In this document: piece by piece, positions 1-64,000 of the stretch | Layout of the letters: every line of letters begins with the position of its first letter | How positions within the stretch are numbered: the stretch's first letter is position 1 | Assembly (NCBI RefSeq): GCF_018130385.1 | Contig: NZ_JAFCLU010000008.1 | Location: 124,001 to 188,000, forward strand | DNA from: Bradyrhizobium sp. AUGA SZCCT0283 | Lineage (GTDB): Bacteria; Pseudomonadota; Alphaproteobacteria; Rhizobiales; Xanthobacteraceae | Direction of reading: 5' to 3' | Length of the DNA: 64,000 nucleotides | Notes under the pieces: model-generated | Databases searched by the model: none | What the model was told of the DNA's origin: nothing | The model's input: only the letters and a program-made list of their open reading frames with translations | Translations under genes and position numbers: made by a program

Positions 1-950
1 AGCACCAGGCGTCCCTCGGCGTCGGTGTTGCCGATCTCCACGTTAAGTCCCTTGCGCGACTTGAAGATGTCGAGCGGGCGGAAGGCGTTGCCGGCCACCG
101 CGTTCTCGACCGCAGGGATCAAGACGCGCAGCCGGACCTTCAGCTTCGCATCCATCACCATCTGCGCCAGCGCCAGCACATTGGCAGCGCCGCCCATGTC
201 CTTTTTCATGATCAGCATGCCGCTGGACGGCTTTATGTCGAGGCCGCCAGTGTCGAAGCAAACGCCCTTGCCGACCAAAGTCACCTTGGGGTTAGCAGGA
301 TCGCCCCAGTTCAGATCGATCAGGCGCGGGGCGCGCGTCGAGGCCATGCCAACGGCGTGGATCAGCGGAAAGTTCTGCTTCACGAGTTCGTCGCCGACAA
401 TGCAATTGAACTGGGCGCCGAATCGCGTCGCCAATGCCTGTGCAGCCTGCGCCAGTTCTTCCGGGCCCATATCGTTCGACGGCGTATTGATCAGGTCGCG
501 CGCCAGCGCGGCCGCCTCCGCCATCCGCGCGACGTCGGCGATATCGATGGCGTCGGGCGGCACCAGCCGGACGTCGGGCCGTTCCGCCTTGCGATAGCGG
601 CCGAACCGATAGGTTCCAAGGGCAAAGGCCAGCGTCGCGAGCCGCACATCATGCGGCGCATTGGCAAAGCGATAGACGCCCGGCGGCAGCAGGCCCGGCA
701 GTGCGCCGGGCCGGAACAGATCCCGTGACTTGGCGGTCTCGTCCTCGATGCCGAAAACGACCTGCGCGATCTGCCCGTCGGGCGCGGGCAGCGTCAGGCA
801 TTTGCCGGGCTTGGCGGTGAAATCATTGGCGAGCGCAAACTGCCGGGCCTGCTCGGGAAGGTCCCTGGCGATCGCGGTCCAGGTGGTCTTGGTGGCGAAA
901 GTGATCGGAATGGCCGGGGCGATGGGCGCGGTCTCGAACGGGGATTGCAT
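1..950 (-). CDS. M17 leucyl aminopeptidase family protein (C-terminus beyond window edge)
   Basis: Zinc/manganese-dependent cytosolic exopeptidase that removes N-terminal residues from peptides. Read leftward from ATG at 950, about 316 residues are visible before the left edge. The catalytic half is clear: VGKGVCFDTGG (metal-binding Asp), MKKDMGGAAN (Lys and Asp), and NTDAEGRLVL at the very edge (metal-binding Asp/Glu and the catalytic Arg). The N-terminal domain before it is poorly conserved, as is usual in M17. The end of the catalytic domain lies off the window. It may be the shorter alphaproteobacterial M17 paralogue and not classical PepA, so no symbol is given. Confidence 0.93.
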   Translation of the reverse strand, partial: MQSPFETAPIAPAIPITFATKTTWTAIARDLPEQARQFALANDFTAKPGKCLTLPAPDGQIAQVVFGIEDETAKSRDLFRPGALPGLLPPGVYRFANAPHDVRLATLAFALGTYRFGRYRKAERPDVRLVPPDAIDIADVARMAEAAALARDLINTPSNDMGPEELAQAAQALATRFGAQFNCIVGDELVKQNFPLIHAVGMASTRAPRLIDLNWGDPANPKVTLVGKGVCFDTGGLDIKPSSGMLIMKKDMGGAANVLALAQMVMDAKLKVRLRVLIPAVENAVAGNAFRPLDIFKSRKGLNVEIGNTDAEGRLV

Positions 951-1088
951 GCTGGTCTCGCGGAAGGGGACGGGCGGGGTGGTGCTCGAAGGGCATAGCA
1001 CGGCCAATTAACCGGCCGTTAGGGTTAACAGTCTATTGCTGGCGCATTCGGCTTCATTCGTCAGACATTCCCGTGAGTTGAAGTGCCC

Positions 1089-1913
1089 ATGCGTCGACAG
1101 TCCAGCCACGCCGGATCCTTTGCCCGGTTCCTCTCCTCCGCGGCCGTGACAGCGGTTCTCGCCGCAGGCCTTGGCGGCTGCCAGACCATGTCCGACATCA
1201 CGGGATCGCTGACCTCATCGTCGTCAAAGGCGCAAGCCGTTCCCGACGATCCGCGCCGCGCAGCCGAAGTCTACGGCGAGCGCTATCGCGCCAACCCCAA
1301 GGATGCCGAGGCGGCCCTGGGCTACGGTCAGGCGCTCCGCGCCACCGGCCAGCGGGCACAGGCCACTGCCGTGCTCGAACAGGCCACCATCGCCCATCCC
1401 GGCAACAAGGCGCTGCTCGCCGCTTACGGCCGCGCGCTCGCCGACAACGGCAATTCTCAGGCGGCCTTCGACGTGCTGAGCCGTGCCCATTCGCCCGCCA
1501 ATCCCGACTGGCGCATTCTTTCGGTACAGGGCACCACGCTCGACAAGATGGGCAAGCACGAGGAGGCCCGCAACTATTATGCGGCCGCGCTGAAGATCGT
1601 GCCGGAAGAGCCGTCGGTGCTGTCCAATCTCGGTCTTTCCTACATGCTGACGCGGGAATTGCCACAGGCCGAGGAAACGCTGCGGCGCGCCTATTCCAAT
1701 CCCCGCGCCGACGGAAGGGTGCGGCAGAACCTGGCGCTCGTGGTCGGCCTGCAGGGCCGCTTCGCGGAAGCCGAGACCGTCGCCAGGGGCGATCTGCCGG
1801 CCGACGAGGCGGCCGCCAATGTGACCTACTTGCGGGAAATGCTGAGCCGCAAGGACAGCCCGCGCAATGGCGGCAAGACCGTGCCGGTCGCAGCCCTCAA
1901 TCGGCCCGACTGA
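1089..1913 (+). CDS. tadD: TadD-like TPR lipoprotein of the Tad pilus
   Basis: Tetratricopeptide lipoprotein (274 aa), in Tad systems thought to act as a pilotin or assembly scaffold in the periplasm. A lipoprotein signal ends in LGGC near residue 33. Degenerate TPR helices follow, with the typical GYGQALRATGQRAQA and YAAALKIVPEEPSVLSNLG repeats. It is on the opposite strand to the main tad block and is separated from tadC by about 215 bases with no visible gene. ATG at 1089 was chosen; an in-frame GTG at 1083 is an alternative two codons upstream. Confidence 0.85.
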   Translation: MRRQSSHAGSFARFLSSAAVTAVLAAGLGGCQTMSDITGSLTSSSSKAQAVPDDPRRAAEVYGERYRANPKDAEAALGYGQALRATGQRAQATAVLEQATIAHPGNKALLAAYGRALADNGNSQAAFDVLSRAHSPANPDWRILSVQGTTLDKMGKHEEARNYYAAALKIVPEEPSVLSNLGLSYMLTRELPQAEETLRRAYSNPRADGRVRQNLALVVGLQGRFAEAETVARGDLPADEAAANVTYLREMLSRKDSPRNGGKTVPVAALNRPD

Positions 1914-2127
1914 GCGCCGCAGCCGTCGTCACCTGCGAGGGCGGTATTCCAGAGCTGTCCGTAATCGCCCCGGGTGTCGCAGCGCCTTGTCCCCGTTACA
2001 CCAAGACTCCTGCACCAAGACTGCACTGGAGTCTCTCCCCGTGCTGGCTTGCTGAAGTCCTGACGAGGCAGCAAGCCCGCGCGACGACGATGATCGCACG
2101 GCGCGGAGCGCGGCCCGCGGCGCGGCC

Positions 2128-3102
2128 TTACTGCATCATCTGGAGCTTGATGTAGGTCGGTCCGAGAATGACGATGAACAGGCACGGCAGGAAGAACAGG
2201 ATCATCGGCACGGTCAGCTTCGGCGGCAGTGCGGCCGCCTTCTTCTCGGCCTCGTTCATCCGCATGTCGCGGTTTTCCTGCGCCATCACGCGCAGGCTCT
2301 GACCGAGCGGGGTGCCGTAGCGTTCCGACTGCATCAGCGCCAGGCAGACCGATTTCACGCCCTCGAGGCCGGTGCGCTTGGCGAGATTCTCGTAGGCCAC
2401 CTTGCGATCCTGCAGGTAGGACAATTCGGCCGTGGTCAGCGCGAACTCCTCCGACAGCGCGATCGATTGCCCCGCGATCTCGGTGGAGACCTTGCGGAAG
2501 GCGACTTCGACCGACATGCCGGACTCGATGCAGATCAGCAGGAGGTCGAGTGCGTCGGGAAAGGCGCGCTTGATCGAGAGCTGACGCTTGCTGATGGCGT
2601 TCTTCAGGAACAGCATCGGGGCCTGGAGCCCGAGATAGGCGGCGGCGATGCAGATGCCGAGCTTGACCGTCAGTGATTTGTCCATCTGCGTGATCACGAA
2701 CACGTAGAGGGCCGCGCCGATGAACAGCACGATCGGTGTCACCGCGCGGGCAAACAGGAACGTGACGTAGGGGGCGTGGCCGCGATAGCCGGCCATGATC
2801 AGCTTGTCGCGCGCGGCTTCCTGCGCCAGCCATTTGGTCAGGTTGAAATCTTCCACCACCTTGGAAACGAGTTGCTTCGGGCTTTGCCGCAGCGACACCT
2901 TTTCTGATTTGGCGAGGCGGTCGCGCTCGCGCTGCCGGAGCCGTTCGCGCTCGCTGGCAACCGCCTTCATGCGCTTGGCGAGGCCTTCGCCGGCAAACAG
3001 CGGCATGATCAGCGTATAGGCGGTCGCGCTCGCCGCGATGGCGGCAAGCAGCATGGTCATGAACCGCGCGTCGTGCATCTTGGAGATTAGAAATTCAACC
3101 AT
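2128..3102 (-). CDS. tadC: TadC, inner-membrane platform protein (T2SS GspF family)
   Basis: 324-aa type II secretion F-domain protein, one of the two inner-membrane platform subunits through which the TadA ATPase drives Flp pilin assembly. It has an N-terminal membrane segment (about residues 15-37), a basic cytoplasmic stretch rich in Arg/Glu, a central hydrophobic pair, and the F domain with ALDLLLICIESGMSVEVAF and RYGTPLGQSLRVMAQE. A C-terminal membrane helix ends the protein. It is the last gene of the leftward pilus operon and starts 10 bases after tadB ends. Confidence 0.92.
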   Translation of the reverse strand: MVEFLISKMHDARFMTMLLAAIAASATAYTLIMPLFAGEGLAKRMKAVASERERLRQRERDRLAKSEKVSLRQSPKQLVSKVVEDFNLTKWLAQEAARDKLIMAGYRGHAPYVTFLFARAVTPIVLFIGAALYVFVITQMDKSLTVKLGICIAAAYLGLQAPMLFLKNAISKRQLSIKRAFPDALDLLLICIESGMSVEVAFRKVSTEIAGQSIALSEEFALTTAELSYLQDRKVAYENLAKRTGLEGVKSVCLALMQSERYGTPLGQSLRVMAQENRDMRMNEAEKKAAALPPKLTVPMILFFLPCLFIVILGPTYIKLQMMQ

Positions 3103-3112
3103 GGTCGCACCG

Positions 3113-4090
3113 TCAGAAGTCGAAATTGATCATTTTCTTCATCACCAGGACGCCGATCGTCATCCAGCCGACGCAGCACACCAGCATGAACTGACCGAGG
3201 CTATGGGTCCAAAGCAACGCGATGTAGTCGGGCGTCGAAATCCATACCAGCAGCATCACGATCGGCGGCAGCGAGCCAATGATGCCTGCGGAGGCCTTGG
3301 CTTCCGTCGACATCGCCTGAATCTTCTCGGCCATCTTCTTGCGGTCGCGCAGCACCTTGGAGAGGTTGCCGAGCGCTTCCGACAGGTTGCCGCCCGACTT
3401 CTGCTGGATCGCGACCACGATGCCGAAGAAGTTCGCCTCCGGCAACGGCATCCGCTCATACAGCCGCGCGCAGGCCTCGCCCAGCGGCATGCCGATGGTC
3501 TGGGTTTCGATGATGGCGTTGAACTCGCTCCTGAGCGGCTCGGGTGAATCGGCTGCCACCACCTTGATCGATTCGAATAGCGGCAGACCGGCCTTGATGC
3601 CGCGCACGATGACGTCGACGGCGTCGGGCAGCGCCTTCAGAAACGCCTTCTCGCGGCGCTTCTTGAGATAACTCAGGACCCAGCGCGGCAGGCCGAGGCC
3701 CGTGCCGAAAGCCATCACCGCGGCGCCCAGCAGGTGGCCGCCGATCATAAAGGCGAGCACGAATCCGACCGCGCCGAAAACGCCTGATACGATCCAGAAT
3801 TTCTGGGGCGTCCAGGATCCCAAACCGGCCTGGGCGAGGCGGGTGGTGAGTGGGACGGACTTGTCCTTCTTGCGTCGGGCGTCGAGCTCCTTCAGCGAAC
3901 CCTCGACCTGCTCACGGCGCGAGCGCTGGCTTTTCTCGACCTGACGTGCCGGCGCGTCGGCACGTGCGATCGAGGCGCGGCGGGATTCGGCCTTCTTCTG
4001 GCCCGACAGCGATGGATAGATGAATACCCAGGCCAGGCCGCCAATGGCGGTAGCGGCGAGAAACGCCAGTGCGAGCGTCTGTATGCTCAT
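3113..4090 (-). CDS. tadB: TadB, inner-membrane platform protein (T2SS GspF family)
   Basis: 325-aa partner of TadC in the pilus inner-membrane platform. An N-terminal membrane anchor (residues 1-25), a charged linker rich in Arg/Lys, two internal hydrophobic segments, and the F domain with DAVDVIVRGIKAGLPLFESI and QQKSGGNLSEALGNLS are all visible. The start was placed at ATG 4090 because GGAG lies directly upstream; a longer reading to 4141 would run into cpaF and lacks a membrane-protein N-terminus. The gene is tightly packed between cpaF and tadC. Confidence 0.93.
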   Translation of the reverse strand: MSIQTLALAFLAATAIGGLAWVFIYPSLSGQKKAESRRASIARADAPARQVEKSQRSRREQVEGSLKELDARRKKDKSVPLTTRLAQAGLGSWTPQKFWIVSGVFGAVGFVLAFMIGGHLLGAAVMAFGTGLGLPRWVLSYLKKRREKAFLKALPDAVDVIVRGIKAGLPLFESIKVVAADSPEPLRSEFNAIIETQTIGMPLGEACARLYERMPLPEANFFGIVVAIQQKSGGNLSEALGNLSKVLRDRKKMAEKIQAMSTEAKASAGIIGSLPPIVMLLVWISTPDYIALLWTHSLGQFMLVCCVGWMTIGVLVMKKMINFDF

Positions 4091-4097
4091 GGACTCC

Positions 4098-5564
4098 TCA
4101 CGTCTTCTCGATGACTTCGGCGGCGTCGAGCGCGGCCGCAAGCCGCTTCTCTTCGCCGAAATATCGCGCGCGCTCCCAGAACCGCGGACGTCCGATTCCG
4201 GTCGAGCGGTGCCGCCCGATGATCTTGCCGTTCGCGTCTTCGCCGATCATGTCGTAGAGAAATACGTCCTGGGTGATGATGGTATCGCCTTCCATGCCCA
4301 TCACCTCGGTGATGTGGGTGATGCGGCGCGAGCCGTCGCGCAGGCGCGCGGCCTGCACGATGACGTCGATCGAGGCGCAGATCATCTCGCGGATGGTGCG
4401 CGAGGGCAGCGAGAAGCCGCCCATCGTGATCATGGATTCGCAGCGCGACAGGGCTTCGCGCGGGTTGTTGGCGTGCAGCGTTCCCATCGAGCCGTCGTGG
4501 CCGGTGTTCATCGCCTGCAGCAGGTCGAACGCCTCGGGTCCGCGGACTTCGCCGACGATGATACGTTCGGGACGCATACGCAGGCAGTTGCGGACCAGTT
4601 CGCGCATCGTCACCTGGCCTTCGCCCTCGATGTTGGGCGGGCGGGTTTCCAGCCGCACCACGTGAGGCTGCTGCAATTGAAGTTCGGCGGCGTCTTCGCA
4701 GGTGATGACGCGCTCGTCATGTTCGATGAACTGGGTCAGGCAGTTCAACAGCGTGGTCTTGCCGGAGCCGGTACCGCCTGATATCAGCACGTTGCAGCGG
4801 ACGCGGCCGATGATCTGCAGAATCTGTGCGCCTTCCGGCGAGATCGCGCCGAACTTGACCAACTGGTCGAGCGTCAGCTTGTCCTTCTTGAATTTACGAA
4901 TAGTGAGCGCGGGGCCGTCGATCGCCAGCGGCGGAACGATGGCGTTGACGCGGGAGCCGTCGGCGAGGCGAGCGTCGCAGATTGGCGAGGATTCGTCGAC
5001 GCGCCGGCCGACCTGGCTGACGATGCGCTGGCAGATGTTGAGCAGCTGCTGGTTGTCGCGGAAGCGGATGCCGGTCTTCTGGATCTTGCCGGCGACTTCG
5101 ATGAACACCGTGCCGGCGCCGTTGACCATGATGTCGGCGATGTCGTCGCGCGACAGCAGGGGTTCCAGCGGGCCGTAGCCGAGCACGTCGTTGCAGATGT
5201 CGTCGAGCAGCTCTTCCTGCTCGGCAATCGACATCACGATGTTCTTGATCGCGATGATCTCGTTGACGATGTCGCGGATTTCCTCGCGCGCCGACTCGCC
5301 GTCGAGCTTGGCGAGCTGGGCGAGGTCGATCGCCTCGATCAGGGCGCCGAAGATGGTCGCCTTGACCTGGTAGTAATTGTCGGATCGCCGCGCCTCCATG
5401 GTGGGCGCGGGCGCGGGCGGGGGCGCCTTCATGGGCGCGATTGGAGGCGAGGCGATGGCCGGCGCGGCCATCTCGCGCGAAACGGCCGGCGCCGAAGCCG
5501 GCTCCTGAATGGCGGGTTTCAATACCCGCGTATCGCTATCATTTCCACTACGCTTACCGAACAC
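4098..5564 (-). CDS. cpaF: CpaF/TadA secretion ATPase
   Basis: 488-aa hexameric VirB11/GspE-type ATPase that powers Flp pilus extension and retraction from the cytoplasmic side. The first roughly 60 residues are Pro/Ala-rich and low complexity. Next comes the N-terminal domain (LGYGPLEPLLSRDDIADIM), then Walker A GGTGSGKTTLLN near residue 265, the Asp-box Glu residues (ITCEDAAELQL), and Walker B/His box region (RIIVGEVRGPEAFDLLQAMN followed by GTLHANNPREAL). The start is GTG at 5564 with GGAG about eight bases upstream. The gene ends just before tadB. Confidence 0.96.
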   Translation of the reverse strand: MFGKRSGNDSDTRVLKPAIQEPASAPAVSREMAAPAIASPPIAPMKAPPPAPAPTMEARRSDNYYQVKATIFGALIEAIDLAQLAKLDGESAREEIRDIVNEIIAIKNIVMSIAEQEELLDDICNDVLGYGPLEPLLSRDDIADIMVNGAGTVFIEVAGKIQKTGIRFRDNQQLLNICQRIVSQVGRRVDESSPICDARLADGSRVNAIVPPLAIDGPALTIRKFKKDKLTLDQLVKFGAISPEGAQILQIIGRVRCNVLISGGTGSGKTTLLNCLTQFIEHDERVITCEDAAELQLQQPHVVRLETRPPNIEGEGQVTMRELVRNCLRMRPERIIVGEVRGPEAFDLLQAMNTGHDGSMGTLHANNPREALSRCESMITMGGFSLPSRTIREMICASIDVIVQAARLRDGSRRITHITEVMGMEGDTIITQDVFLYDMIGEDANGKIIGRHRSTGIGRPRFWERARYFGEEKRLAAALDAAEVIEKT

Positions 5565-5586
5565 GATGGCACTCCACGCGGGCGAC

Positions 5587-6858
5587 CTACTTCTTGGCTC
5601 GCAACTTCTCGATCAAAGGCGACAGCAACGAACTCTTCGGCTTCTTGGTCTCGCCGCGGCCGGTGAGCCGCTGCGCAATCTGCAGGAACATCTCGGTGGT
5701 GCGATGGGTTGCGGAAATTTCCGCGATCATCTGGCCGTTGTTGGCGGCCGACCCGAAGATTTGCGGCTCGAACGGGATCGTGGCGATCGGGTGGTTTTCG
5801 ATCGCCTTGGCGAACTCGGCGGCGGGGATCTCCGGACGCTTCGGGATGCCGACCTGATTGAGGCAATAGAGCGGGGCGCGATCGTTCGGCCGTGATGCCT
5901 TCAAGAGGTCGAAGATGTTCTTGGTGTTGCGCAGATTGGCGAGATCGGGTGCCGCGACGATCAGGATGTCGTCGGCCGCGATCAGGGCGCGCTTGGTCCA
6001 TCCCGACCATTGATGGGGGACGTCGAGCACGATGCAGGGCATCGTGGTGCGAAGCGTGTCGAAGATCGAATCGAACGCCTCCGCGCCGAAATCGTAGACC
6101 CGGTCGAGCGTTGCCGGCGCCGCCAGCAGGCTGAGGTGGTCGGTGCATTTCGACAGCAGGCGGTCGAGGAACGCGGTATCGACCCGGTCGGGCGAGAACA
6201 CCGCATCCGCGATGCCCTGCGGCGGGTCCTGATTGTAGTCGAGGCCGGCGGTGCCGAAAGCGAGGTCGAGATCGGCGACCACGGAATCCAGCGCCAGATC
6301 ACGTGCGATCGCCCAGGCGACGTTATGGGCGACGGTGGATGCGCCGACGCCGCCCTTGGCGCCGACAATGGCAATGATGCGGCCGACGGCCTTGGCTTCC
6401 GGCGCCGAGAACAGGTTGCAGACCGAGCGCACGACGTCGATGGCGCCGACCGGGGCGATGACGTAGTCGCTGACGCCACGGCGCACCAGCTCGCGATAGA
6501 GCATGACGTCGTTGATGCGCCCGATCACGATCACGCGGGTTCCGGCGTCGCAGACGGTGGCGAGCTGGTCGAGGCCGAGGAGAATATCGTTGCGGCCTTC
6601 GGTCTCCAGGATGATGACGTTCGGGGTCGGGGCCGAGCGGTAGGCCTCGACGGCAGCGGCCATGCCGCCCATCTGGATCTTGAGGTGAGCCTTGCCGAGG
6701 CGGCGGTCTTCGCCCGCCGACTGCACGGCGGCCGCGGTTTCCACCGTCTCGCAGAAGGCCTGCACCGACACCCGCGGCGCCGGCGCGATGTGATCCTCGG
6801 TGGACGGTGCCGTGATTTCCGGCTGCTGTTCTGTATTCTGACGCGAGTAAGTGATCAT
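5587..6858 (-). CDS. cpaE: CpaE/TadZ, MinD-like pilus localisation ATPase
   Basis: 423-aa protein with an atypical receiver-like N-terminal domain (about residues 50-155) and a ParA/MinD-type ATPase domain starting at the deviant Walker A GAKGGVGASTVAHN near residue 165. Walker B region VVADLDLAFGTAGLDYNQDP is intact. CpaE-type proteins place the Tad machine at a cell pole or focus. Its start overlaps the cpaD stop by four bases (ATGA), so the two are likely translationally coupled. Confidence 0.94.
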   Translation of the reverse strand: MITYSRQNTEQQPEITAPSTEDHIAPAPRVSVQAFCETVETAAAVQSAGEDRRLGKAHLKIQMGGMAAAVEAYRSAPTPNVIILETEGRNDILLGLDQLATVCDAGTRVIVIGRINDVMLYRELVRRGVSDYVIAPVGAIDVVRSVCNLFSAPEAKAVGRIIAIVGAKGGVGASTVAHNVAWAIARDLALDSVVADLDLAFGTAGLDYNQDPPQGIADAVFSPDRVDTAFLDRLLSKCTDHLSLLAAPATLDRVYDFGAEAFDSIFDTLRTTMPCIVLDVPHQWSGWTKRALIAADDILIVAAPDLANLRNTKNIFDLLKASRPNDRAPLYCLNQVGIPKRPEIPAAEFAKAIENHPIATIPFEPQIFGSAANNGQMIAEISATHRTTEMFLQIAQRLTGRGETKKPKSSLLSPLIEKLRAKK

Positions 6859-7607
6859 TTGCCGGTATCGCTAAGTTTGGCCCTGTCGGCCTCGGGATAG
6901 CTGGTCGTGGTGGTCACGCCCCTGCGATATTTGTCGAAGGCTATGCCACGGCGCGGCGCAAAGGCTGGGGTTTCGGGACGCGGCTGCACGAGATCCGACG
7001 GGTTGTCGACCATCGCCGCCAGATTGCGCTGATTGGAGCAGCCGAAATTGTAATAGGGCTTGTTTTCGAAATAGCCCTTGTTGTTGACGGACGGTCCGAG
7101 ATCCTCCGGCCACAGCCCACACGGGCCGGCCACCGCCGAAATCTTCGGATAGTTGAGGCGGATCGCGGCCATATGCCTGGGATCTTCCGGGCGATACTGG
7201 CGGACATTAGTTGCGCGCGGCGGCACGCCGGCCGCGGCAAGCGTCGCCTTGATCTCGCGCAATGAGTCTTCGGCCGCCCGCGCGTTCGGCGTATTGACGG
7301 GCACGTCGATGCTGATGATGCCGGTGCCTTCCCGCATCCAGGTCTGGCCGAGATACATCACGTCGGCGCGCTGGGAGGCCGAGAGGCCGCCGCGTCCGCG
7401 CCCGACAAAAACGACGATCGAGCGGTCGGCTTCCTGGACCGCGATCGGATGGCGCAGGCGATAGTCGTCAGGCACGCTCGCCGTCGTCACGACGTCGGTA
7501 TTGTGCTTGCAGGCGCTGAGCGCCACGGCAAGACCGATCAGCGCTCCCGCCAGGCAGAGGGCACGCCTTGGATCGGCGGGCTTCCTTGATTTCATCTTCG
7601 GTGTCAT
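6855..7607 (-). CDS. cpaD: CpaD, pilus assembly lipoprotein
   Basis: 250-aa outer-membrane-associated lipoprotein that accompanies the CpaC secretin in Caulobacter-type pili. The N-terminus is basic, followed by a hydrophobic stretch ending in ALSAC, a lipobox with Cys near residue 33. The conserved CpaD body shows PNARAAEDSLREIKATLAAA, then YFENKPYYNFGCSNQRNLAA and MVDNPSDLVQPRPETPA near the C-terminus, all family hallmarks. It lies between cpaC (9-base gap) and cpaE (4-base overlap). Confidence 0.93.
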   Translation of the reverse strand: MTPKMKSRKPADPRRALCLAGALIGLAVALSACKHNTDVVTTASVPDDYRLRHPIAVQEADRSIVVFVGRGRGGLSASQRADVMYLGQTWMREGTGIISIDVPVNTPNARAAEDSLREIKATLAAAGVPPRATNVRQYRPEDPRHMAAIRLNYPKISAVAGPCGLWPEDLGPSVNNKGYFENKPYYNFGCSNQRNLAAMVDNPSDLVQPRPETPAFAPRRGIAFDKYRRGVTTTTSYPEADRAKLSDTGK

Positions 7608-7616
7608 CGTCCCGCC

Positions 7617-9092
7617 TCAGTCCGTAATAAAGCCGTAGGTACCGCGATAATTCCGAGCCTTCTCGACACGGCCCGGAACGCCGTAGATGCGATTGATACT
7701 GCCGAGCAGGTCGGCCTGCGGATCCGACGCGCTGGCAAAGCCGTCATCGGGACGCGACAGGTCCTTCTGCGCCACCGCGCGCACCACATAGGGTGTGACC
7801 AGAACCATCAGTTCGGTCTGGTTGTTGACGTAGTCGCGGCTGCGGAACAGCGTGCCGAGAACCGGCAATTGCGCCAGACCGGGGAGGCCGTTGATGGCCT
7901 GCTTGGTCTGCTCCGCAATCAGGCCGGCCATCGCCATCGAGCCGCCCGAAGGAATTTCCAGCGTGGTTTCTGCGCGGCGGGTCTTGATCGAGGGAATGGT
8001 CAGCGAGTTCGTCGAGTTGCCGCTGAGGGCCTGCGTCAGCGTGATCGAGTTGTCGTTCGACAGTTCCGACACTTCCGTCATGACGCGAAGGCTGATCCGG
8101 CCCTCGGTCATCACGACGGGCGTGAAGTTGAGCGAAATGCCGAACTTCTTGAACGAGATCTGGGTCGTACAGACGCGCGTGACCGGGTCGCAGGAATAGC
8201 CTGCCGGAACGGGAAATTCGCCGCCTGCAATGAAGGTCGCGGATTCGCCCGAGATCGCGGTCAGATTGGGCTCGGCCAAGGTGCGCACGACGCCGGCGCT
8301 CTCCATCGCGCGGAGCGTAGCCGTCACCGACGAAGTGCCTGGGAACGATGTCTGCACCCCGTTGGTCGCGACCAGCGGGCGGCCGAGGGCGGTAAACGGA
8401 TTGGAGTTGTTGAAGTTCACGACCGCGGTGCCGTAGTTCAGGTTGGCCGTGAGATCGATGCCCAACTGCTTGATGATGTTGCGGGTGACTTCGGCGACCG
8501 TAACTTTCAGCATCACCTGGTCACGGCCGCGGACGGCGATCGAATTGACGACCTTGTCCGCGCCGCCCACGAGGCGGGCGGCGATATCGGCGGCCTGCTG
8601 CGCCTCGATCGGGCTCGCCGCCATGCCGCTCAATACCACGCCGTCGCCGACGCCCTCGATCAGGATGTCCGAATTCGGCAGCGACTGCTTCAGCGCGGCG
8701 CGCACGCCGTTGAGGTCGCGCTTGACCGCGATGTCGTAGGCTGCGATCTGCGCGCCCGTGGAATCGAAGAAGACAATGTTGGTCTGGCCGACCGCGGCGC
8801 CGATGATATAGGCGCGCTGGGTCGAGCGGACGACGGCGTTGGCGACCTTCGGATCGGCGACCAGCACGTCCTTGATCTCCCGCGGCAGGTCGATCACGAT
8901 CGATTTGCCGATCCCGAGCGAAACGAACCGCGCGTTCATCTGTCCGTCGGTGGTGACCGGAGCCGCGGTGCGATAGTCGCTTGCCACCACCGGCGTCAGC
9001 GCCGGATTGAGCGTGAGCGCAACCACGGCCGAAAACGACAGGGCGCGGACGATGAACGTTCGCATCATCGGCTGAATTTCCCTGCACTTCAT
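7617..9092 (-). CDS. cpaC: CpaC/RcpA, Tad pilus secretin
   Basis: Outer-membrane secretin that forms the pilus exit pore. A signal peptide (residues about 8-40) is followed by the pilus secretin N-domain (KSIVIDLPREIKDVLVADP), a BON-like segment (VVLSGMAASPIEAQQAADIA), and the C-terminal secretin barrel (GISLNFTPVVMTEGRISLRV, then GLPGLAQLPVLGTLFRSRDY). ATG at 9092 (491 aa) was chosen because AAAGGA sits about eight bases upstream. A longer version from ATG 9113 overlaps the cpaB stop as ATGA and cannot be excluded. Confidence 0.93.
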   Translation of the reverse strand: MKCREIQPMMRTFIVRALSFSAVVALTLNPALTPVVASDYRTAAPVTTDGQMNARFVSLGIGKSIVIDLPREIKDVLVADPKVANAVVRSTQRAYIIGAAVGQTNIVFFDSTGAQIAAYDIAVKRDLNGVRAALKQSLPNSDILIEGVGDGVVLSGMAASPIEAQQAADIAARLVGGADKVVNSIAVRGRDQVMLKVTVAEVTRNIIKQLGIDLTANLNYGTAVVNFNNSNPFTALGRPLVATNGVQTSFPGTSSVTATLRAMESAGVVRTLAEPNLTAISGESATFIAGGEFPVPAGYSCDPVTRVCTTQISFKKFGISLNFTPVVMTEGRISLRVMTEVSELSNDNSITLTQALSGNSTNSLTIPSIKTRRAETTLEIPSGGSMAMAGLIAEQTKQAINGLPGLAQLPVLGTLFRSRDYVNNQTELMVLVTPYVVRAVAQKDLSRPDDGFASASDPQADLLGSINRIYGVPGRVEKARNYRGTYGFITD

Positions 9093-9109
9093 ATCGTGCG
9101 TCCTTTCGG

Positions 9110-9901
9110 TCACTTCTGCATCGTCTGCTGGCTGGCAACGCCGTAACGAATGACGTTGAGGTTTTCGCCGCGCTTGTTGAGTTGTTCGTCCGGCTTCTCG
9201 ACCGCGTTGACGTCGGCAATGCTGCGTAGCGCCAGCGTCAGCGAGCCGCTCTGGCGCGATCGCGCCAGCGTCTCGGCCTGTTCAGGCTTCAGTTCGAGGG
9301 TGACCGTCTTGCCGACCAGCGAGTTGGCGCCTTCCTTTTCCTTCGGCGCCTGGTCGATCGCGAGAACACGGACATTGGTGAGGATGACCTCCGCACTGGA
9401 GATGTCCGGGCCTTTGCTGTCCGGATTCTTCTCGCGCTTGGTAAGAAGCACGTCGACGCGGTCATTCGGCAGGATGAAGCCGCCGGCGCCGGTTTCCGGT
9501 GAAATTTCGGTGGAGATGGCCCGGTAGCCGGCGGGCAGGATCGCCGCCATGAAGCCGGAGCCGTCGGCCTTCACCAGCTTCTGTTCGCGAATCGGTTCGC
9601 CCGCGATGAACGGCGCGCGCGCGATGGAGCCCGTGATCTCCTTGATGGCGTCGGCCTTGCTGGCGCGGCTGATGAAGTTGCTGCTGGCGGTCGCGGCCGG
9701 CCAGGTCTGCCACTGCAGATCGTCCGGCTTGACCGAGTGGCCAAGGCCGATATCCGATTTGGCGACGAGAATATCGACGGTCTGAAGCTGCGCGACCGGC
9801 TGGGCCGGCGCCGGCTTGTCGCTGGACCCGCTGGCGAGATATGCGGCAATGCCGCCGGCGCCGATGGCGATGGCCAGAACCACAATGCGTGCGGTATTCA
9901 T
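9110..9901 (-). CDS. cpaB: CpaB/RcpC, pilus assembly protein with SAF domain
   Basis: 263-aa periplasmic protein with one N-terminal membrane anchor (residues 5-24), a SAF domain (VDILVAKSDIGLGHSVKPDD) thought to contact peptidoglycan, and the RcpC domain with GFILPNDRVDVLLTKREKN. It works beside the CpaC secretin in the periplasm. It is the first gene of the cpaBCDEF-tadBC run, and about 130 bases separate it from cpaA. Confidence 0.93.
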   Translation of the reverse strand: MNTARIVVLAIAIGAGGIAAYLASGSSDKPAPAQPVAQLQTVDILVAKSDIGLGHSVKPDDLQWQTWPAATASSNFISRASKADAIKEITGSIARAPFIAGEPIREQKLVKADGSGFMAAILPAGYRAISTEISPETGAGGFILPNDRVDVLLTKREKNPDSKGPDISSAEVILTNVRVLAIDQAPKEKEGANSLVGKTVTLELKPEQAETLARSRQSGSLTLALRSIADVNAVEKPDEQLNKRGENLNVIRYGVASQQTMQK

Positions 9902-10028
9902 TACGCTTCACTTTCCACATTACGCTGCGACGCTTCCGCCGCCGTGATGGGAGTTGACCAGCTATTCGTCAAAGCATGGTTAATGAGGCGTGTGTAAATT
10001 GCCTTAACGGAAAGTTAGCGACGCCGGA

Positions 10029-10553
10029 TCAGCGCATGGCGAGATGAGCGAGGTCGATCGCCTTGATCCATTCGGTCTGCGGATAGACGATCAGCGCACC
10101 GAGGGCGAGCGCGATGCCGTAGGGAATCCCGCTCTGTTTGTCGTGCAGCCGGTTCAGCCAGGCTTGTCCCGTGAGCAGGGAAGGCAGCGGCCACTGCCGG
10201 AACTGAATCAGCAGGACCGTCAACGCCCCGCCGAGCAGCGAGACACAGAGCAGATAATCGAGGAGATGGTCGAAACCGAACCAGAGCGCCGCGCTGGCTG
10301 CGACCTTGGCGTCGCCGCCGCCGACCCATCCCATCGCGAAGCAGGCAAAGGCCACCACCAGAACGGCCGCGCCGGCGCCGAAATGCAGGAGGATGTCGTG
10401 CAGGCCCATGCCGCCCAGCACCGCGAGCGCCACAAAGCCGGCGATCAGCGCCAGCGACACCCGGTTCGAAATCGTCATCGTGAACAGGTCGCTCGCGGCT
10501 GCGAACGCCATCAGGGCCGGAAACAGCAGGAGGCGGGCGGTATCGAGGATCAT
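10029..10553 (-). CDS. cpaA: CpaA, prepilin peptidase (A24 family)
   Basis: 174-aa integral-membrane aspartyl protease that removes the leader of Flp prepilin and TadE-type pseudopilins. Both catalytic aspartates are visible: Asp in AAASDLFTMTISNRV near residue 19, and GWVGGGDAKVAA near residue 74. It has about five hydrophobic segments. ATG at 10553 was chosen because it gives the usual short CpaA N-terminus; an upstream ATG at 10646 would add 31 residues with no membrane character. Confidence 0.93.
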   Translation of the reverse strand: MILDTARLLLFPALMAFAAASDLFTMTISNRVSLALIAGFVALAVLGGMGLHDILLHFGAGAAVLVVAFACFAMGWVGGGDAKVAASAALWFGFDHLLDYLLCVSLLGGALTVLLIQFRQWPLPSLLTGQAWLNRLHDKQSGIPYGIALALGALIVYPQTEWIKAIDLAHLAMR

Positions 10554-10693
10554 GAGTTCACGCGAGGCTGCGGTTGACCCGGGGTCCAGGCCTTGGCCGA
10601 GCCTAGCCGCGAGAAGTGAACAATCGGGAAACGCCGCAAGTCGCACGTTCGAACCACATCCGATGGCGGCTTGCTGGTTCCGGCTAAAACGAT

Positions 10694-10719
10694 AAAGGCC
10701 CCGGCAAGCCGGGGCCTTT
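10694..10719 (-). terminator. Rho-independent terminator after pilA
   Basis: Perfect 11-bp inverted repeat AAAGGCCCCGG / CCGGGGCCTTT with a 4-base loop, 23 bases beyond the pilA stop. Read leftward, the stem is followed by a T-rich stretch. It should end the abundant pilin transcript before cpaA. Confidence 0.75.
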
Positions 10720-10741
10720 GACGCTTGCGCGCAACCGTCGC

Positions 10742-10906
10742 TTACTTGAGCGAGTTCGAGATCGTATTGAAGTTCGTCGACAGCTTGGTGCCAAGACCGT
10801 TGACGGCGGAGATGATCGCGATCGCGATGCCGGCGGCAATCAGGCCGTATTCGATGGCGGTGGCGCCGGACTCATCCTTCACGAAACGCGAAACGAGATT
10901 CTTCAT
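10742..10906 (-). CDS. pilA: Flp-type major pilin
   Basis: 54-aa Flp pilin, the structural subunit of the Tad pilus. It has the short basic leader (MKNLVSRFVKDESG), the cleavage motif G/ATAIEY with Glu at +5 and Tyr at +6, and one long hydrophobic helix (GLIAAGIAIAIISAVNG). The start is ATG 10906, preceded at good spacing by AGGAG; longer readings are unsupported. A strong terminator lies just downstream, fitting a separately and highly expressed monocistronic pilin gene. Confidence 0.96.
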   Translation of the reverse strand: MKNLVSRFVKDESGATAIEYGLIAAGIAIAIISAVNGLGTKLSTNFNTISNSLK

Positions 10907-11216
10907 AGATGATAACTCCTGTGTGTACACGTGGCTGGTCGAACTTAAGTTTGGTCCTGCCGGCGTTCTCAGCACCGTGACCATGTCGTCACCCTAGGGT
11001 GCGACAATTTCGACGCAGTTAATTCGACCGCACAAAGAAGCCTGGAACTTGCTGTTATTGAGCACAGTAAACACCGCTTTAAGGCATCCGATTAAATGCA
11101 AGCGGATCGCGGAGGCCGTTCGTCGTGCTCACGCGCTGTGTCCGCCGACTCCGTTGATTCACGGCTCCTTAAGCGCGAGCAGATACCCCTGAAGTCTCCG
11201 ATTGAACGAGGCCGCC
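10907..11216. promoter_or_regulatory. Divergent pilA / hydroxylase intergenic region with 12-bp palindrome
   Basis: About 310 bases without a gene separate pilA (leftward) from the fatty acid hydroxylase (rightward). A perfect palindrome CACCCTAGGGTG lies at 10990-11001, extended by GTCG/CGAC arms with a one-base bulge. It is about 85 bases upstream of pilA and could be an operator or a leader hairpin. The distal part is AT-richer, as expected for promoters. No factor can be named. Confidence 0.4.
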
Positions 11217-12044
11217 ATGTCCAGTTTGCCAATGCAAGTCATCGAGGTAGTAGGCCAGACGATGGCGAAGGTCGTACCGGTCACGATAGCGCTCGCACTT
11301 GTGTTCACGGTGCTCTCGCATTTCTGGGCCTGCAATCCGGGCAAACCCTGGTGGCGCAAGCGCGAACTCATCACCGACATCTGCTACTGGTTCTTCGTGC
11401 CGGTGTTCGCGCGCATCTTCCGCATCGGGCTGCTGGTGCTCGGCGCCGCCGTCCTCTTCAACATTCATGAGCCGGACGAACTGATCGCATTCTACGACAA
11501 TGGCCATGGGCCGCTGTCGGAGCTTCCGCTCTGGGTGCAGGCGATATTGTTCCTCGTCGCGTCCGATTTCATGCTGTACTGGCTGCACCGCATGTTTCAC
11601 GGCGGCGGATTCTGGAAATACCACGCCATCCATCATTCCTCGGAGGATCTCGAGTGGATCTCGGCGGCGCGGTTTCACCCCGTCAACCTGTTTCTCGGAA
11701 CGATCCTGGTCGACGTCATTCTGCTGATCGCAGGCATCTCTCCCAACATCATGCTGTGGGTCGGGCCGTTCACGACCTTCCATTCCGCCTTCGTTCACGC
11801 CAACCTGAGCTGGACGTTCGGGCCGTTCAAATACCTGCTTGCCACGCCGGTCTTCCATCGCTGGCATCACACCTCGCTCGACGAGGGCGGCAATACTAAT
11901 TTCGCGGGGACCTTCCCGCTCTGGGACGTCCTGTTCGGAACGTTCCGCATGCCGGAGAGCCGGCTGCCTGACGATTACGGTGTGGACGATCAGGAGATCC
12001 CCACCGAGATCGGTGGGCAATTGGCCTATCCATTCCGTCAATAG
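11217..12044 (+). CDS. Sterol desaturase / fatty acid hydroxylase family protein, copy 1
   Basis: 275-aa integral-membrane di-iron oxygenase of the fatty acid hydroxylase superfamily. The histidine clusters that bind the iron pair are complete: HRMFH, HAIHHSS and HRWHH, between four or so hydrophobic helices. The substrate is unknown; sterols, carotenoids or fatty acyl lipids are the family's range. The gene is a paralogue of the one at 14628-15455, same length and collinear throughout. ATG 11217 has GAGG upstream; a TTG at 11202 is possible but less likely. Confidence 0.88.
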   Translation: MSSLPMQVIEVVGQTMAKVVPVTIALALVFTVLSHFWACNPGKPWWRKRELITDICYWFFVPVFARIFRIGLLVLGAAVLFNIHEPDELIAFYDNGHGPLSELPLWVQAILFLVASDFMLYWLHRMFHGGGFWKYHAIHHSSEDLEWISAARFHPVNLFLGTILVDVILLIAGISPNIMLWVGPFTTFHSAFVHANLSWTFGPFKYLLATPVFHRWHHTSLDEGGNTNFAGTFPLWDVLFGTFRMPESRLPDDYGVDDQEIPTEIGGQLAYPFRQ

Positions 12045-12062
12045 CCAGGCCGGCAGTTTCGC

Positions 12063-13520
12063 ATGAGCACTGAAGCCGGATCGATCCAGCGCGAGAAAGC
12101 CTTCAGCCTTGCCGACGTCCCGGCATGGCTCTGGCTCGGAATCGGCGTCTACGCGCTGGTGCTGATCGGCGGACGGTCGCTTCTGAACGATTCAGATACC
12201 TACTGGCAGATCGCCGTGGGCCAGTGGATCCTCGATCACCACGCATTGCCGCGCGTCGACATCTATTCCTTCACCAAGGCGGGAGAGCCTTGGACGTCGT
12301 CGTCCTGGCTGGCGCAGGTGCTGTATGCGACGGGCTACCAACTGGCGGGCTGGACCGGGCCGGTGGTTCTCGCCGCGACCTGCATCGCCGTAACCTTCGC
12401 CTTGTTCGCTCATATTCTCAGCCGCCGTATTCCCGCGGCCTATGCGGTCGCCGTCGCGATGGTGGTGCTGGCGCTTTCGATGGGGCATTTTCTGGCCCGC
12501 CCGCATGTGCTGGTGCTGCCGACCATGCTGGCGTGGGCGAACGGGCTGATGTTGGCGAGCGAGCGCGGCCAGGCGCCGTCGCCATGGCTGCTGCCGTTGA
12601 TCGCGTTGTGGGCGAACCTCCACGGCGGGTTCGTGTTCGGCCTCGTGCTGGTCGGCGCGTTCGCGCTCGATGCGCTGTGGAATGCCGATCGCGCGCAGCG
12701 AAAGTCGGTGGTGCTGCGCTGGGCGGCGTTCGGCATCGGTGCGCTGGTAGCCTGCTGCGCCACGCCTTACGGGTGGGGATCGATCCTCGCCGCACGCAAG
12801 ATCCTCGATCTCGGCGAACTCCTACATCTGATCTATGAATGGATGCCAGCGGATTTCAGCAAATTCAGCGTGTTCGAGCTGGCGATCCTCATGCTGATCG
12901 GCGGCGCGCTCTATGGCGGCGTCAAGCTCACGCCGCCGCGGATCGCGCTGGTGCTGGGCCTGTTGCACATGGCGCTGTCGCATGTCAGGAATGTCGAGAT
13001 CTTCGCCCTGCTGCTGCCGATCGTGGTGCTCGCGCCGGTGGCATCACAGTTCGCGCTGCGGCCGGCCTGGCTCGCCCGTACCGGCGCCCCGATGCCCGTG
13101 ATGGCGGCGGTCTTGGTCCTGCTCGGCGGCTGGACATGGCTGCTGGCGGCCAACACTACTTTTGCACCGCCCGAAAACCAGTCGCCGTCTGCGGCCGTCG
13201 ATGCGCTGAAGGCGCACAATCCCAGGCGAGTCCTCAACGATCTCCCGTTCGGCGGCTATCTGATCTGGCGCCAGATGCCCGTGTTCATCGACGGGCGCGC
13301 CGAGCTTTACGGCGAAGCGTTCGACGTGGCCTATTACCGCGCGCTGCAGCTCAAGGACGTCAACCAGTTTCTCGACATTCTCAAGACCTGGGACATCGAC
13401 GCCGTGCTGTTGACGCCGCACACCCCGGCGGTCGGCCTGCTCGATCATATCGGCGGCTGGCGGCGCGCCTACGCCGATGAGAACGCCGTGCTGCACGTCC
13501 GCACCGCCGGCAGGCCATGA
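12063..13520 (+). CDS. Polytopic membrane protein, GT-C-like architecture, unknown function
   Basis: 485-aa membrane protein with about ten or more hydrophobic segments. The N-terminal loop holds NDSDTYWQIAVGQWIL and FTKAGEPWTSSSWLAQ, and the C-terminal soluble tail holds MPVFIDGRAELYGEAFDVAY. The first-loop acidic DSD and overall plan recall GT-C glycosyltransferases that use lipid-linked sugars, but no signature is clear enough to assign an activity. It starts 18 bases after copy 1 of the hydroxylase and overlaps the following acyltransferase by four bases (ATGA), so the three are probably co-transcribed. Confidence 0.75.
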   Translation: MSTEAGSIQREKAFSLADVPAWLWLGIGVYALVLIGGRSLLNDSDTYWQIAVGQWILDHHALPRVDIYSFTKAGEPWTSSSWLAQVLYATGYQLAGWTGPVVLAATCIAVTFALFAHILSRRIPAAYAVAVAMVVLALSMGHFLARPHVLVLPTMLAWANGLMLASERGQAPSPWLLPLIALWANLHGGFVFGLVLVGAFALDALWNADRAQRKSVVLRWAAFGIGALVACCATPYGWGSILAARKILDLGELLHLIYEWMPADFSKFSVFELAILMLIGGALYGGVKLTPPRIALVLGLLHMALSHVRNVEIFALLLPIVVLAPVASQFALRPAWLARTGAPMPVMAAVLVLLGGWTWLLAANTTFAPPENQSPSAAVDALKAHNPRRVLNDLPFGGYLIWRQMPVFIDGRAELYGEAFDVAYYRALQLKDVNQFLDILKTWDIDAVLLTPHTPAVGLLDHIGGWRRAYADENAVLHVRTAGRP

Positions 13521-14569
13521 CGCGGCGCAACCAATCGCTGGATCTTTTGCGCGGCGTGGCCATCCTGATGGTCGTCCTGGTGCACTGCCAGGAAGAGTCC
13601 ACAGGCATCGTTCCCGGCCTGACCTGGTCCGCCAAAGAGTATGGCGGGCTCGGCGTCCAGCTCTTTTTCATCGTCAGCGGCTATACGATGATGCTGACGT
13701 TCGGTGACAGGCTCGATCTCGCCGCCGCCCGCTCGTTTTATATCCGGCGTGTCTTCAGGATCGCGCCGCTGTTCTGGATCGCGATTGTTTTTTATCTGCT
13801 GGTGACGCGAGGCCGCGGCATCACAAACTTCGCGCCTGACGGCGTCGGCGTAAGCGACGTGCTGCTGACGTTCTTCTTCCTGCATTGGAGCAGCGTCACC
13901 GCCTGCAATTCGGTCGTTCCGGGCGGCTGGAGCATTGCGGTGGAAATGCAGTTCTATCTGCTGTTTCCGCTTCTGATCTATCTGTTCCGCCGGCATAACG
14001 GCGCCATGCTGTGCTACGCGTTGATCGCGCTTGTGAGCGTCATCGGGAAATTTGTCGTCGAGCCCAACCTGATTCCGCGGCTGGCGGCGTCGCTGCCGGC
14101 CAGCCAGGCATATCTGGCTGAAGGCGTTTTCACGAGCTGGCTGCCGCACCAGGTGATCTGTTTCGGCTTCGGCATCCTGCTGTATGACTATATCGAGTTG
14201 AAGAACAGGCCGGCATTCGGTGCGCTGTTTCTGCTCGGCGCGGCGCTAATGTCCCCGCCGCTGGGCGCCAAAGTCGCGCTGCTGGCTGCATTCGCCTTCG
14301 GTGTCCTGATCTCGAACGTCTCGCTGTCGTGGATGACGGTGTTGGGACGTCACTCCTACGCCATCTATCTCGTTCATTTCGCCGTGGTGTCGTTCATGGT
14401 CGCGCTCTCGCCGATGGGTCTGCTGCCGCTGTTCGTGCTGGTCACCGCCGTGTCGCTGGCGTTCAGCTATTATCTGATCGAGCCCCGGATCGAGCGTCCC
14501 TTCAACCGGCTGGGCCACGCGCTGGCGTCGGCCGGTAGTGCCCCGAAAGCCGTCGTGACGGCCTCCTGA
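13517..14569 (+). CDS. Acyltransferase 3 family membrane protein (OafA/ExoZ type)
   Basis: 350-aa integral-membrane O-acyltransferase, a family that adds acetyl or other acyl groups to surface sugars and lipids. The N-terminal signature SLDLLRGVAILMVVLVHC carries the catalytic-site His, followed by GLGVQLFFIVSGYTMML and RRVFRIAPLFWIAI with its conserved Arg. GGWSIAVEMQFYLLFPLLI is another family hallmark. About ten membrane helices. It is translationally coupled to the preceding membrane protein, which suggests joint modification of an envelope glycan or lipid. Confidence 0.9.
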   Translation: MTRRNQSLDLLRGVAILMVVLVHCQEESTGIVPGLTWSAKEYGGLGVQLFFIVSGYTMMLTFGDRLDLAAARSFYIRRVFRIAPLFWIAIVFYLLVTRGRGITNFAPDGVGVSDVLLTFFFLHWSSVTACNSVVPGGWSIAVEMQFYLLFPLLIYLFRRHNGAMLCYALIALVSVIGKFVVEPNLIPRLAASLPASQAYLAEGVFTSWLPHQVICFGFGILLYDYIELKNRPAFGALFLLGAALMSPPLGAKVALLAAFAFGVLISNVSLSWMTVLGRHSYAIYLVHFAVVSFMVALSPMGLLPLFVLVTAVSLAFSYYLIEPRIERPFNRLGHALASAGSAPKAVVTAS

Positions 14570-14627
14570 AGGCTTTGAGGGACGTGCGAACTGGCGGCGA
14601 GGCGGGGCTTCTGGTACGCCGGTCGAA

Positions 14628-15455
14628 ATGAACCTGCCGACCGAAATCGTCGAAATGCTCGGCCAGACCTTGGCCAAGGTGGTGCCGGTCACGATCGCAC
14701 TGGCGCTCGTGTTCTCGGTGCTGGCGCATTTCTGGGCCTGCAACCCCGGCAGGCCCTGGTGGCGCAAGCGCGAGCTCGTCACCGACGTCTGCTACTGGTT
14801 CCTGGTACCCTTGTTCGCGCGCGTGTTCCGCATCGGGCTATTGGTGCTGGGTGCCGCCCTGGTGTTTGGCATTCGCGACGCCGACGAACTGATCGCCTTC
14901 TACGACAACGGCCACGGCCCGCTGTCGAGGCTGCCATTGTGGCTGCAGGCGATCCTGTTCCTGGTCGCCGCCGATTTCATGATGTACTGGCTGCACCGCA
15001 TGTTCCATGGTGGCGGGTTCTGGAAATACCACGCCATCCACCATTCGTCGGAAGATGTGGACTGGATCTCGGCGGCGCGCTTTCATCCCGTCAACCTGCT
15101 GTTAGGCACCATCGGGGTCGATGTCGTGCTGCTAATGGCCGGTATTTCGCCGGGCGTGATGCTCTGGCTCGGGCCGTTCAACATCTTCCATTCGGCGTTC
15201 GTCCACGCCAACCTCAACTGGACGCTCGGCCCGTTCAAATACGTCGTGGCAACGCCGGTGTTTCACCGCTGGCACCACACCTCCCGCGCGGAGGGCGGCG
15301 ACACCAATTTCGCGGGCACCTTTCCGCTCTGGGACATCCTGTTCGGGACCTTCCGGATGCCGAACGGCACGCTGCCGGACCAGTATGGCGTCGACGATCA
15401 GTCCTCGTTTCCCCGCGAAATCATCGGACAACTGGCCTATCCGTTCCGCAAATAG
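14628..15455 (+). CDS. Sterol desaturase / fatty acid hydroxylase family protein, copy 2
   Basis: 275-aa paralogue of the gene at 11217-12044, same length and collinear without obvious gaps, visibly more than three quarters identical. The same HRMFH, HAIHHSS and HRWHH iron ligands are present, so both copies should be active membrane di-iron enzymes. Differences cluster in the first helix loop and near the C-terminus. The two copies form direct repeats around the membrane protein and acyltransferase genes, pointing to tandem duplication with the pair trapped between them. Confidence 0.88.
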   Translation: MNLPTEIVEMLGQTLAKVVPVTIALALVFSVLAHFWACNPGRPWWRKRELVTDVCYWFLVPLFARVFRIGLLVLGAALVFGIRDADELIAFYDNGHGPLSRLPLWLQAILFLVAADFMMYWLHRMFHGGGFWKYHAIHHSSEDVDWISAARFHPVNLLLGTIGVDVVLLMAGISPGVMLWLGPFNIFHSAFVHANLNWTLGPFKYVVATPVFHRWHHTSRAEGGDTNFAGTFPLWDILFGTFRMPNGTLPDQYGVDDQSSFPREIIGQLAYPFRK

Positions 15456-15595
15456 TGTATGTCCGCGGCGGATTTCTTGCCGCATTTCGGAGCCTATTTG
15501 CCCTTTGTTCATGAATTGTCGTCAGATTCACCGTGTCGGGCGCCGGTTCCGCTGCGTATCGCCATTGCCGGCTTGTTGATGCCCCGGGGTAAAGT

Positions 15596-16102
15596 ATGTC
15601 GTTCAAGTCCCAGCGTATTCGCGCGCGTGCGCGTTTTGGATTGCGTTCCCTCGTTGCAGGAATCCTGCTCTGGCCGGCCGTCTGCCTGGCCGCGCCCGAT
15701 CCCGACCGTATCGCCGTCTATGTCGATCAGGCAAAGCTCGTGAAGCTTCCTGCCAAGGTCTCCACCATCGTGGTCGGAAACCCGCTGATTGCGGATGTTA
15801 CCCTGCAGAGCGGGGGCATCGTCGTCGTCACCGGCAAGGGCTACGGCGCGACCAATTTCATCGCCATGGACCGCAACGGCGAAGTCCTGGTGGACCGCCA
15901 GATCCAGGTCGAAGGCCCGAGCGATCAACTCGTCACCGTCTACCGCGGCGTCGAACGGGAATCCTATAGCTGCATGCCGATCTGCCAGCGCAGGGTCACC
16001 CTTGGCGACGGCGACGGCTACTTCAAGGCCGCAATCGATCAGGCCGGCTCGCTCTCCAGCCAGGCTGCCGGCTCGGCGGCGGGCGGCGGCGCCAAGAACT
16101 GA
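15596..16102 (+). CDS. Pilus assembly protein, secretin N-terminal domain only
   Basis: 168-aa exported protein. A signal peptide (about residues 1-36, ending VCLAAP) precedes a single pilus/secretin N-domain with VKLPAKVSTIVVGNPLIADV and VVVTGKGYGATNFIAMDRNG. This matches the front domain of CpaC but has no barrel. The tail holds two close Cys residues (YSCMPICQRR) and a Ser/Ala/Gly-rich end. It sits beside the TadE genes and probably adds a periplasmic ring or docking element to the Tad secretin. That role is inference. Confidence 0.85.
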   Translation: MSFKSQRIRARARFGLRSLVAGILLWPAVCLAAPDPDRIAVYVDQAKLVKLPAKVSTIVVGNPLIADVTLQSGGIVVVTGKGYGATNFIAMDRNGEVLVDRQIQVEGPSDQLVTVYRGVERESYSCMPICQRRVTLGDGDGYFKAAIDQAGSLSSQAAGSAAGGGAKN

Positions 16103-16280
16103 CCCGTTTACACGGGGCCCGCCGGCTGCATCTGGCTGATGGCATGGGCGCCGGTCTCGCGGCATGGTTAAGATCCGGTTAACGGCGCGGGTCGTTCTGT
16201 CTGGAACGGCCGAAACACTTCAACAATCAGTTTCGGATAGGTTTTTGCGGCAATTCCCCTCGCGCTCTGAGGTTTCTTCG

Positions 16281-16817
16281 ATGCCGCCTTCCACCGCTCC
16301 CAAAACCAACATCCTGCGCCGGTTTCGTCGCAATCGAAGGGGCTCGGCCGCCGTCGAGTTTGCGCTGGTTGCGCCGATGTTCTTCGCCGTTTTGTTTGCG
16401 ATCATCGAACTGGCGTTGGTGTTTTTTGCCAGCCAGATCCTCGAGACCGTGACGCAGGATACGGCACGCCTGATCATGACCGGCCAGGCGCAGAACGCCT
16501 CCTACACCCAGGCGCAGTTCAAGAACGCCGTTTGTGCCAAGCTCACCGTGATGTTCGATTGCGTGAACGGCGTCTCGATCGATGTGAAGAACTACCCGAC
16601 GTTCTCCACCGTGGACGTCTCCGACCCGATCGACGCGGGAAAAAATTTCGTTCCTCCGAACAATTATCTCCCCGGCGGTCCCGGTGACATCGTCGTCGTG
16701 CGGCTTTTCTACAAATGGCCGCTGTTCGTCACCGGCCTCGGCTTCAATGTCGCGAATATCGGCAGTAACCAGCGGCTGTTGACTGCGACCGCCGCGTTCC
16801 AGAACGAACCTTACTAG
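16281..16817 (+). CDS. tadE: TadE family pseudopilin
   Basis: 178-aa minor pilin-like protein. The N-terminal motif RRNRRGSAAVEFALVAPMFF is the TadE signature: basic leader, processing site, then Glu in a long hydrophobic helix; CpaA is the likely processing enzyme. The rest is a soluble domain with two Cys (CAKLTVMFDC) that may form a disulphide. ATG 16281 was chosen because TGAGG lies about ten bases upstream and this places the TadE motif at the normal distance from the start. Confidence 0.88.
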   Translation: MPPSTAPKTNILRRFRRNRRGSAAVEFALVAPMFFAVLFAIIELALVFFASQILETVTQDTARLIMTGQAQNASYTQAQFKNAVCAKLTVMFDCVNGVSIDVKNYPTFSTVDVSDPIDAGKNFVPPNNYLPGGPGDIVVVRLFYKWPLFVTGLGFNVANIGSNQRLLTATAAFQNEPY

Positions 16818-16829
16818 GGGGCAACGGCA

Positions 16830-17411
16830 ATGAAACCGATGAGGACAATCTGGCTTCGTGTGCGCCGCCGGGCATTCGAATTGCGCCGCAACAACAGCGG
16901 TGTCGCCGCCGTCGAATTCGCCATGATTATCCCGATCATGGCGGCGCTGCTCATTGGAACCAACGAGTTCTCGGCCGGGGTCGCCGTCGACCGCAAGGTG
17001 ACGATAATGGCGCGCACGCTGTCCGACCTGACGTCGCAGAACACCTCTGTGACCGACACGCAATTGACCAACTTCTTCAATGCCAGCAAGGCGATCATGA
17101 CGCCTTACGCGTCGGCGCCGGTGCAGGGCACGATCACGGAACTCTATATCAATCCCGACACGCTGAAGGCGCGGGTGCAGTGGAGCAAGGGTGTCGCAGC
17201 GCATTCGCCGGGCGACATCATCGACATCCCGGAAGCATTAAAGATCGGCGACACCTACCTGATCTACAGCGAGGTCAAGTACAAATACGTGCCCAGCGTC
17301 GCCTGGTTCATCAACAAGGTGGACGGCATCACACTGAGTGACATCTCCTACACCCGTCCGCGCCAGGGGCTTTGCGTGATGTACACTACGTCGGTCTGCA
17401 CCAAGACGTGA
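16830..17411 (+). CDS. TadE/TadG-like pseudopilin
   Basis: 193-aa second pseudopilin, 12 bases after the first and clearly in the same operon. RRNNSGVAAVEFAMIIPIMA is the TadE motif with the conserved Glu. A globular domain follows, ending with RPRQGLCVMYTTSVCTKT with two Cys. It lacks the von Willebrand domain of full-length TadG, so TadE-like is the safer name. A strong bidirectional terminator follows about 45 bases later. Confidence 0.87.
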   Translation: MKPMRTIWLRVRRRAFELRRNNSGVAAVEFAMIIPIMAALLIGTNEFSAGVAVDRKVTIMARTLSDLTSQNTSVTDTQLTNFFNASKAIMTPYASAPVQGTITELYINPDTLKARVQWSKGVAAHSPGDIIDIPEALKIGDTYLIYSEVKYKYVPSVAWFINKVDGITLSDISYTRPRQGLCVMYTTSVCTKT

Positions 17412-17457
17412 GACGGTCGGTCTGATCGACTGAATGCAAGGAAAATGAAGGCTAAGA

Positions 17458-17486
17458 AAAAGGCCGCGCCATGGGCGCGGCCTTTT
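17458..17486. terminator. Bidirectional rho-independent terminator
   Basis: Perfect 13-bp stem AAAAGGCCGCGCC / GGCGCGGCCTTTT with a 3-base loop, and A and T runs at its two ends. It lies between the convergent pseudopilin operon (+) and the cold-shock gene (-) and should stop both. Confidence 0.85.
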
Positions 17487-17539
17487 GGTTTACTCAGTGG
17501 CGATTCCCCGGGACGCGGTCGCGCGTCCCGAAAAATCGC

Positions 17540-17752
17540 TTATCCGGCGGCGCGCAGATTGTCGGCCGAAGATTTGCCAGAGCGGCGATCTGCCACGATT
17601 TCGTAGGAGATCTTCTGGCCTTCACGCAAAGTTCCGAGGCCGGCACGCTCGACAGCGCTGATGTGCACGAACACGTCATTGCCGCCGTCATCCGGCTGGA
17701 TGAAGCCATAGCCCTTGGTTGCGTTAAACCACTTCACGGTTCCCATGCTCAC
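17540..17752 (-). CDS. CspA-family cold shock protein
   Basis: 70-aa OB-fold nucleic-acid chaperone. Both RNP motifs are intact: KGYGFIQ (RNP1) and DVFVHISAV (RNP2), after the standard start [14 protein letters not shown] at 17752 has AAGGGA at ideal spacing; ATG two codons later is an alternative. About 270 bases separate it from infA, leaving room for the long structured 5' leader typical of cold-shock mRNAs. It is followed by the bidirectional terminator. Confidence 0.95.
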
Positions 17753-18021
17753 GGGGGTAGTCCCTTCTCAGATATACAGTCGTAGCCCACCCTTCGATGG
17801 GCTGGTGAGATCGAATTTTTGGAAGGGTCGTCAGCGTCTAAACCGGCTGTACCGGTGGATAGCTAATGTCGTCCGGCCGAAAATCGATGAACAATATTAT
17901 TCGATAGTAGTGTTCAAAACAATCCTGACGTGCACGATTTTTTGATTCGGCCGGCCAGCCGGCCGCGACCGCGCACGATATGGGCGTATCGGGCGCGTTT
18001 TCGCTGATGTTCCGGGTACGC
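17753..18021. promoter_or_regulatory. cspA-type leader / infA downstream region
   Basis: About 270 bases without a gene. The AT-rich stretch 17880-17945 is the likely promoter zone for the leftward cold-shock gene, leaving an untranslated leader of well over 100 bases. A hairpin GGCCGGC-CA-GCCGGCC lies at about 17949-17964, just beyond infA; it lacks a T run in the leftward direction, so it is a weak terminator candidate at best. Confidence 0.4.
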
Positions 18022-18306
18022 TTACCGGCGGCGGAACTGACCGCTGCGCGGCGGTCCACCCCGCGGGGCGCCGGTACTGGGACGCTCGTCCTTGTGACGG
18101 AAGATCAGGCGGCCCTTCTCCAGATCGTAGGGCGACATTTCGATCGTGACCCGATCGCCTGCCAGCGTCTTGATCCGGTTCTTCTTCATCTTGCCGGCGG
18201 TGTAGGCAACAATCTCGTGTCCGGCGTCGAGCTGCACGCGGTAGCGTGCATCGGGGAGGATTTCGGTCACCAGTCCTTCGAACTGGATCAGCTCTTCTTT
18301 AGCCAT
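18022..18306 (-). CDS. infA: Translation initiation factor IF-1 with C-terminal extension
   Basis: 94-aa S1/OB-fold factor that binds the ribosomal A site during initiation. The core [20 protein letters not shown] and [20 protein letters not shown] regions, plus [13 protein letters not shown], are standard. Normal IF-1 is about 72 aa and ends near KGRI; here about 20 further Gly/Pro/Arg residues form a basic tail ending SGQFRRR. It follows the helicase gene by 24 bases on the same strand, so the two are probably co-transcribed. Confidence 0.95.
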
Positions 18307-18330
18307 GGTGGTCTCCAGGTCGATCGAGGC

Positions 18331-19851
18331 TTAGCGCTGCGGTCGGTGGGTACGGTTGGGTTGAGTATTCGGACGGCTCTCGCGATGCAAGAAGGCGACG
18401 CCCTGAATACCCTCACTTTTCCCGCCTTGGCTCTTGCCGGCCTGCTGCGCCGGACGCGGCTGTTCGTGCCGGTTCGGCTGCGACGCGGCATTATTACCAC
18501 CACCGCGGCGGGGACGGCGAGGGCCTTTTGATCCCGGTGCCGATTCATGTCCCCGGGATTCGTGACCCCTGGATTCATGTCCCCGGGAGTCATGTCCTCT
18601 GGAATCCTGGGACCTGGCAGTGTGGGCGCGCGGTGCGGACCGTCCGCCCCGGTGCTGCGCAGGGCGCTGCGAGGGGGCCGGCGCGGCGTCGCGGCTGCCG
18701 GGCGTCCGCTGGTCTTCCCGCGGCAGCGTGATACGGATCAGCCGCTCGATGTCGCGCAGATACCCCATCTCCTCGGCGCCCGCGATCAGCGAGATCGCAA
18801 CGCCTTCGGCGCCGGCGCGCGCGGTGCGGCCGATGCGGTGGACATAGGTTTCCGGGATGTTGGGCAGATCGAAATTCACCACATGGCTGATGCCGTCGAC
18901 GTCGATGCCGCGGGCGGCAATGTCGGTGGCGACCAGGGTGCGGATCTCGCCGGTGCGGAACGCCGCCAGCACGCGTTCCCGGTGGTTCTGCGACTTGTTG
19001 CCGTGAATGGCATTGGCGTCGATGCCCGCCCTGGCCAGCGTCTTCACGACCTTGTCGGCGCCGTGCTTGGTGCGGGTAAACACCAGAGCGCGGTCAACCG
19101 TTTCCTGCTTGAGGATCTGCGCCAGCACGCCCGATTTGGCGGCGAAATCGACCTGGATGATGCGCTGAGTAATGCGCTCGACGGTCGAGGCCACCGGCGT
19201 CACCGCCACGCGGGCGGGGTCGCGCAGCATGGCTTCCGCGAGTTCGGCGATGTCCTTCGGCATGGTGGCCGAGAAGAACAGCGTCTGGCGCTTGATCGGC
19301 AGCTTGCCGACGATTTTGCGGATGTCGTTGATGAAGCCCATGTCGAGCATGCGGTCGGCTTCGTCGAGCACCAGGAACTCGACCTGGCCGAGCTTCAGCC
19401 CGTTGCTCTGCACGAGGTCGAGCAGGCGGCCGGGCGTCGCCACCAGGACTTCGATGCCCGGCATGACCGAGCGGACCTGACGGCCCATCGGCACGCCGCC
19501 GATCGCCAGCGCCGAGGTCAGACGGATGTGGCGGCCATAGGCGTTGAAACTGTCGAGGATCTGGCCCGACAATTCGCGCGTGGGCGAGAGCACCAGCACG
19601 CGGCAGGTCTTGGGCTGCGGCCGGATGCGGTTTTCCAGAATGCGGTGCAGGATCGGAAGCGCAAAGGCCGCCGTCTTGCCGGTGCCGGTCTGGGCGATGC
19701 CGACGACGTCGCGGCCGGTCATTGCAAGAGGGATGGTCTGGGCCTGGATGGGCGTGGGCGTGTGGTAATTTTCTTCCTTGAGTGCACGCGAAATGGGTTC
19801 GGCAAGGCCGAAATCCTGAAAGGAGGAGGTCAAAAGATGGGTTCTTTCCAT
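18331..19851 (-). CDS. DEAD-box RNA helicase, RhlE type
   Basis: 506-aa ATP-dependent RNA helicase. All core motifs are visible in order: FQDFGLAEPI (Q motif), AQTGTGKTAAFALP (I), PTRELSGQI (Ia), TPGRLLDL, VLDEADRMLDMGF (II, DEAD), FFSATMP (III), DRALVFTRTKHGAD (IV), VATDIAARGIDV (V), HRIGRTARAG (VI). The C-terminal tail (from about residue 375) is basic and low complexity with SRGHE repeats, typical of RhlE/CsdA-like proteins. ATG 19851 was chosen, although no strong ribosome-binding site precedes it. Position next to infA and a cold-shock gene suggests a role in cold or ribosome biogenesis. Confidence 0.94.
   Translation of the reverse strand: MERTHLLTSSFQDFGLAEPISRALKEENYHTPTPIQAQTIPLAMTGRDVVGIAQTGTGKTAAFALPILHRILENRIRPQPKTCRVLVLSPTRELSGQILDSFNAYGRHIRLTSALAIGGVPMGRQVRSVMPGIEVLVATPGRLLDLVQSNGLKLGQVEFLVLDEADRMLDMGFINDIRKIVGKLPIKRQTLFFSATMPKDIAELAEAMLRDPARVAVTPVASTVERITQRIIQVDFAAKSGVLAQILKQETVDRALVFTRTKHGADKVVKTLARAGIDANAIHGNKSQNHRERVLAAFRTGEIRTLVATDIAARGIDVDGISHVVNFDLPNIPETYVHRIGRTARAGAEGVAISLIAGAEEMGYLRDIERLIRITLPREDQRTPGSRDAAPAPSQRPAQHRGGRSAPRAHTARSQDSRGHDSRGHESRGHESRGHESAPGSKGPRRPRRGGGNNAASQPNRHEQPRPAQQAGKSQGGKSEGIQGVAFLHRESRPNTQPNRTHRPQR
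18542..18616 (-). repeat. Five 15-bp tandem repeats inside the helicase tail
   Basis: Five consecutive 15-base units, the first and third identical (GATTCATGTCCCCGG on +), encode the protein repeat SRGHE/D. Slippage here changes the tail length in steps of five residues without a frameshift. The last unit is the most diverged. Confidence 0.85.
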
Positions 19852-20310
19852 TAACAAAGGCAGGCGCCCAGCCGTATCGGCCGGGGGCGCGCGAGGGGGT
19901 GTCAGAGACACCCGCGTGTTTGGGGCGTCGGTGTTGCTAGCTGAAGGGGCAAGCCAGAAACCGCAAAACGGGATCAGAACACGCGGCTCGCAAGGACCTG
20001 ATGATTCTCTAGGTCACGCAGTTCATATGGAGCACAAGCGCGGCGCTTTCAAGGTGAATTCCGCGCGTGTCGTCCGCGCGGTTAAGGAAACCGCTCTGCT
20101 AGGCCACGCTTGCCGCGCCTGTCAGAAACCCAAACGACCAAAATTCGTGCAAGAAATTTAGCCAAATTGCGACGCTTGCACAAAAAATAGATAGTTTGCC
20201 GCCAAAGCATACATTTTTGCAGTCTAAAAAATAAGCAGATTTGCCCTCGTTGGTTTCCGCAGAATCCGAATTCCAAAGCGATTATATGGGCTTATCCCGT
20301 TTTCAGCCGA
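19852..20310. other. Helicase-urtA intergenic region with possible activator half-sites
   Basis: About 460 bases without a convincing gene. The left part is GC-rich; from about 20150 it becomes notably AT-rich, as expected of an activator-controlled promoter region. The inverted pair GTGCAAG (20147-20153) and CTTGCAC (20175-20181) could be part of an NtrC-type enhancer upstream of the sigma-54 promoter at 20311. The spacing is wider than the classical NtrC palindrome, so this is tentative. Confidence 0.4.
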
Positions 20311-20326
20311 TGGCATGGTTCTTGCG
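20311..20326 (+). promoter_or_regulatory. Sigma-54 (-24/-12) promoter of the urea operon
   Basis: TGGCATGGTTCTTGCG matches the RpoN form TGGCAC-N5-TTGCW, with the invariant GG and GC exactly ten bases apart. It lies 73 bases upstream of the urtA ATG. Urea uptake operons are commonly under NtrC/RpoN control when ammonium is scarce, so both sequence and context agree. Confidence 0.75.
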
Positions 20327-20398
20327 ATTCCGTTAACGCAGGCGGCCGTGGGGCCGTTCGCAGCGTTTAACGCGTCTGCGTCAGGGAGATGACACCTC

Positions 20399-21718
20399 AT
20401 GCTTACTCAATTGACTCACGATATAACGACGATGAGCCGCCGTCGCTGGCTGGCGGCGACCGCCGGCCTGGTTTTGGGCCTGGCTACATTTTCAAACGCC
20501 AAGGCGGCGGACGACACCATCAAGGTCGGCGTCCTGCACTCGCTTTCCGGCACCATGGCCATCAGCGAAACCACGCTGAAGGACACCGTGCTCTTCCTGA
20601 TCGACGAGCAGAACAAGAAGGGCGGCGTGCTCGGCAAGAAGCTCGAGGCTGTCGTGGTCGACCCCGCCTCGAACTGGCCGCTGTTTGCGGAAAAGGCCCG
20701 CGAGCTGATCACCAAGGACAAGGTCTCGGTCGTATTCGGCTGCTGGACCTCGGTGTCGCGCAAGTCCGTGCTCCCGGTGTTCAAGGAGCTGAACTCGATC
20801 CTGTTCTACCCCGTGCAGTACGAGGGTGAGGAGAGCGAGCGCAACGTGTTCTACACCGGTGCGGCGCCGAACCAGCAGGCGATCCCCGCGGTCGACTACC
20901 TGATGAAGGACGAGAAAGTGAAGCGCTGGGTGCTGGCCGGCACCGACTACGTCTATCCGCGCACCACCAACAAGATCCTCGAAGCCTACTTGAAGTCGAA
21001 GGGCGTCAAGCAGGAAGACATCATGATCAACTACACGCCGTTTGGTCATAGTGACTGGCAGACCATCGTGGCCGACATCAAGAAGTTCGGCTCGGCCGGC
21101 AAGAAGACCGCCGTGGTCTCCACCATCAACGGCGACGCCAACGTTCCCTTCTACAAGGAGCTCGGCAACCAGGGCATCAAGGCGACCGACATTCCGGTTG
21201 TCGCGTTCTCGGTCGGTGAAGAAGAACTCGCCGGCATCGACACCAAGCCGCTGCTCGGCCATCTCGCCGCCTGGAACTACTTCCAGTCGATCAAGGACCC
21301 GGGCAACGAGAAGTTCATCAAGGCCTGGCAGGCCTACACCAAGAATCCGAAGCGCGTGACCAACGATCCGATGGAGGCGCACGTCATCGGCTTCGAAATG
21401 TGGGTCAAGGCGGTCGAGAAGGTGAAGTCGACCGACGCCGACAAGGTGATCGACGCGCTGCCCGGCATCGAAGCCAAGAACCTGACCGGCGGCACCTCCA
21501 AGATGCTGCCGAACCACCACATCACCAAGCCGGTGTTCATTGGCGAAATCAAAGCCAACGGCCAGTTCGACGTGGTGTGGAAGACCCCGGGCCTGGTGGC
21601 CGGCGACGCATGGTCGAAGGAGCTCGAAGGCTCCAAGGACCTGATCGGCGACTGGGTCGGCAAGAAGTGCGGCAACTACAACACCAAGACCAACAAGTGC
21701 GGCGGTCAGGGCTCCTGA
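20399..21718 (+). CDS. urtA: UrtA, urea ABC transporter substrate-binding protein
   Basis: 439-aa periplasmic binding protein of the branched-chain amino acid (type I) fold that captures urea. The N-terminus has a twin-arginine-like leader (SRRRWLAATAGLVLG) ending near ANAKA/AD. Family hallmarks are GVLHSLSGTMAISE, DPASNWPLFAEKARELI, FGCWTSVSRKSVLPVF and YPVQYEGEESERNVFYTG. It is the first gene of the urea operon, downstream of a sigma-54 promoter. A 105-base gap before urtB suits the higher expression usual for a binding protein. Confidence 0.97.
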   Translation: MLTQLTHDITTMSRRRWLAATAGLVLGLATFSNAKAADDTIKVGVLHSLSGTMAISETTLKDTVLFLIDEQNKKGGVLGKKLEAVVVDPASNWPLFAEKARELITKDKVSVVFGCWTSVSRKSVLPVFKELNSILFYPVQYEGEESERNVFYTGAAPNQQAIPAVDYLMKDEKVKRWVLAGTDYVYPRTTNKILEAYLKSKGVKQEDIMINYTPFGHSDWQTIVADIKKFGSAGKKTAVVSTINGDANVPFYKELGNQGIKATDIPVVAFSVGEEELAGIDTKPLLGHLAAWNYFQSIKDPGNEKFIKAWQAYTKNPKRVTNDPMEAHVIGFEMWVKAVEKVKSTDADKVIDALPGIEAKNLTGGTSKMLPNHHITKPVFIGEIKANGQFDVVWKTPGLVAGDAWSKELEGSKDLIGDWVGKKCGNYNTKTNKCGGQGS

Positions 21719-21823
21719 CTTCTGTCTGAGTTGCAATAAAAACTTCCAAGAGAACTACCAAGAGAGACCGGAGAAGGCGGCGCTGCCGCCGCCTTCTCCC
21801 CACACTCCTGCCGGGGTCGTATT

Positions 21824-23437
21824 GTGTCTGCCAATTTCCTCGTCCGTATTCGCGCGGCTTTACTCGCAATCCTCCTGACCGCTGCTTTCGTCGTGCCGGC
21901 GCAGGCCGGTCCGTTCGAGGATGCGGTCGCCAAATTCGCCAATGACGATTTTTCCGATACCGACGAGGCGATCGGCGCGGTGGCCACCTCGGGCAATCCG
22001 CTGGCCTTTCCCATCATCAGCGCGCTGCAGGACGGACGGCTGTCGGCCGATCCGGATACCAAGAAGGTTTTCGTAACGGGGAGCGACGGCAAGATCATCG
22101 ATGCTGCCACCGGCGCCGCCGTCGACAAGCTGCCCGATGGCGCGGCCGCCGTCCGCCTCAACAACCGCCTGCGCCGCACCGTGGAGGCGGCCCTTGGCGG
22201 TCTGACGCTGCTGTCGCCCGATCCCGCCAAGCGCATCGCGGCCGCGCAGTCGGTGTTCAAGAGCCATGAGGAAAACGCACTTGCCGTTATCGACGGCGCG
22301 CTCGCCAAGGAAACCAACAAGGGCGCCAAGGCGGCCTTCACCGAGGCCCGCGCGGCGATCCTGCTCTACAAGGCCGATGCGACCGAGGTGGAAAAGCTGG
22401 AGGCCGTCGCCATCGTCAAGGCGAAGGGCGACCAGGAAGCGATGGCGCTGCTGACGGGGCTGGGCAGCGACGTTCCACCCAACGTCGCGCGCGCGGCGGC
22501 CTCAGCGATCGCCTCGATCCAGAGCAATCTGGCGATGTGGTCGATGGTGCAGAACGCCTGGTACGGCCTGTCGCTGGGCTCGGTGTTGCTGCTCGCCGCG
22601 ATTGGGCTCGCCATCACCTTCGGCGTCATGGGCGTCATCAACATGGCCCATGGCGAGATGGTGATGTTAGGGGCCTACACCACCTTCGTGGTGCAGGAGG
22701 TCATTCGTACCCGCTATCCGGGCCTGTTCGACTATTCGCTGCTGATCGCGGTGCCGCTGGCCTTCCTGGTGGCCGGCGCCATCGGCGTCCTGATCGAGCG
22801 CGGCATCATCCGCTTTCTCTATGGCCGCCCGCTGGAAACGCTGCTGGCGACCTGGGGCCTTTCGCTGGTGCTGCAGCAGGCCGTGCGCACGATGTTCGGC
22901 CCGACCAACCGCGAAGTCGGCAATCCCTCCTGGATGAGCGGCGCGTTCGAGCTCGGGCAGATCACCATCACCTATAACCGGCTCTGGATCCTCTGCTTTA
23001 CGCTGGCCGTCTTCGTCATCCTGCTCGCCATGCTGCGCTACACCGCGCTCGGGCTCGAGATGCGCGCGGTCACCCAAAATCGCCGCATGGCGGCTTCGAT
23101 GGGCATTGCCACCTCGCGCGTCGATGCGCTGACCTTCGGCCTCGGCTCGGGCATTGCCGGCATCGCCGGCGTGGCGCTGTCGCAGATCGATAACGTCAGC
23201 CCCAATCTCGGCCAGAGCTACATCATCGACAGCTTCATGGTCGTCGTGTTCGGCGGCGTCGGCAATCTCTGGGGCACGCTGGTCGGCGCCTTCACGCTCG
23301 GCATCGCCAACAAGTTCCTGGAGCCGGTGGCAGGCGCCGTGCTCGGCAAGATCGCCATTCTGGTGCTGATCATCCTGTTCATCCAGAAGCGGCCGCGCGG
23401 CCTGTTCGCGCTCAAGGGCCGGGCGGTGGAAGCATGA
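21824..23437 (+). CDS. urtB: UrtB, urea ABC transporter permease with N-terminal exported domain
   Basis: 537-aa inner-membrane permease. The C-terminal 290 residues are a LivH-type permease (GVMGVINMAHGEMVMLGAY, then QNRRMAASMGI and FGGVGNLWGTLVGAFTLG). The first roughly 235 residues form a signal peptide (cleaved near AQAG) and a helical exported domain, a known peculiarity of UrtB. The start is GTG 21824. It overlaps urtC by four bases (ATGA). Confidence 0.96.
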   Translation: MSANFLVRIRAALLAILLTAAFVVPAQAGPFEDAVAKFANDDFSDTDEAIGAVATSGNPLAFPIISALQDGRLSADPDTKKVFVTGSDGKIIDAATGAAVDKLPDGAAAVRLNNRLRRTVEAALGGLTLLSPDPAKRIAAAQSVFKSHEENALAVIDGALAKETNKGAKAAFTEARAAILLYKADATEVEKLEAVAIVKAKGDQEAMALLTGLGSDVPPNVARAAASAIASIQSNLAMWSMVQNAWYGLSLGSVLLLAAIGLAITFGVMGVINMAHGEMVMLGAYTTFVVQEVIRTRYPGLFDYSLLIAVPLAFLVAGAIGVLIERGIIRFLYGRPLETLLATWGLSLVLQQAVRTMFGPTNREVGNPSWMSGAFELGQITITYNRLWILCFTLAVFVILLAMLRYTALGLEMRAVTQNRRMAASMGIATSRVDALTFGLGSGIAGIAGVALSQIDNVSPNLGQSYIIDSFMVVVFGGVGNLWGTLVGAFTLGIANKFLEPVAGAVLGKIAILVLIILFIQKRPRGLFALKGRAVEA

Positions 23438-24600
23438 CGCCGCACGTGCTGACGCGTTCGCTGGATCGAAGCGCCAGCATCTTCATCCTGGTGGTCGCCG
23501 GTCTCGGCGTGCTGATCCCGCTGTCGAACCTGCTGTTGCCGGCGGGCTCGATGTTCCAGGTGCCGACCTATCTGGTCGCGCTGTTCGGCAAATACGCCTG
23601 CTACGCCATTCTCGCGCTCTCGATCGATTTGATCTGGGGCTATTGCGGCATTCTCTCGCTCGGCCACGGCGCCTTCTTCGCGCTCGGCGGCTACGCGATG
23701 GGCATGTACCTGATGCGCCAGATCGGCAGCCGCGGCGTCTACGGCAACCCGATATTGCCCGACTTCATGGTGTTCCTGAACTATCCAAAGCTGCCCTGGT
23801 ACTGGCACGGCTTTGATATGTTCTGGTTCGCGGCGGTGATGGTGCTGCTGGTCCCGGGCCTCTTGGCGTTCTGCTTCGGCTGGCTGGCGTTCCGCTCCCG
23901 CGTCACCGGCGTCTATCTCTCGATCATTACGCAGGCGATGACCTACGCGCTGCTGCTGGCGTTCTTCCGCAACGATTTCGGTTTTGGCGGCAACAACGGC
24001 CTCACCGACTTCAAGGACATTCTCGGCTTCAACGTGCAGGCCGACGGCACCCGCGCCGCGCTGTTTGCGCTGAGTTGCCTGGCGCTGATCATGGCCTTCC
24101 TGATCTGCCGGGCGGTGGTGACCTCGAAACTCGGCAAGGTCCTGATCGCGATCCGCGACGCCGAATCCCGCACGCGCTTCCTCGGCTATCGCGTCGAGTC
24201 CTACAAGCTGTTCGTGTTCACGCTGTCGGCCTGCATGGCCGGCGTCGCCGGCGCGCTCTATGTCCCGCAGGTCGGCATCATCAACCCCAGCGAATTCGCG
24301 CCGGGCAATTCCATCGAGGCGGTGATCTGGGTCGCCGTCGGTGGCCGTGGCACGCTGGTGGGCGCAGCGCTGGGCGCCGTCGTCGTCAATTACGCAAAAA
24401 CCTACTTCACCTCGGGCCCGCTGGCGCCGTACTGGCTGTTCATGCTGGGCGCGCTGTTTATCCTGGTGACGCTGCTGCTGCCAAAGGGCATCGTCGGCAC
24501 CTTCACCGCCTGGCGCGAGTCACGCAAGGCAACGGAAATGGCCAATGCCGAAAGCGCCGCGCGCGAAGACGGCGTCGGCGAACCGAACCCGGCGGAGTGA
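23434..24600 (+). CDS. urtC: UrtC, urea ABC transporter permease
   Basis: 388-aa LivM-type permease that pairs with UrtB. About ten hydrophobic segments are visible, with DLIWGYCGILSLGHGAFFAL, YLSIITQAMTYALLLAFFRN, and the coupling-helix region LIAIRDAESRTRFLGYRVE. GGRGTLVGAALGAVVVNYAK is the usual C-terminal motif. It is translationally coupled to urtB and ends 4 bases before urtD. Confidence 0.97.
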   Translation: MTPHVLTRSLDRSASIFILVVAGLGVLIPLSNLLLPAGSMFQVPTYLVALFGKYACYAILALSIDLIWGYCGILSLGHGAFFALGGYAMGMYLMRQIGSRGVYGNPILPDFMVFLNYPKLPWYWHGFDMFWFAAVMVLLVPGLLAFCFGWLAFRSRVTGVYLSIITQAMTYALLLAFFRNDFGFGGNNGLTDFKDILGFNVQADGTRAALFALSCLALIMAFLICRAVVTSKLGKVLIAIRDAESRTRFLGYRVESYKLFVFTLSACMAGVAGALYVPQVGIINPSEFAPGNSIEAVIWVAVGGRGTLVGAALGAVVVNYAKTYFTSGPLAPYWLFMLGALFILVTLLLPKGIVGTFTAWRESRKATEMANAESAAREDGVGEPNPAE

Positions 24601-24604
24601 GCGC

Positions 24605-25366
<762 letters not shown>

Positions 25367-25369
25367 TCC

Positions 25370-26065
25370 ATGCTGAAGGTCGACAATATCAGCCTTTACT
25401 ACGGCGCAGCCCAGGCCCTGCGTGGCGTCTCGCTGTCTGCCGAACCGGGCAAGGTCACCTGCGTGCTCGGCCGCAACGGCGTCGGCAAGACCTCGCTGCT
25501 GCGCGCGATGGTCGGCCAATATCCGATCGCGGGCGGTTCGATCACGCTCGATGGCAACGACATCACCGGCCTGAAACCTTACGAGCGCGCGCGGCGCGGC
25601 ATCGGCTTCGTGCCGCAGGGCCGCGAGATCTTTCCGCTGCTGACAGTGGAGGAAAATCTCAAGACCGGCTTTGGCCCGCTCAAGCGCGACGACCGGCATA
25701 TCCCCGACGACGTGTTCTCGCTGTTTCCGGTGCTCAACACGATGCTGGGCCGGCGCGGCGGCGACCTCTCCGGCGGCCAGCAGCAGCAGCTCGCGATCGG
25801 TCGCGCGCTGGTGATGCGGCCAAAATTGTTGCTGCTGGACGAGCCGACTGAGGGCATCCAACCCTCGATCATCAAGGACATCGGCCGCGCCATCACCTAT
25901 CTGCGCAGCCTCGGCAACATGGCGATCGTGCTGGTCGAACAATATCTCGACTTTGCCTGCGAGCTCGGCGACAATTTCGCGGTGATGGACCGCGGCGCGG
26001 TCAAATATGCCTGTGACCGCAGCAATCTCGATCCCGCCGAGATCAGCCGCCAGATGGCGCTGTAA
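25370..26065 (+). CDS. urtE: UrtE, urea ABC transporter ATP-binding protein
   Basis: 231-aa LivF-type ATPase that completes the urea transporter. Walker A VLGRNGVGKTSLLRAMVG, Q-loop VPQGREIFPLLTVEENL, signature LSGGQQQQLAIGRALVMRP, Walker B LLLLDEPTEGIQPS and VEQYLDFA are intact. It begins 3 bases after urtD and ends 31 bases before ureD, so uptake and hydrolysis genes form one transcription unit. Confidence 0.97.
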   Translation: MLKVDNISLYYGAAQALRGVSLSAEPGKVTCVLGRNGVGKTSLLRAMVGQYPIAGGSITLDGNDITGLKPYERARRGIGFVPQGREIFPLLTVEENLKTGFGPLKRDDRHIPDDVFSLFPVLNTMLGRRGGDLSGGQQQQLAIGRALVMRPKLLLLDEPTEGIQPSIIKDIGRAITYLRSLGNMAIVLVEQYLDFACELGDNFAVMDRGAVKYACDRSNLDPAEISRQMAL

Positions 26066-26096
26066 GGCCGTATCGGGCATTGCGTTTGGGGGACGG

Positions 26097-26933
26097 ATGC
26101 GGACCGATAGCACGCGCGCGAGTTCAGCGACGTTCGCGGCCAATCGCGCTCAGGGCGCGGTGCGCTTCGGCGTGCATCTGCAGGACGGCGTCACCCGCCG
26201 CGGCGATTTGCACGAATCCGGTTCGCTGCGCGTGCGCTTTCCTTCCCCTGAGCAGGAGGGGCTGTCGGGCGTGTTCGTCAACACCGCCGGCGGCATCGCC
26301 GGCGGCGACCGCTTCGAGATCGATATCGCGGCGGCTGCGGGATCGCGGCTGACGCTGACGACGGCGGCAGCCGAGAAAGTTTATCGCGCGCCGGGCGCTG
26401 CGGCCCAGCTCAGTATCGCCCTGAAGGCGGCGGCCGGTGCGCACCTCGCCTGGCTGCCGCAGGAAACCATCCTGTTCGACCGCGCGCGGATTATCAGGCG
26501 CATCGACATCGACCTGGCCGAAGATGCCTCGCTTCTGCTCTGCGAAATCGTGGTGTTCGGCCGCGCGGCGATGGGCGAAAAGATGCTGCATGGCGAATTC
26601 GTCGACCGCTGGCGCTTGCGCCGTGGCGGTCGCCTGGTGTTTGCGGAGACCATCCGGCTCGACGGCGACATCGGTGCAAAGCTGGCGCGGCCGGCCATTG
26701 CGAACGGCGCCGTCGCCATCGGCACCGCGCTGATCGTGCCGGGCGACGCGGCGCTGGTGGAGCGGATCCGCGAGGCATCCGAAACGTTCGGCGGCGAGGT
26801 CGGCATCTCCGCGTGGAATGGATTTGCAATGGCCCGTTTCTGTGCCCAAGATGCGGCCCGGCTCCGTGCCGACATGATGGCTGTGCTCGGCCGCGCCAGC
26901 GGCGTGGCGTTGCCAAGGCTTTGGCTCAACTAG
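26097..26933 (+). CDS. ureD: UreD (UreH), urease accessory protein
   Basis: 278-aa urease maturation scaffold that binds the apoenzyme and passes nickel from UreFG. The family core [47 protein letters not shown], and [13 protein letters not shown] are visible. ATG 26097 has a GGGGGACGG ribosome-binding site directly upstream. It is the first urease gene, right behind urtE. Confidence 0.95.
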
Positions 26934-26958
26934 GTCTTCAACCACCCCGAGTGCTCGC

Positions 26959-27261
26959 ATGAATCTTTCCCCCCGCGAAAAGGACAAGCTCTTGATCTCG
27001 ATGGCGGCCATGGTGGCGCGCCGCAGGCTGGAGCGCGGCGTCAAGCTCAACCACCCTGAGGCAATCGCCATCATCTCCGACTTCATCGTTGAGGGCGCGC
27101 GCGACGGCCGCACGGTGGCCGAATTGATGCAATCAGGCGCGCAGGTCATCACCCGCGCGCAATGCATGGATGGCATCCCGGAGATGATCCATGACATCCA
27201 GGTCGAGGCGACATTTCCCGACGGCACCAAGCTCGTCACCGTCCATGAGCCGATCCGGTAG
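26959..27261 (+). CDS. ureA: UreA, urease gamma subunit
   Basis: 100-aa gamma subunit, the standard length. [40 protein letters not shown] and [20 protein letters not shown] are diagnostic. It packs against the alpha subunit in the (alpha-beta-gamma)3 enzyme. A 118-bp palindromic repeat separates it from ureB, while ureA is only 25 bases from ureD. Confidence 0.98.
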
Positions 27262-27266
27262 TTATC

Positions 27267-27384
27267 GTCATTCCGGGGCGGCCGCGAAGCGGCCGAACTA
27301 TGATGTGCAATTGCACATCTGAGAATCCAGAGGTTAGTCATTTCGAGATTCCGGGTTCGATGCTGCGCATCGCCCCGGAATGAC
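27267..27384. repeat. Palindromic intergenic repeat between ureA and ureB
   Basis: Terminal inverted repeats GTCATTCCGGGGCG (27267-27280) and CGCCCCGGAATGAC (27371-27384) are perfect over 14 bases. Inside lie three smaller hairpins: GGCCGCGAAGCGGCC, ATGTGCAATTGCACAT and CGATGCTGCGCATCG. I recognise this as a dispersed Bradyrhizobium-type intergenic element. It has no coding capacity and could act as an RNA hairpin that splits the ureA and ureB parts of the transcript. Confidence 0.85.
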
Positions 27385-27396
27385 TGAGGAGGAAAG

Positions 27397-27702
27397 ATGA
27401 TCCCGGGCGAACTCTTCATCAAGGACGGCGAGATCGAACTCAATGCCGGCCGCAAGACCGTGACGCTCACGGTGGCCAACACCGGCGACCGCCCGATCCA
27501 GGTCGGCTCGCACTATCATTTCTTCGAAACCAATCCCGCGCTTAAGTTCGATCGCAAAAAGGCGCGCGGCATGCGGCTCGACATCGCCGCCGGCACCGCC
27601 GTGCGGTTCGAGCCAGGCCAGACCCGCGACGTGCAACTCGTCGCACTGGCCGGCAAGCGCGTCATCTACGGTTTTCGCGGTGAGGTGCAGGGGAAACTCT
27701 GA
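27397..27702 (+). CDS. ureB: UreB, urease beta subunit
   Basis: 101-aa beta subunit. [59 protein letters not shown] and [10 protein letters not shown] are family hallmarks. A GGAGGAAAG ribosome-binding site lies just inside the edge of the preceding repeat. The next gene is not ureC but a patatin-like lipase. Confidence 0.98.
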
Positions 27703-27719
27703 ACAAGGTTGCGATAGCG

Positions 27720-28841
27720 GTGGAAGCAAAAGGCCAAATCGAAATCGGGGTCGTACTCCAGGGCGGCGGCGCGCTTGGAGCCTACGAGTACGGTGCGATG
27801 GACGCGCTGCTCGAGCTGATGGATAAAATCGAAGCCAATGGCAGGACAGTGCGGCTGGCAGCGGTCACCGGCGTCTCGATCGGAGCGATCAATGCGGCGT
27901 GCGTTGTCGGTGCTAAAAATCGAGCCGATGCGCGCAGACGCCTGAAGTCCCTTTGGGACGCACTCTCGCTGGAGGCCTCGCACTACTGGTGGGCTATTGC
28001 AAAGAGCGATTTCGCACTGTTCGGCGTGCACGGGTTCTATGGGCCGCGCCGCGATGTCTGGAATTTCCTCGGCTGGACGAACTTTTACGATACGCATCCG
28101 ATGCTTGAGACTCTCAAAGAGCATGTGGACTTTGATTCGTTGAACGCCAGCGAGACGGCTTTCGTGATCACGGCGGTCAATCGATCGTCAGGCGAATTAA
28201 TCCGCTTTCGGAATCATCCTCATAAAGAGGAAGCCAAGATCAAGATCGAGCCGTCTCACGTGTTGGCGAGCGGCAGCCTGCCGCCGCCATTTCCGGCTAC
28301 GACAATCGGCAACGATGATTTCTGGGACGGCGGGATCATCGACAATACGCCGCTTGGCGATGCGATCGAGGCGTTTTCCGGATCGGGCGACGCTGACCGT
28401 ATTCTCATCGTCATGAATCTCTTCCGGAAGGAACGTGCGCCGCCGAAGAACATGATCGACGTAAACGATCGCCTGGCCGAGCTGCGCTATGGAAACCGGC
28501 TTCGCCAGGACCGGCAGAACGCGCATACCGTCAACGAACTGTTGCAGACGATCGAGGAACTGGCGGCGCTCGTTCCCGCAGGTTCGATGGATCAACAGCT
28601 CGAGGCGCGTGTATTTGGCGCCGGCCGCTTCAAGGTGCTTGATGCGATCACCGACATCGATCTGGCCGATCCCGTCCTGATGAAGGAAGCCGGCTTGTCG
28701 CCGAGGTCGGAAGAGCCGGGAGGCTTTCGCGATTTTTCCAAGACGGGTATCGAGCGGCGTCGTGATGCCGGATACCGAATTGCCCGACTGAAGTTGCAAG
28801 AGTTGTTCGAAACACACGGCCTGCTGCCGGCGCGCCACTGA
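27720..28841 (+). CDS. Patatin-like phospholipase lodged between ureB and ureC
   Basis: 373-aa patatin-fold acyl hydrolase. The Ser-Asp dyad site is complete: oxyanion loop [12 protein letters not shown], nucleophile GVSIG near residue 58, and catalytic DGG ([19 protein letters not shown]) near residue 203. It resembles the bacterial DUF3734-type patatins, with a C-terminal helical tail. There is no signal peptide, so it is probably cytoplasmic or membrane-peripheral. The start is GTG 27720, 18 bases after ureB; ureC starts 15 bases after its end. It is not a known urease factor, so the position inside the operon is odd. Codon use looks less GC-biased than its neighbours. Confidence 0.88.
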
Positions 28842-28855
28842 TCAGGAAATTCCTC

Positions 28856-30571
<1,716 letters not shown>

Positions 30572-30619
30572 GGTCCCGGCCGGGCGATCAAAGCCAGAAC
30601 AAGAGTCCGGGAGGATCCA

Positions 30620-30919
30620 GTGATTTACGTCGTTGCCACGCTGACCGTGAAACCTGAAACGCGCGCCGAATTCATCGCGGCGGCCACCGCCTGCATCAAG
30701 GAAACCCGCAAAGAGCCGGGCAACATCGCCTACGACCTGCATGAGAGCGTCACCGATCCATCGAAAATGGTGTTCGTCGAGCAGTGGGAGAACGTCGAGG
30801 CGCTGGTGCCGCATCGTGGCGCCGAACACATGAAGACGTTCGGCCGTGTCGCTGTGAAGTGCATGACGGCGCCGCCGAAGATCGAAGTGATCACGCCCGA
30901 AAAGGTCGACGTCCGCTAA
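30620..30919 (+). CDS. ABM-domain protein (antibiotic biosynthesis monooxygenase fold), copy 1
   Basis: 99-aa dimeric ferredoxin-like alpha/beta-barrel protein, YgiN/ABM family. MIYVVATLTVKPETRAEFI, EPGNIAYDLHESVTDPSKMV and FVEQWENVEALVPHRGAEHM show the typical strand-helix pattern and the conserved His near the C-terminal third. Activities in the family range from quinol oxidation to heme degradation, so no substrate can be given. The start is GTG 30620 after GGGAGGATCC. It sits between ureC and ureE with a paralogue next to it. Confidence 0.87.
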   Translation: MIYVVATLTVKPETRAEFIAAATACIKETRKEPGNIAYDLHESVTDPSKMVFVEQWENVEALVPHRGAEHMKTFGRVAVKCMTAPPKIEVITPEKVDVR

Positions 30920-30943
30920 TCAAGAAAAACAAGGGATAAACTC

Positions 30944-31243
30944 ATGATCTACGTCATCGCCACCACGCCGATGAAGCCGGAAAATAAGGACGACTTCATC
31001 AAGGGGCACAAGGCCTGTACCGCCGAAACGCTCAAGGAGAAGGGCTGCATCTCCTATGATGGCCATGTCAGCGTGAACGATCCCAATCTGTATGTGGTGG
31101 TGGAGCGCTGGGAGACCCGCGACGACCTCAATGCCCATGGCCGTGCGCCCCATATGAAGGTGTGGCGGGAGTATTCCTCGCAGATGAAGACGGCGCCGAC
31201 GGTGATCGAAATCATCAGCGACGGCAAGGTGGAGAAGTTTTAA
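30944..31243 (+). CDS. ABM-domain protein (antibiotic biosynthesis monooxygenase fold), copy 2
   Basis: 99-aa paralogue of the preceding gene, same length, 24 bases downstream. MIYVIATTPMKPENKDDFIK, KGCISYDGHVSVNDPNLYVV and RWETRDDLNAHGRAPHMKVW align with copy 1 without gaps, but overall identity is moderate, so the duplication is old. Like copy 1 it has no known link to urease maturation; ureE follows after a palindromic repeat. Confidence 0.87.
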   Translation: MIYVIATTPMKPENKDDFIKGHKACTAETLKEKGCISYDGHVSVNDPNLYVVVERWETRDDLNAHGRAPHMKVWREYSSQMKTAPTVIEIISDGKVEKF

Positions 31244-31273
31244 GTGCGCATTTCGCATCGCCGTGCATTCGAT

Positions 31274-31375
31274 GGCTTCATGGTTCGAGACGCACGGCTT
31301 TGCCGTGCTCCTCACCCTGAGGGTCTTAGACCTCATCCTGAGGAGGCGCGAAGCGCCGTCTCGAAGGATGAAGCC
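31274..31375. repeat. Palindromic intergenic repeat upstream of ureE
   Basis: Imperfect terminal inverted repeats GGCTTCATGGTTCGAGACG (31274-31292) and CGTCTCGAAGGATGAAGCC (31357-31375) bracket inner hairpins, including GGCGCGAAGCGCC and CTCACCCTGAGG. I recognise the pattern from many Bradyrhizobium intergenic regions. It differs from the elements after ureA and after ureF. Confidence 0.85.
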
Positions 31376-31407
31376 ACTATGCTCGAACATGCTTCAGGTG
31401 TTTCCAC

Positions 31408-32052
31408 ATGATCCGCGCGACAAAAGTCCTGGGCCAGCATCGCTGGACGCAACCCGCGGCCGATACCGTCGTGCTCGATTTCGACGACCGGCACCGGCGG
31501 CGGATGGCGATGACGGGGACGCGTGGGCTGGAATTCCTGCTCGACCTGGAGAACGCCGTGGCGTTGCGTGGCGGCGACGCGCTGGTGCTGGAGGACAGCC
31601 GACTGATCGAGGTGGTGGCGGCGGCGGAGCCCCTGGTCGAGATCCGTGGCGCGGACCCCTTGCATCTGGTCCGGGTCGCCTGGCATCTCGGCAACCGCCA
31701 TCTGCCGACCCAGATCATGCCAAAAGGCCTGCGCATCCGCAGGGATCACGTCATCGAGGCGATGGTGAAGGGATTGGGCGCGCGCGTCATCGAGATCGAG
31801 GCGCCGTTCGATCCCGAGGGCGGGGCGTATGCGCAGGCGGCTCACGATCATGCCGCGCATGATCATGGCCACCATTCCCACGGCGATCACGATCACCACA
31901 GTGATCACGATCACCACAGTGATCACGATCACCACGGTGATCACGGTCACCACGGTGATCACCATCACCATGACGACCACCATCACCACGACGAACATTG
32001 CGACCACGATCATCACCACCACGATCACTCCCATGCTCATGACCACAAGTGA
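31408..32052 (+). CDS. ureE: UreE, urease nickel chaperone with long His tail
   Basis: 214-aa metallochaperone that delivers nickel to UreG/UreD. The N-terminal peptide-binding and C-terminal metal-binding domains ([32 protein letters not shown]) make up about 145 residues. The remaining roughly 69 residues are a His/Asp-rich tail with about 37 His and one Cys, encoded partly by 18-bp repeats. Such tails store nickel; this one is unusually long. The end overlaps ureF. Confidence 0.96.
31885..31956 (+). repeat. Four 18-bp tandem repeats in the UreE His tail
   Basis: Consecutive units at 31885, 31903, 31921 and 31939. The first two (GATCACGATCACCACAGT) are identical and the later ones differ by one or two bases. 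Each encodes DHDHHS/G. They allow length change of the nickel-binding tail in six-residue steps without loss of frame. Confidence 0.9.
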
Positions 32053-32767
32053 GCCCGCGCCGGCCGACGCGAGCAGCGGAATGAATGCGGATGAGGCGGC
32101 GGCGCTGTACCGGTTGATGACCTGGCTGTCGCCGTCCTTTCCGGTCGGCGCGTTCTCCTATTCCAGCGGCATCGAATGGGCGGTGGAGGCGGGTGACATC
32201 ACGGACGCCGCATCGCTGCGCGACTGGCTGGCCGCGATGCTTAGCGAGGGCTCCGGCTTCTGCGACGCCGTGTTTCTGGCGCAGGCGCATCGCGCCGCAT
32301 CCGCGCAGGACGAGGCAGGATTGCGCGAGATTGCCGAACTCGCGGCCGCTCTTGTGCCCTCGCGCGAGCGCCAGCTCGAGACCTCGACGCAGGGCCGCGC
32401 CTTCATCGACATTGCACGCTCAGCCTGGGCCTGCGACGGGCTCGACGAAATGGTGGCCGCTTGCGGCAGCGCGGTCTATCCCGTCGCGGTCGGGATCGTC
32501 AGCGCGGCGCACGCCGTTCCGCTGGCGCCGGCGATGCACGCCTTCCTGCATGCCGTGGTATCGAACTGGATTTCCGCCGGCGCCCGCCTGGTGCCGCTCG
32601 GGCAAACCGACAGCCAGCGCATTCTGGCGGGCCTCGAAGCCGAAGTCGCGGCCACCGCGAAGCGGGCGCTGGAAGCATCGCTCGACGATCTCGGCAGCGC
32701 CACCTTCCGCGCCGACCTTGCCAGCCTCCGTCACGAAACGCAGTATACGAGGCTGTTCCGGTCATGA
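32039..32767 (+). CDS. ureF: UreF, urease accessory protein
   Basis: 242-aa helical protein that links UreD and UreG in the activation complex. The family motif [20 protein letters not shown], the region [17 protein letters not shown] and the C-terminal [20 protein letters not shown]-like end are visible. ATG 32039 was chosen, overlapping ureE by 14 bases; ATG 32033 and ATG 32081 are alternatives. A much longer in-frame extension back through the His repeats of ureE is a Thr/Ile repeat artefact of the other frame. Confidence 0.95.
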
Positions 32768-32789
32768 TGCGCGAGTTGCTCACCCTCGC

Positions 32790-32906
32790 GTCGTCCCTGC
32801 GAACGCAGGACCCATACCGCGTGATCTATCAATGAGGCAGGATGGTCGACGCCGTTTGCAACAGCCAGGGCCGGTGGCTATGGGTCCCTGCGTTCGCAGG
32901 GACGAC
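32790..32906. repeat. Palindromic intergenic repeat between ureF and ureG
   Basis: The ends GTCGTCCCTGCGAACGCAGG (from 32790) and CCTGCGTTCGCAGGGACGAC (to 32906) are inverted repeats; each is itself a hairpin (CCTGCGAACGCAGG). I recognise this as a common Bradyrhizobium intergenic element. It occupies nearly all of the ureF-ureG gap, and a spurious upstream extension of ureG reads through it. Confidence 0.88.
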
Positions 32907-32925
32907 AACAGAGAGAGCTGCGCAC

Positions 32926-33564
32926 ATGTCTAATTCTCACGGTCCCCTCCGCATCGGCGTCGGCGGTCCCGTCGGCTCCGGCAAGACCGCGCTGATGGAC
33001 CTGCTCTGCAAGTCGATGCGGGAGCGCTACGACATCGCCGCGATCACCAACGACATCTACACCAAATGGGATGCGGAGTTTCTGGTGCGCTCGGGCTCGC
33101 TGACGCCGGACCGCATCGCCGGCGTCGAGACCGGCGGCTGCCCCCACACCGCGATCCGCGAGGACGCCTCGATGAATCTCGCCGCGGTGGCCGACATGCG
33201 CGCGAAATTTCCCAATCTCGACCTGGTGCTGATCGAATCCGGCGGCGACAATCTCGCCGCGACGTTTTCGCCCGAACTCGCCGATCTCACGATCTACGTG
33301 ATCGACGTCGCCGCCGGCGACAAGATCCCCTCCAAGGGTGGGCCAGGCATCACCCGTTCTGACCTTTTGGTGATCAACAAGATCGACCTCGCGCCGCATG
33401 TCGGGGCGTCGCTCGAGAAGATGGAGACCGACGCGAAAAGGATGCGGGGCGAGCGGCCGTTCGTGATGACCAATCTGAAGAAGAGCGAGGGGCTCGATCG
33501 CATCATCGGCTTCATCGAGACCAAGGGCGGCCTGCGCCCGGCCGCGAAGGCCAGGGCCGGTTAG
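32926..33564 (+). CDS. ureG: UreG, urease maturation GTPase
   Basis: 212-aa SIMIBI GTPase that carries nickel into urease. P-loop [18 protein letters not shown], the metal-binding Cys-Pro-His motif [33 protein letters not shown], and the guanine specificity motif [10 protein letters not shown] are all intact. ATG 32926 follows GAGAGAG; a reading from 32842 would translate the repeat element. It is the last gene of the urease operon. Confidence 0.97.
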
Positions 33565-33854
33565 GCCAGGATAAGGGCAAACGGCCGAGCCACGCGGATA
33601 CACGGCCGGAGAAGTGGTCAGGCCGGCGGCCGGGTTGGCCGCGCGTTAACATTAACATCCGGTCCGTCGCCGCAGCCCGCGGATTTGTCCGCCCCCCGCT
33701 GGAACCAAATCGGCACTGTCAGATTATCAACTTCTGGCCCCGCCAAATCAGCGTTAACGGCGGCCGTGTTGTTTACCTCGCTGCCAACCTGTCAGTTGCG
33801 TGCTGATGAACGCTCCGTCATATTCGCCGCGGTTGGCCTTCGCGCTATTGCCAT

Positions 33855-35585
33855 GTGCTTCTGCCCCGGCAGACCCAAAGATGCTTCCGATACGTCTTCG
33901 CCAATACGTCATTTCCGAGTAAGCGAGTGGTTCGGCTGGGCTTCATTATCGGCTTTATCGCGCTGATCGGAGTTCTGCTCTCCGGTCTCGCGGCCTATCG
34001 CGTGCACGAACAGGAACTGGCGATCGACGGCATCGCGCTGTCCCGCGCCATCGACGTTCATGCCAGCCTGGTGCAGGACCGGTTGACCGAGCGCGAATTG
34101 CTCGCACGCGTTGCATCCGGATTGTTTCGCGCACCTTCGGTGGTGAAAGCCAACGTGCTGCAGCCGCTGCGCGCGGCGATCTATGCCTTCAAGACCGATT
34201 TCGTGATTGCATCGTGGATCGCGCGGCTCAAGCCAGGCGACCTGGCCGCGGCGCAGGCGGAGCTGAAGAGCGCCGGCTTCACCAAGCCGACGATCAGGGA
34301 TTTCGACGACCGGCCGCTCGACATCAAGGCGATCGACAAGCCGCTCGACGTCCTGATGGACCTCGAACCGCGCAGCGCGGACACGCTGGGCTTTCCGGGC
34401 CGCGCCTATGACCGTCACTCGGTGATCGGGCCGATGCTGGCGAAGGCGGCGGAGACCGGCAAGCCGGTGGCGTCGGACCCGATTCCGCTTCTGAGGCAGA
34501 GCGGGCCGGTCGGCCTCGTGCTGGCGTCTCCAATTCCGAAGGAAGGCAGCGCGGAGCCCGCCGGCTTCGTCACCTTTTCCTACGAGCTGGCGCCGCTGAT
34601 GCTGACCAACGACGACCGCTCGCTGTTTTCGGTGGTGCTGAAGGACCCTGATGACGCCAGCGACGAATATGTTGCCAACGACCAGGGCGCCATCTCCTTG
34701 CGGGAGGTCAAGCAGGGCGATCCGTTGCCATCGGTGGTGCGGACGGTGACGTTCGGCGGCCGCGACTGGTCGCTCGGCTACTATGCCAAGAACAATGCCG
34801 TACAGCGCGCGCAGCAGACGGCGATCGTCGTGGCGGCCATTGGCCTTGCGCTCACCGGCATCGTCTGCGGCCTGTTCGGCTATGTCGCCTACAACAATCT
34901 GCGGCTCAGCCGCGAGATCCAGGTCCGTATCGGTTTCGAGCGGCGATTGACCGCCGTCATCGACGAGCTCAACCACCGGGTCAAGAACATCCTCGCCGTG
35001 ATCCAGTCGATCGTGACGCGCACGTTGCGCCACGGCTCCGACATGGACGTGTCGCGCGAGCTGTTGATCGGCCGCATCCATGCGATGTCGAACGTGGTGA
35101 CGCTGCTCAGCGAAAGCCAGTGGCAGGGCGTCAAGCTCAGGGGCCTGTTCGAATCGCGCGCGATTCCGCACGCCGATCGCATCGTGGTCAACGGTCCGGA
35201 TATCTCCGTCAGCGCGCGCGCCGCGCAGTCGCTGTCGCTGTTGTTCTTCGAACTGGCCTCGCATTCCGACGAGGGACTGTCGCTGGTCGGCAAGCACCCG
35301 CACATCGTCGCCAACTGGGAAGTCACGGGCGAGGAGCCGGACGAGATCTTTCATTTTCGCTGGGAAGAGTTCAACACCAGCGCGGCGACGCGGCGGGAAG
35401 ACAGTGATTTCGGCCTCATCCTGCTCGACCGCGTAGCACCCGAAGCGATGGGCGGCACCGCGAAGCGCTATTTCACCGAAGTAAGTTACGTCTACGAACT
35501 CACCGCGCCGATGGAAACCGTCGTCGACATGACCGAGCGCGACCGCACCGAGCAGATTTCCGCACCGGTGCGGCCGGTGCAGTAG
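33855..35585 (+). CDS. CHASE-domain HWE-type sensor histidine kinase with degenerate N-box
   Basis: 576-aa membrane sensor. An N-terminal helix (about residues 27-48), a periplasmic CHASE domain (LLARVASGLFRAPSVVKANV to FVTFSYELAPLMLT) and a second helix (about 317-338) lead to an HWE/HisKA_2 phosphoacceptor region, LNHRVKNILAVIQSIV with His374. The WxE motif (RWEEFN) and a GFG-like DFGLILLD are present. The N-box reads FFELASHSDEG where HWE kinases have HELATNAxKYG, so the ATP/Mg-binding Asn is missing. It lies next to ecfG-nepR-phyR, so it is probably a general stress response sensor. The start is GTG 33855, or GTG 33927. Confidence 0.85.
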   Translation: MLLPRQTQRCFRYVFANTSFPSKRVVRLGFIIGFIALIGVLLSGLAAYRVHEQELAIDGIALSRAIDVHASLVQDRLTERELLARVASGLFRAPSVVKANVLQPLRAAIYAFKTDFVIASWIARLKPGDLAAAQAELKSAGFTKPTIRDFDDRPLDIKAIDKPLDVLMDLEPRSADTLGFPGRAYDRHSVIGPMLAKAAETGKPVASDPIPLLRQSGPVGLVLASPIPKEGSAEPAGFVTFSYELAPLMLTNDDRSLFSVVLKDPDDASDEYVANDQGAISLREVKQGDPLPSVVRTVTFGGRDWSLGYYAKNNAVQRAQQTAIVVAAIGLALTGIVCGLFGYVAYNNLRLSREIQVRIGFERRLTAVIDELNHRVKNILAVIQSIVTRTLRHGSDMDVSRELLIGRIHAMSNVVTLLSESQWQGVKLRGLFESRAIPHADRIVVNGPDISVSARAAQSLSLLFFELASHSDEGLSLVGKHPHIVANWEVTGEEPDEIFHFRWEEFNTSAATRREDSDFGLILLDRVAPEAMGGTAKRYFTEVSYVYELTAPMETVVDMTERDRTEQISAPVRPVQ

Positions 35586-35600
35586 GGGCGGCCTATAATC

Positions 35601-35717
35601 GTAGAGTGGGCAAAGGCGCACTTGCGCCATCCCTCCAGTTCGGGAATTTGGAAGTGTGGGCACGCTTCCGCCTTCGCTCGTTGAGCTACGGCGGACACGT
35701 CGCTTTGCCTGCCCGAA
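35601..35717. repeat. Dispersed intergenic repeat (GTAGAGTGGGCAAAGG type)
   Basis: Begins GTAGAGTGGGCAAAGGCGC, ends in CGTCGCTTTGCCTGCCC, with the ends forming an imperfect inverted pair around a central CCATCCCTCC / GTGTGGGCACGC segment. A second, shorter member of the same family is at 48353-48442. No coding capacity. Confidence 0.7.
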
Positions 35718-35788
35718 GCGAATCCCACGCCATCGGAACATGTGCATCCGCTCCGAATTAATCCGTCAAACCAACGATGGAGGAGCTC

Positions 35789-35872
35789 ATGGGACGTTAT
35801 CTTTTGTTATGGTTGCTCGGCGTGCCGATTCCAATTCTGGTCCTGATCTACGCCTTCGGCGGCCTGCACTGA
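35789..35872 (+). CDS. 27-aa hydrophobic membrane peptide
   Basis: Very short gene: ATG 35789 with AGGAG eight bases upstream, TGA at 35870. The product MGRYLLLWLLGVPIPILVLI plus YAFGGLH is one hydrophobic segment with a central Pro-x-Pro kink. I recognise near-identical tiny proteins as widespread conserved genes in proteobacteria, often near stress genes; the function is unknown. The good ribosome-binding site and the terminator about 100 bases downstream support a real gene. Confidence 0.7.
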   Translation: MGRYLLLWLLGVPIPILVLIYAFGGLH

Positions 35873-35896
35873 GCGCCGACCGTAGCTGGCTTGTGG

Positions 35897-35922
35897 CCCG
35901 GATGAGCGAAGCGACATCCGGG
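35897..35922. repeat. Short palindromic repeat (CCCGGATGAGC...ATCCGGG)
   Basis: CCCGGATG-AGCGAAGCGA-CATCCGGG forms a hairpin with a GCGAAGC loop. This is a very common intergenic element in Bradyrhizobiaceae. It sits between the 27-aa gene and its terminator. Confidence 0.7.
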
Positions 35923-35975
35923 ACTGACTGCAACACCGGTCCCTACGAAACTGATCGTCAAAATCGCGACACACA

Positions 35976-36005
35976 AAAAAGGCGGCCCGATCGGACCGCC
36001 TTTTT
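35976..36005. terminator. Bidirectional terminator between the 27-aa gene and ecfG
   Basis: Stem AAAAAGGCGG / CCGCCTTTTT with a short inner pairing; A run on the left and T run on the right. Placed between convergent units, it should end both the small + strand gene and the leftward nepR-ecfG transcript. Confidence 0.8.
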
Positions 36006-36027
36006 CCGTGTCATTTCGATAGCGTCA

Positions 36028-36576
36028 TCATCCGCCATTGCCGCCGATCACCGCGCGCACGGTCTCGTCGGGTCCGAAATCCTCGGCGCCATCGACATAG
36101 AGCAGCGCTGACAATTTCGAGCGCGCGCGGTTGACGCGGCTCTTGATGGTGCCGACCGCGCAGCCGCAGATGGCGGCGGCGTCCTCATAGGAGAAGCCGG
36201 AGGCGCCGACCAGGATCAGCGCTTCGCGCTGGTCCTGCGGCAGCTTGTCGAGCGCTTGGCGAAACTCCTCGAACTCCAGATGGGCGTTTTGCGCGGGCTG
36301 GGTCTTCAGGGTTTTCGCGTAATTGCCCTCGGCGTCCTCCACCTCGCGCCGCCGCTTCCGGTAGTCGGAGCGAAACAGGTTGCGCAGGATCGTGAACAGC
36401 CACGCCGGCAGGTTCGAGCCGGGCTGGAACGAGTCGATGTTGGCGATGGCGCGCAGCAGCGTTTCCTGCACCAGGTCGTCCGCACGGTCACCATTGCCGG
36501 AGAGCGAGATCGCGAACGCGCGCAGGCTCGGCACCGACGCCAAAATGTCGTCGCGAAGAGAGTCTGTGAGAGGCAT
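36028..36576 (-). CDS. ecfG: EcfG, general stress response sigma factor
   Basis: 182-aa ECF15-type sigma factor. Region 2 runs from RAFAISLSGNGDRADDLVQE through NLPAWLFTILRNLFRSDYRK, with the strong region 2.4 typical of the family. Region 4 is LPQDQREALILVGASGFSYE then CGCAVGTIKSRVNRARSKL. It recognises GGAAC/CGTT promoters. The start overlaps the nepR stop as TAATG, so the two are coupled. In the absence of stress NepR holds it inactive. Confidence 0.97.
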   Translation of the reverse strand: MPLTDSLRDDILASVPSLRAFAISLSGNGDRADDLVQETLLRAIANIDSFQPGSNLPAWLFTILRNLFRSDYRKRRREVEDAEGNYAKTLKTQPAQNAHLEFEEFRQALDKLPQDQREALILVGASGFSYEDAAAICGCAVGTIKSRVNRARSKLSALLYVDGAEDFGPDETVRAVIGGNGG

Positions 36577-36773
36577 TAGTCCCTCCCGTCAGTTTTTGCT
36601 GTGTCGTCGATTTGGGCCGCCGCCGCTTCCGGCCCATCGAGCTTCCGGATCAGCTCCGCAAAGCGGTCCGGCACGCCTTGCCGAACCACGTCGTCGTACA
36701 TGGCGCGGAGCTGATGCCCGATCCTGGATTGAATCTCGGCGTTGAGCCCGCCCTGCTTCTTTACTTCCTTCAT
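36576..36773 (-). CDS. nepR: NepR, anti-sigma factor of EcfG
   Basis: 65-aa anti-sigma factor. The core GGLNAEIQSRIGHQLRAMYD and VPDRFAELIRKLDG holds the two helices that clamp EcfG or, under stress, phosphorylated PhyR. The last 15 or so residues are a low-conservation tail. ATG 36773 gives the usual short N-terminus; a TTG at 36818 would extend it by 15 residues with no family support. The gene shares one base with ecfG. Confidence 0.95.
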   Translation of the reverse strand: MKEVKKQGGLNAEIQSRIGHQLRAMYDDVVRQGVPDRFAELIRKLDGPEAAAAQIDDTAKTDGRD

Positions 36774-37071
36774 GGTCTGATCCACGCTTCCCCGAGAGTT
36801 AAGTCTCTGTGGTTTCAAGAGGTTACCTCGAAATTGGGCCTAGCCGCCGCGTTATTGGTCAAAGGCTAATGCGAATATGTCCGGAAGGTTCCGAAATCTG
36901 GGAACTTTTTCAGGAACTTTTTTGCCCCCCGCGAGTAATCGGGGGTGACAGGGGAACCGGGGTCCCCCCGCCGAATGCTAAATTGACGCCCGAGGCGGCG
37001 CCTCTGGTTACGTCCGCCCGGCTGAGACCCTAAGTAAGTACGCCAAGGATACGGCCCAAGATAAGGATGAA
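36774..37071. promoter_or_regulatory. Divergent nepR / phyR control region
   Basis: 298 bases between the two units. It holds four GGAAC elements: two near 36902-36918 and one near 36953 on +, and one at 36888-36892 on -. Only the minus-strand one has a plausible -10 at N16. A C-rich hairpin near 36922-36940 (GCCCCCCGCGAGTAATCGGGGG) could be a leader or attenuator of phyR. Confidence 0.5.
36868..36892 (-). promoter_or_regulatory. Candidate EcfG-type promoter of nepR-ecfG
   Basis: Minus strand GGAAC (36892-36888), 16 bases, then CATT (36871-36868). This is one mismatch from the EcfG form GGAAC-N16/17-CGTT. It lies about 95 bases upstream of the chosen nepR start. Autoregulation of nepR-ecfG is established in related bacteria. 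Confidence 0.5.
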
Positions 37072-37884
37072 ATGGGGATGTCCCGATCACAGCTTGTTGC
37101 TGAACATCTGCCGCTGTTGCGGCGCTATGCCCGTGCGCTGACCGGAAACCAGGCCTCGGGCGATGCCTATGTGGGTGCCATGCTGGAGGCCCTGCTGCAG
37201 GACGGCTCGCTGCTCGACGAACGGCATGGCCCGCGCGCCGGGCTGTTCAAGCTTTTCACCCAGATCTGGAATTCGGTCTCGCTCAACGACAATCCTGATG
37301 TCGCGACGCTGGCGCTGCCACCGGAGCGCAGGCTGTCGAACATCACGCCGCTGCCGCGGCAGGCGTTCCTGCTGCTCTCCCTCGAAGGCTTCTCCGAGGA
37401 GGAGGTGGCGTTCATTCTCAACGTCGACATCGCCGAGACCCGCGCGCTGACGGATGCCGCCGGCCGCGAGATGGCGGCGGAAATCGCCACCGACGTCCTG
37501 ATCATCGAGGACGAGACCTTCATCGCGATGGACCTCGAGAGCCTCGTGAAGAACCTCGGTCACAACGTGATCGGCGTCGCCCGCACCCATGCCGACGCGG
37601 TGGCGCTGGCCAAGAACAAGAAGCCCGGTCTGATCCTTGCCGACATCCAGCTCGCCGACGGCTCGTCGGGCCTGGACGCGGTCAACGAGCTGCTGAAGGT
37701 GTTCGAGGTACCGGTGGTGTTCATCACCGCCTACCCCGAGCGCTTCCTGACCGGCGAACGCCCCGAGCCGGCGTTCCTGATCTCGAAGCCGTTCCAGCCC
37801 GCGATGGTCTCCGCGGTCGCCAGCCAGGCGCTGTTCTTCCAGCGCAACTCGCGCAACCGCGCCCCGCGGGCGGCCGCGGGCTGA
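37072..37884 (+). CDS. phyR: PhyR, general stress response anti-anti-sigma response regulator
   Basis: 270-aa regulator with an N-terminal sigma-factor-like domain (RSQLVAEHLPLLRRYARALT to LSLEGFSEEEVAFILNVDIA) and a C-terminal receiver (VLIIEDETFIAMDLESLV, phospho-acceptor Asp in LILADIQLADGSSG, signalling Thr/Lys in FITAYPE and LISKPFQP). When phosphorylated, the sigma-like domain binds NepR and frees EcfG. ATG 37072 has AAGGAT nine bases upstream; ATG 37078 is an alternative. A terminator follows 30 bases downstream. Confidence 0.97.
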   Translation: MGMSRSQLVAEHLPLLRRYARALTGNQASGDAYVGAMLEALLQDGSLLDERHGPRAGLFKLFTQIWNSVSLNDNPDVATLALPPERRLSNITPLPRQAFLLLSLEGFSEEEVAFILNVDIAETRALTDAAGREMAAEIATDVLIIEDETFIAMDLESLVKNLGHNVIGVARTHADAVALAKNKKPGLILADIQLADGSSGLDAVNELLKVFEVPVVFITAYPERFLTGERPEPAFLISKPFQPAMVSAVASQALFFQRNSRNRAPRAAAG

Positions 37885-37914
37885 TCGAAGCGTAGTAGCC
37901 TGGAGTAGGAATGA

Positions 37915-37945
37915 TCCGGCGCGCCTCATTGCGCGCCGGATTTTT
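37915..37945 (+). terminator. Rho-independent terminator of phyR
   Basis: Perfect 10-bp stem TCCGGCGCGC / GCGCGCCGGA with a 6-base loop and TTTTTG after it. A near copy of the same stem is found at 39504-39537. Confidence 0.85.
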
Positions 37946-38008
37946 GTTGGGGCAGCCTGCGAAGGTTTTCATGGCGACGAACCTCTTGATGATGTGGAGC
38001 AAGGACCG

Positions 38009-39019
38009 ATGAGTGTCGGGCTGATCGGCCTTCTCGACGATATCGCTGGTATCGCCAAGGTGGCGGCGGCTTCGCTCGATGATGTGGCGAGCCAGGCCGC
38101 CAAAGCAGGCGCCAAGGCGGCGGGCGTCGTCATCGACGATACCGCGGTCACGCCCGGCTACGTGATCGGATTCGAGCCGAAGCGCGAGCTTCCCATTGTC
38201 GGCAAGATCGCGGCGGGATCGCTGCGCAACAAACTCTTGATCCTGCTGCCCGCGGCCCTGCTGCTGAGCTACTTTCTTCCCTGGACGATCACGCCGCTAT
38301 TGATGCTGGGCGGCGGCTATCTTTGCTATGAAGGGGTGGAAAAGGTGCTCGAGGCCGTCATGCCGCATCATGCGCATCAGCATGAGGCCCAGCTCGGCAC
38401 CGTGGCGTTGAACGCGCGGTCGGTCGAAGACGAGAAGGTCGCAAGCGCCATCAAGACCGACTTCATCCTGTCGGCCGAGATCATGGCGATCACGCTGGCG
38501 GCCCTCCCCGCGGGGAGCATCTGGAAGCAGGCGCTCGTGCTGGCGGTCGTGGCAATCGGAATCACCGTCGCCGTGTATGGCGTGGTGGCGCTGATCGTGA
38601 AGGCCGACGATGTCGGTGTAGCGCTGGCACGGCGCGACGGCGCTTCGGCGATCGGCCGGGCGATCGGCCGGGCGGTCGGCCGCGGCACTGTTCGTGGCAT
38701 GCCCGTGCTTCTGAAGATTCTCAGCGTGGTCGGAACAGCCGCCATGATCTGGGTTGGCGGCGGCATCATCCTGCATGGCCTCGAGGTCTACGGTCCGCCG
38801 GCAATCGGCCACCTCGTCAAGTCCGCTGCCGAGGCTGCGGCCCACGCATTCCCGCCGCTTGCCGCGATCCTCGAATGGGCGGTCGAGGCAGCGATATCCG
38901 GCGTGATTGGCCTCTTGGTCGGCGCCGTATCTATACCGGTCGTCGGATTTGTGTTCGCGCCTGCATGGAAATCGCTGAAGCGCTTTCTGCCCCGCCGTCA
39001 GAATACGTCCGCGCAGTGA
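38009..39019 (+). CDS. DUF808 family membrane protein
   Basis: 336-aa inner-membrane protein of the YedI/DUF808 family, function unknown. The family start MSVGLIGLLDDIAGIAKVAA, the stretch DDTAVTPGYVIGFEPKRELP, and about six hydrophobic segments after residue 80 are visible. A His-rich turn MPHHAHQHE occurs near residue 118. ATG 38009 has AAGGA upstream, while an ATG five codons earlier does not. It stands alone between the phyR terminator and a gene-poor region. Confidence 0.9.
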   Translation: MSVGLIGLLDDIAGIAKVAAASLDDVASQAAKAGAKAAGVVIDDTAVTPGYVIGFEPKRELPIVGKIAAGSLRNKLLILLPAALLLSYFLPWTITPLLMLGGGYLCYEGVEKVLEAVMPHHAHQHEAQLGTVALNARSVEDEKVASAIKTDFILSAEIMAITLAALPAGSIWKQALVLAVVAIGITVAVYGVVALIVKADDVGVALARRDGASAIGRAIGRAVGRGTVRGMPVLLKILSVVGTAAMIWVGGGIILHGLEVYGPPAIGHLVKSAAEAAAHAFPPLAAILEWAVEAAISGVIGLLVGAVSIPVVGFVFAPAWKSLKRFLPRRQNTSAQ

Positions 39020-39389
39020 AGGGCCGCCTGTTTTGCCGCTGTGCCCCTCGAGCGTACCCGGTTCCGCTGCGCAAAGCCGGGCTCATAAACCTTCGTATAG
39101 CCGGTCCATCCGTTTCGATGTCGGCCGTTTACCTCGGTACAATTGAGCAGGGCGGGCGCACATCCTAACGTCGTCACGTCGAGGCAGGATGTACATTGTG
39201 AATTGCCCGCGCATCGCCGATCTCTCCTCCCGGTCGTCGGCGCCGCCTGCCTCGTCACCTCGGTCGCAATTTTCGTTCGCGCGCGACGATCAGGTGACCG
39301 CGCGAAATGATTTCTGATTGAGCGTGCCATGTGAACCAGTTCACGTCCGGATTGCGACGCTGGCGGTATCATTGTCTCTGCTGATTCAC
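39020..39389. other. Gene-poor region with a GTGAAC/GTTCAC palindrome
   Basis: About 370 bases in which I find no supportable gene. GTGAAC-CA-GTTCAC at 39331-39344 is a near-perfect 14-bp palindrome about 50 bases before the candidate small RNA and might be its operator. The rest has no clear repeat. Confidence 0.4.
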
Positions 39390-39540
39390 CGCTGATCCCG
39401 GAGACTTCGCACTCCGGGACTGCCGATTGCGGGACGACACCGAGTTCGCGGCCAGGCACCTCCCCCTGGCTCGGGCCACCAGCCTCGAAAGCTGGTCGGA
39501 CTTATCCGGCGCGCCCCACCTGCGCGCCGGATTTTTTGCG
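39390..39540 (+). ncRNA. Candidate structured small RNA (four consecutive hairpins)
   Basis: Four well-formed hairpins follow one another: CCCGGAG/CTCCGGG (39397-39418), GCCAGG/CCTGGC (39451-39470) with a loop CACCTCCC that could pair with a Shine-Dalgarno sequence, ACCAGC/GCTGGT (39478-39496), and a terminator with a perfect 11-bp stem ATCCGGCGCGC/GCGCGCCGGAT followed by TTTTTT (39504-39537). No protein gene ends here that needs the terminator. The terminator stem is almost the same as that of phyR. I cannot match it to a named RNA family. Confidence 0.5.
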
Positions 39541-39861
39541 CGCACTGGCCATGCACACCTCGTCCTCGGCATCGGCGGTATCGCCGTGCTGCTGGGCGGC
39601 AATGGATTTGCCTTCGACAGCGGACGAATCGCCGGGATCGTATTGCTGTTTTCCGCAGCGATCCTGTTTGCGATCGGCTATATCCTCAACCGCGTGCCGT
39701 TGCCGATGCCGCCGCTGGTCGTGGTCGCCTGGCAGGTCGGGCTCGGCTGCCTCGCGATGCTGATCCTTGGCGTTGTGTTCGAGCAGCCGAACTATCGCGC
39801 GCTCACGGCGCAGGGACTTGCCTTCTTCGTCTACATGACGCTGGCGTTGCAGAAAGCGTGA
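39536..39861 (+). pseudogene. Remnant of an EamA/DMT-family transporter
   Basis: The frame ending at 39861 encodes about 108 residues like the second half of an EamA (drug/metabolite) transporter: VLGIGGIAVLLGGNGFAFD, then VVVAWQVGLGCLAMLILGVV and LTAQGLAFFVYMTLALQKA. Intact members have about 300 residues and ten helices; here roughly four remain and both ends are missing. The only start codon for a longer reading is a TTG at 39427, inside the hairpins of the candidate small RNA. It is most simply a decayed gene fragment. Confidence 0.65.
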
Positions 39862-39952
39862 TGGGCGGAATCCTTGTTGAACTGCGCCCCACGCCCGCAT
39901 AGGCTCGCCGCAAGCTGAACCATAAGAAAACAAACGGAAACGTCCATCACCG

Positions 39953-41227
39953 ATGCAGTCCGCCGAGCGGCCTTTGCCCTACCGCCGGGGCCTGATCATT
40001 GTTGCGACATTGGCTACCGCCTATGTCGCCAGCCATTTTTTCCGCGCCTCCAACGTCACCATCGGCCTCGATTTGATGCGCGATCTGGCCATCGGGCCGG
40101 AAGCCTTGGGCGCGCTGACCGGCGCGTTCTTCTTCGGTTTCGCCGCGATGCAGATTCCCTGCGGCTTCTTCTTCGATCGTTTCGGGCCGCGCTATACCGT
40201 GGTCGGCATGCTCATCGTAGCAAGCCTCGGCGGCGCGCTGTTCACGCTGGCGCCGAGCTGGCCGGTGCTCTTGACCGGCCGCGCGCTGATGGGCGCCGGC
40301 TGCGGCGTGATGCTGATCGGCAGCATGGTGGTGATCTCGCGCTGGTTTCCGCCGGACCGCTTCTCGACGCTGACAGCCATGGTGTTGTCGATCGGCCTGC
40401 TCGGCAACCTCGCCGCCACCACGCCGCTCGCCTGGGCGTCGCAGGCGGTCGGCTGGCGGGCGGTGTTCGGCGCCGTCGTCGTCTTCACGGCGCTGGCGAC
40501 GATTGCGATCTGGCTGGTGGTGCGCGACGCGCCGCCCGGCCATCCCTTTCTCTCCCGCAAGGTGGAACCATCTGGCGAGATGCTGAGGGGCATGCTCGAG
40601 GTGCTGCGCAACCCGCGGCTGAAGCCGATCCTGGCGCTGAATTTCTGCAGCTACGCCTGCACCTTCACCGTACAGGGCCTGTGGGGCGGCGCGTTCCTGC
40701 GCGAGGTGCATGGCTTAAGCCCGATCGCGGCCGGCAACGTCCTGCTCTGCGCCGTGATCGCCTATCAGGTCGGCATGCTCGCCTTCGGCCCGCTCGACCG
40801 CCGGCTCGACACCCGCAAGGGCATCGCGATCGGCGGCACGCTGGTGATCATTGTTCTGCTCGCGATGCTGGCGCTGTTCTCTCACCCGCCGGTCTGGCTG
40901 CCGACAGCCGTCATCATTGCCATGGGCTTCTTCAGTGCCTCCAGCACCATGGTGATGACCCACGGCCGCGGCATCTTCCCGGATCGGCTGATCGGGCGTG
41001 GCATCTCGACCATGAACACATCAGTCATGCTCGGCGTCGCCTGCATGCAGACGCTGTCCGGAATCATCATCGGCGCTTTCGAACCGCTGGCCAGCGGCGC
41101 GCGCACCGAAGAGGCTTACCGCGCGCTGTTCGGCACGCTGACGCTGGTGCTGATCATAGCTGTCGCGATCTACAGCCGCTCGCAGGACGTGAAGCCGAGC
41201 GAGGAGATGCGCGCGGCGCGGCAGTAG
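39953..41227 (+). CDS. Major facilitator superfamily transporter
   Basis: 424-aa MFS permease with twelve hydrophobic segments. The loop 2-3 motif reads GFFFDRFGPRYTVVGMLI (consensus GxxxDRxGRR), and TM4 has ALMGAGCGVMLIGSMVVISR. A cytoplasmic central loop precedes the second half, where GPLDRRLDTRKGIAIGGTLV repeats the motif. The substrate cannot be read from sequence; the nitrate/sugar-acid type is possible. It is monocistronic. Confidence 0.9.
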   Translation: MQSAERPLPYRRGLIIVATLATAYVASHFFRASNVTIGLDLMRDLAIGPEALGALTGAFFFGFAAMQIPCGFFFDRFGPRYTVVGMLIVASLGGALFTLAPSWPVLLTGRALMGAGCGVMLIGSMVVISRWFPPDRFSTLTAMVLSIGLLGNLAATTPLAWASQAVGWRAVFGAVVVFTALATIAIWLVVRDAPPGHPFLSRKVEPSGEMLRGMLEVLRNPRLKPILALNFCSYACTFTVQGLWGGAFLREVHGLSPIAAGNVLLCAVIAYQVGMLAFGPLDRRLDTRKGIAIGGTLVIIVLLAMLALFSHPPVWLPTAVIIAMGFFSASSTMVMTHGRGIFPDRLIGRGISTMNTSVMLGVACMQTLSGIIIGAFEPLASGARTEEAYRALFGTLTLVLIIAVAIYSRSQDVKPSEEMRAARQ

Positions 41228-41262
41228 CGACGCCTGGAGAGCGAAGCGTACAATCCCTGCGC

Positions 41263-41499
41263 TCAGGTCGGCGGCTTCAACTCGCCGGTGATCCAGCCGC
41301 CCGAGGCCGTATTCATCGGGTCCTTAGCGACTGCATTTGTGAAGCTGTGGTCGCATTTCCTGCACTCAAACGTGCGGAGCTCCAAGCCCTCCGGGCCGGG
41401 CCCGATTCCGACCAACATCATGCGGCCTTCGCATTTCGGACATCCGGGCCGGCGGATCGGAAGCAGGCAAGGTTCGGGGCGTGTATCTCGTTCCGGCAT
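41263..41499 (-). CDS. Small zinc-ribbon protein, paralogue A
   Basis: 78-aa protein with two CxxC knuckles: GCPKCEGRMMLVGIGPGPEG then LELRTFECRKCDHSF. The four Cys should bind one zinc. The end reads DPMNTASGGWITGELKPPT, matching the end of paralogue C at 43554. ATG 41499 was chosen; a longer form from ATG 41622 begins MSKSEQ, and paralogue C has MSKTEQ at the same distance, so the longer start is not excluded. Function unknown. Confidence 0.7.
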   Translation of the reverse strand: MPERDTRPEPCLLPIRRPGCPKCEGRMMLVGIGPGPEGLELRTFECRKCDHSFTNAVAKDPMNTASGGWITGELKPPT

Positions 41500-41724
41500 G
41501 ATGATTCCCCCGCGGATCACGGTGGGAGCCGTCCGCTTCTGCCACCGGCGGATGCCGTGACATGCGATGATTAGAGCAGCATGCCGCGAATCGACGTGAA
41601 TCCACTGTTCACTTTTGCTCATTCCCGAAAATTTAGGCCGCTATGGCGCAACTGGTCAATTTGATACAGACAGCGGCAAGCCAGCCTGTGATGCTTCCTC
41701 TCGGGCAAACTGCGAGGTCGCCAA

Positions 41725-42021
41725 ATGAGCATGTCGAGCGAAAGCCTGTTGGTTATATTGTTCGTCGGCCTCGTTGCCGGCTGGCTCGCCGGCCAGATCG
41801 TGCAAGGGACCGGCTTCGGACTCATCGGTGATCTTATCATTGGAATTCTGGGCGCCTTTTTTGGAAGCTGGTTGCTGCCCCGTCTCGGCATCCATCTTGG
41901 GACCGGATTGATCAGTGCAATCGTCAATGCCACCATCGGTGCCGTGCTTCTCCTGCTCATCGTGCGCCTCGTGCGAGGCGGCGGCGGATGGGGGTGGCAA
42001 AGGAGCTGGTGGCGTCGATAG
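41725..42021 (+). CDS. GlsB/YeaQ/YmgE family stress-associated membrane protein
   Basis: 98-aa protein of the transglycosylase-associated family. Three hydrophobic segments are visible: LLVILFVGLVAGWLAGQIV, GLIGDLIIGILGAFFGSWLL and GLISAIVNATIGAVLLLLIV, with the typical GxxGDxxxGxxGA pattern. The end is Gly/Trp/Arg-rich. Family members are induced by envelope and oxidative stress. No EcfG-type promoter is seen upstream. Confidence 0.9.
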   Translation: MSMSSESLLVILFVGLVAGWLAGQIVQGTGFGLIGDLIIGILGAFFGSWLLPRLGIHLGTGLISAIVNATIGAVLLLLIVRLVRGGGGWGWQRSWWRR

Positions 42022-42093
42022 ATATCTGCGCCGCTTGCGCCGGGAGAGGGTTTGTTTCCCAGTGGCGACCGCTGACGCGACGGGATATCAGCC

Positions 42094-42774
42094 TCACGGC
42101 TCGCGCTTGATCTCGGGCTTGTCGTACAAGATCGCGTTCAGCAATGAGTTGTTGACCTCGATTTTTCCGTTGTAGGTAATGAAGCCAAGCTTGCGGAACT
42201 TGTTCATGAAGAAGCTGACGCGGGAGCGCGTCGTTCCGATCATTTCGGCCAATGTTTCCTGGCTGATATTCGGGCTGATCAGTTGAGGGGTGCCCTCCTT
42301 GCCGAAATTCGCCAGCAGGAGCAGCAGGCGCGCCAGCCGTTTTTCACTGGAGTTGAAGAGCTGGTCGATCAGATCCTCTTCAATCCGGCTGTTCCGGGTC
42401 AGCAGATAGGCCATGAACAGCTCGGAAAACTTCGGCTGATCGTGCAGCGCCGCCAGCATGGCTGTCTTCGTTATCGCGGTGACCAGGCATTCCTCCATCG
42501 CTGTCGCCGTCGCGATACGCAGCGCGTGGCCGTTCATGCAGCCTTCGCCAAAGAACTGGCCCGGCCCCAAAATGCCGACCACGGCTTCCTTGCCTTGCTC
42601 GGATATGACAACAACCTTGACCCGGCCTTTCTGGATATAGAAGACCGTATTTGCCACGTCGCCCTGCGCAAAGACGATCTCATCCTTGCGAAATTCAAGG
42701 ATGGTCTTCCCTTCGCCTACCTTGGCGAGAAACTCCTTGGGATCAAATATTACCTGGTTGGTACTGTTTGGCAT
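42094..42774 (-). CDS. Crp/Fnr family transcriptional regulator
   Basis: 226-aa regulator. The cyclic-nucleotide-like sensor domain has FAQGDVANTVFYIQKGRVKV and GPGQFFGEGCMNG. The C-terminal winged helix contains SQETLAEMIGTTRSRVSFFM, the recognition helix. There are no N-terminal Cys, so it is not an FNR/FixK oxygen sensor; it belongs with cNMP-binding-type regulators whose ligand is often unknown. It is transcribed alone, convergent with the GlsB-like gene. Confidence 0.92.
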   Translation of the reverse strand: MPNSTNQVIFDPKEFLAKVGEGKTILEFRKDEIVFAQGDVANTVFYIQKGRVKVVVISEQGKEAVVGILGPGQFFGEGCMNGHALRIATATAMEECLVTAITKTAMLAALHDQPKFSELFMAYLLTRNSRIEEDLIDQLFNSSEKRLARLLLLLANFGKEGTPQLISPNISQETLAEMIGTTRSRVSFFMNKFRKLGFITYNGKIEVNNSLLNAILYDKPEIKREP

Positions 42775-43027
42775 GTCCCGTTTGGTCCCCGCGGTGGGAC
42801 GCCTACCTTACCATTCAGGCGGCCGACATCAGAAGTAAAAGTGCCGCAGGATGGGGGCTATTCGCAGCAGGATGGCCCAGGCAGCCGCGCCCGGAGCAAT
42901 CTCGCGCCTTCATGGAAATGGCATGTGAAGCGGCCGAAGAAGCATTCGGCTGCGGATAGCTGAGAGTGGTCAGCAAAAAGAGGCCGGAGCCGGACCCCGA
43001 CAGGTCGCAAAAGCTGACTCGGGGCGG

Positions 43028-43210
43028 CTAGATCGCGACCGCAAAACTCCCAGTTGTCTTGCATTCCGGGCACTCGAAGGTGCGGACTTCATGACCACGT
43101 TGAGCAGGCTCGATGCAAGCCAACCGCATAGGCTTGCCGCACTTCGGACATGGAAGAATTCCGATCTCCGCGCGGCTGTATAGTGGACTTGGTTGGATAG
43201 ATGACATCAT
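43028..43210 (-). CDS. Small zinc-ribbon protein, paralogue B
   Basis: 60-aa protein with CPKCGKPMRLACIEPAQRGH then EVRTFECPECKTTGSF, two CxxC knuckles as in paralogues A and C. The shared core pattern is CPxC, about 15 residues, RTFECxxC. It is shorter than the others at the C-terminus. About 55 bases upstream of the start are strongly similar to the same region of paralogue C, which argues for a duplicated regulatory leader. Function unknown. Confidence 0.75.
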   Translation of the reverse strand: MMSSIQPSPLYSRAEIGILPCPKCGKPMRLACIEPAQRGHEVRTFECPECKTTGSFAVAI

Positions 43211-43553
43211 GCTTCCCTGTATTGGGCGGGAGCATTACCGATCTCTCTGTCGCCGGTAACTGCCTGTTCAGACGGCGATAGAGCCAATCTTGCCCCAAAT
43301 ACCAATGCGGGCCTGGTCAATATTGACCACTATTGAAAATTCGTTCAGCAGGAACGGCCCCAGTGTGGGGGACACTGAGGCCATCAATGCAGGATGCCTT
43401 TGGGCGGGAAGGCGATCCATGCAGCGTTAAGGTCCCTAACCGGCATTTGTTCCGGGTTATTAGATTGTGGGCAGAGTGCGTGCCTTCAGTGTGCAATGTC
43501 CGCTTCGAGGCCATGAGCTGACGCGATAAAAGAGACCGCTACCTGCGGCGGCT
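43211..43553. other. Zinc-ribbon leader region with 16-bp palindrome
   Basis: About 340 bases with no supportable gene. 43211-43270 is the leader shared with paralogue C. The rest includes the palindrome at 43314-43329 and a GTGCAATGTCCGCTTCGAGG stretch resembling the end of a decayed repeat. Confidence 0.45.
43314..43329. promoter_or_regulatory. Perfect 16-bp palindrome TGGTCAATATTGACCA
   Basis: TGGTCAAT/ATTGACCA is fully symmetric and lies about 105 bases upstream of paralogue B. The form is that of a dimeric repressor or MarR/GntR-type operator. Which protein binds it cannot be told. Confidence 0.5.
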
Positions 43554-43760
43554 TTACGTTGGCGCCAGCAGTTGTCCGCGAAGCCATGCGTTGGTTCTGA
43601 CGGACTTCATCGGATCGATTAGTTCGACCACAGTCTGATGGACGTGATCGCACGCAGGGCACTCAAACGTCCTGACGTCGAAGCCCAAGGGGCCGGGTGT
43701 AATCCGCGCCAACGTGGTTCTTGTTTGGCACGCGGGGCAAAGTGGTCGGATGATGATCAT
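43554..43760 (-). CDS. Small zinc-ribbon protein, paralogue C
   Basis: 68-aa protein: PLCPACQTRTTLARITPGPL, GFDVRTFECPACDHVH, then DPMKSVRTNAWLRGQLLAPT. Knuckles and tail match paralogue A; the leader matches paralogue B. ATG 43760 was chosen by comparison with B; a GTG at 43883 would give a 109-aa form starting MSKTEQ. No catalytic motif is visible; DNA/RNA binding or protein contact through the zinc ribbon is plausible but unproven. Confidence 0.72.
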   Translation of the reverse strand: MIIIRPLCPACQTRTTLARITPGPLGFDVRTFECPACDHVHQTVVELIDPMKSVRTNAWLRGQLLAPT

Positions 43761-44235
43761 GATGCTTCGCCTTGGATCAGGCGGGAGCGTTACAGAACTC
43801 TCAGTCACCGGTAGATACCGAGGGGGCGGTGATAGAATCAGCATCGAACTCCAGAAATTCCGCCGCTGTTCCGTTTTGCTCACATTCCAAAATAATTAAC
43901 GCATCGTTAGCGAATTACGACATTCCCGGATTCAAATTAGGACAATTGCTTGAAATAGGAAGCCGAGGCAACGGCAACGGTCAGGCACGGTATCGTTTCA
44001 TCCGGATCGAACAGACAGGATCAGGCGCATTTCTCTCTGGGATCGCCCGGACGATTGCTCACAAAACGCTGCACGGCGAATGCGTAACAGAGACGCGGCA
44101 ATCATAACACTGAGTTCCGAAAACATCATACGAACACACAAGCACCGCTCGAGGAACAAGCGGGAACTGCCGTTCGGTGCAACCATTGGCGGCGCGCAAC
44201 ATTGACTCACCGCTAAACAATCAAGGATTTTTATA
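43761..44235. other. Phasin upstream region
   Basis: About 475 bases without a gene. The first 60 are the zinc-ribbon leader. From about 43880 the sequence is AT-richer than its surroundings. A near-match EcfG-type promoter is at 44163-44187. The phasin start at 44236 has AAGGATTTTTATA upstream. Confidence 0.4.
44163..44187 (+). promoter_or_regulatory. Near-match EcfG-type promoter before the phasin gene
   Basis: GGAAC (44163-44167), 16 bases, CATT (44184-44187): one mismatch from GGAAC-N16-CGTT, and the same mismatch as the nepR candidate. It lies 48 bases from the phasin ATG. Confidence 0.4.
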
Positions 44236-44598
44236 ATGTCTAATGCAAATCAGAATAACGCAACTCGGAATTCATCGCAGCCGCAGGATAGCAGAGAACA
44301 GATCCATGCCGCTGCTGCATCGATGAATTCTTTCCCGGGCGACTTTCACGCGATTGTCACAGCTTACAGCGACTACGCCAAGAAATCGTTTGAAGACACC
44401 AGGTCGTTTGTCGAGAAGCTCTCAGGCGTGAAGTCGATCGACAAGGCGATTGAAATTCAAACCGAATTCGCAAAATCGGCTTTCGAGACGTACATGGCCG
44501 AATCGCAGAAGATTGGCGCGTTGTATCGCGATCTTGCCACGCAATCCTGCAAACCATTCGGTGGATTTCTTGCCACGATGACCCCGACAAATCGATAA
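44236..44598 (+). CDS. Phasin family protein
   Basis: 120-aa helical protein of the phasin_2 type, which coats polyhydroxyalkanoate granules. After a Gln/Asn/Ser-rich N-terminus, the core FHAIVTAYSDYAKKSFEDTR, FVEKLSGVKSIDKAIEIQTE, and FAKSAFETYMAESQKIGALY shows the amphipathic phasin pattern. There are no membrane segments. A small gene follows 100 bases downstream on the same strand. Confidence 0.9.
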   Translation: MSNANQNNATRNSSQPQDSREQIHAAAASMNSFPGDFHAIVTAYSDYAKKSFEDTRSFVEKLSGVKSIDKAIEIQTEFAKSAFETYMAESQKIGALYRDLATQSCKPFGGFLATMTPTNR

Positions 44599-44697
44599 GT
44601 CTCAACCCTCGCGATGTCAGCGCAAAATTGCCCTGCTCATCGCGGGGCTTTTTTCCGCAGTCGGGAGCCTGCACCTGCAGTTTCACGAGGAGACATC

Positions 44698-44943
44698 ATG
44701 TTCAATGTTAATCCGAATTTCCAAAATCTGTCCCTCGATCCAGCGGAGATGATCGCTGTCAGCGAGGCATACGACCTGGCATGTCGAACGCTTCAGAATA
44801 TCGGCCAGTTGGAAGTGGATCGCGAGATCATCGCCCGAGGAATTCTGCGAGCCGTAAAAACTGGCGAGCGGAACGCCACCAAACTATGTGAGCGTGCCAT
44901 CCATGGGTTGACCGCGTTCGATTACCGGCAACATGACGCGTGA
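44698..44943 (+). CDS. Conserved small hypothetical protein
   Basis: 81-aa soluble, mostly helical protein (LDPAEMIAVSEAYDLACRTL, EIIARGILRAVKTGERNATK). ATG 44698 has GAGGAG at ideal spacing; upstream in-frame codons lack such a site. I recognise the type as a common small rhizobial protein of unknown function. It lies 100 bases downstream of the phasin gene and may share its transcript. Confidence 0.65.
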   Translation: MFNVNPNFQNLSLDPAEMIAVSEAYDLACRTLQNIGQLEVDREIIARGILRAVKTGERNATKLCERAIHGLTAFDYRQHDA

Positions 44944-45175
44944 CCCGGCCAGGGGATCTGTCTGTCCAGGGTTCGAAGATCAAGGCGGCCTTACTGTTTT
45001 GGCGCTGGCCACGCCCTGGTCACAGCGCTTTCAATGATGTTCCGCTGAACTCCGGTGCATTGTGGGCAAGACAACGTTCGCCAGAAAACGTTGGCAATTT
45101 CTTCGCCCGCCGATCTCGACTCAATGGCTGCCAACCGCAAAGATTGGCTCGATCAATTTTGTGTCCGGGAATCCC

Positions 45176-45388
45176 ATGCCAACTGTAAAAATTCGCGCGA
45201 CCACGATCCTCGGCGAGTTCGGGCAAGCTCAGACAGAGCTTGTCGACAAGGCCGTGATCCTCACCGACGGCATATCCGGGACCGTGGAGAAGGTATGGCT
45301 TGACGAATTGCACGGCCTGCGAATTTCGATCCGAGGTCACGATGGAAGGTGGCCCATCTCGACGGTCAAGTTCTCGCAGACAGGCTGA
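45176..45388 (+). CDS. Small hypothetical protein
   Basis: 70-aa protein: MPTVKIRATTILGEFGQAQT then VDKAVILTDGISGTVEKVWL and LHGLRISIRGHDGRWPISTV. The alternation of charged and hydrophobic residues and the DGISGTVEKV / GLRISIRGHDG pair look like a small beta barrel. ATG 45176 has only a weak ribosome-binding site (CCGGGAA). It is kept because the residue pattern is protein-like, but this is one of the less certain genes. Confidence 0.5.
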   Translation: MPTVKIRATTILGEFGQAQTELVDKAVILTDGISGTVEKVWLDELHGLRISIRGHDGRWPISTVKFSQTG

Positions 45389-45486
45389 GAAATGCCAAAC
45401 GATCTCGCATACTCGCTTTGGACGGAACGTGGCCCTCCTATCGCACGGGCCGAAAACGCCCGCGAAGCTCCGCACAATTTGTCGGA

Positions 45487-45978
45487 TCACCTGCGTCCGA
45501 ACAGTCCGCCCACCACGCCGCCAATCAATCCACCTGGACCGCCACCACTGCGGTGATGGCCTCCGCCGCGCCGGCGGGCCGGACGGTCGTCATCGGATTT
45601 GTCGCTGCTGCCAAGGCTGGCCCGCGCCGCCGAGACGGACTCGGTCAGTAGCGCCTGATGCTGCAGCGTATCGAGGAAGCCAGTCTTGGGATAGCCGCGT
45701 GCCGCCTGCCAACGCGTGATCACGGCGCGGGTCGACTTGTCGAACCGTCCATTGACCTTGGTATCGAAGCCGAGAGCGGTCAACCGGCGCTGCACGTCGC
45801 GACGCTTCGCCTTGTCGAGACCTATCCGATCTTCGGTTTCCCGAGTTGCCTCGTGGACAGAGGCCGCCGGATCGGCGGATGCCAACAGATCGCGGTCGGT
45901 CATGCTCGGACCGGCTTTGGCGCCATTCGCACTGACGAGAATTCCAAGGACTGACAATACGAGGATGAAGACGCGCAA
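45487..45978 (-). CDS. Exported peptidoglycan-binding-domain protein
   Basis: 163-aa secreted protein. A signal peptide (residues 1-23, ending ANGAKA/GP) precedes a PG_binding_1 fold: DVQRRLTALGFDTKVNGRFD then KSTRAVITRWQAARGYPKTG, which contains the typical DG-F--T--A---WQ pattern. The tail is Asp/Arg-rich then RRRGGGHHRSGGGPGGLIGG with a Gly-rich end. It is probably a periplasmic cell-wall-associated protein. Confidence 0.85.
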   Translation of the reverse strand: MRVFILVLSVLGILVSANGAKAGPSMTDRDLLASADPAASVHEATRETEDRIGLDKAKRRDVQRRLTALGFDTKVNGRFDKSTRAVITRWQAARGYPKTGFLDTLQHQALLTESVSAARASLGSSDKSDDDRPARRRGGGHHRSGGGPGGLIGGVVGGLFGRR

Positions 45979-46493
45979 TGGCTTATCTTCCCTGATCTAA
46001 AGTCTCTCGATGATTTCGCTTTGAGAACCTGTGTCGGTTCAAATTCACCGCCCTGAAACTCGAACTTCGGGCGGCGTCTGAATCGTCAACTCCGGCTTCG
46101 TTACGGAGCAACTGTTATCCGGTTCACTTGTTCCTCATCGTGTGCCCAATGTTACACGGCATTGCACTGCGGCCGGCCAGCGAAAGAGCCGGCACAAGAA
46201 GGCAATCCGCGCGGCCGACATCCGCTTTGGGAAGAACAACCTCGCATCGTCCATTTTCGAGGGCTGCTCCTGCTCCGTCAGCGGACAGCCATCGTCAGGG
46301 CGTTCGATGTCCGTTTGGGGCTAATTCCAGGCTCATGCGCCGCAACGGGTGGGCGCCGGTTCGATGGCCTTCTCGGCCGCGGTGATCATGACGGGTTGGC
46401 ACGATAGGCCTGGTCTAATTCCCGGTTGCAGTGCACGATTGCCATTCCGCCCCGGCGGGAGGATGTTTCAAGAGAGGCACAAGGGAGAGCGGC
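45979..46493. other. Gene-poor region
   Basis: About 515 bases. Several short open frames cross it on + but none has a good ribosome-binding site or protein-like composition. I see no clear repeat, palindrome or promoter. The leader of the 78-aa gene begins near 46470. Confidence 0.4.
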
Positions 46494-46730
46494 ATGAGCA
46501 AGGCAGGTCTCGACAACCGCAAGCAGGATGGTGAAATCGGCCACAAGCACGGCGCCACCCCCATCGGCACATTGCGCAAGATTTACGGGCAGGGTTTTGC
46601 CGCCGGTTACCCCCCAACCGACAAGCTGAGCGATGTTATGCTTCACCTGAACGAGACATCGCTGAGCCAGCTCCGCCGCGACTACAAGACCGGTCATCTG
46701 GATCACAAGATCGCAAACGCCTTGCACTAG
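46494..46730 (+). CDS. Small conserved hypothetical protein
   Basis: 78-aa basic, soluble protein: MSKAGLDNRKQDGEIGHKHG, IGTLRKIYGQGFAAGYPPTD, LNETSLSQLRRDYKTGHLDH. ATG 46494 has GGGAGAG upstream. I know similar small proteins in Bradyrhizobium, without assigned function. The stop codon TAG is the first three bases of a RIME-like repeat, so the native C-terminus may have been truncated by the insertion. Confidence 0.7.
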   Translation: MSKAGLDNRKQDGEIGHKHGATPIGTLRKIYGQGFAAGYPPTDKLSDVMLHLNETSLSQLRRDYKTGHLDHKIANALH

Positions 46731-46858
46731 AGCATGATCCGGAAAACTGGGCACCGGTTTTCCCTCGCGACAAACGCGAAACGCGTTTGCGCGGAGATCA
46801 TGCTCAAATCAAAGAGATAGAGCGGGATGACGATTCGAAGAAAAGTCATCAGGCTCTA
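46728..46858. repeat. RIME1-like intergenic mosaic element
   Basis: Two adjacent palindromes: TAGAGCATGATCCGGAAAAC through GAGATCATGCTC, and GATAGAGCGGGATGAC through GTCATCAGGCTCTA. This matches my memory of the Rhizobium-specific intergenic mosaic element RIME1. It begins at the stop codon of the preceding gene. Confidence 0.8.
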
Positions 46859-46956
46859 AAGCCGGCCGTAGTCAGTCGTGGCTGAAGGAGGTTGCTGGCA
46901 TACCCTCGCAAGGCTAGCTTGATTGACATCAGCCTGCTCAGGAGAATCCCGGAATT

Positions 46957-47568
46957 ATGCCGGTCACCATCGATTACTACATGTCGCTCACCTCGCCGTG
47001 GACGTATCTCGGCAGCGCGCGGTTCGCCGCGATCGCGATGCGAAATGGCGCGACCGTCAACATTAAGCCCTGCAAGTTCGGGCCGATCTTCGAGCAGACC
47101 GGCGGGCTGCCGCTGCCGAAGCGCTCGCCGCAGCGGCAGGCCTACCGGATGATGGAGTTGAAGCGCTGGCGCGAGGTGCTGGGCATTCCGATCAATCTTG
47201 AGCCGAAGCATTTTCCCTGCGACGACACTGCGGCGACCCGCCTGGTGATTGCGGCCAAGCTGCAGGGCAGGAATGCCCATCGGCTGTCGCTGGAACTCTC
47301 CCGCGCGGTATGGGAACGCGAGGAAACGCTCGCCGATCCCGCAGCGATCTCGTTGGCCGCCCAGCGCGCCGGCCTCGACGCCACGGAGCTGCGCGCGGGC
47401 GCTCCTTCGGACGCCGAACTCGACGGGCTGCATGAGAAATTTACGCAGGAGGCGCTGAGCGCGGGCGTCTTCGGTGCGCCGAGCTACGTGTTGCCGTCCG
47501 GTGAAATCTTCTGGGGTCAGGATCGGCTGGAACTGCTGGAACGCGCGCTGAAGAAGCTGGCGCCATAG
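46957..47568 (+). CDS. 2-hydroxychromene-2-carboxylate isomerase family protein
   Basis: 203-aa DsbA-fold, kappa-GST-like protein. The N-terminal YMSLTSPWTYLGSARF carries the Ser that binds glutathione; the C-terminal GVFGAPSYVLPSGEIFWGQD is the family signature with cis-Pro. HCCA isomerase acts in naphthalene breakdown, but most members outside such clusters have unknown substrates; there is no aromatic pathway here. The stop codon TAG again coincides with the first bases of a RIME-like repeat. Confidence 0.9.
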   Translation: MPVTIDYYMSLTSPWTYLGSARFAAIAMRNGATVNIKPCKFGPIFEQTGGLPLPKRSPQRQAYRMMELKRWREVLGIPINLEPKHFPCDDTAATRLVIAAKLQGRNAHRLSLELSRAVWEREETLADPAAISLAAQRAGLDATELRAGAPSDAELDGLHEKFTQEALSAGVFGAPSYVLPSGEIFWGQDRLELLERALKKLAP

Positions 47569-47664
47569 CGTTTTCGAGCGAAGTGGGAACCGGTTCGCGC
47601 GAAGAAAACGCGTCAAAGCAAGAATCTGGAGTATCGGTTCTGATCAATCAGAACCGATACTCCA
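47566..47664. repeat. RIME-like element after the isomerase gene
   Basis: First palindrome GCGTTTTCGAGCG through GAAGAAAACGC; second GGAGTATCGGTTCTGAT / ATCAGAACCGATACTCC is a perfect long hairpin. It is a diverged relative of the element at 46728, starting within the stop codon of the isomerase. Confidence 0.75.
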
Positions 47665-47667
47665 GTC

Positions 47668-47709
47668 AAAAAAAGCAGGGCGCGACCGGCATCACCACGG
47701 TCGCGCCCT
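47668..47709 (-). terminator. Orphan leftward terminator
   Basis: Perfect 12-bp stem AGGGCGCGACCG / CGGTCGCGCCCT with a 9-base loop; read leftward it is followed by GC and seven T. No minus-strand protein gene lies within the next kilobase upstream, so it may end an unannotated small RNA starting between about 47750 and 47890. Confidence 0.65.
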
Positions 47710-47890
47710 ACGTCGCCGGTCAATGGGGCAGGGGGAATAACCGGCTGCCGGGATGACTCCGAGCCCCCGGATTCGTTCCCGCGCTCCGCAGATTTTTTTC
47801 GTACACGGTTAAGTGATCGAGAAGCGCCGGACCTTCGATGGCTCGGCCCGGGTTGTGTCCGTGATCGCCATGGGGCGAGGGACAAATCGC

Positions 47891-48307
47891 ATGTCACAGA
47901 TTTTCAAAGCAATTTTAGCCGCTCTCGCTATTACCGCGACATTTGGCGCCTTCCAACTCGCCTCGGGCCACGACCTCACCGGCTGGCGGCAACTCGCCGC
48001 GACCGAGCCGGCGGCGGAGATCAACCGCGCCGCCAAGGCCGACCGCGCGGCGCTGAAGGCCGCGCCGGGCCAGACCGAGACGATTACGATCCGTAACGTC
48101 GGCCTCGATGACACCTCCGTGGTGGTGCGTGTTCCCGTGGTCCAGGCGCCCACGGTCCAAGCGCCCGTGGTTCGCGAGCAGGTACGGAACCGCCCGGCGG
48201 GGCCGGCCAGGCCCGGCGCATCGAAGATGACGGTGGCCTGCGAACCGCCGGTCAGCGTGTTGACCGAAGTTGCAAAACTGCTTCAGCCCGGTCGCTGCGT
48301 GACCTGA
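47891..48307 (+). CDS. Exported hypothetical protein
   Basis: 138-aa protein with a signal-like N-terminus (IFKAILAALAITATFGAFQL) followed by an Ala/Asp/Arg-rich helical part and a Val/Pro-rich repeat (VPVVQAPTVQAPVVREQV). Two Cys near the C-terminus (TVACEPPVSVL, QPGRC) may pair. ATG 47891 has GAGGGA eight bases upstream; ATG 47870 is an alternative. No family is recognised. Confidence 0.65.
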   Translation: MSQIFKAILAALAITATFGAFQLASGHDLTGWRQLAATEPAAEINRAAKADRAALKAAPGQTETITIRNVGLDDTSVVVRVPVVQAPTVQAPVVREQVRNRPAGPARPGASKMTVACEPPVSVLTEVAKLLQPGRCVT

Positions 48308-48352
48308 TCGTGGCGTGCGGTGTCCGCGAAGCGCGCCTGGATCCATAGATCC

Positions 48353-48442
48353 GTAGAGTGGGCAAGGGCGCGTTAGCGACGTGCCCACCATCCATCATCG
48401 CGCGCGCCTCTTGATGGTGGGCACGCTGCGCTTTGCCCTACG
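48353..48442. repeat. Dispersed intergenic repeat (GTAGAGTGGGCAAGG type), second member
   Basis: GTAGAGTGGGCAAGGGCGC at the left and GCGCTTTGCCCTAC at the right are inverted, with an inner pair GTGCCCACCATCCATCA / TTGATGGTGGGCAC. It is a complete hairpin version of the element at 35601-35717. Confidence 0.85.
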
Positions 48443-48599
48443 AATTGCTGCGCACTGCGAACTGATTTGCTTTGCGCGCAAGCAGAATCTCGACGCACAA
48501 CTGCGACAAGTTGGCACGACGGGCAAATCAGTTAAAACCTGTCCAGCCCTCCGCGCAAAAATATTCCGCTTAACTTCGAGACCAAATCATTTGCATAAC

Positions 48600-48970
48600 T
48601 CCGCCCGTCTCACGGCGGATGAGGGGCGTTGGCCATCGTCACGAACGCGCGGTGAGATGCGATGGACGCGAGAGCCGCGACTGACGTGTGCGGCTCAAGC
48701 GTACGGCGAAGTCGTGTGGTCCTGACGCCGCGGTGCTGGCGTCAAGTTCTTGAGAAGCAAGCTTCTTGAGGACGACGGTGGCAAGAAAGCCGTTCACCGG
48801 GGAGAGCACGAAGTAAGCCGTAAAGCCATTGCGCAGGGAAGGCCGGAGTGTTTCCGCTGGACCTGTATGCTCGTGTGCGCGTTCCTTGTGCGCAATTGCA
48901 CACGAGACCGCGGGTGCAGCGTGCACCCGGTCTTCCCTGCGCCCTCTGATAACGAGGGCGGGAAGTTCTC
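48600..48970. repeat. Long dispersed Bradyrhizobium-type repeat
   Basis: About 370 bases that I recognise, from memory, as a multi-copy sequence of Bradyrhizobium and Nitrobacter genomes (stretches such as GGCGAAGTCGTGTGGTCCTG and GAGCACGAAGTAAGCCGTAA). It contains hairpins GTGCGCAATTGCAC and GGGTGCAGCGTGCACCC. Open frames in it are not conserved as proteins. Boundaries are approximate. Its nature (dead mobile element or structured RNA) is open. Confidence 0.6.
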
Positions 48971-49115
48971 CAGCAAACCTCGGGCGCAATGCGCCGCGAG
49001 ATCGCGGATGTATGTCATCCTGCGGGACCGGAATGTTTAGCCGACCCGTTGGCTCGCAATGACGTGGATAGGCCGCGGCGCGCTCGATACCTCGCCTTCG
49101 CGGGGTGCGGACTTG

Positions 49116-49568
49116 CTACTCCGCCGGCGCTTCGCTGGCGCTGCCGCCGTTGTTGGCGCGGCTCGCGAGAAATCCCAGCGCCAGCCCGCCGACCGCGAGG
49201 ATCGGGATCAGCTTCTTGACGCCGACGGCGCGGATCACCTGGATGCCGGCCGCCACCAGCATCGGATCGGACAGCACGGTCTGCGCGGTGGATTTTGCCA
49301 TCCTCGCCGCCTCTTCGGCGCGCGCCTCGATCTGCTTCTTGCGCGCCATGTAGCAGCCGGCCGCGATCAGGGTGACGACGAAGAAGATGGCGGCCCCGGT
49401 CAGGCAGGCCTGCACGGGACCGTATCTCTCCAGCACGAACACGAAAGCCGCCGCGCACAGAAAGCCGGTCGTGACCAGCAACGCCATGGCCGCCGCTGCC
49501 GCAAGCGACGTCAGCCGCAGCGCGGAGCCGGTCGACTCCTTGAAATCATCGATCAGTCGCTGAAACAT
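49116..49568 (-). CDS. Two-helix membrane protein, YqjE/holin-superfamily III-like
   Basis: 150-aa protein: an amphipathic N-terminus (MFQRLIDDFKESTGSALRLT), two adjacent hydrophobic helices (SLAAAAAMALLVTTGFLCAA and AAIFFVVTLIAAGCYMARKK), a charged helix, and a third weaker hydrophobic stretch near LIPILAVGGLALGFL. This plan and the neighbour fit the YqjD-YqjE pair of E. coli, stress-linked inner-membrane proteins. ATG 49568 was chosen; a longer reading to 49706 overlaps the intergenic gap. Confidence 0.72.
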   Translation of the reverse strand: MFQRLIDDFKESTGSALRLTSLAAAAAMALLVTTGFLCAAAFVFVLERYGPVQACLTGAAIFFVVTLIAAGCYMARKKQIEARAEEAARMAKSTAQTVLSDPMLVAAGIQVIRAVGVKKLIPILAVGGLALGFLASRANNGGSASEAPAE

Positions 49569-49736
49569 GGCCAAACCTCTGATCCAAGAGCCTCGATCCG
49601 AAAGCTGAGATCCGAAAACGACGTCAACGAAACAAGCCGCAATACGCAACGGCGCCGCGGCGTCTGGCTCGCCGCCACGCGCTACCGAAGTCGATCGGCG
49701 CCACAATCGTCTGCGCCCAAACTACCTGCGCCAGAT

Positions 49737-50108
49737 CTACCTGCGCCACGCCACGCCGATCAGAAAGCCGACGCCAAGCGCCAGCGCGACAGTCGCCAGC
49801 GGGCGCTGCGTGATGGCGTCTTCCAGCGTCTCCTCGATCGAGGACGCGGCGTCATGGGCGGCGTCCATCATCGCGCTGCCGCGCTCGGACATGTCGTCGA
49901 CGGCCTGTTCCGCATTGGCGCGCGCCTGCTTGTAGCCCCGGCGCGCCTGCTTGGTGGCGGTGCCGGCGAAACTGTTGAGCGCGTCGGTGATCTGTTCGGT
50001 CAGGGCGGCGATATCGTTTTTCACGGCGATTACATCCTTCTGCAGGCGTTCATAGGTCGCTTTGTCGGTCGGATTTCTCGTCGCGGCTTCACCGTTCGTC
50101 ATCGACAT
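49737..50108 (-). CDS. DUF883 family (YqjD/ElaB-like) ribosome-associated membrane protein
   Basis: 123-aa protein: a helical N-terminal domain (RLQKDVIAVKNDIAALTEQI), a long Ala-rich amphipathic middle, and a C-terminal membrane anchor LATVALALGVGFLIGVAWRR with the terminal Arg pair typical of the family. In E. coli, YqjD and ElaB bind ribosomes to the membrane in stationary phase. An exact EcfG-type promoter lies 37 bases upstream, and the YqjE-like gene follows on the same strand. Confidence 0.92.
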   Translation of the reverse strand: MSMTNGEAATRNPTDKATYERLQKDVIAVKNDIAALTEQITDALNSFAGTATKQARRGYKQARANAEQAVDDMSERGSAMMDAAHDAASSIEETLEDAITQRPLATVALALGVGFLIGVAWRR

Positions 50109-50144
50109 CGAAAGCTCCCAGGTACTGAAATCAGCTGCGGAACA

Positions 50145-50169
50145 AACGCCCCGTCGAAGGGGAAGTTCC
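50145..50169 (-). promoter_or_regulatory. EcfG-type promoter of the DUF883 gene
   Basis: Minus strand GGAAC (50169-50165), 16 bases, CGTT (50148-50145): an exact match to GGAAC-N16-CGTT. The -10 element is 37 bases from the start codon. The spacer is itself partly palindromic (CCCCTTCGACGGGG). Confidence 0.75.
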
Positions 50170-50183
50170 CGGTGCGGAGCCGG

Positions 50184-51371
50184 CTAATCCTCGGGCAGCT
50201 GCGGCGAATCGGGCGGCATCAGATGCTCCTTCACGATCAGCGCGACGATTAGGAGCGGCGACGACAGGAACGCGCCCATCGGGCCCCACAGCCAGGTCCA
50301 GAAGGCGAGTGCGATGAACACGGCGAGCGCGTTCAACTCCAGCCGGCGGCCGACGATCATCGGGGTGAGGAAGTGACCTTCCAGGAAGGTCATGGCCGCA
50401 AACAGCGCCGGTGCGAGCAGTCCGGCGCCAATGCTCGGGAACGCGACTTGGCCGACCACGACCAGGACCGCGAACATCGCCACCGGGCCGATGATCGGAA
50501 TGAAATTCAGGATCGCGGCCAGCGCGCCGAGGCCGGCCGGATTGGGCATGCCCGTGACCGCGCAGATCAGGCCGGTGACGACGCCGACGCCGACATTGAT
50601 CGTGGTCACCATCAAGAGGTAGTTGCCGAGATGCTCCTCGATCTCATTGATCATCCGCAACGTCCGCAGCCGCGCCGTTCGCTCGCCGAAATTCATGATC
50701 ATGGCCCGGCGCAGGTCCCGCCAGCTCGCGATGAACAGGATCAGCGTGGCCGCGAACAGCAGGAATTCGGCAAAGGTCGGCGACAGGAATTCCAATGTCG
50801 GCTGTACCCAGTCGATCTTGGGCAGATGCAATGTCGTGAGCGTGCCGGGGCCGCCGAGCATGCTTTGCAGCTCCTGCCAGAGCGCGAGCGGCCGGTCGAA
50901 CACGTGCAGCTTCTCCTTCAGCAGCGCCCCCAGCTCCGGCAGCTTGCCGCTCCATTCCACTGCGGGCGAGGCGATCATGCCGACCATGAAGGTGGCCCCG
51001 GCGCCGGCGGTCGCCACGATCAGCACGGCGGCGATCGCGCGCGGAATGCGGCAGCGTTCGAGGAAACTGGCGGCCGGCGACAGCATGGTCCCGACGATGA
51101 AGGCCATCGTGATCGGCAGAAAGAACGCCCTGGCCAGATAGAGGCCGGCAATGATGCAGATGATCAGGAGGCCGACGAGGGCGATGGCCACCACTTCGGT
51201 GCGGCGGATGACCGGCGGCAATTCGTTTCTGCTGTCGGGGACCGGCGTACCTTCGTGCCCGTTGGGAAGCTGGCGTTCACCGGGCAAAGGTCTTGTCGGC
51301 GGGGATTTGGAAGCCAAAGGCCTGGCGGGCGAAGGCTTGGCGGGTACAGGCTTGGTGGGAATGACGCTCAC
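50184..51371 (-). CDS. AI-2E family (PerM/TqsA-type) transporter
   Basis: 395-aa membrane protein of the AI-2 exporter superfamily. A Pro/Lys-rich cytoplasmic N-terminus (about 60 residues) precedes about eight helices, with the family marks LNFIPIIGPVAMFAVLVVVG, FLEGHFLTPMIVGRRLELN and LWGPMGAFLSSPLLIVALIV. The family includes quorum-signal exporters and Na+/H+ antiporters, so the substrate is open. The start is GTG 51371 after GGGG; an exact EcfG-type promoter is 69 bases upstream, divergent from that of the L,D-transpeptidase. Confidence 0.9.
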   Translation of the reverse strand: MSVIPTKPVPAKPSPARPLASKSPPTRPLPGERQLPNGHEGTPVPDSRNELPPVIRRTEVVAIALVGLLIICIIAGLYLARAFFLPITMAFIVGTMLSPAASFLERCRIPRAIAAVLIVATAGAGATFMVGMIASPAVEWSGKLPELGALLKEKLHVFDRPLALWQELQSMLGGPGTLTTLHLPKIDWVQPTLEFLSPTFAEFLLFAATLILFIASWRDLRRAMIMNFGERTARLRTLRMINEIEEHLGNYLLMVTTINVGVGVVTGLICAVTGMPNPAGLGALAAILNFIPIIGPVAMFAVLVVVGQVAFPSIGAGLLAPALFAAMTFLEGHFLTPMIVGRRLELNALAVFIALAFWTWLWGPMGAFLSSPLLIVALIVKEHLMPPDSPQLPED

Positions 51372-51439
51372 AATGGTTTTCCCCCGCCCGAGGCGGCGAT
51401 CATAGGCAGACGCGACCTCGCGATCCGTACTGCCACCAC

Positions 51440-51464
51440 AACGTGGCGCGGACACGCGGGTTCC
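51440..51464 (-). promoter_or_regulatory. EcfG-type promoter of the AI-2E transporter gene
   Basis: Minus strand GGAAC (51464-51460), 16 bases, CGTT (51443-51440): exact match. It is back to back with the promoter at 51523, with about 60 bases between the two -35 elements. Confidence 0.75.
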
Positions 51465-51522
51465 AATCGTGGAGATGTGCATTGTCGCGCTTGGCAAGGT
51501 GGCACCGCAACGGCGGCCGAAC

Positions 51523-51547
51523 GGAACTGCCGGCCCCCCGGCGCGTT
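51523..51547 (+). promoter_or_regulatory. EcfG-type promoter of the L,D-transpeptidase gene
   Basis: GGAAC (51523-51527), 16 bases, CGTT (51544-51547): exact match, 47 bases upstream of the chosen ATG at 51594. Confidence 0.75.
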
Positions 51548-51593
51548 TGTTGGTGCAGAGCATCCAATGATGCACATCCAACGGGGCAGTCCC

Positions 51594-52361
51594 ATGACAC
51601 AGTCCTTTGATCGCCGGCCTTCGTCGCGCGTAACGGGCGCACTCGTTCTCATCAGCGCCGTCCTGCTGGCGCCTGTATTGTCCGGCGCTGCGAGCGCGCA
51701 GACCTTCGGCTACGCTGCCAGCCAGCCGAATGCATATCCTACCGATGAGGTGATCGCCTCCGACGAGGCCGCGACGCCCGAGCGGCTTCGCCGCGCCGTC
51801 GTCGCCTTTGGCACCACCGAGGCGCCCGGCACCATCATTATCGATACCGGCAACACCACGCTCTACTACGTGCTCGGCCAGGGACGTGCCATCAGGTATG
51901 GCGTCGGCGTCGGCCGCGACGGCTTTACCTGGTCCGGGGTGCAGACCATCAGCCGCAAGGCGGAATGGCCGGACTGGCATCCGCCGGCAGAGATGATCGC
52001 GCGCCAGCCCTATCTGCCGCGCTTCATGGCCGGCGGTCCCGGCAATCCGCTCGGCGCGCGGGCGATGTATCTCGGCACCAGCCAGTACCGCATTCACGGC
52101 ACCAACGATCCTTCGACGATCGGGAAATTCGTCTCGTCGGGCTGCATCCGCCTGACCAATGCGGACGTCGCCGATCTGTTCAGCCGGGTCGATGTCGGCA
52201 CCAAGGTCGTGGTGCTGCCGAAGAACGCACCGGTGATGGCGCGCGGCGGGGATAGCAGGACCGGCATCACGGCTCGTCCGGCCGGCACGCATCCGCGCCC
52301 GGTCGCGACCACGCCCTCGGGCCGCCAGGCGATGAACCTGCTGGCGCCGCAGCTCAATTGA
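51594..52361 (+). CDS. L,D-transpeptidase (YkuD domain)
   Basis: 255-aa exported cell-wall cross-linking enzyme. The signal peptide ends near ASAQT (about residue 36). The YkuD catalytic core shows YRIHGTNDPSTIGKFVSSGC: the His and the nucleophilic Cys followed by IRLTNADV are the catalytic pair. A Pro/Thr-rich tail follows. It makes 3-3 peptide bridges or anchors envelope proteins. ATG 51594 has GGGG upstream. It overlaps nothing and is followed at 36 bases by a DUF2865 gene. Confidence 0.93.
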   Translation: MTQSFDRRPSSRVTGALVLISAVLLAPVLSGAASAQTFGYAASQPNAYPTDEVIASDEAATPERLRRAVVAFGTTEAPGTIIIDTGNTTLYYVLGQGRAIRYGVGVGRDGFTWSGVQTISRKAEWPDWHPPAEMIARQPYLPRFMAGGPGNPLGARAMYLGTSQYRIHGTNDPSTIGKFVSSGCIRLTNADVADLFSRVDVGTKVVVLPKNAPVMARGGDSRTGITARPAGTHPRPVATTPSGRQAMNLLAPQLN

Positions 52362-52396
52362 GTCGACGCGTCGTGTGGCATGAGAGGAGAAGCTTG

Positions 52397-53035
52397 ATGC
52401 GATCAGGAAAACCGGCAGCATGGGGGGCAGCCGCGTTGGTGTGTGCTTCGGTGCTGGCGCCTGCCGCGCAGGCCCAGGACTTCTTCTCGCAACTGTTCGG
52501 CGGGTTCGCCCGCCCGCGCCAGCAACCCTATATCCAGATGCCGTTCGGCAATGACGACGGTCAGGTCTACGCGCCGCGAGGCGAGGGGCGTGCTCGCTAC
52601 GGCGGCGGCCAGGCGTTTTGCGTGCGGACCTGCGACGGGCGCTATTTCCCGGTCACCGCATCAGACAATGCAAGCCGCGCGGCTACCTGCAACGGCTTCT
52701 GCCCGGCGAGCGAAACCAAAGTGTTCTACGGCAGCAGCATCGACAATGCGACCGCCGAAAACGGCAAATCCTATTCGGAGCTGCCGAACGCGTTCCGTTA
52801 TCGCAACGAACTCGTCAGCGGCTGCACCTGCAACGGCAAGGACCAGATCGGTCTCGCGCCGGTCAAGATCGAGGACGACCCGACGCTGCGCAAGGGCGAT
52901 ATCGTCGCCGGCGAGAACGGCCTTCTGGTCGCCGGCCGCAGCGCCGACAGGCGCGGCGCCGAACTGAATTTCTCGCCCGCCTCGGAAAAGGTCCGCGCCA
53001 AGTACGGGCGGGTGCCTGTCGTGGCGAGGGAGTGA
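52397..53035 (+). CDS. DUF2865 family exported protein
   Basis: 212-aa secreted protein. The signal peptide ends AAQAQD near residue 25. The DUF2865 core has FCVRTCDGRYFPVTASDN, RAATCNGFCPASETKVFYGS and YRNELVSGCTCNG, with six or more Cys likely in disulphides. ATG 52397 follows AGGAGAAG. It lies 35 bases behind the L,D-transpeptidase and so probably shares its EcfG promoter; the pairing suggests a cell-wall role, but the activity is unknown. Confidence 0.88.
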   Translation: MRSGKPAAWGAAALVCASVLAPAAQAQDFFSQLFGGFARPRQQPYIQMPFGNDDGQVYAPRGEGRARYGGGQAFCVRTCDGRYFPVTASDNASRAATCNGFCPASETKVFYGSSIDNATAENGKSYSELPNAFRYRNELVSGCTCNGKDQIGLAPVKIEDDPTLRKGDIVAGENGLLVAGRSADRRGAELNFSPASEKVRAKYGRVPVVARE

Positions 53036-53081
53036 GGGTGCTTGCCGGCTGTCATGGCCGGGCATGACGCGTGGAGGGGAA

Positions 53082-55049
53082 TTACGCCGCGCGGATCTTG
53101 CCGAGGAAATCGGTGACCTGATTGCCCAGTTGCTGGCTCTGCGTCTCCAGCGTCTGCGAAGCGTGCTTCACATCCTCGGCGGCGGCGGCTGCGTCCGCAT
53201 CGGCCTTCACGCCGGTGATGTTGTCGGACACGTTCTTGGTGCCCTGCGCGGCGAATTGCGTCGAGCGCGTGATCTCTTGCGTCGCGGCGCCCTGTTGCTG
53301 CACGGCGGCGGCAATCGCGGTCGCGACCTCGTTGACCTCGCCGATGATGCTGCCGATGCCCTTGATGGCGTCGATGGCCTCGCCCGCTACCCGCTGGATG
53401 TCGGAGATCTGCTCGGAGATTTCCTCGGTCGCCTTCGCGGTCTGGCTCGCCAGCGATTTGACTTCGGAGGCGACCACCGCGAAGCCGCGGCCGGCCTCGC
53501 CGGCGCGCGTGGCCTCGATGGTGGCGTTGAGCGCCAGCAGGTTGGTCTGCGCGGCGATGGTGTTGATCAGGCCGACGACTTCGCCGATCCGCCCGGCCGA
53601 TTGGGCGAGCCCCTGGACGGTGCCGTCGGTGTCACGCGCCTGGCCGACCGCGCGGCTGGCGATGCCGGCGGCGTGCGCCGCCTGCTGGCTGATGTCGTTG
53701 ATCGAGGCGCTGAGCTCTTCGGAAGCCGCGGCTACCGTCTCGACGCTCATCGAGGCCTCGCCGGATGCCTTGCCGGCGACCTGGACGCGCTCGTTGGTCT
53801 GGCGCGAAATTGTCGACAGGCCGGCCGAGGTGGTCCGCATCTGGCCCGAAGCGTCACCGAGCTGGCTGAGCGTCTGGCGCACGATGCTCTCGAACTCGCC
53901 GACATAGCTCTCGATCGCCTGCTGCCACGCCATGGCGCCGGCGTTGCGCCCGGCCGCGACCTTCAGCATGGCGTCGCGCATATTGTGCAGCGGCTTGATG
54001 GCGCGGCGGGTGACGATTGTCATGGCGCCGAACGCGAGCGCCAGCGCGCCGGCCAGCAGCGTGAGCTGCATCACCAGCGAACGCTGGGCAGTGGAGCGCA
54101 GATGTGCGGCGTGATCCTTAGCGGCGTCGAGGGCTGCTTCGGCCACGGTGACGGCGGCGCCGAGACGCCCGACCGTGACCGGGGTCCACTGGTTGGCGGT
54201 CAGTTCCGGCTTCTCGCCGGCTGCGATCTGCGTCAGCAACCGGTCGCGCAGGCTGAGATATTGCGGCTCGAAATAGGCGGTCTTGGTCGCGGCGATCGCG
54301 CTCGAGATCGCCGGCGGCAGCTGCATTCCCGACGCCGTCGACTCGAGCGCGGTCCATGTCGCCTCGATGCCGCCGGTGAATTTCGTATAGGCGAGCTTCG
54401 CCTCCGGCGCGACCTTCCCGGTGTTGAGCCCGATCGAGACGATCAGCGACGCTTCGCCGGCGGTGTTGCGCAACAGCCAGGCGATCTGCTTGATCGCGAG
54501 CAACTGGTCGATCGTTGCGTCCTGATGATTGACGGCGGTGGCCAGCGTCCCGGACAACTTCTCCAGCGCCTCCAGCATGGCGTTGGAGGCAGTCATGTAC
54601 TCCTTGGCCAGTTCAGGACGGCGCTGTGCCTTCGGCTTGGCTACGGCTTCCCAGAACTCCTTCTGCAGCGTGGTCATCGTTTTGAACAGGCGGTCGAACT
54701 CGGGCACCAGCGTCTGCTGCTGGGCGAATTCCAGGCCGCCGAGCAGGGCGAGCGCGTTGCCCATCGCCGGCATTTCGGTGTCGCGGATGTTGCGCAGGTA
54801 TTTCTCGATATCGGCTTCCATCGGCGCGTCGGAATTCAGCAGCCGGGTGGTCGTGGAGCGGTCGGTGCGCAGATTGTGCATCGCCTTGAACATGTTCGCC
54901 GAGGCATCGGCGATGACAGCGATGCGGCTCGCCGCCTGCAAGCGGCCCCAGGAGTCCCAGGCATTGAGCGAAAATCCAACCACCACGCTGAAGGAGGTGA
55001 CGAGGATGACGATCTTCAGCAGCGCGGATACGGTCAGACGATTCAACAT
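53082..55049 (-). CDS. Methyl-accepting chemotaxis protein
   Basis: 655-aa transmembrane receptor. It has an N-terminal helix (about 11-30), a large periplasmic helical ligand domain (about 30-325), a second helix ([20 protein letters not shown]), HAMP, and a signalling domain whose hairpin tip is [20 protein letters not shown] followed by [20 protein letters not shown]. It reports to CheA/CheW; no che genes are nearby, so it is an orphan receptor. The ligand is unknown. Confidence 0.94.
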
Positions 55050-55180
55050 GGATGCTCCCCCGAGGCTCGCGGGCCATTTGGCGGGAAAGCGGTAAATAGT
55101 TAGACAGCGCTATTGCCGTATAAATACTAGGATCGTTGAAATGATTGCGGTTTTCCGAGCGATTTAAGGTTCCGCCAACG

Positions 55181-55205
55181 GGAACCCGATGCGCTCATTC
55201 ACGTT
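55181..55205 (+). promoter_or_regulatory. EcfG-type promoter of the 51-aa membrane protein gene
   Basis: GGAAC (55181-55185), 16 bases, CGTT (55202-55205): exact match, 51 bases upstream of ATG 55257. Confidence 0.75.
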
Positions 55206-55256
55206 AACAAAACACTGCCAGCGCATTTTTCGGCAAATGCCGAGGGGGGACCCCGC

Positions 55257-55412
55257 ATGCTCGTCAGCGTACTCATCACGTTCCTGGTCATTATCCTCGT
55301 TCTCTATCTCATCAACCTGCTGCCGCTCGACGGCCGCGCCAAGCAGATTGCCCGCGTCGTCGTGATCATCCTCGGCGTGATCTCGCTGTTGAAATACATC
55401 GCCGTCATCTAG
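55257..55412 (+). CDS. 51-aa Thivi_2564-type membrane protein
   Basis: Short gene. ATG 55257 follows GAGGGGGGA, TAG ends at 55412. The product has two hydrophobic helices (LVSVLITFLVIILVLYLINL and IARVVVIILGVISLLKYIAV) joined by PLDGRAKQ. I recognise it as the Thivi_2564 small membrane protein family. It is convergent with csbD across a shared terminator, and both genes have exact EcfG-type promoters. Confidence 0.8.
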   Translation: MLVSVLITFLVIILVLYLINLLPLDGRAKQIARVVVIILGVISLLKYIAVI

Positions 55413-55431
55413 CGCCGACCTGCCAAAGCAA

Positions 55432-55459
55432 AAAAGCCCCGGCACATGCCGGGGCTTTT
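55432..55459. terminator. Bidirectional terminator between the 51-aa gene and csbD
   Basis: Perfect 12-bp stem AAAAGCCCCGGC / GCCGGGGCTTTT with a 4-base loop, A run at left and T run at right. Confidence 0.88.
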
Positions 55460-55478
55460 GATGCTCGGAAAACGCGAC

Positions 55479-55679
55479 CTACTTCAAGCTCCCGAACCAG
55501 TCGTCCACGTCCTTGCGGATCTGGTCCTTGGCAAAGCCGTAGCGCTGCTGCAGCTTGCCCTCGAGTTGTTCGCGGCGGCCCTCGATCACGTCGAGATCGT
55601 CATCGGTGAGCTTGCCCCATTTTTCCTTGGCGGCGCCCTTGAACTGCTTCCAGTTCCCTTCAACCCTGTTCCAATCCAT
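55479..55679 (-). CDS. CsbD family stress protein
   Basis: 66-aa soluble helical protein of the CsbD/YjbJ family. MDWNRVEGNWKQFKGAAKEK, WGKLTDDDLDVIEGRREQLE and GKLQQRYGFAKDQIRKDVDD are the standard family sequence. CsbD genes are classic general stress genes (sigma-B in Bacillus, EcfG in alphaproteobacteria). ATG 55679 was chosen over 55712 since it gives the canonical N-terminus. An exact EcfG-type promoter is 32 bases upstream. Confidence 0.95.
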   Translation of the reverse strand: MDWNRVEGNWKQFKGAAKEKWGKLTDDDLDVIEGRREQLEGKLQQRYGFAKDQIRKDVDDWFGSLK

Positions 55680-55710
55680 CGCTGTCTCCTTCCATGTGGG
55701 GATGTCCAAC

Positions 55711-55735
55711 AACGGACGGAGAGCTTAAGCGTTCC
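55711..55735 (-). promoter_or_regulatory. EcfG-type promoter of csbD
   Basis: Minus strand GGAAC (55735-55731), 16 bases, CGTT (55714-55711): exact match. A CsbD gene is an expected EcfG target, which supports the motif calls elsewhere. Confidence 0.8.
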
Positions 55736-55755
55736 TGCGGCATCGTGACCGCTGA

Positions 55756-57918
55756 TCAGCCTGCCGCCTTCGCCTCGCGGCGGCGCGCGGTGAGGATGTA
55801 CTCGGTGTAGCCGTTCGGCTGCTCGCGGCCCTTGAAGATGAGATCGCAGGCGGCCTGGAAGGCGACGCCGTCGAACGAAGGCGCCATCGGCTTGTAGAGC
55901 GGGTCGCCGGCGTTCTGCTTGTCGACCACGACCGCCATCCGCTTCAGCGATTCCATCACCTGGTCCTTGCTGACGACGCCATGCGCCAGCCAGTTCGCCA
56001 GATGCTGGCTGGAAATGCGCAACGTCGCACGGTCTTCCATCAGGCCGACGTCATGGATGTCGGGCACCTTGGAGCAGCCGACGCCCTGGTCGATCCAGCG
56101 CACGACATAGCCGAGAATGCCCTGGCAGTTGTTGTCGATCTCCTGCTTCACGTCATCAGGCGCCCAGTTCGATTGCGACACCGGAATGGTGAGGATGTCG
56201 GAGAGTTTTGCGCGCTGGCCGCCCTTGGCGAGTTCCTGCTGCCGGGCCTGCACGTTGACCTGGTGATAATGCAGCGCATGCAGCGTGGCGGCGGTCGGCG
56301 ACGGCACCCATGCCGTGGTGGCGCCGGCCTGCGGGTGGCCGAGCTTCTGGGTGAGCATGTCGGCCATCTTGTCTGGTGCGGCCCACATGCCCTTGCCGAT
56401 CTGGGCATGGCCGGGCAGGCCGTCGATCAGGCCCATGTCGACGTTCCAGTCCTCATAGGACTTGATCCAGGGCTGCGCCTTCATGTCGTTCTTGCGGATC
56501 ATCGGGCCCGCTTCCATCGAGGTATGGATTTCGTCGCCGGTGCGGTCGAGGAAGCCGGTGTTGATGAAGCAGATGCGCTTCGACGCGTTCTGGATGCAGG
56601 CCTTGAGGTTGACCGTGGTGCGGCGCTCCTCATCCATGATGCCGACCTTCATGGTGTTCTCGGGTAGTCCGAGCAGTTTTTCGACATCGCCGAACAGTTC
56701 GCAGGTGAGCGCGACCTCGTCGGGGCCGTGCATCTTCGGCTTGACGATGTAGACCGAGCCGGTCCGGCTGTTCCTGACTTTCGAATAGCCCTTGAGATCA
56801 TGGATCGCGAGCAGGCCGGTCACCGCGGCATCGAGCAGGCCTTCCGGAATTTCCTCACCCCTCTCGTCAAGCACGGCGTCGGTGAACATGTGATGGCCGA
56901 CATTGCGCATCAGCAATAGCGCGCGGCCGTGCAGCGTGAGCTGCTTGCCATCGGGCGTTTTGTACACGCGATCGGGGTGGAGCGCACGCTCGAGCGCCTT
57001 GCCACCCTTCTCGAAATCGGCAACCAACGTGCCGTTCATCAGGCCGAGCGTGTTGCGATAGACCAGAACCTTGTCCTCGGCATCGACAGCGGCGACGGAG
57101 TCTTCCATGTCGAGAATGGTGGAGACCGCCGATTCCAGGATCATGTCCGCGACGCCGGCCGGATCGTCCTTGCCGATGAAGTGGCTGCGGTCGATCTTGA
57201 CCTCGACATGCATGCTGTTGTTGACCAGCAGGATTGCAGAAGGCTGCGCGGCATCGCCCTGGAAGCCTGCGAACTGGGCCGCCGTCTTCAGCGCGGTGGC
57301 GTTGCCGCTCTTGAGCTTCACGGCGAGCTGGCCGGCGATGACGCTGTACGACGTCACGTCGGTGTGGCTGCCGGTCGCGAGCGGCACGGCGGCATCGAGG
57401 AAGGCTTTTGCCTTGGCGATCACCTTGTCGCCCCGCGCCTTGTTGAAGCCGCGGCCAGCCTCGCTCGGATCATGCGGGATCGCGTCGGTGCCGTAGAAGG
57501 CGTCATAGAGCGAGCCCCAGCGCGCGTTCGCCGCGTTCAGCGCGTAGCGGGCATTGGTCAGGGGCACGACGAGCTGCGGTCCGCAGATCTTGCCGATTTC
57601 CTCATCGACATTTGATGTCTCAACCCTCTGCGTGGCCGGCTCCGGCAAGAGATAGCCGATCTCCTTGAGGAAGGCCGTATAGGCGTTCATGTCGAACGGC
57701 TTGCCCTTGTTGGCGCGGTGCCAGCCGTCGATCCTGGCCTGCAGCGCATCGCGGAAGGCGAGCAACTCGCGGTTTTTCGGCCCTAATTTTTTGATGATAG
57801 CGGCGACACCGGCCCAGAATGCATCGGGCGAAATCCCGGTTTTGGGGGCCGCCTCCTTGGCGATGAAATCGAACAGGACAGGGGCGATCTTCAATCCGTG
57901 GGCATCGACACGATTCAT
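55756..57918 (-). CDS. glcB: Malate synthase G
   Basis: 720-aa enzyme joining glyoxylate and acetyl-CoA to malate, for growth on acetate, glycolate or fatty acids. The length is that of the G isoform (about 720-725). The catalytic core shows [60 protein letters not shown] and [17 protein letters not shown], and the C-terminal part has [20 protein letters not shown]. Isocitrate lyase is not in the window. It is transcribed alone. Confidence 0.97.
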
Positions 57919-57987
57919 GATGGGCTTTCTCGGTAGAAATTGGCGTTGAAAGGCTGTTTTCTGGCGAAAAGCAGCAAAAAACGCGCC

Positions 57988-58013
57988 AAAAGGGCAGCGT
58001 TGGCCGCCCTTTT
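57988..58013 (-). terminator. Candidate terminator after cysNC
   Basis: Stem AAAAGGGC / GCCCTTTT with a 10-base loop; read leftward it is followed after a GC-rich spacer by GTTTTTTG. Moderate quality. Confidence 0.45.
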
Positions 58014-58051
58014 AGCCCTAAAGCCGGGTCGATGAGAAGTGCCTAAAAGGC

Positions 58052-60001
58052 CTAGATGTTAGCTGCCAGATCGACCAGTTCGTCGAACAGAATACCGGTC
58101 TCCGCCAGCATCCGCTCGATCTCGTCAGTTGCGTCCGAAACCGTTCGGGCCGAGGTGTCGATGCTGAGCTCCGCGCGGGCCGGCGGCTGGTAATCATTGC
58201 CGATCCCGGTGAACGCCTGCAGCGTGCCGGCGCGCGCCTTGGCGTAATGGCCCTTGGGGTCGCGGCTCTCGCAGATCTCGGCCGGCGTTGCGACATAGAT
58301 CTCGCGGAACGTCGTGTCGGCGATGCGGCGGGCAGCGGCACGATCGTCCGCCGAGGGTGAAACCGCGGCGACGACGGCAATGTGTCCGTTGCGCGCCAGA
58401 TGGGTCGCGACTTCCGCAAGCCTGCGGATATTTTCGGTGCGGTCCTGCGCGGAGAAACCGAGATCGCCGTTGAGGCCCGCGCGCAGCGTGTCGCCGTCGA
58501 GCAGGATCGGCGAGCCGCCGCGTGAGAACAGCCGGCGCTCCAGTGCGCGGGCGAGCGTCGATTTTCCGGAGCCCGGCAAACCTGTCAGCCAGATCACCGC
58601 GCCGTTGTGGCGGTAGCGCGCCGAGCGCTCTTCGGGGCGAAGTGCGGATTCGACCGGCACGATGTCGATCGGGACCGCACGCTGTCCGGCATCGACCGAC
58701 AGCACGAGGCCGCCACCGGCGATGCGGCCGTTGACCTCGATCACCAGCCGTCCGGTGCGCGGATTTTCCTGATAGGGGTCGGCCGCGATCGGCTGCGCCA
58801 GCGAGATGTCGATTTCGCCGACATGATTGCGCGCGATCGCCTTGGTTTCCTCGTTGGAGAGCTCGCCGGGGTCGACGGCCTTTTCGATCGCGACCACGCT
58901 GGCGCGCGATTCCCGCGTTCCGAGGCGGATCAGGATCTGGTCGCCCTTCGACAGCGGCTTGTCGTGCAGCCAGAAAATGCGGGCGCGAATGCGCCGCGTA
59001 TCGCGCGGGGTCGCGCCGGCGTGCGCGATGACGTCGCCGCGTTCGATGAACAATTCACGATCTAGCGTGATACCGACCGAGCGTCCGGCGCCATGGCTGC
59101 CCGTGAGCGGCGTCACTGGCCAGCTCTCGACGGTCTTGATCTTTGCGATCTTGCCGGCAGGCATGATGACGATTTCGTCGCCGGCGCTCAGATGTCCGGA
59201 CTCGATACGGCCCGCAACGATGCGGCGGTCGTCGAATTTGTAGATCGCCTGCACGGGCAGGCGCAGTGCCAGTTGCTCCAGCGGCCGCGCCGGTTCGAGC
59301 GCGTCGAGCGCCTCGACCACGGTCGGTCCCTGATACCAGCCGATCCGCGGCGTGTGTTCGGCGACGCCGTCGCCATCGCGCGCGGAAATCGGAATCACGG
59401 CCGACGGCGTCACGCCGAGGCCGGTCAGATGCGCGGAAATCTCGTCGCTGATCTCCTTGAAGCGATCAGCACTGAAATCGACGCGGTCCATCTTGTTGAC
59501 GACGATGGCGACCTGCTTGATGCCGAGCAGATGCAACAGATAGCCGTGCCGCCTGGTCTGGTCGCGCACGCCTTCCAGCGCGTCGATGATCAGCACCGCG
59601 CCGTCGGCCTGCGAGGCGCCGGTGATCATGTTGCGGAGGAATTCGGCGTGGCCGGGCGCGTCGATCAGCACGACGTCGCGCGAGCGGGTGCGGAAGCGGA
59701 TTTGCGTGGTGTCGATGGTGATGCCCTGGTCGCGCTCGGTCTGCAGCGCGTCGAGCAGGAACGACCATTCGAACGGCATGCCGCGCCGCGCGCTGACCGC
59801 TTTCAGCATCTCCAGCTTGCCTTCGGGCAGGCTGCCGGTCTCGTGCAGCAGGCGGCCGACCAAGGTGGATTTGCCGTGGTCGACATGGCCGACGATGACG
59901 ATGCGGACCTGCGGTCGCGTCGTGCCATTTGGCATCGACGTGGTGCCGTTCGGCGTGGCCGAGACGCTTGCGGGGAGGATCATGTTCATAGCGACGCTCA
60001 C
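58052..60001 (-). CDS. cysN: CysN/CysC, bifunctional sulfate adenylyltransferase subunit 1 / APS kinase
   Basis: 649-aa fusion. The N-terminal GTPase half has [40 protein letters not shown] and [13 protein letters not shown], then EF-Tu-like barrels. The C-terminal APS kinase half begins near residue 465: [40 protein letters not shown]. It activates sulfate to APS and on to PAPS. The start is GTG 60001, or ATG 59989. It begins 12 bases after cysD. Confidence 0.96.
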
Positions 60002-60013
60002 ACCAAATGTCCG

Positions 60014-60919
60014 TTAGAGATAGCCGGCGACGCGCAGCCGCTCGAAAGCATCTTCGGTTTCGTGATCGAGCGCGCGGCCGGCGCGCTCCGGCACCTTGGT
60101 GCCGTCGAGCTCGGTCAGGATTTCATCGATGCTGGAGGCGGTGGAAGCCACCGGATTGGTGATGTCCTGATCGCCCAGCGAGCGATAGCGCTTGCCGTCC
60201 TTCGAGAGATAGAGCGGGATGATCGGAATGTTCTCGCGCTTGGTGTAGGCCCAGATGTCGGCTTCGGTCCAATGCAGGATCGGATGGATGCGCAGATGCG
60301 CGCCGGGCGGTGGCGAAGCGTTGAACTGGTCCCAGAATTCCGGGGGCTGGTCGCGCACATCCCAGCCGCCTTCGAGCCCGCGCGGCGAGAACACGCGCTC
60401 CTTGGCACGGGTCGCCTCTTCATCCCTGCGGATGCCGGCGATCAAGCCGTCGAAACCATATTTGGTCAGCGCCCACTTCAGCCCTTCGGTCTTGCGGGCG
60501 GCGGAACGTGCAGCCGGCGGCAGGGTCGGATCGACGGCGTCGATCGGCGGGCAGGGCTCGATCTTGAGATCGAGCTCCCACTCCTCGCCGAAGCGATCGC
60601 GGAACGCATACATCTCCGGAAATTTCTTGCCGGTGTCGACATGCAATGCCGGAAACGGCACGCGGCCGAAGAAGGCCTTGCGCGCCAGCCAGATCATCAC
60701 GTTGGAATCTTTCCCCAGCGACCACAGCAGCGCGAGCTTCTTCAATCGCGCGAACGCCTCGCGCAGAATGTAGATGCTCTGCGCCTCGAGCTCGTCGAGA
60801 TGGTCCATCGAGGGCGGCAGTAGTCGTCCATCGGCGAAAATTTGTGGGACGGCGGAGCCATTAGTGAGGTCGGCGCCACGCAGCCGGTCTTTGGCGGAGT
60901 CGGGGTTGAGAAGATGCAT
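60014..60919 (-). CDS. cysD: CysD, sulfate adenylyltransferase subunit 2
   Basis: 301-aa PP-loop ATP pyrophosphatase. MDHLDELEAQSIYILREAFA, then WSLGKDSNVMIWLARKAFFG (PP-loop SxGKDS), PALHVDTGKKFPEMYAFRDR, and GIRRDEEATRAKERVFSPRG followed by RIHPILHWTEADIWAYTKRE. With CysN it makes APS from ATP and sulfate. ATG 60919 was chosen; a reading to 61009 would cover the palindrome in the divergent promoter. Confidence 0.96.
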   Translation of the reverse strand: MHLLNPDSAKDRLRGADLTNGSAVPQIFADGRLLPPSMDHLDELEAQSIYILREAFARLKKLALLWSLGKDSNVMIWLARKAFFGRVPFPALHVDTGKKFPEMYAFRDRFGEEWELDLKIEPCPPIDAVDPTLPPAARSAARKTEGLKWALTKYGFDGLIAGIRRDEEATRAKERVFSPRGLEGGWDVRDQPPEFWDQFNASPPPGAHLRIHPILHWTEADIWAYTKRENIPIIPLYLSKDGKRYRSLGDQDITNPVASTASSIDEILTELDGTKVPERAGRALDHETEDAFERLRVAGYL

Positions 60920-60968
60920 CTCTGGGCCTTGGCCTTGGGGGGCGAAAATTCTATAGTTGCGATGCAAT

Positions 60969-60989
60969 AGAGAAGAAATAATTTTCTCT
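60969..60989. promoter_or_regulatory. 21-bp palindrome between divergent cys operons
   Basis: AGAGAA-GAAATAATT-TTCTCT is symmetric at seven of ten base pairs around its centre, lying in a sharply AT-rich stretch between cysD (leftward) and cysG (rightward). It is about 50 bases from the cysD start and 75 from cysG, good for a shared repressor or activator. A second AT-rich half, AGAAAATAATT, follows at 61016. Confidence 0.55.
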
Positions 60990-61061
60990 TTGCGGGCGTT
61001 GAACGACACATATATAGAAAATAATTCCAGTCAACCCCGAAGTGGGGGAAGCGAGTTTCGC

Positions 61062-62498
61062 ATGCGATTTCTGCCCGTGTTTCTCGATCTGCAAAGCGGC
61101 GTGGTGCTGCTCGTCGGAGCCGGCGAACTCGTGCGCGCGAAATTGCGCTTGCTGGCGTCAGCCGGGGCAAACATCCGCTGGTTTACGACCGACGGCAGTC
61201 ATGACGTTTCGGGGCTTGATGCGGCGCATGCGGCCCGGATCGAACGCGCCACCGGCGATCCGCTCACTTCCGATCTGTCCGGCGTGATTGCGGTGCTCTG
61301 CGCTGGCGCCGGCGACATCGGCGTTGCGATGTCGGCGCGCGCGAAGGCGGTCGGGCTGCCCGTCAATGTGATGGACGATCTCGCGCATTCCACTTTCATC
61401 TTTCCCGCGATCGTCGATCGTGGCGACGTGGTTGTTGCCGTCGGCACCGGCGGCGCGTCGCCGGTGGTCGCGCGCCGCGTGCGCGAGCGCGTCGAAGCGG
61501 TGCTGCCGGCGCGCATCGGCGATCTCGCCGCCTTCATCGGCAGCTTTCGCAAATCAATGCATGCGCGCATTCCGGAATTCCCGTTGCGCCGCCGCTTCTG
61601 GGAGCGCGTGATCGATGGCCCGATCGGCGCGCTGGTGCTCGCCGGCCGCAAGGACGAGGCTGAAAAAGCGCTGAACGAAATCGCCGATCCCGCAGCGTTC
61701 GCCGGCGCGAACCAGGACGGCAAGGCCGAGGGCAGGGTGACGCTGGTCGGCGCCGGACCGGGCGATCCGGATCTGCTCACCATCAAGGCGCTGCGCGCGC
61801 TGCAGGATGCCGACGTCGTTTTCTACGACGAACTGGTATCGCCGGAAATTCTCGATCGCATCCGTCGCGACGCCTCGCGCATTCCGGTCGGCCGTCGCGT
61901 CGGCAAGCCCGGCGTCGGCCAGGATGCGATCCACAAACTGCTGATTGAGGCAGCGAAATCCGGTCAGCGCGCGGTGCGGCTGAAGGGCGGCGATCCCTTC
62001 ATCTTCGGCCGCGGCGGCGAGGAAATCGAAGCGTTGCGCGCAGCCGGCGTCGCCTATTCGGTGGTGCCGGGCATTACCGCAGGGCTCGGCGCCGCCGCGC
62101 AATTCGAGGCGCCGCTGACCTTTAGGCACGAGGCGCTGCGCATCACTTTCCTGACTGCGCACAAGGCAAAGGATGCCGAGACCGTTGACTGGTCGGTGCT
62201 GACAGACAGGAAAATGACCATCGTGGTCTATATGGGCATGACCGCGGCGCCATCGGTGCGCGCGGGCCTGCTTGCCGCCGGCCGGTTACCGCAAACACCC
62301 GTCGGCGTGTTCGCGCGGGTGACGCGGCCGGATGCGCAGGCCGTAGTCGGGACGCTCGAAAATCTTCCCGCGCTGGTCGAAAAAATCGATGGCGGTCCCG
62401 CCATCCTCATCATCGGCGACGTCGTCGCGCATTCCGCGCCGTGGCGACAGGCCAACCTCAATCAAGTCATCTCCAAACTGCTGGATGCTGCCGAATGA
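61062..62498 (+). CDS. cysG: CysG, siroheme synthase
   Basis: 478-aa trifunctional enzyme making siroheme for sulfite/nitrite reductase. The N-terminal dehydrogenase/ferrochelatase part (residues 1 to about 215) has LVGAGELVRAKLRLLASAGA, a variant of the GGGxVAxRK NAD site, and VAVGTGGASPVVARRVRERV. The C-terminal SAM uroporphyrinogen III methyltransferase has VTLVGAGPGDPDLLTIKALR, VGKPGVGQDAIHKLLIEAAK, RLKGGDPFIFGRGGEEIEAL and VVPGITAGLGAAAQFEAPLT. ATG 61062 follows GGGGGAAGCGAG. Confidence 0.96.
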   Translation: MRFLPVFLDLQSGVVLLVGAGELVRAKLRLLASAGANIRWFTTDGSHDVSGLDAAHAARIERATGDPLTSDLSGVIAVLCAGAGDIGVAMSARAKAVGLPVNVMDDLAHSTFIFPAIVDRGDVVVAVGTGGASPVVARRVRERVEAVLPARIGDLAAFIGSFRKSMHARIPEFPLRRRFWERVIDGPIGALVLAGRKDEAEKALNEIADPAAFAGANQDGKAEGRVTLVGAGPGDPDLLTIKALRALQDADVVFYDELVSPEILDRIRRDASRIPVGRRVGKPGVGQDAIHKLLIEAAKSGQRAVRLKGGDPFIFGRGGEEIEALRAAGVAYSVVPGITAGLGAAAQFEAPLTFRHEALRITFLTAHKAKDAETVDWSVLTDRKMTIVVYMGMTAAPSVRAGLLAAGRLPQTPVGVFARVTRPDAQAVVGTLENLPALVEKIDGGPAILIIGDVVAHSAPWRQANLNQVISKLLDAAE

Positions 62499-62806
62499 CC
62501 TCTCCGCTTCAACAAAAAATCAAGATCACCGGTCCCTCGATGGTTACCGCCAACCGCACCTCGGATGGCATCGTGATCTATCGCACCGCGCAGCAGGGCT
62601 GGTCGGCAAGCTTGTCGGACGCTGCGGTCGTGCGCACCTCCGATGAGGCGCGGGCGCTGCTGGCCGAAGCCAATGCCGACGACGTCGGCGCGGTCGGCGC
62701 CTATATCGCGCCGGTCGAGCTCAAGGACAGTGGCGAGATCAAACCCGGCAATTTGCGCGAACGCATCCGGTCGAAGGGTCTCACCATCGACCTGCTTCCG
62801 GCCTAA
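62495..62806 (+). CDS. DUF2849 family protein
   Basis: 103-aa small soluble protein that in alphaproteobacteria regularly sits between cysG and cysI. TANRTSDGIVIYRTAQQGWS and VGAYIAPVELKDSGEIKPGN are typical. Its start overlaps the cysG stop by four bases (ATGA), so it is translationally coupled. Suggested by context to assist sulfite reductase or siroheme handling; no activity is shown. Confidence 0.93.
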   Translation: MTSPLQQKIKITGPSMVTANRTSDGIVIYRTAQQGWSASLSDAAVVRTSDEARALLAEANADDVGAVGAYIAPVELKDSGEIKPGNLRERIRSKGLTIDLLPA

Positions 62807-62831
62807 ACCGACCCATCAAGGCTGATCCATC

Positions 62832-64000
62832 ATGTACGCTTATGACGAACTCGATCGCACGCTGATCAATGAACGCGTGTCCGAATTCCGCGACCAGGTG
62901 AAGCGCCGTCTCTCCGGCGAGCTCACCGAGGACGAATTCAAGATGCTGCGGCTGCAGAACGGCGTCTATCTGCAACTGCACGCCTATATGTTCCGCGTCG
63001 CCATTCCCTACGGCACGCTGTCGTCGAAGCAGTTGCGGACGCTTGCCCATGTCGCGCGGCGCTACGACCGCGGCTATGGCCATTTCACCACCCGGCAGAA
63101 CATCCAGTACAACTGGATCAAGCTCTCCGAACTGCCGGATGCGCTGGCCGATCTTGCCGAAGTCGGCATCCACGCCATGCAGACCTCCGGCAACAACATG
63201 CGCAACGTTACCTCGGACCAGTGGGCGGGCGTCGCGCCGGGCGAGATCGAGGATCCCCGCATCTGGTCGGAGATCCTGCGGCAGCACACCACGCTGCATC
63301 CGGAATTCTCGTTCCTGCCACGCAAGTTCAAGATCGCGATCACGGCCTCCGACCACGACCGCGCCGCAATCAAGATCCACGACATCGGCTTGCGTCTGTA
63401 CCGGAATGCGGAAGGCGAGACCGGATTCGAGGTGCTGGTCGGCGGCGGGCTTGGCCGCACGCCGTTCATCGCCAAGACCATCAAGCCGTTCGTGTCGCGC
63501 CGCGATATCCTCAGCTATGTCGAGGCAATCCTGCGAGTCTATAACCAGTACGGCCGCCGCGACAACATCTACAAGGCCCGCATCAAGATCCTGGTGCACG
63601 AGCTCGGCATCGAGAAGTTCGCAGCCGAAGTCGAGGAGGAGTGGGAGCATATTCGCGACAGCGCGCTGACGCTGGAGGATTCCGTGATCGAGGAAATCCG
63701 TTCGCGCTTCTCCTATCCGGCCTATGACAAGCTGCCGCACATGCCGGAAGAGCTGAAGAAGACGGCGCATGATCCGCATTTCGAGGCCTGGCGCCGCAAC
63801 TCGGTGTTCACGCACAAGGTGCAGGGCTATTCGATCGTGACGTTGTCGCTGAAGCCGGTAGGCGGCCCTCCGGGCGATGCCACTGCCGACCAGATGGACG
63901 CGGTCGCCGATCTCGCCGACAAATATTCCTTCGGCGAGATTCGTGTAGGCCACGAGCAGAACCTGGTGCTGCCGCACGTCGCCAAGCGCGATCTGCCCGC
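62832..64000 (+). CDS. cysI: Nitrite/sulfite reductase, hemoprotein (CysI-type), runs off the right edge
   Basis: First 389 residues. The ferredoxin-like half-domain (LRLQNGVYLQLHAYMFRVAI, VARRYDRGYGHFTTRQNIQY) and the first nitrite/sulfite reductase repeat (NVTSDQWAGVAPGEIEDPRI, KFKIAITASDHDRAAIKIHD) are clear. The iron-sulfur/siroheme Cys motifs are expected beyond the edge. It reduces sulfite to sulfide with siroheme from CysG. ATG 62832 lies 25 bases after the DUF2849 gene in one operon. Confidence 0.95.
   Translation, partial: MYAYDELDRTLINERVSEFRDQVKRRLSGELTEDEFKMLRLQNGVYLQLHAYMFRVAIPYGTLSSKQLRTLAHVARRYDRGYGHFTTRQNIQYNWIKLSELPDALADLAEVGIHAMQTSGNNMRNVTSDQWAGVAPGEIEDPRIWSEILRQHTTLHPEFSFLPRKFKIAITASDHDRAAIKIHDIGLRLYRNAEGETGFEVLVGGGLGRTPFIAKTIKPFVSRRDILSYVEAILRVYNQYGRRDNIYKARIKILVHELGIEKFAAEVEEEWEHIRDSALTLEDSVIEEIRSRFSYPAYDKLPHMPEELKKTAHDPHFEAWRRNSVFTHKVQGYSIVTLSLKPVGGPPGDATADQMDAVADLADKYSFGEIRVGHEQNLVLPHVAKRDLP

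Follow-up and report, generated by a model that had tools for sequence, protein, structure and literature searches.

Features of the Locus

The window, the whole stretch of 64,000 nt analysed here, comes from Bradyrhizobium sp. AUGA SZCCT0283 (assembly GCF_018130385.1, contig NZ_JAFCLU010000008.1, positions 124,001-188,000). It encodes PhyR, NepR and an ECF sigma factor, which is named EcfG because its gene adjoins nepR and phyR. The core and its adjoining kinase gene, in window coordinates, are as follows.

33855-35585, plus strand: HWE histidine kinase with CHASE domain, adjoining the core (PF07536, 82 bits; PF03924, 28.8 bits)
36028-36576, minus strand: ecfG, encoding the general stress response sigma factor of ECF type (NF009192, a model for RNA polymerase sigma factors, 392 bits against a cut-off of 307)
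36576-36818, minus strand: nepR, start uncertain (PF18557, 58.7 bits for the tested part 36576-36770)
36868-36892, minus strand: likely autoregulatory nepR-ecfG promoter, GGAAC-N16-CATT (one mismatch)
37072-37884, plus strand: phyR (NF006623, 363 bits, cut-off 240)

A one-mismatch site in the same direction as the nepR-ecfG promoter occurs in 16 of 19 relatives' loci, and most core promoter sites of the relatives examined depart from the motif at one base of the -10 box. The divergent, autoregulated nepR-ecfG/phyR locus is known to have its own EcfG promoters and is usually a single locus (excerpts of PMC8103513 and PMC4814048), whereas the neighbourhood described here reaches targets 12-20 kb away. 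These lie in the following block.

49116-49568, minus strand: Holin-X/YqjE-like membrane protein gene, start from gene caller (PF07332, 21 bits, below the cut-off of 28.4)
49737-50108, minus strand: DUF883 (ElaB/YqjD-like) gene, 123 aa (PF05957, 27.5 bits, cut-off 25.4)
50145-50169, minus strand: putative EcfG-type promoter of the DUF883 gene (N16, exact match)
50184-51371, minus strand: AI-2E family transporter gene, 395 aa, GTG start (PF01594, 114 bits)
51440-51464, minus strand: putative EcfG-type promoter of the AI-2E family transporter gene (N16, exact match)
51523-51547, plus strand: putative EcfG-type promoter of the L,D-transpeptidase gene (N16, exact match)
51594-52361, plus strand: L,D-transpeptidase (YkuD) gene, 255 aa (PF03734, 90 bits)
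55181-55205, plus strand: putative EcfG-type promoter of the 51-aa membrane protein gene (N16, exact match)
55257-55412, plus strand: Thivi_2564 family membrane protein gene, 51 aa (NF041949, 54.7 bits, cut-off 33)
55479-55679, minus strand: CsbD-family gene, 66 aa (PF05532, 80.8 bits)
55711-55735, minus strand: putative EcfG-type promoter of csbD (N16, exact match)

The 51-aa protein, for which a Pfam search gave no family, is predicted to form a two-helix hairpin (helices 2-21 and 26-50, mean pLDDT 90.7). The Holin-X-like gene lies 3' of the DUF883 gene without a site of its own and is possibly co-transcribed from the DUF883 promoter. Judged by the family names alone, the products of the block may protect the cell envelope.

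Five EcfG-Type Sites in the Window

GGAAC-N16-CGTT has exactly five exact matches in the window, all inside 5.6 kb (50145-55735). An earlier note on this DNA had reported five such sites, and all five are present, each with a 16-base spacer. Measured from where the -10 box ends, the start codon lies 36 bases away for the DUF883 gene, 68 for the AI-2E gene (GTG), 46 for the L,D-transpeptidase gene (ATG), 51 for the 51-aa gene and 31 for csbD; this range of 31-68 agrees with the 30-70 bases given in the note. Its distance of about 13 kb to the core also holds, the nearest site being 12.3 kb from the core at 36028-37884.

Could so short a motif have occurred five times by chance? None of 100 dinucleotide shuffles of the window reached five N16 sites, and their mean of 0.53 agrees with the expectation of about 0.5 sites per 64 kb that had been claimed. 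Widening the spacer to N15-N18 yielded zero additional exact sites in the window, and shuffles at these spacings gave a mean of 1.71, with 2 of 100 reaching five. When one mismatch was allowed, the excess at N16 was small (20 sites, against 17 at N17, 13 at N15 and 12 at N18). A point in favour of chance comes from the whole genome, where raw counts of the motif (111 at N16, 60 at N17) are no higher than those of the reversed pattern used as a control (137 and 72, respectively); because they show no excess over this control, the raw counts are uninformative. A further point against the promoter reading is that only 42 of the 104 N16 sites examined in this genome have promoter-like placement, according to a gene caller that also missed the AI-2E start. 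Against chance stand the shuffles, together with the fixed spacing and the near-empty control genes found in relatives.

Conservation in Homologous Loci

Up to 80 homologous loci were compared, 76 of them labelled Bradyrhizobium and 1.49 Mb in total. An exact site upstream of the DUF883 gene is found at N16 in 73 of 77 loci and at N17 in three; the corresponding numbers are 63 and 4 of 76 loci for the Thivi_2564 gene, and 29 and 4 for csbD, which was identified in 34 loci. The L,D-transpeptidase gene has its site at N16 in 25 and at N17 in 47 of 80 loci, and 72 of 80 have a site in its direction in the intergenic region. The AI-2E site is the weakest of the five: by extrapolated start it is found at N16 in 32 and at N17 in 4 of 80 loci, and the whole intergenic region holds a site in the AI-2E direction in 58 of 80. 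The two genes are divergent, with -35 boxes 58 bases apart in the window; the gap is 58 or 59 bases in 45 of the 52 loci with both sites.

A count over all spacings from 10 to 23 in the 1.49 Mb gave 276 N16 sites and 83 N17 sites, whereas each of the remaining spacings had 2-29; of the 359 N16 and N17 sites, 302 were assigned to the five genes. Anchoring on GGAAC alone placed CGTT at N16 or N17 despite a mean spacer identity of 0.36-0.49. Exact sites at N16 and N17, respectively, number none and one in 74 loci for the control gene malate synthase, none and one in 75 for DUF2865, and one and one in 45 for p47813; none was found for the chemotaxis receptor (MCP, 46 loci), the Holin-X-like gene (76) or DsbA (7). 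With one mismatch allowed, two of the controls are not clean (DUF2865, 14 of 75 at N16; p47813, 24 of 45 at N17). Because the N16/N17 sites persist, their spacers drift and the controls are almost empty, the five sites are, on this comparative sequence evidence, very probably sigma-EcfG promoters. Their conservation is also the reason to reject the chance reading, which is extremely improbable. The marks of an EcfG promoter are found together here: GGAAC and CGTT boxes at N16-17, nearness to a start codon, EcfG, NepR and PhyR encoded by the same DNA, and conservation of both boxes, which is weakest for AI-2E.

The earlier note had described the whole block as a regulon. This description probably holds for the five genes; in relatives, exact sites are almost absent from the DUF2865 and chemotaxis receptor genes, which also lie in the block.

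Proposed Regulation of the Block

Which sigma factor would use these sites? The genome might encode another ECF factor that recognises a similar -35 box and serves them, since the -35 box of Escherichia coli RpoE is GGAACTT (excerpt of PMC8103513) and 17 putative ECF factors are reported in B. japonicum (excerpt of PMC3420878). However, GGAAC-N16-CGTT is the EcfG motif published for R. etli and Sphingopyxis (excerpts of PMC3892343 and PMC7083833), and several further genes with exact sites in the genome are typical general stress genes; service by another factor is very unlikely. These further genes encode a ferritin/Dps-like protein, Ku, superoxide dismutase, a PRC-barrel protein, two more CsbD proteins and a DUF1328 protein.

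It is highly likely, judging from the sequence, that general stress response targets, each with its own sigma-EcfG promoter, form a conserved neighbourhood in this block, near phyR-nepR-ecfG. Under stress, a kinase would phosphorylate PhyR, and phosphorylated PhyR would bind NepR and so free EcfG. In this strain, RNA polymerase carrying EcfG would then use the five GGAAC-N16-CGTT sites for initiation, and the DUF883 gene (perhaps with the Holin-X-like gene), the AI-2E transporter gene, the L,D-transpeptidase gene, the gene of the Thivi_2564 hairpin protein and csbD would be transcribed. The partner switch and the motif are established in other strains (literature excerpts). No sign of regulation by the position of the block itself was found in this analysis.

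Relation to Known Systems

The sigma factor is a known one, and the block, as a conserved neighbourhood of its targets, does not represent a new regulatory system. It shares core genes, motif, spacing and target families (csbD, Ku, PRC-barrel) with the sigma-EcfG/PhyR-NepR regulon of Alphaproteobacteria, as far as excerpts of the literature describe it. In contrast, a tight cluster of five promoters near the core that includes a Thivi_2564 gene is undescribed in those excerpts, and may be known elsewhere; a literature search on the term Thivi_2564 returned no paper by that name, and one paper was found in which CsbD and EcfG both occur. The earlier suggestion that the small genes are not usually named as targets fails for csbD, which is already named as an EcfG target and is listed for Sphingopyxis among the genes under direct control of the general stress response (excerpt of PMC7083833).

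A gene of the DUF883 kind is likewise under a general stress sigma factor in E. coli, where ElaB, of the ElaB/YqjD family, is controlled by RpoS and maintains membrane integrity (excerpt of PMC6389858). The sigma factor and the bacterial class differ, and the shared choice of target family would be a parallel between the two systems; the DUF883 protein of the window matches the ElaB model weakly (26.5 bits, cut-off 139).

The block provides a concrete target set for the stress response of Bradyrhizobium; in B. japonicum, EcfG has a reported role in heat and desiccation tolerance and in symbiosis (excerpt of PMC3420878). The 51-aa Thivi_2564 family gains a likely regulatory context, and conserved spacing combined with drifting spacers offers a cheap test for EcfG-type promoters. 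The understanding of how EcfG acts is unchanged.

Clustering and Linkage to the Core

Does the clustering of the sites carry a function of its own? The promoters could be real and their clustering and nearness to the core functionless, reflecting inherited gene order with each gene recruited separately; the case for and against this is evenly balanced. Gene order is largely retained in the homologous loci, and the non-target genes for malate synthase, DUF2865 and MCP keep it too. In 19 of 80 loci, furthermore, the HWE kinase lies close to the block while the retrieved flank contains no match to PhyR. Against a functionless arrangement, five sites in 5.6 kb seldom arise when sites are placed uniformly and independently (in 3 of 20,000 runs with 111 sites and in none of 20,000 with 48, in simulations that ignore contig ends and gene order). 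Two other clumps of sites in the same genome suggest that targets tend to gather. Functionless clustering is compatible with a conserved neighbourhood of EcfG targets and bears only on what the cluster means.

Linkage was scored as the same-contig distance between the Thivi_2564 gene and phyR alone, in 57 chosen genomes of the family. The two genes lie within 21 kb of each other in 37 of them: all 31 genomes from nine other genera, 6 of the 13 from Bradyrhizobium and none of the 13 from nine more genera. The nearness to the core proposed in the note recurs in several genera but is absent from 7 of 13 genomes of its own genus and from nine other genera. The view of the block as a local EcfG regulon near the core gains partial support from the conserved promoter-like sites, their clustering and this recurrence; given the other clumps, the block is not unique in the genome.

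Exact sites at N15-N18 precede the Thivi_2564 gene in 46 loci out of 92, comprising 12 of 12 in Bradyrhizobium and 34 of 80 outside it. Spacing and reverse-strand controls were added; among spacings 10 to 23, 35 sites fall at N16, 10 at N17 and 0-1 at each other spacing. Exact sites also precede 36 of 263 neighbouring genes, a control that is unclean because many of these neighbours are csbD, DUF883-like or L,D-transpeptidase genes. In Bradyrhizobium, all seven genomes without phyR nearby keep the exact Thivi_2564 site, so linkage to the core is unneeded in this genus, as functionless clustering would have it. Conversely, outside the genus an exact site is found in 12 of 21 linked against 2 of 12 unlinked genomes, though these belong to different genera.

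A more far-reaching proposal would be a general stress island, with targets and switch staying together in at least ten genera and Thivi_2564 belonging to the standard EcfG targets without having been recognised as one. In such an island, the AI-2E/L,D-transpeptidase pair would be under the joint control of EcfG and another factor, through a further conserved element in the fixed gap of 58-59 bases. This proposal is unlikely. The ten-genus linkage covers the Thivi_2564-phyR pair alone. A match to a partner (DUF883, AI-2E, L,D-transpeptidase or CsbD) lies near Thivi_2564 outside the genus in 25 of 80 loci and 10 of 36 groups, in loci of only 3-6 kb.

In five loci (L202, L209, L210, L211 and L212) that belong to another family, f138, the gene preceding Thivi_2564 was considered as a DUF883 gene and rejected, both Pfam and tblastn with the DUF883 protein of the window being negative. 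It encodes 116-119 aa, has no Pfam match above cut-off and carries an exact EcfG-type site, and Thivi_2564 may be transcribed from this promoter in the f138 loci.

Five exact, probable EcfG promoters in one block

How many EcfG-type promoter motifs does the window contain, and where do they lie? An exact-motif scan for GGAAC-N16-CGTT (-35 and -10 boxes, 16-base spacer) found exactly five, each 31-68 bases before a start codon: those of DUF883, the AI-2E transporter (GTG start), the L,D-transpeptidase, the 51-aa membrane protein and csbD. The relevant features are as follows.

36028-37884: ecfG, nepR and phyR, the general stress response core
36868-36892: likely nepR-direction core promoter
47888-48307: control gene p47813
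49116-50108: DUF883 with a Holin-X-like gene downstream
50145-55735: block holding all five exact sites
51465-51522: gap between the divergent AI-2E and L,D-transpeptidase promoters
55257-55412 (+): 51-aa gene, Thivi_2564 family

The earlier note had described five exact N16 sites 30-70 bases before starts and a chance expectation of about 0.5 per 64 kb. Both descriptions are borne out; 100 dinucleotide shuffles of the window gave a mean of 0.53 N16 sites and never reached five. Widening the scan to N15-N18 added no further exact site in the window, and five were then reached by 2/100 shuffles. With one mismatch permitted, 20 window sites were found at N16 versus 12-17 at neighbouring spacings; because this excess is small, the window signal depends on the exact sites.

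Conservation in Bradyrhizobium

Homologous loci were collected by AI-2E protein search, and the best 80 of 241 relatives (76 titled Bradyrhizobium and four less exactly named MAGs) were compared. Gene order is mostly retained among them, some loci ending at contig ends; csbD was recovered in 34, the chemotaxis receptor (MCP) in 51 and the 51-aa gene in 76.

Exact upstream sites (N16 + N17) in the best 80 of 241 relatives
DUF883: 73 + 3 of 77 loci
AI-2E: 32 + 4 of 80 loci, extrapolated start
L,D-transpeptidase: 25 + 47 of 80 loci
51-aa gene: 63 + 4 of 76 loci
csbD: 29 + 4 of 34 loci

At control genes of the same loci, exact N16 + N17 sites numbered 0 + 1 of 74 for malate synthase, 0 of 46 for MCP, 0 + 1 of 75 for DUF2865, 0 of 76 for Holin-X-like, 1 + 1 of 45 for p47813 and 0 of 7 for DsbA. 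Two controls were unclean once a mismatch was permitted, namely DUF2865 (14/75 at N16) and p47813 (24/45 at N17). The one-mismatch sites of these two genes are possibly degenerate EcfG promoters.

Across 1.49 Mb of loci there are 276 sites at N16 and 83 at N17, and the remaining spacings between 10 and 23 have 2-29 each. The 359 N16/N17 sites belong to the five genes in 302 cases, to controls in two, to other genes in 35 and to no gene in 20. When sites were anchored on GGAAC, CGTT followed at N16/N17 for DUF883 in 71/72, L,D-transpeptidase in 71/79, the 51-aa gene in 67/76, CsbD in 33/34 and AI-2E in 17/17, 63 AI-2E loci not being anchorable in this way. Mean spacer identity of the anchored sites is 0.36-0.49. 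It is difficult to account for boxes that stay while spacers drift unless the promoter is under selection. The flanks of the 80 loci also contain further small genes with exact sites, which fall into recurring groups of 10, 9, 4 and 4 (for example in L046 and L048).

The AI-2E and L,D-transpeptidase genes are divergent. Over their whole intergenic region, a site is present in the AI-2E direction in 58/80 loci, in the L,D-transpeptidase direction in 72/80 and in both in 52/80; in 45 of these 52 the two -35 boxes are 58 or 59 bases apart. A conserved stretch of the gap adjoins the AI-2E -35 box in relatives (L031-L110); by eye, it is weakly retained in the window itself. This stretch may be the site of another regulator, or merely slow-changing DNA.

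All five sites very probably serve as EcfG promoters. The block, which lies near the core, is a conserved neighbourhood of targets, and the products of its genes may protect the envelope. The regulator, the motif and some of the targets are of known kinds; what deserves pursuit is the clustering, the link to Thivi_2564 and the fixed geometry of the divergent pair. The succession of DUF883 and Holin-X-like genes is one that we take to resemble E. coli yqjD-yqjE. ElaB belongs to the DUF883 family, and the window protein matches the ElaB model weakly. Published work places E. coli ElaB under RpoS (PMC6389858) and Sphingopyxis csbD among directly regulated genes (PMC7083833), and has established the partner switch, the GGAAC-N16-CGTT motif and the autoregulated core (PMC8103513, PMC3892343, PMC7083833, PMC4814048).

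The motif across the genome

The host genome (8.07 Mb, 111 contigs) contains 111 exact N16 motifs versus 137 for the reversed pattern, and 60 versus 72 at N17; as the motif does not exceed its reversal, raw genome-wide numbers say little. Among 104 of the 111 N16 sites, inspected with a simple gene caller that missed the AI-2E start, 42 are promoter-like (outside genes, with a called gene starting 10-150 bases on), 41 lie between genes but have no called gene at that distance, 20 are intragenic and one precedes a gene but lies inside another. Eight own-genome genes with exact sites belong to Pfam families: ferritin/Dps-like, Ku, superoxide dismutase, PRC-barrel, two further CsbD, DUF1328 and histidine kinase; a ninth received no family by Pfam.

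Uniform placement of 111 sites, contig ends ignored, put at least five in one 5,591-base stretch in 3/20,000 simulations; with 48 sites, on the same terms, 0/20,000 did so. The genome has two further clumps of exact sites: contig 59 carries three within 0.8 kb, and contig 74 carries four within 3.2 kb. One clump precedes small secreted-like reading frames and the other includes a divergent pair.

The 51-aa protein

The 51-aa protein is a member of NCBIfam THIVI_2564 and is predicted, from 25 aligned sequences, to form a two-helix hairpin at a mean pLDDT of 90.7. Counting its own genome each time, the family occurs in 4/241 genomes of a class sample, 134/198 of the family and 23/299 of the phylum. 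Of 92 Thivi loci, 46 have an exact N15-N18 site within 220 bases, 28 a site with one mismatch and 18 with two or three; beyond the genus, exact sites occur in 34/80 loci and 21/36 groups. By spacing, N16 accounts for 35, N17 for 10 and every other spacing from 10 to 23 for 0-1, while the opposite-strand control gave two at N16 and one at N17.

In f138, another family of the same order, only 1/10 loci has its own exact Thivi site. In five (L202, L209, L210, L211, L212), a 116-119-aa gene that carries an exact site precedes Thivi by 63-88 bases, and the two form a possible two-gene unit. Pfam does not identify the preceding gene as DUF883.

Proximity to the core

Is the block tied to the core? 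The first site lies 12.3 kb from the core, close to the 13 kb of the earlier note, whose local EcfG regulon is supported as regards conserved sites and proximity in the window. Linkage to phyR was measured for the Thivi gene only, in 57 genomes chosen from the 134 family genomes with a match. Both genes share a contig within 21 kb in 37: 6/13 in the own genus, 31/31 in nine other genera (one of these genomes, G342, with a match under the family cut-off) and 0/13 in nine further genera. In the 20 unlinked genomes they either sit on separate contigs or are separated by 0.7 Mb or more. DUF883, AI-2E, L,D-transpeptidase or CsbD accompanies Thivi outside the genus in 25/80 loci and 10/36 groups (3-6 kb stretches).

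Among own-genus genomes with both data, the exact Thivi site is present in 3/3 linked and 7/7 unlinked, so there it clearly does not require linkage. In other genera it is present in 12/21 linked versus 2/12 unlinked genomes, the unlinked being different genera again; outside the genus, exact sites thus accompany linkage, perhaps through kinship.

Within the 80 loci of the relatives (flanks of at most 10 kb, often cut), in-locus tblastn matched PhyR in 25, and PhyR, NepR and EcfG together in 19. Another 19/80 (L067, L098, L107 and L109 among them) have the HWE kinase, a CHASE-domain histidine kinase, within 10 kb of the block and no PhyR match in the fetched flank. The nepR-direction core promoter is a one-mismatch site with a CATT -10 box in 16 of the 19 core loci; facing phyR, 11/19 have a site, ten of them with CGTA and one exact. 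In the window and the 19 core loci, most core promoter sites depart from the motif at a single -10 base.
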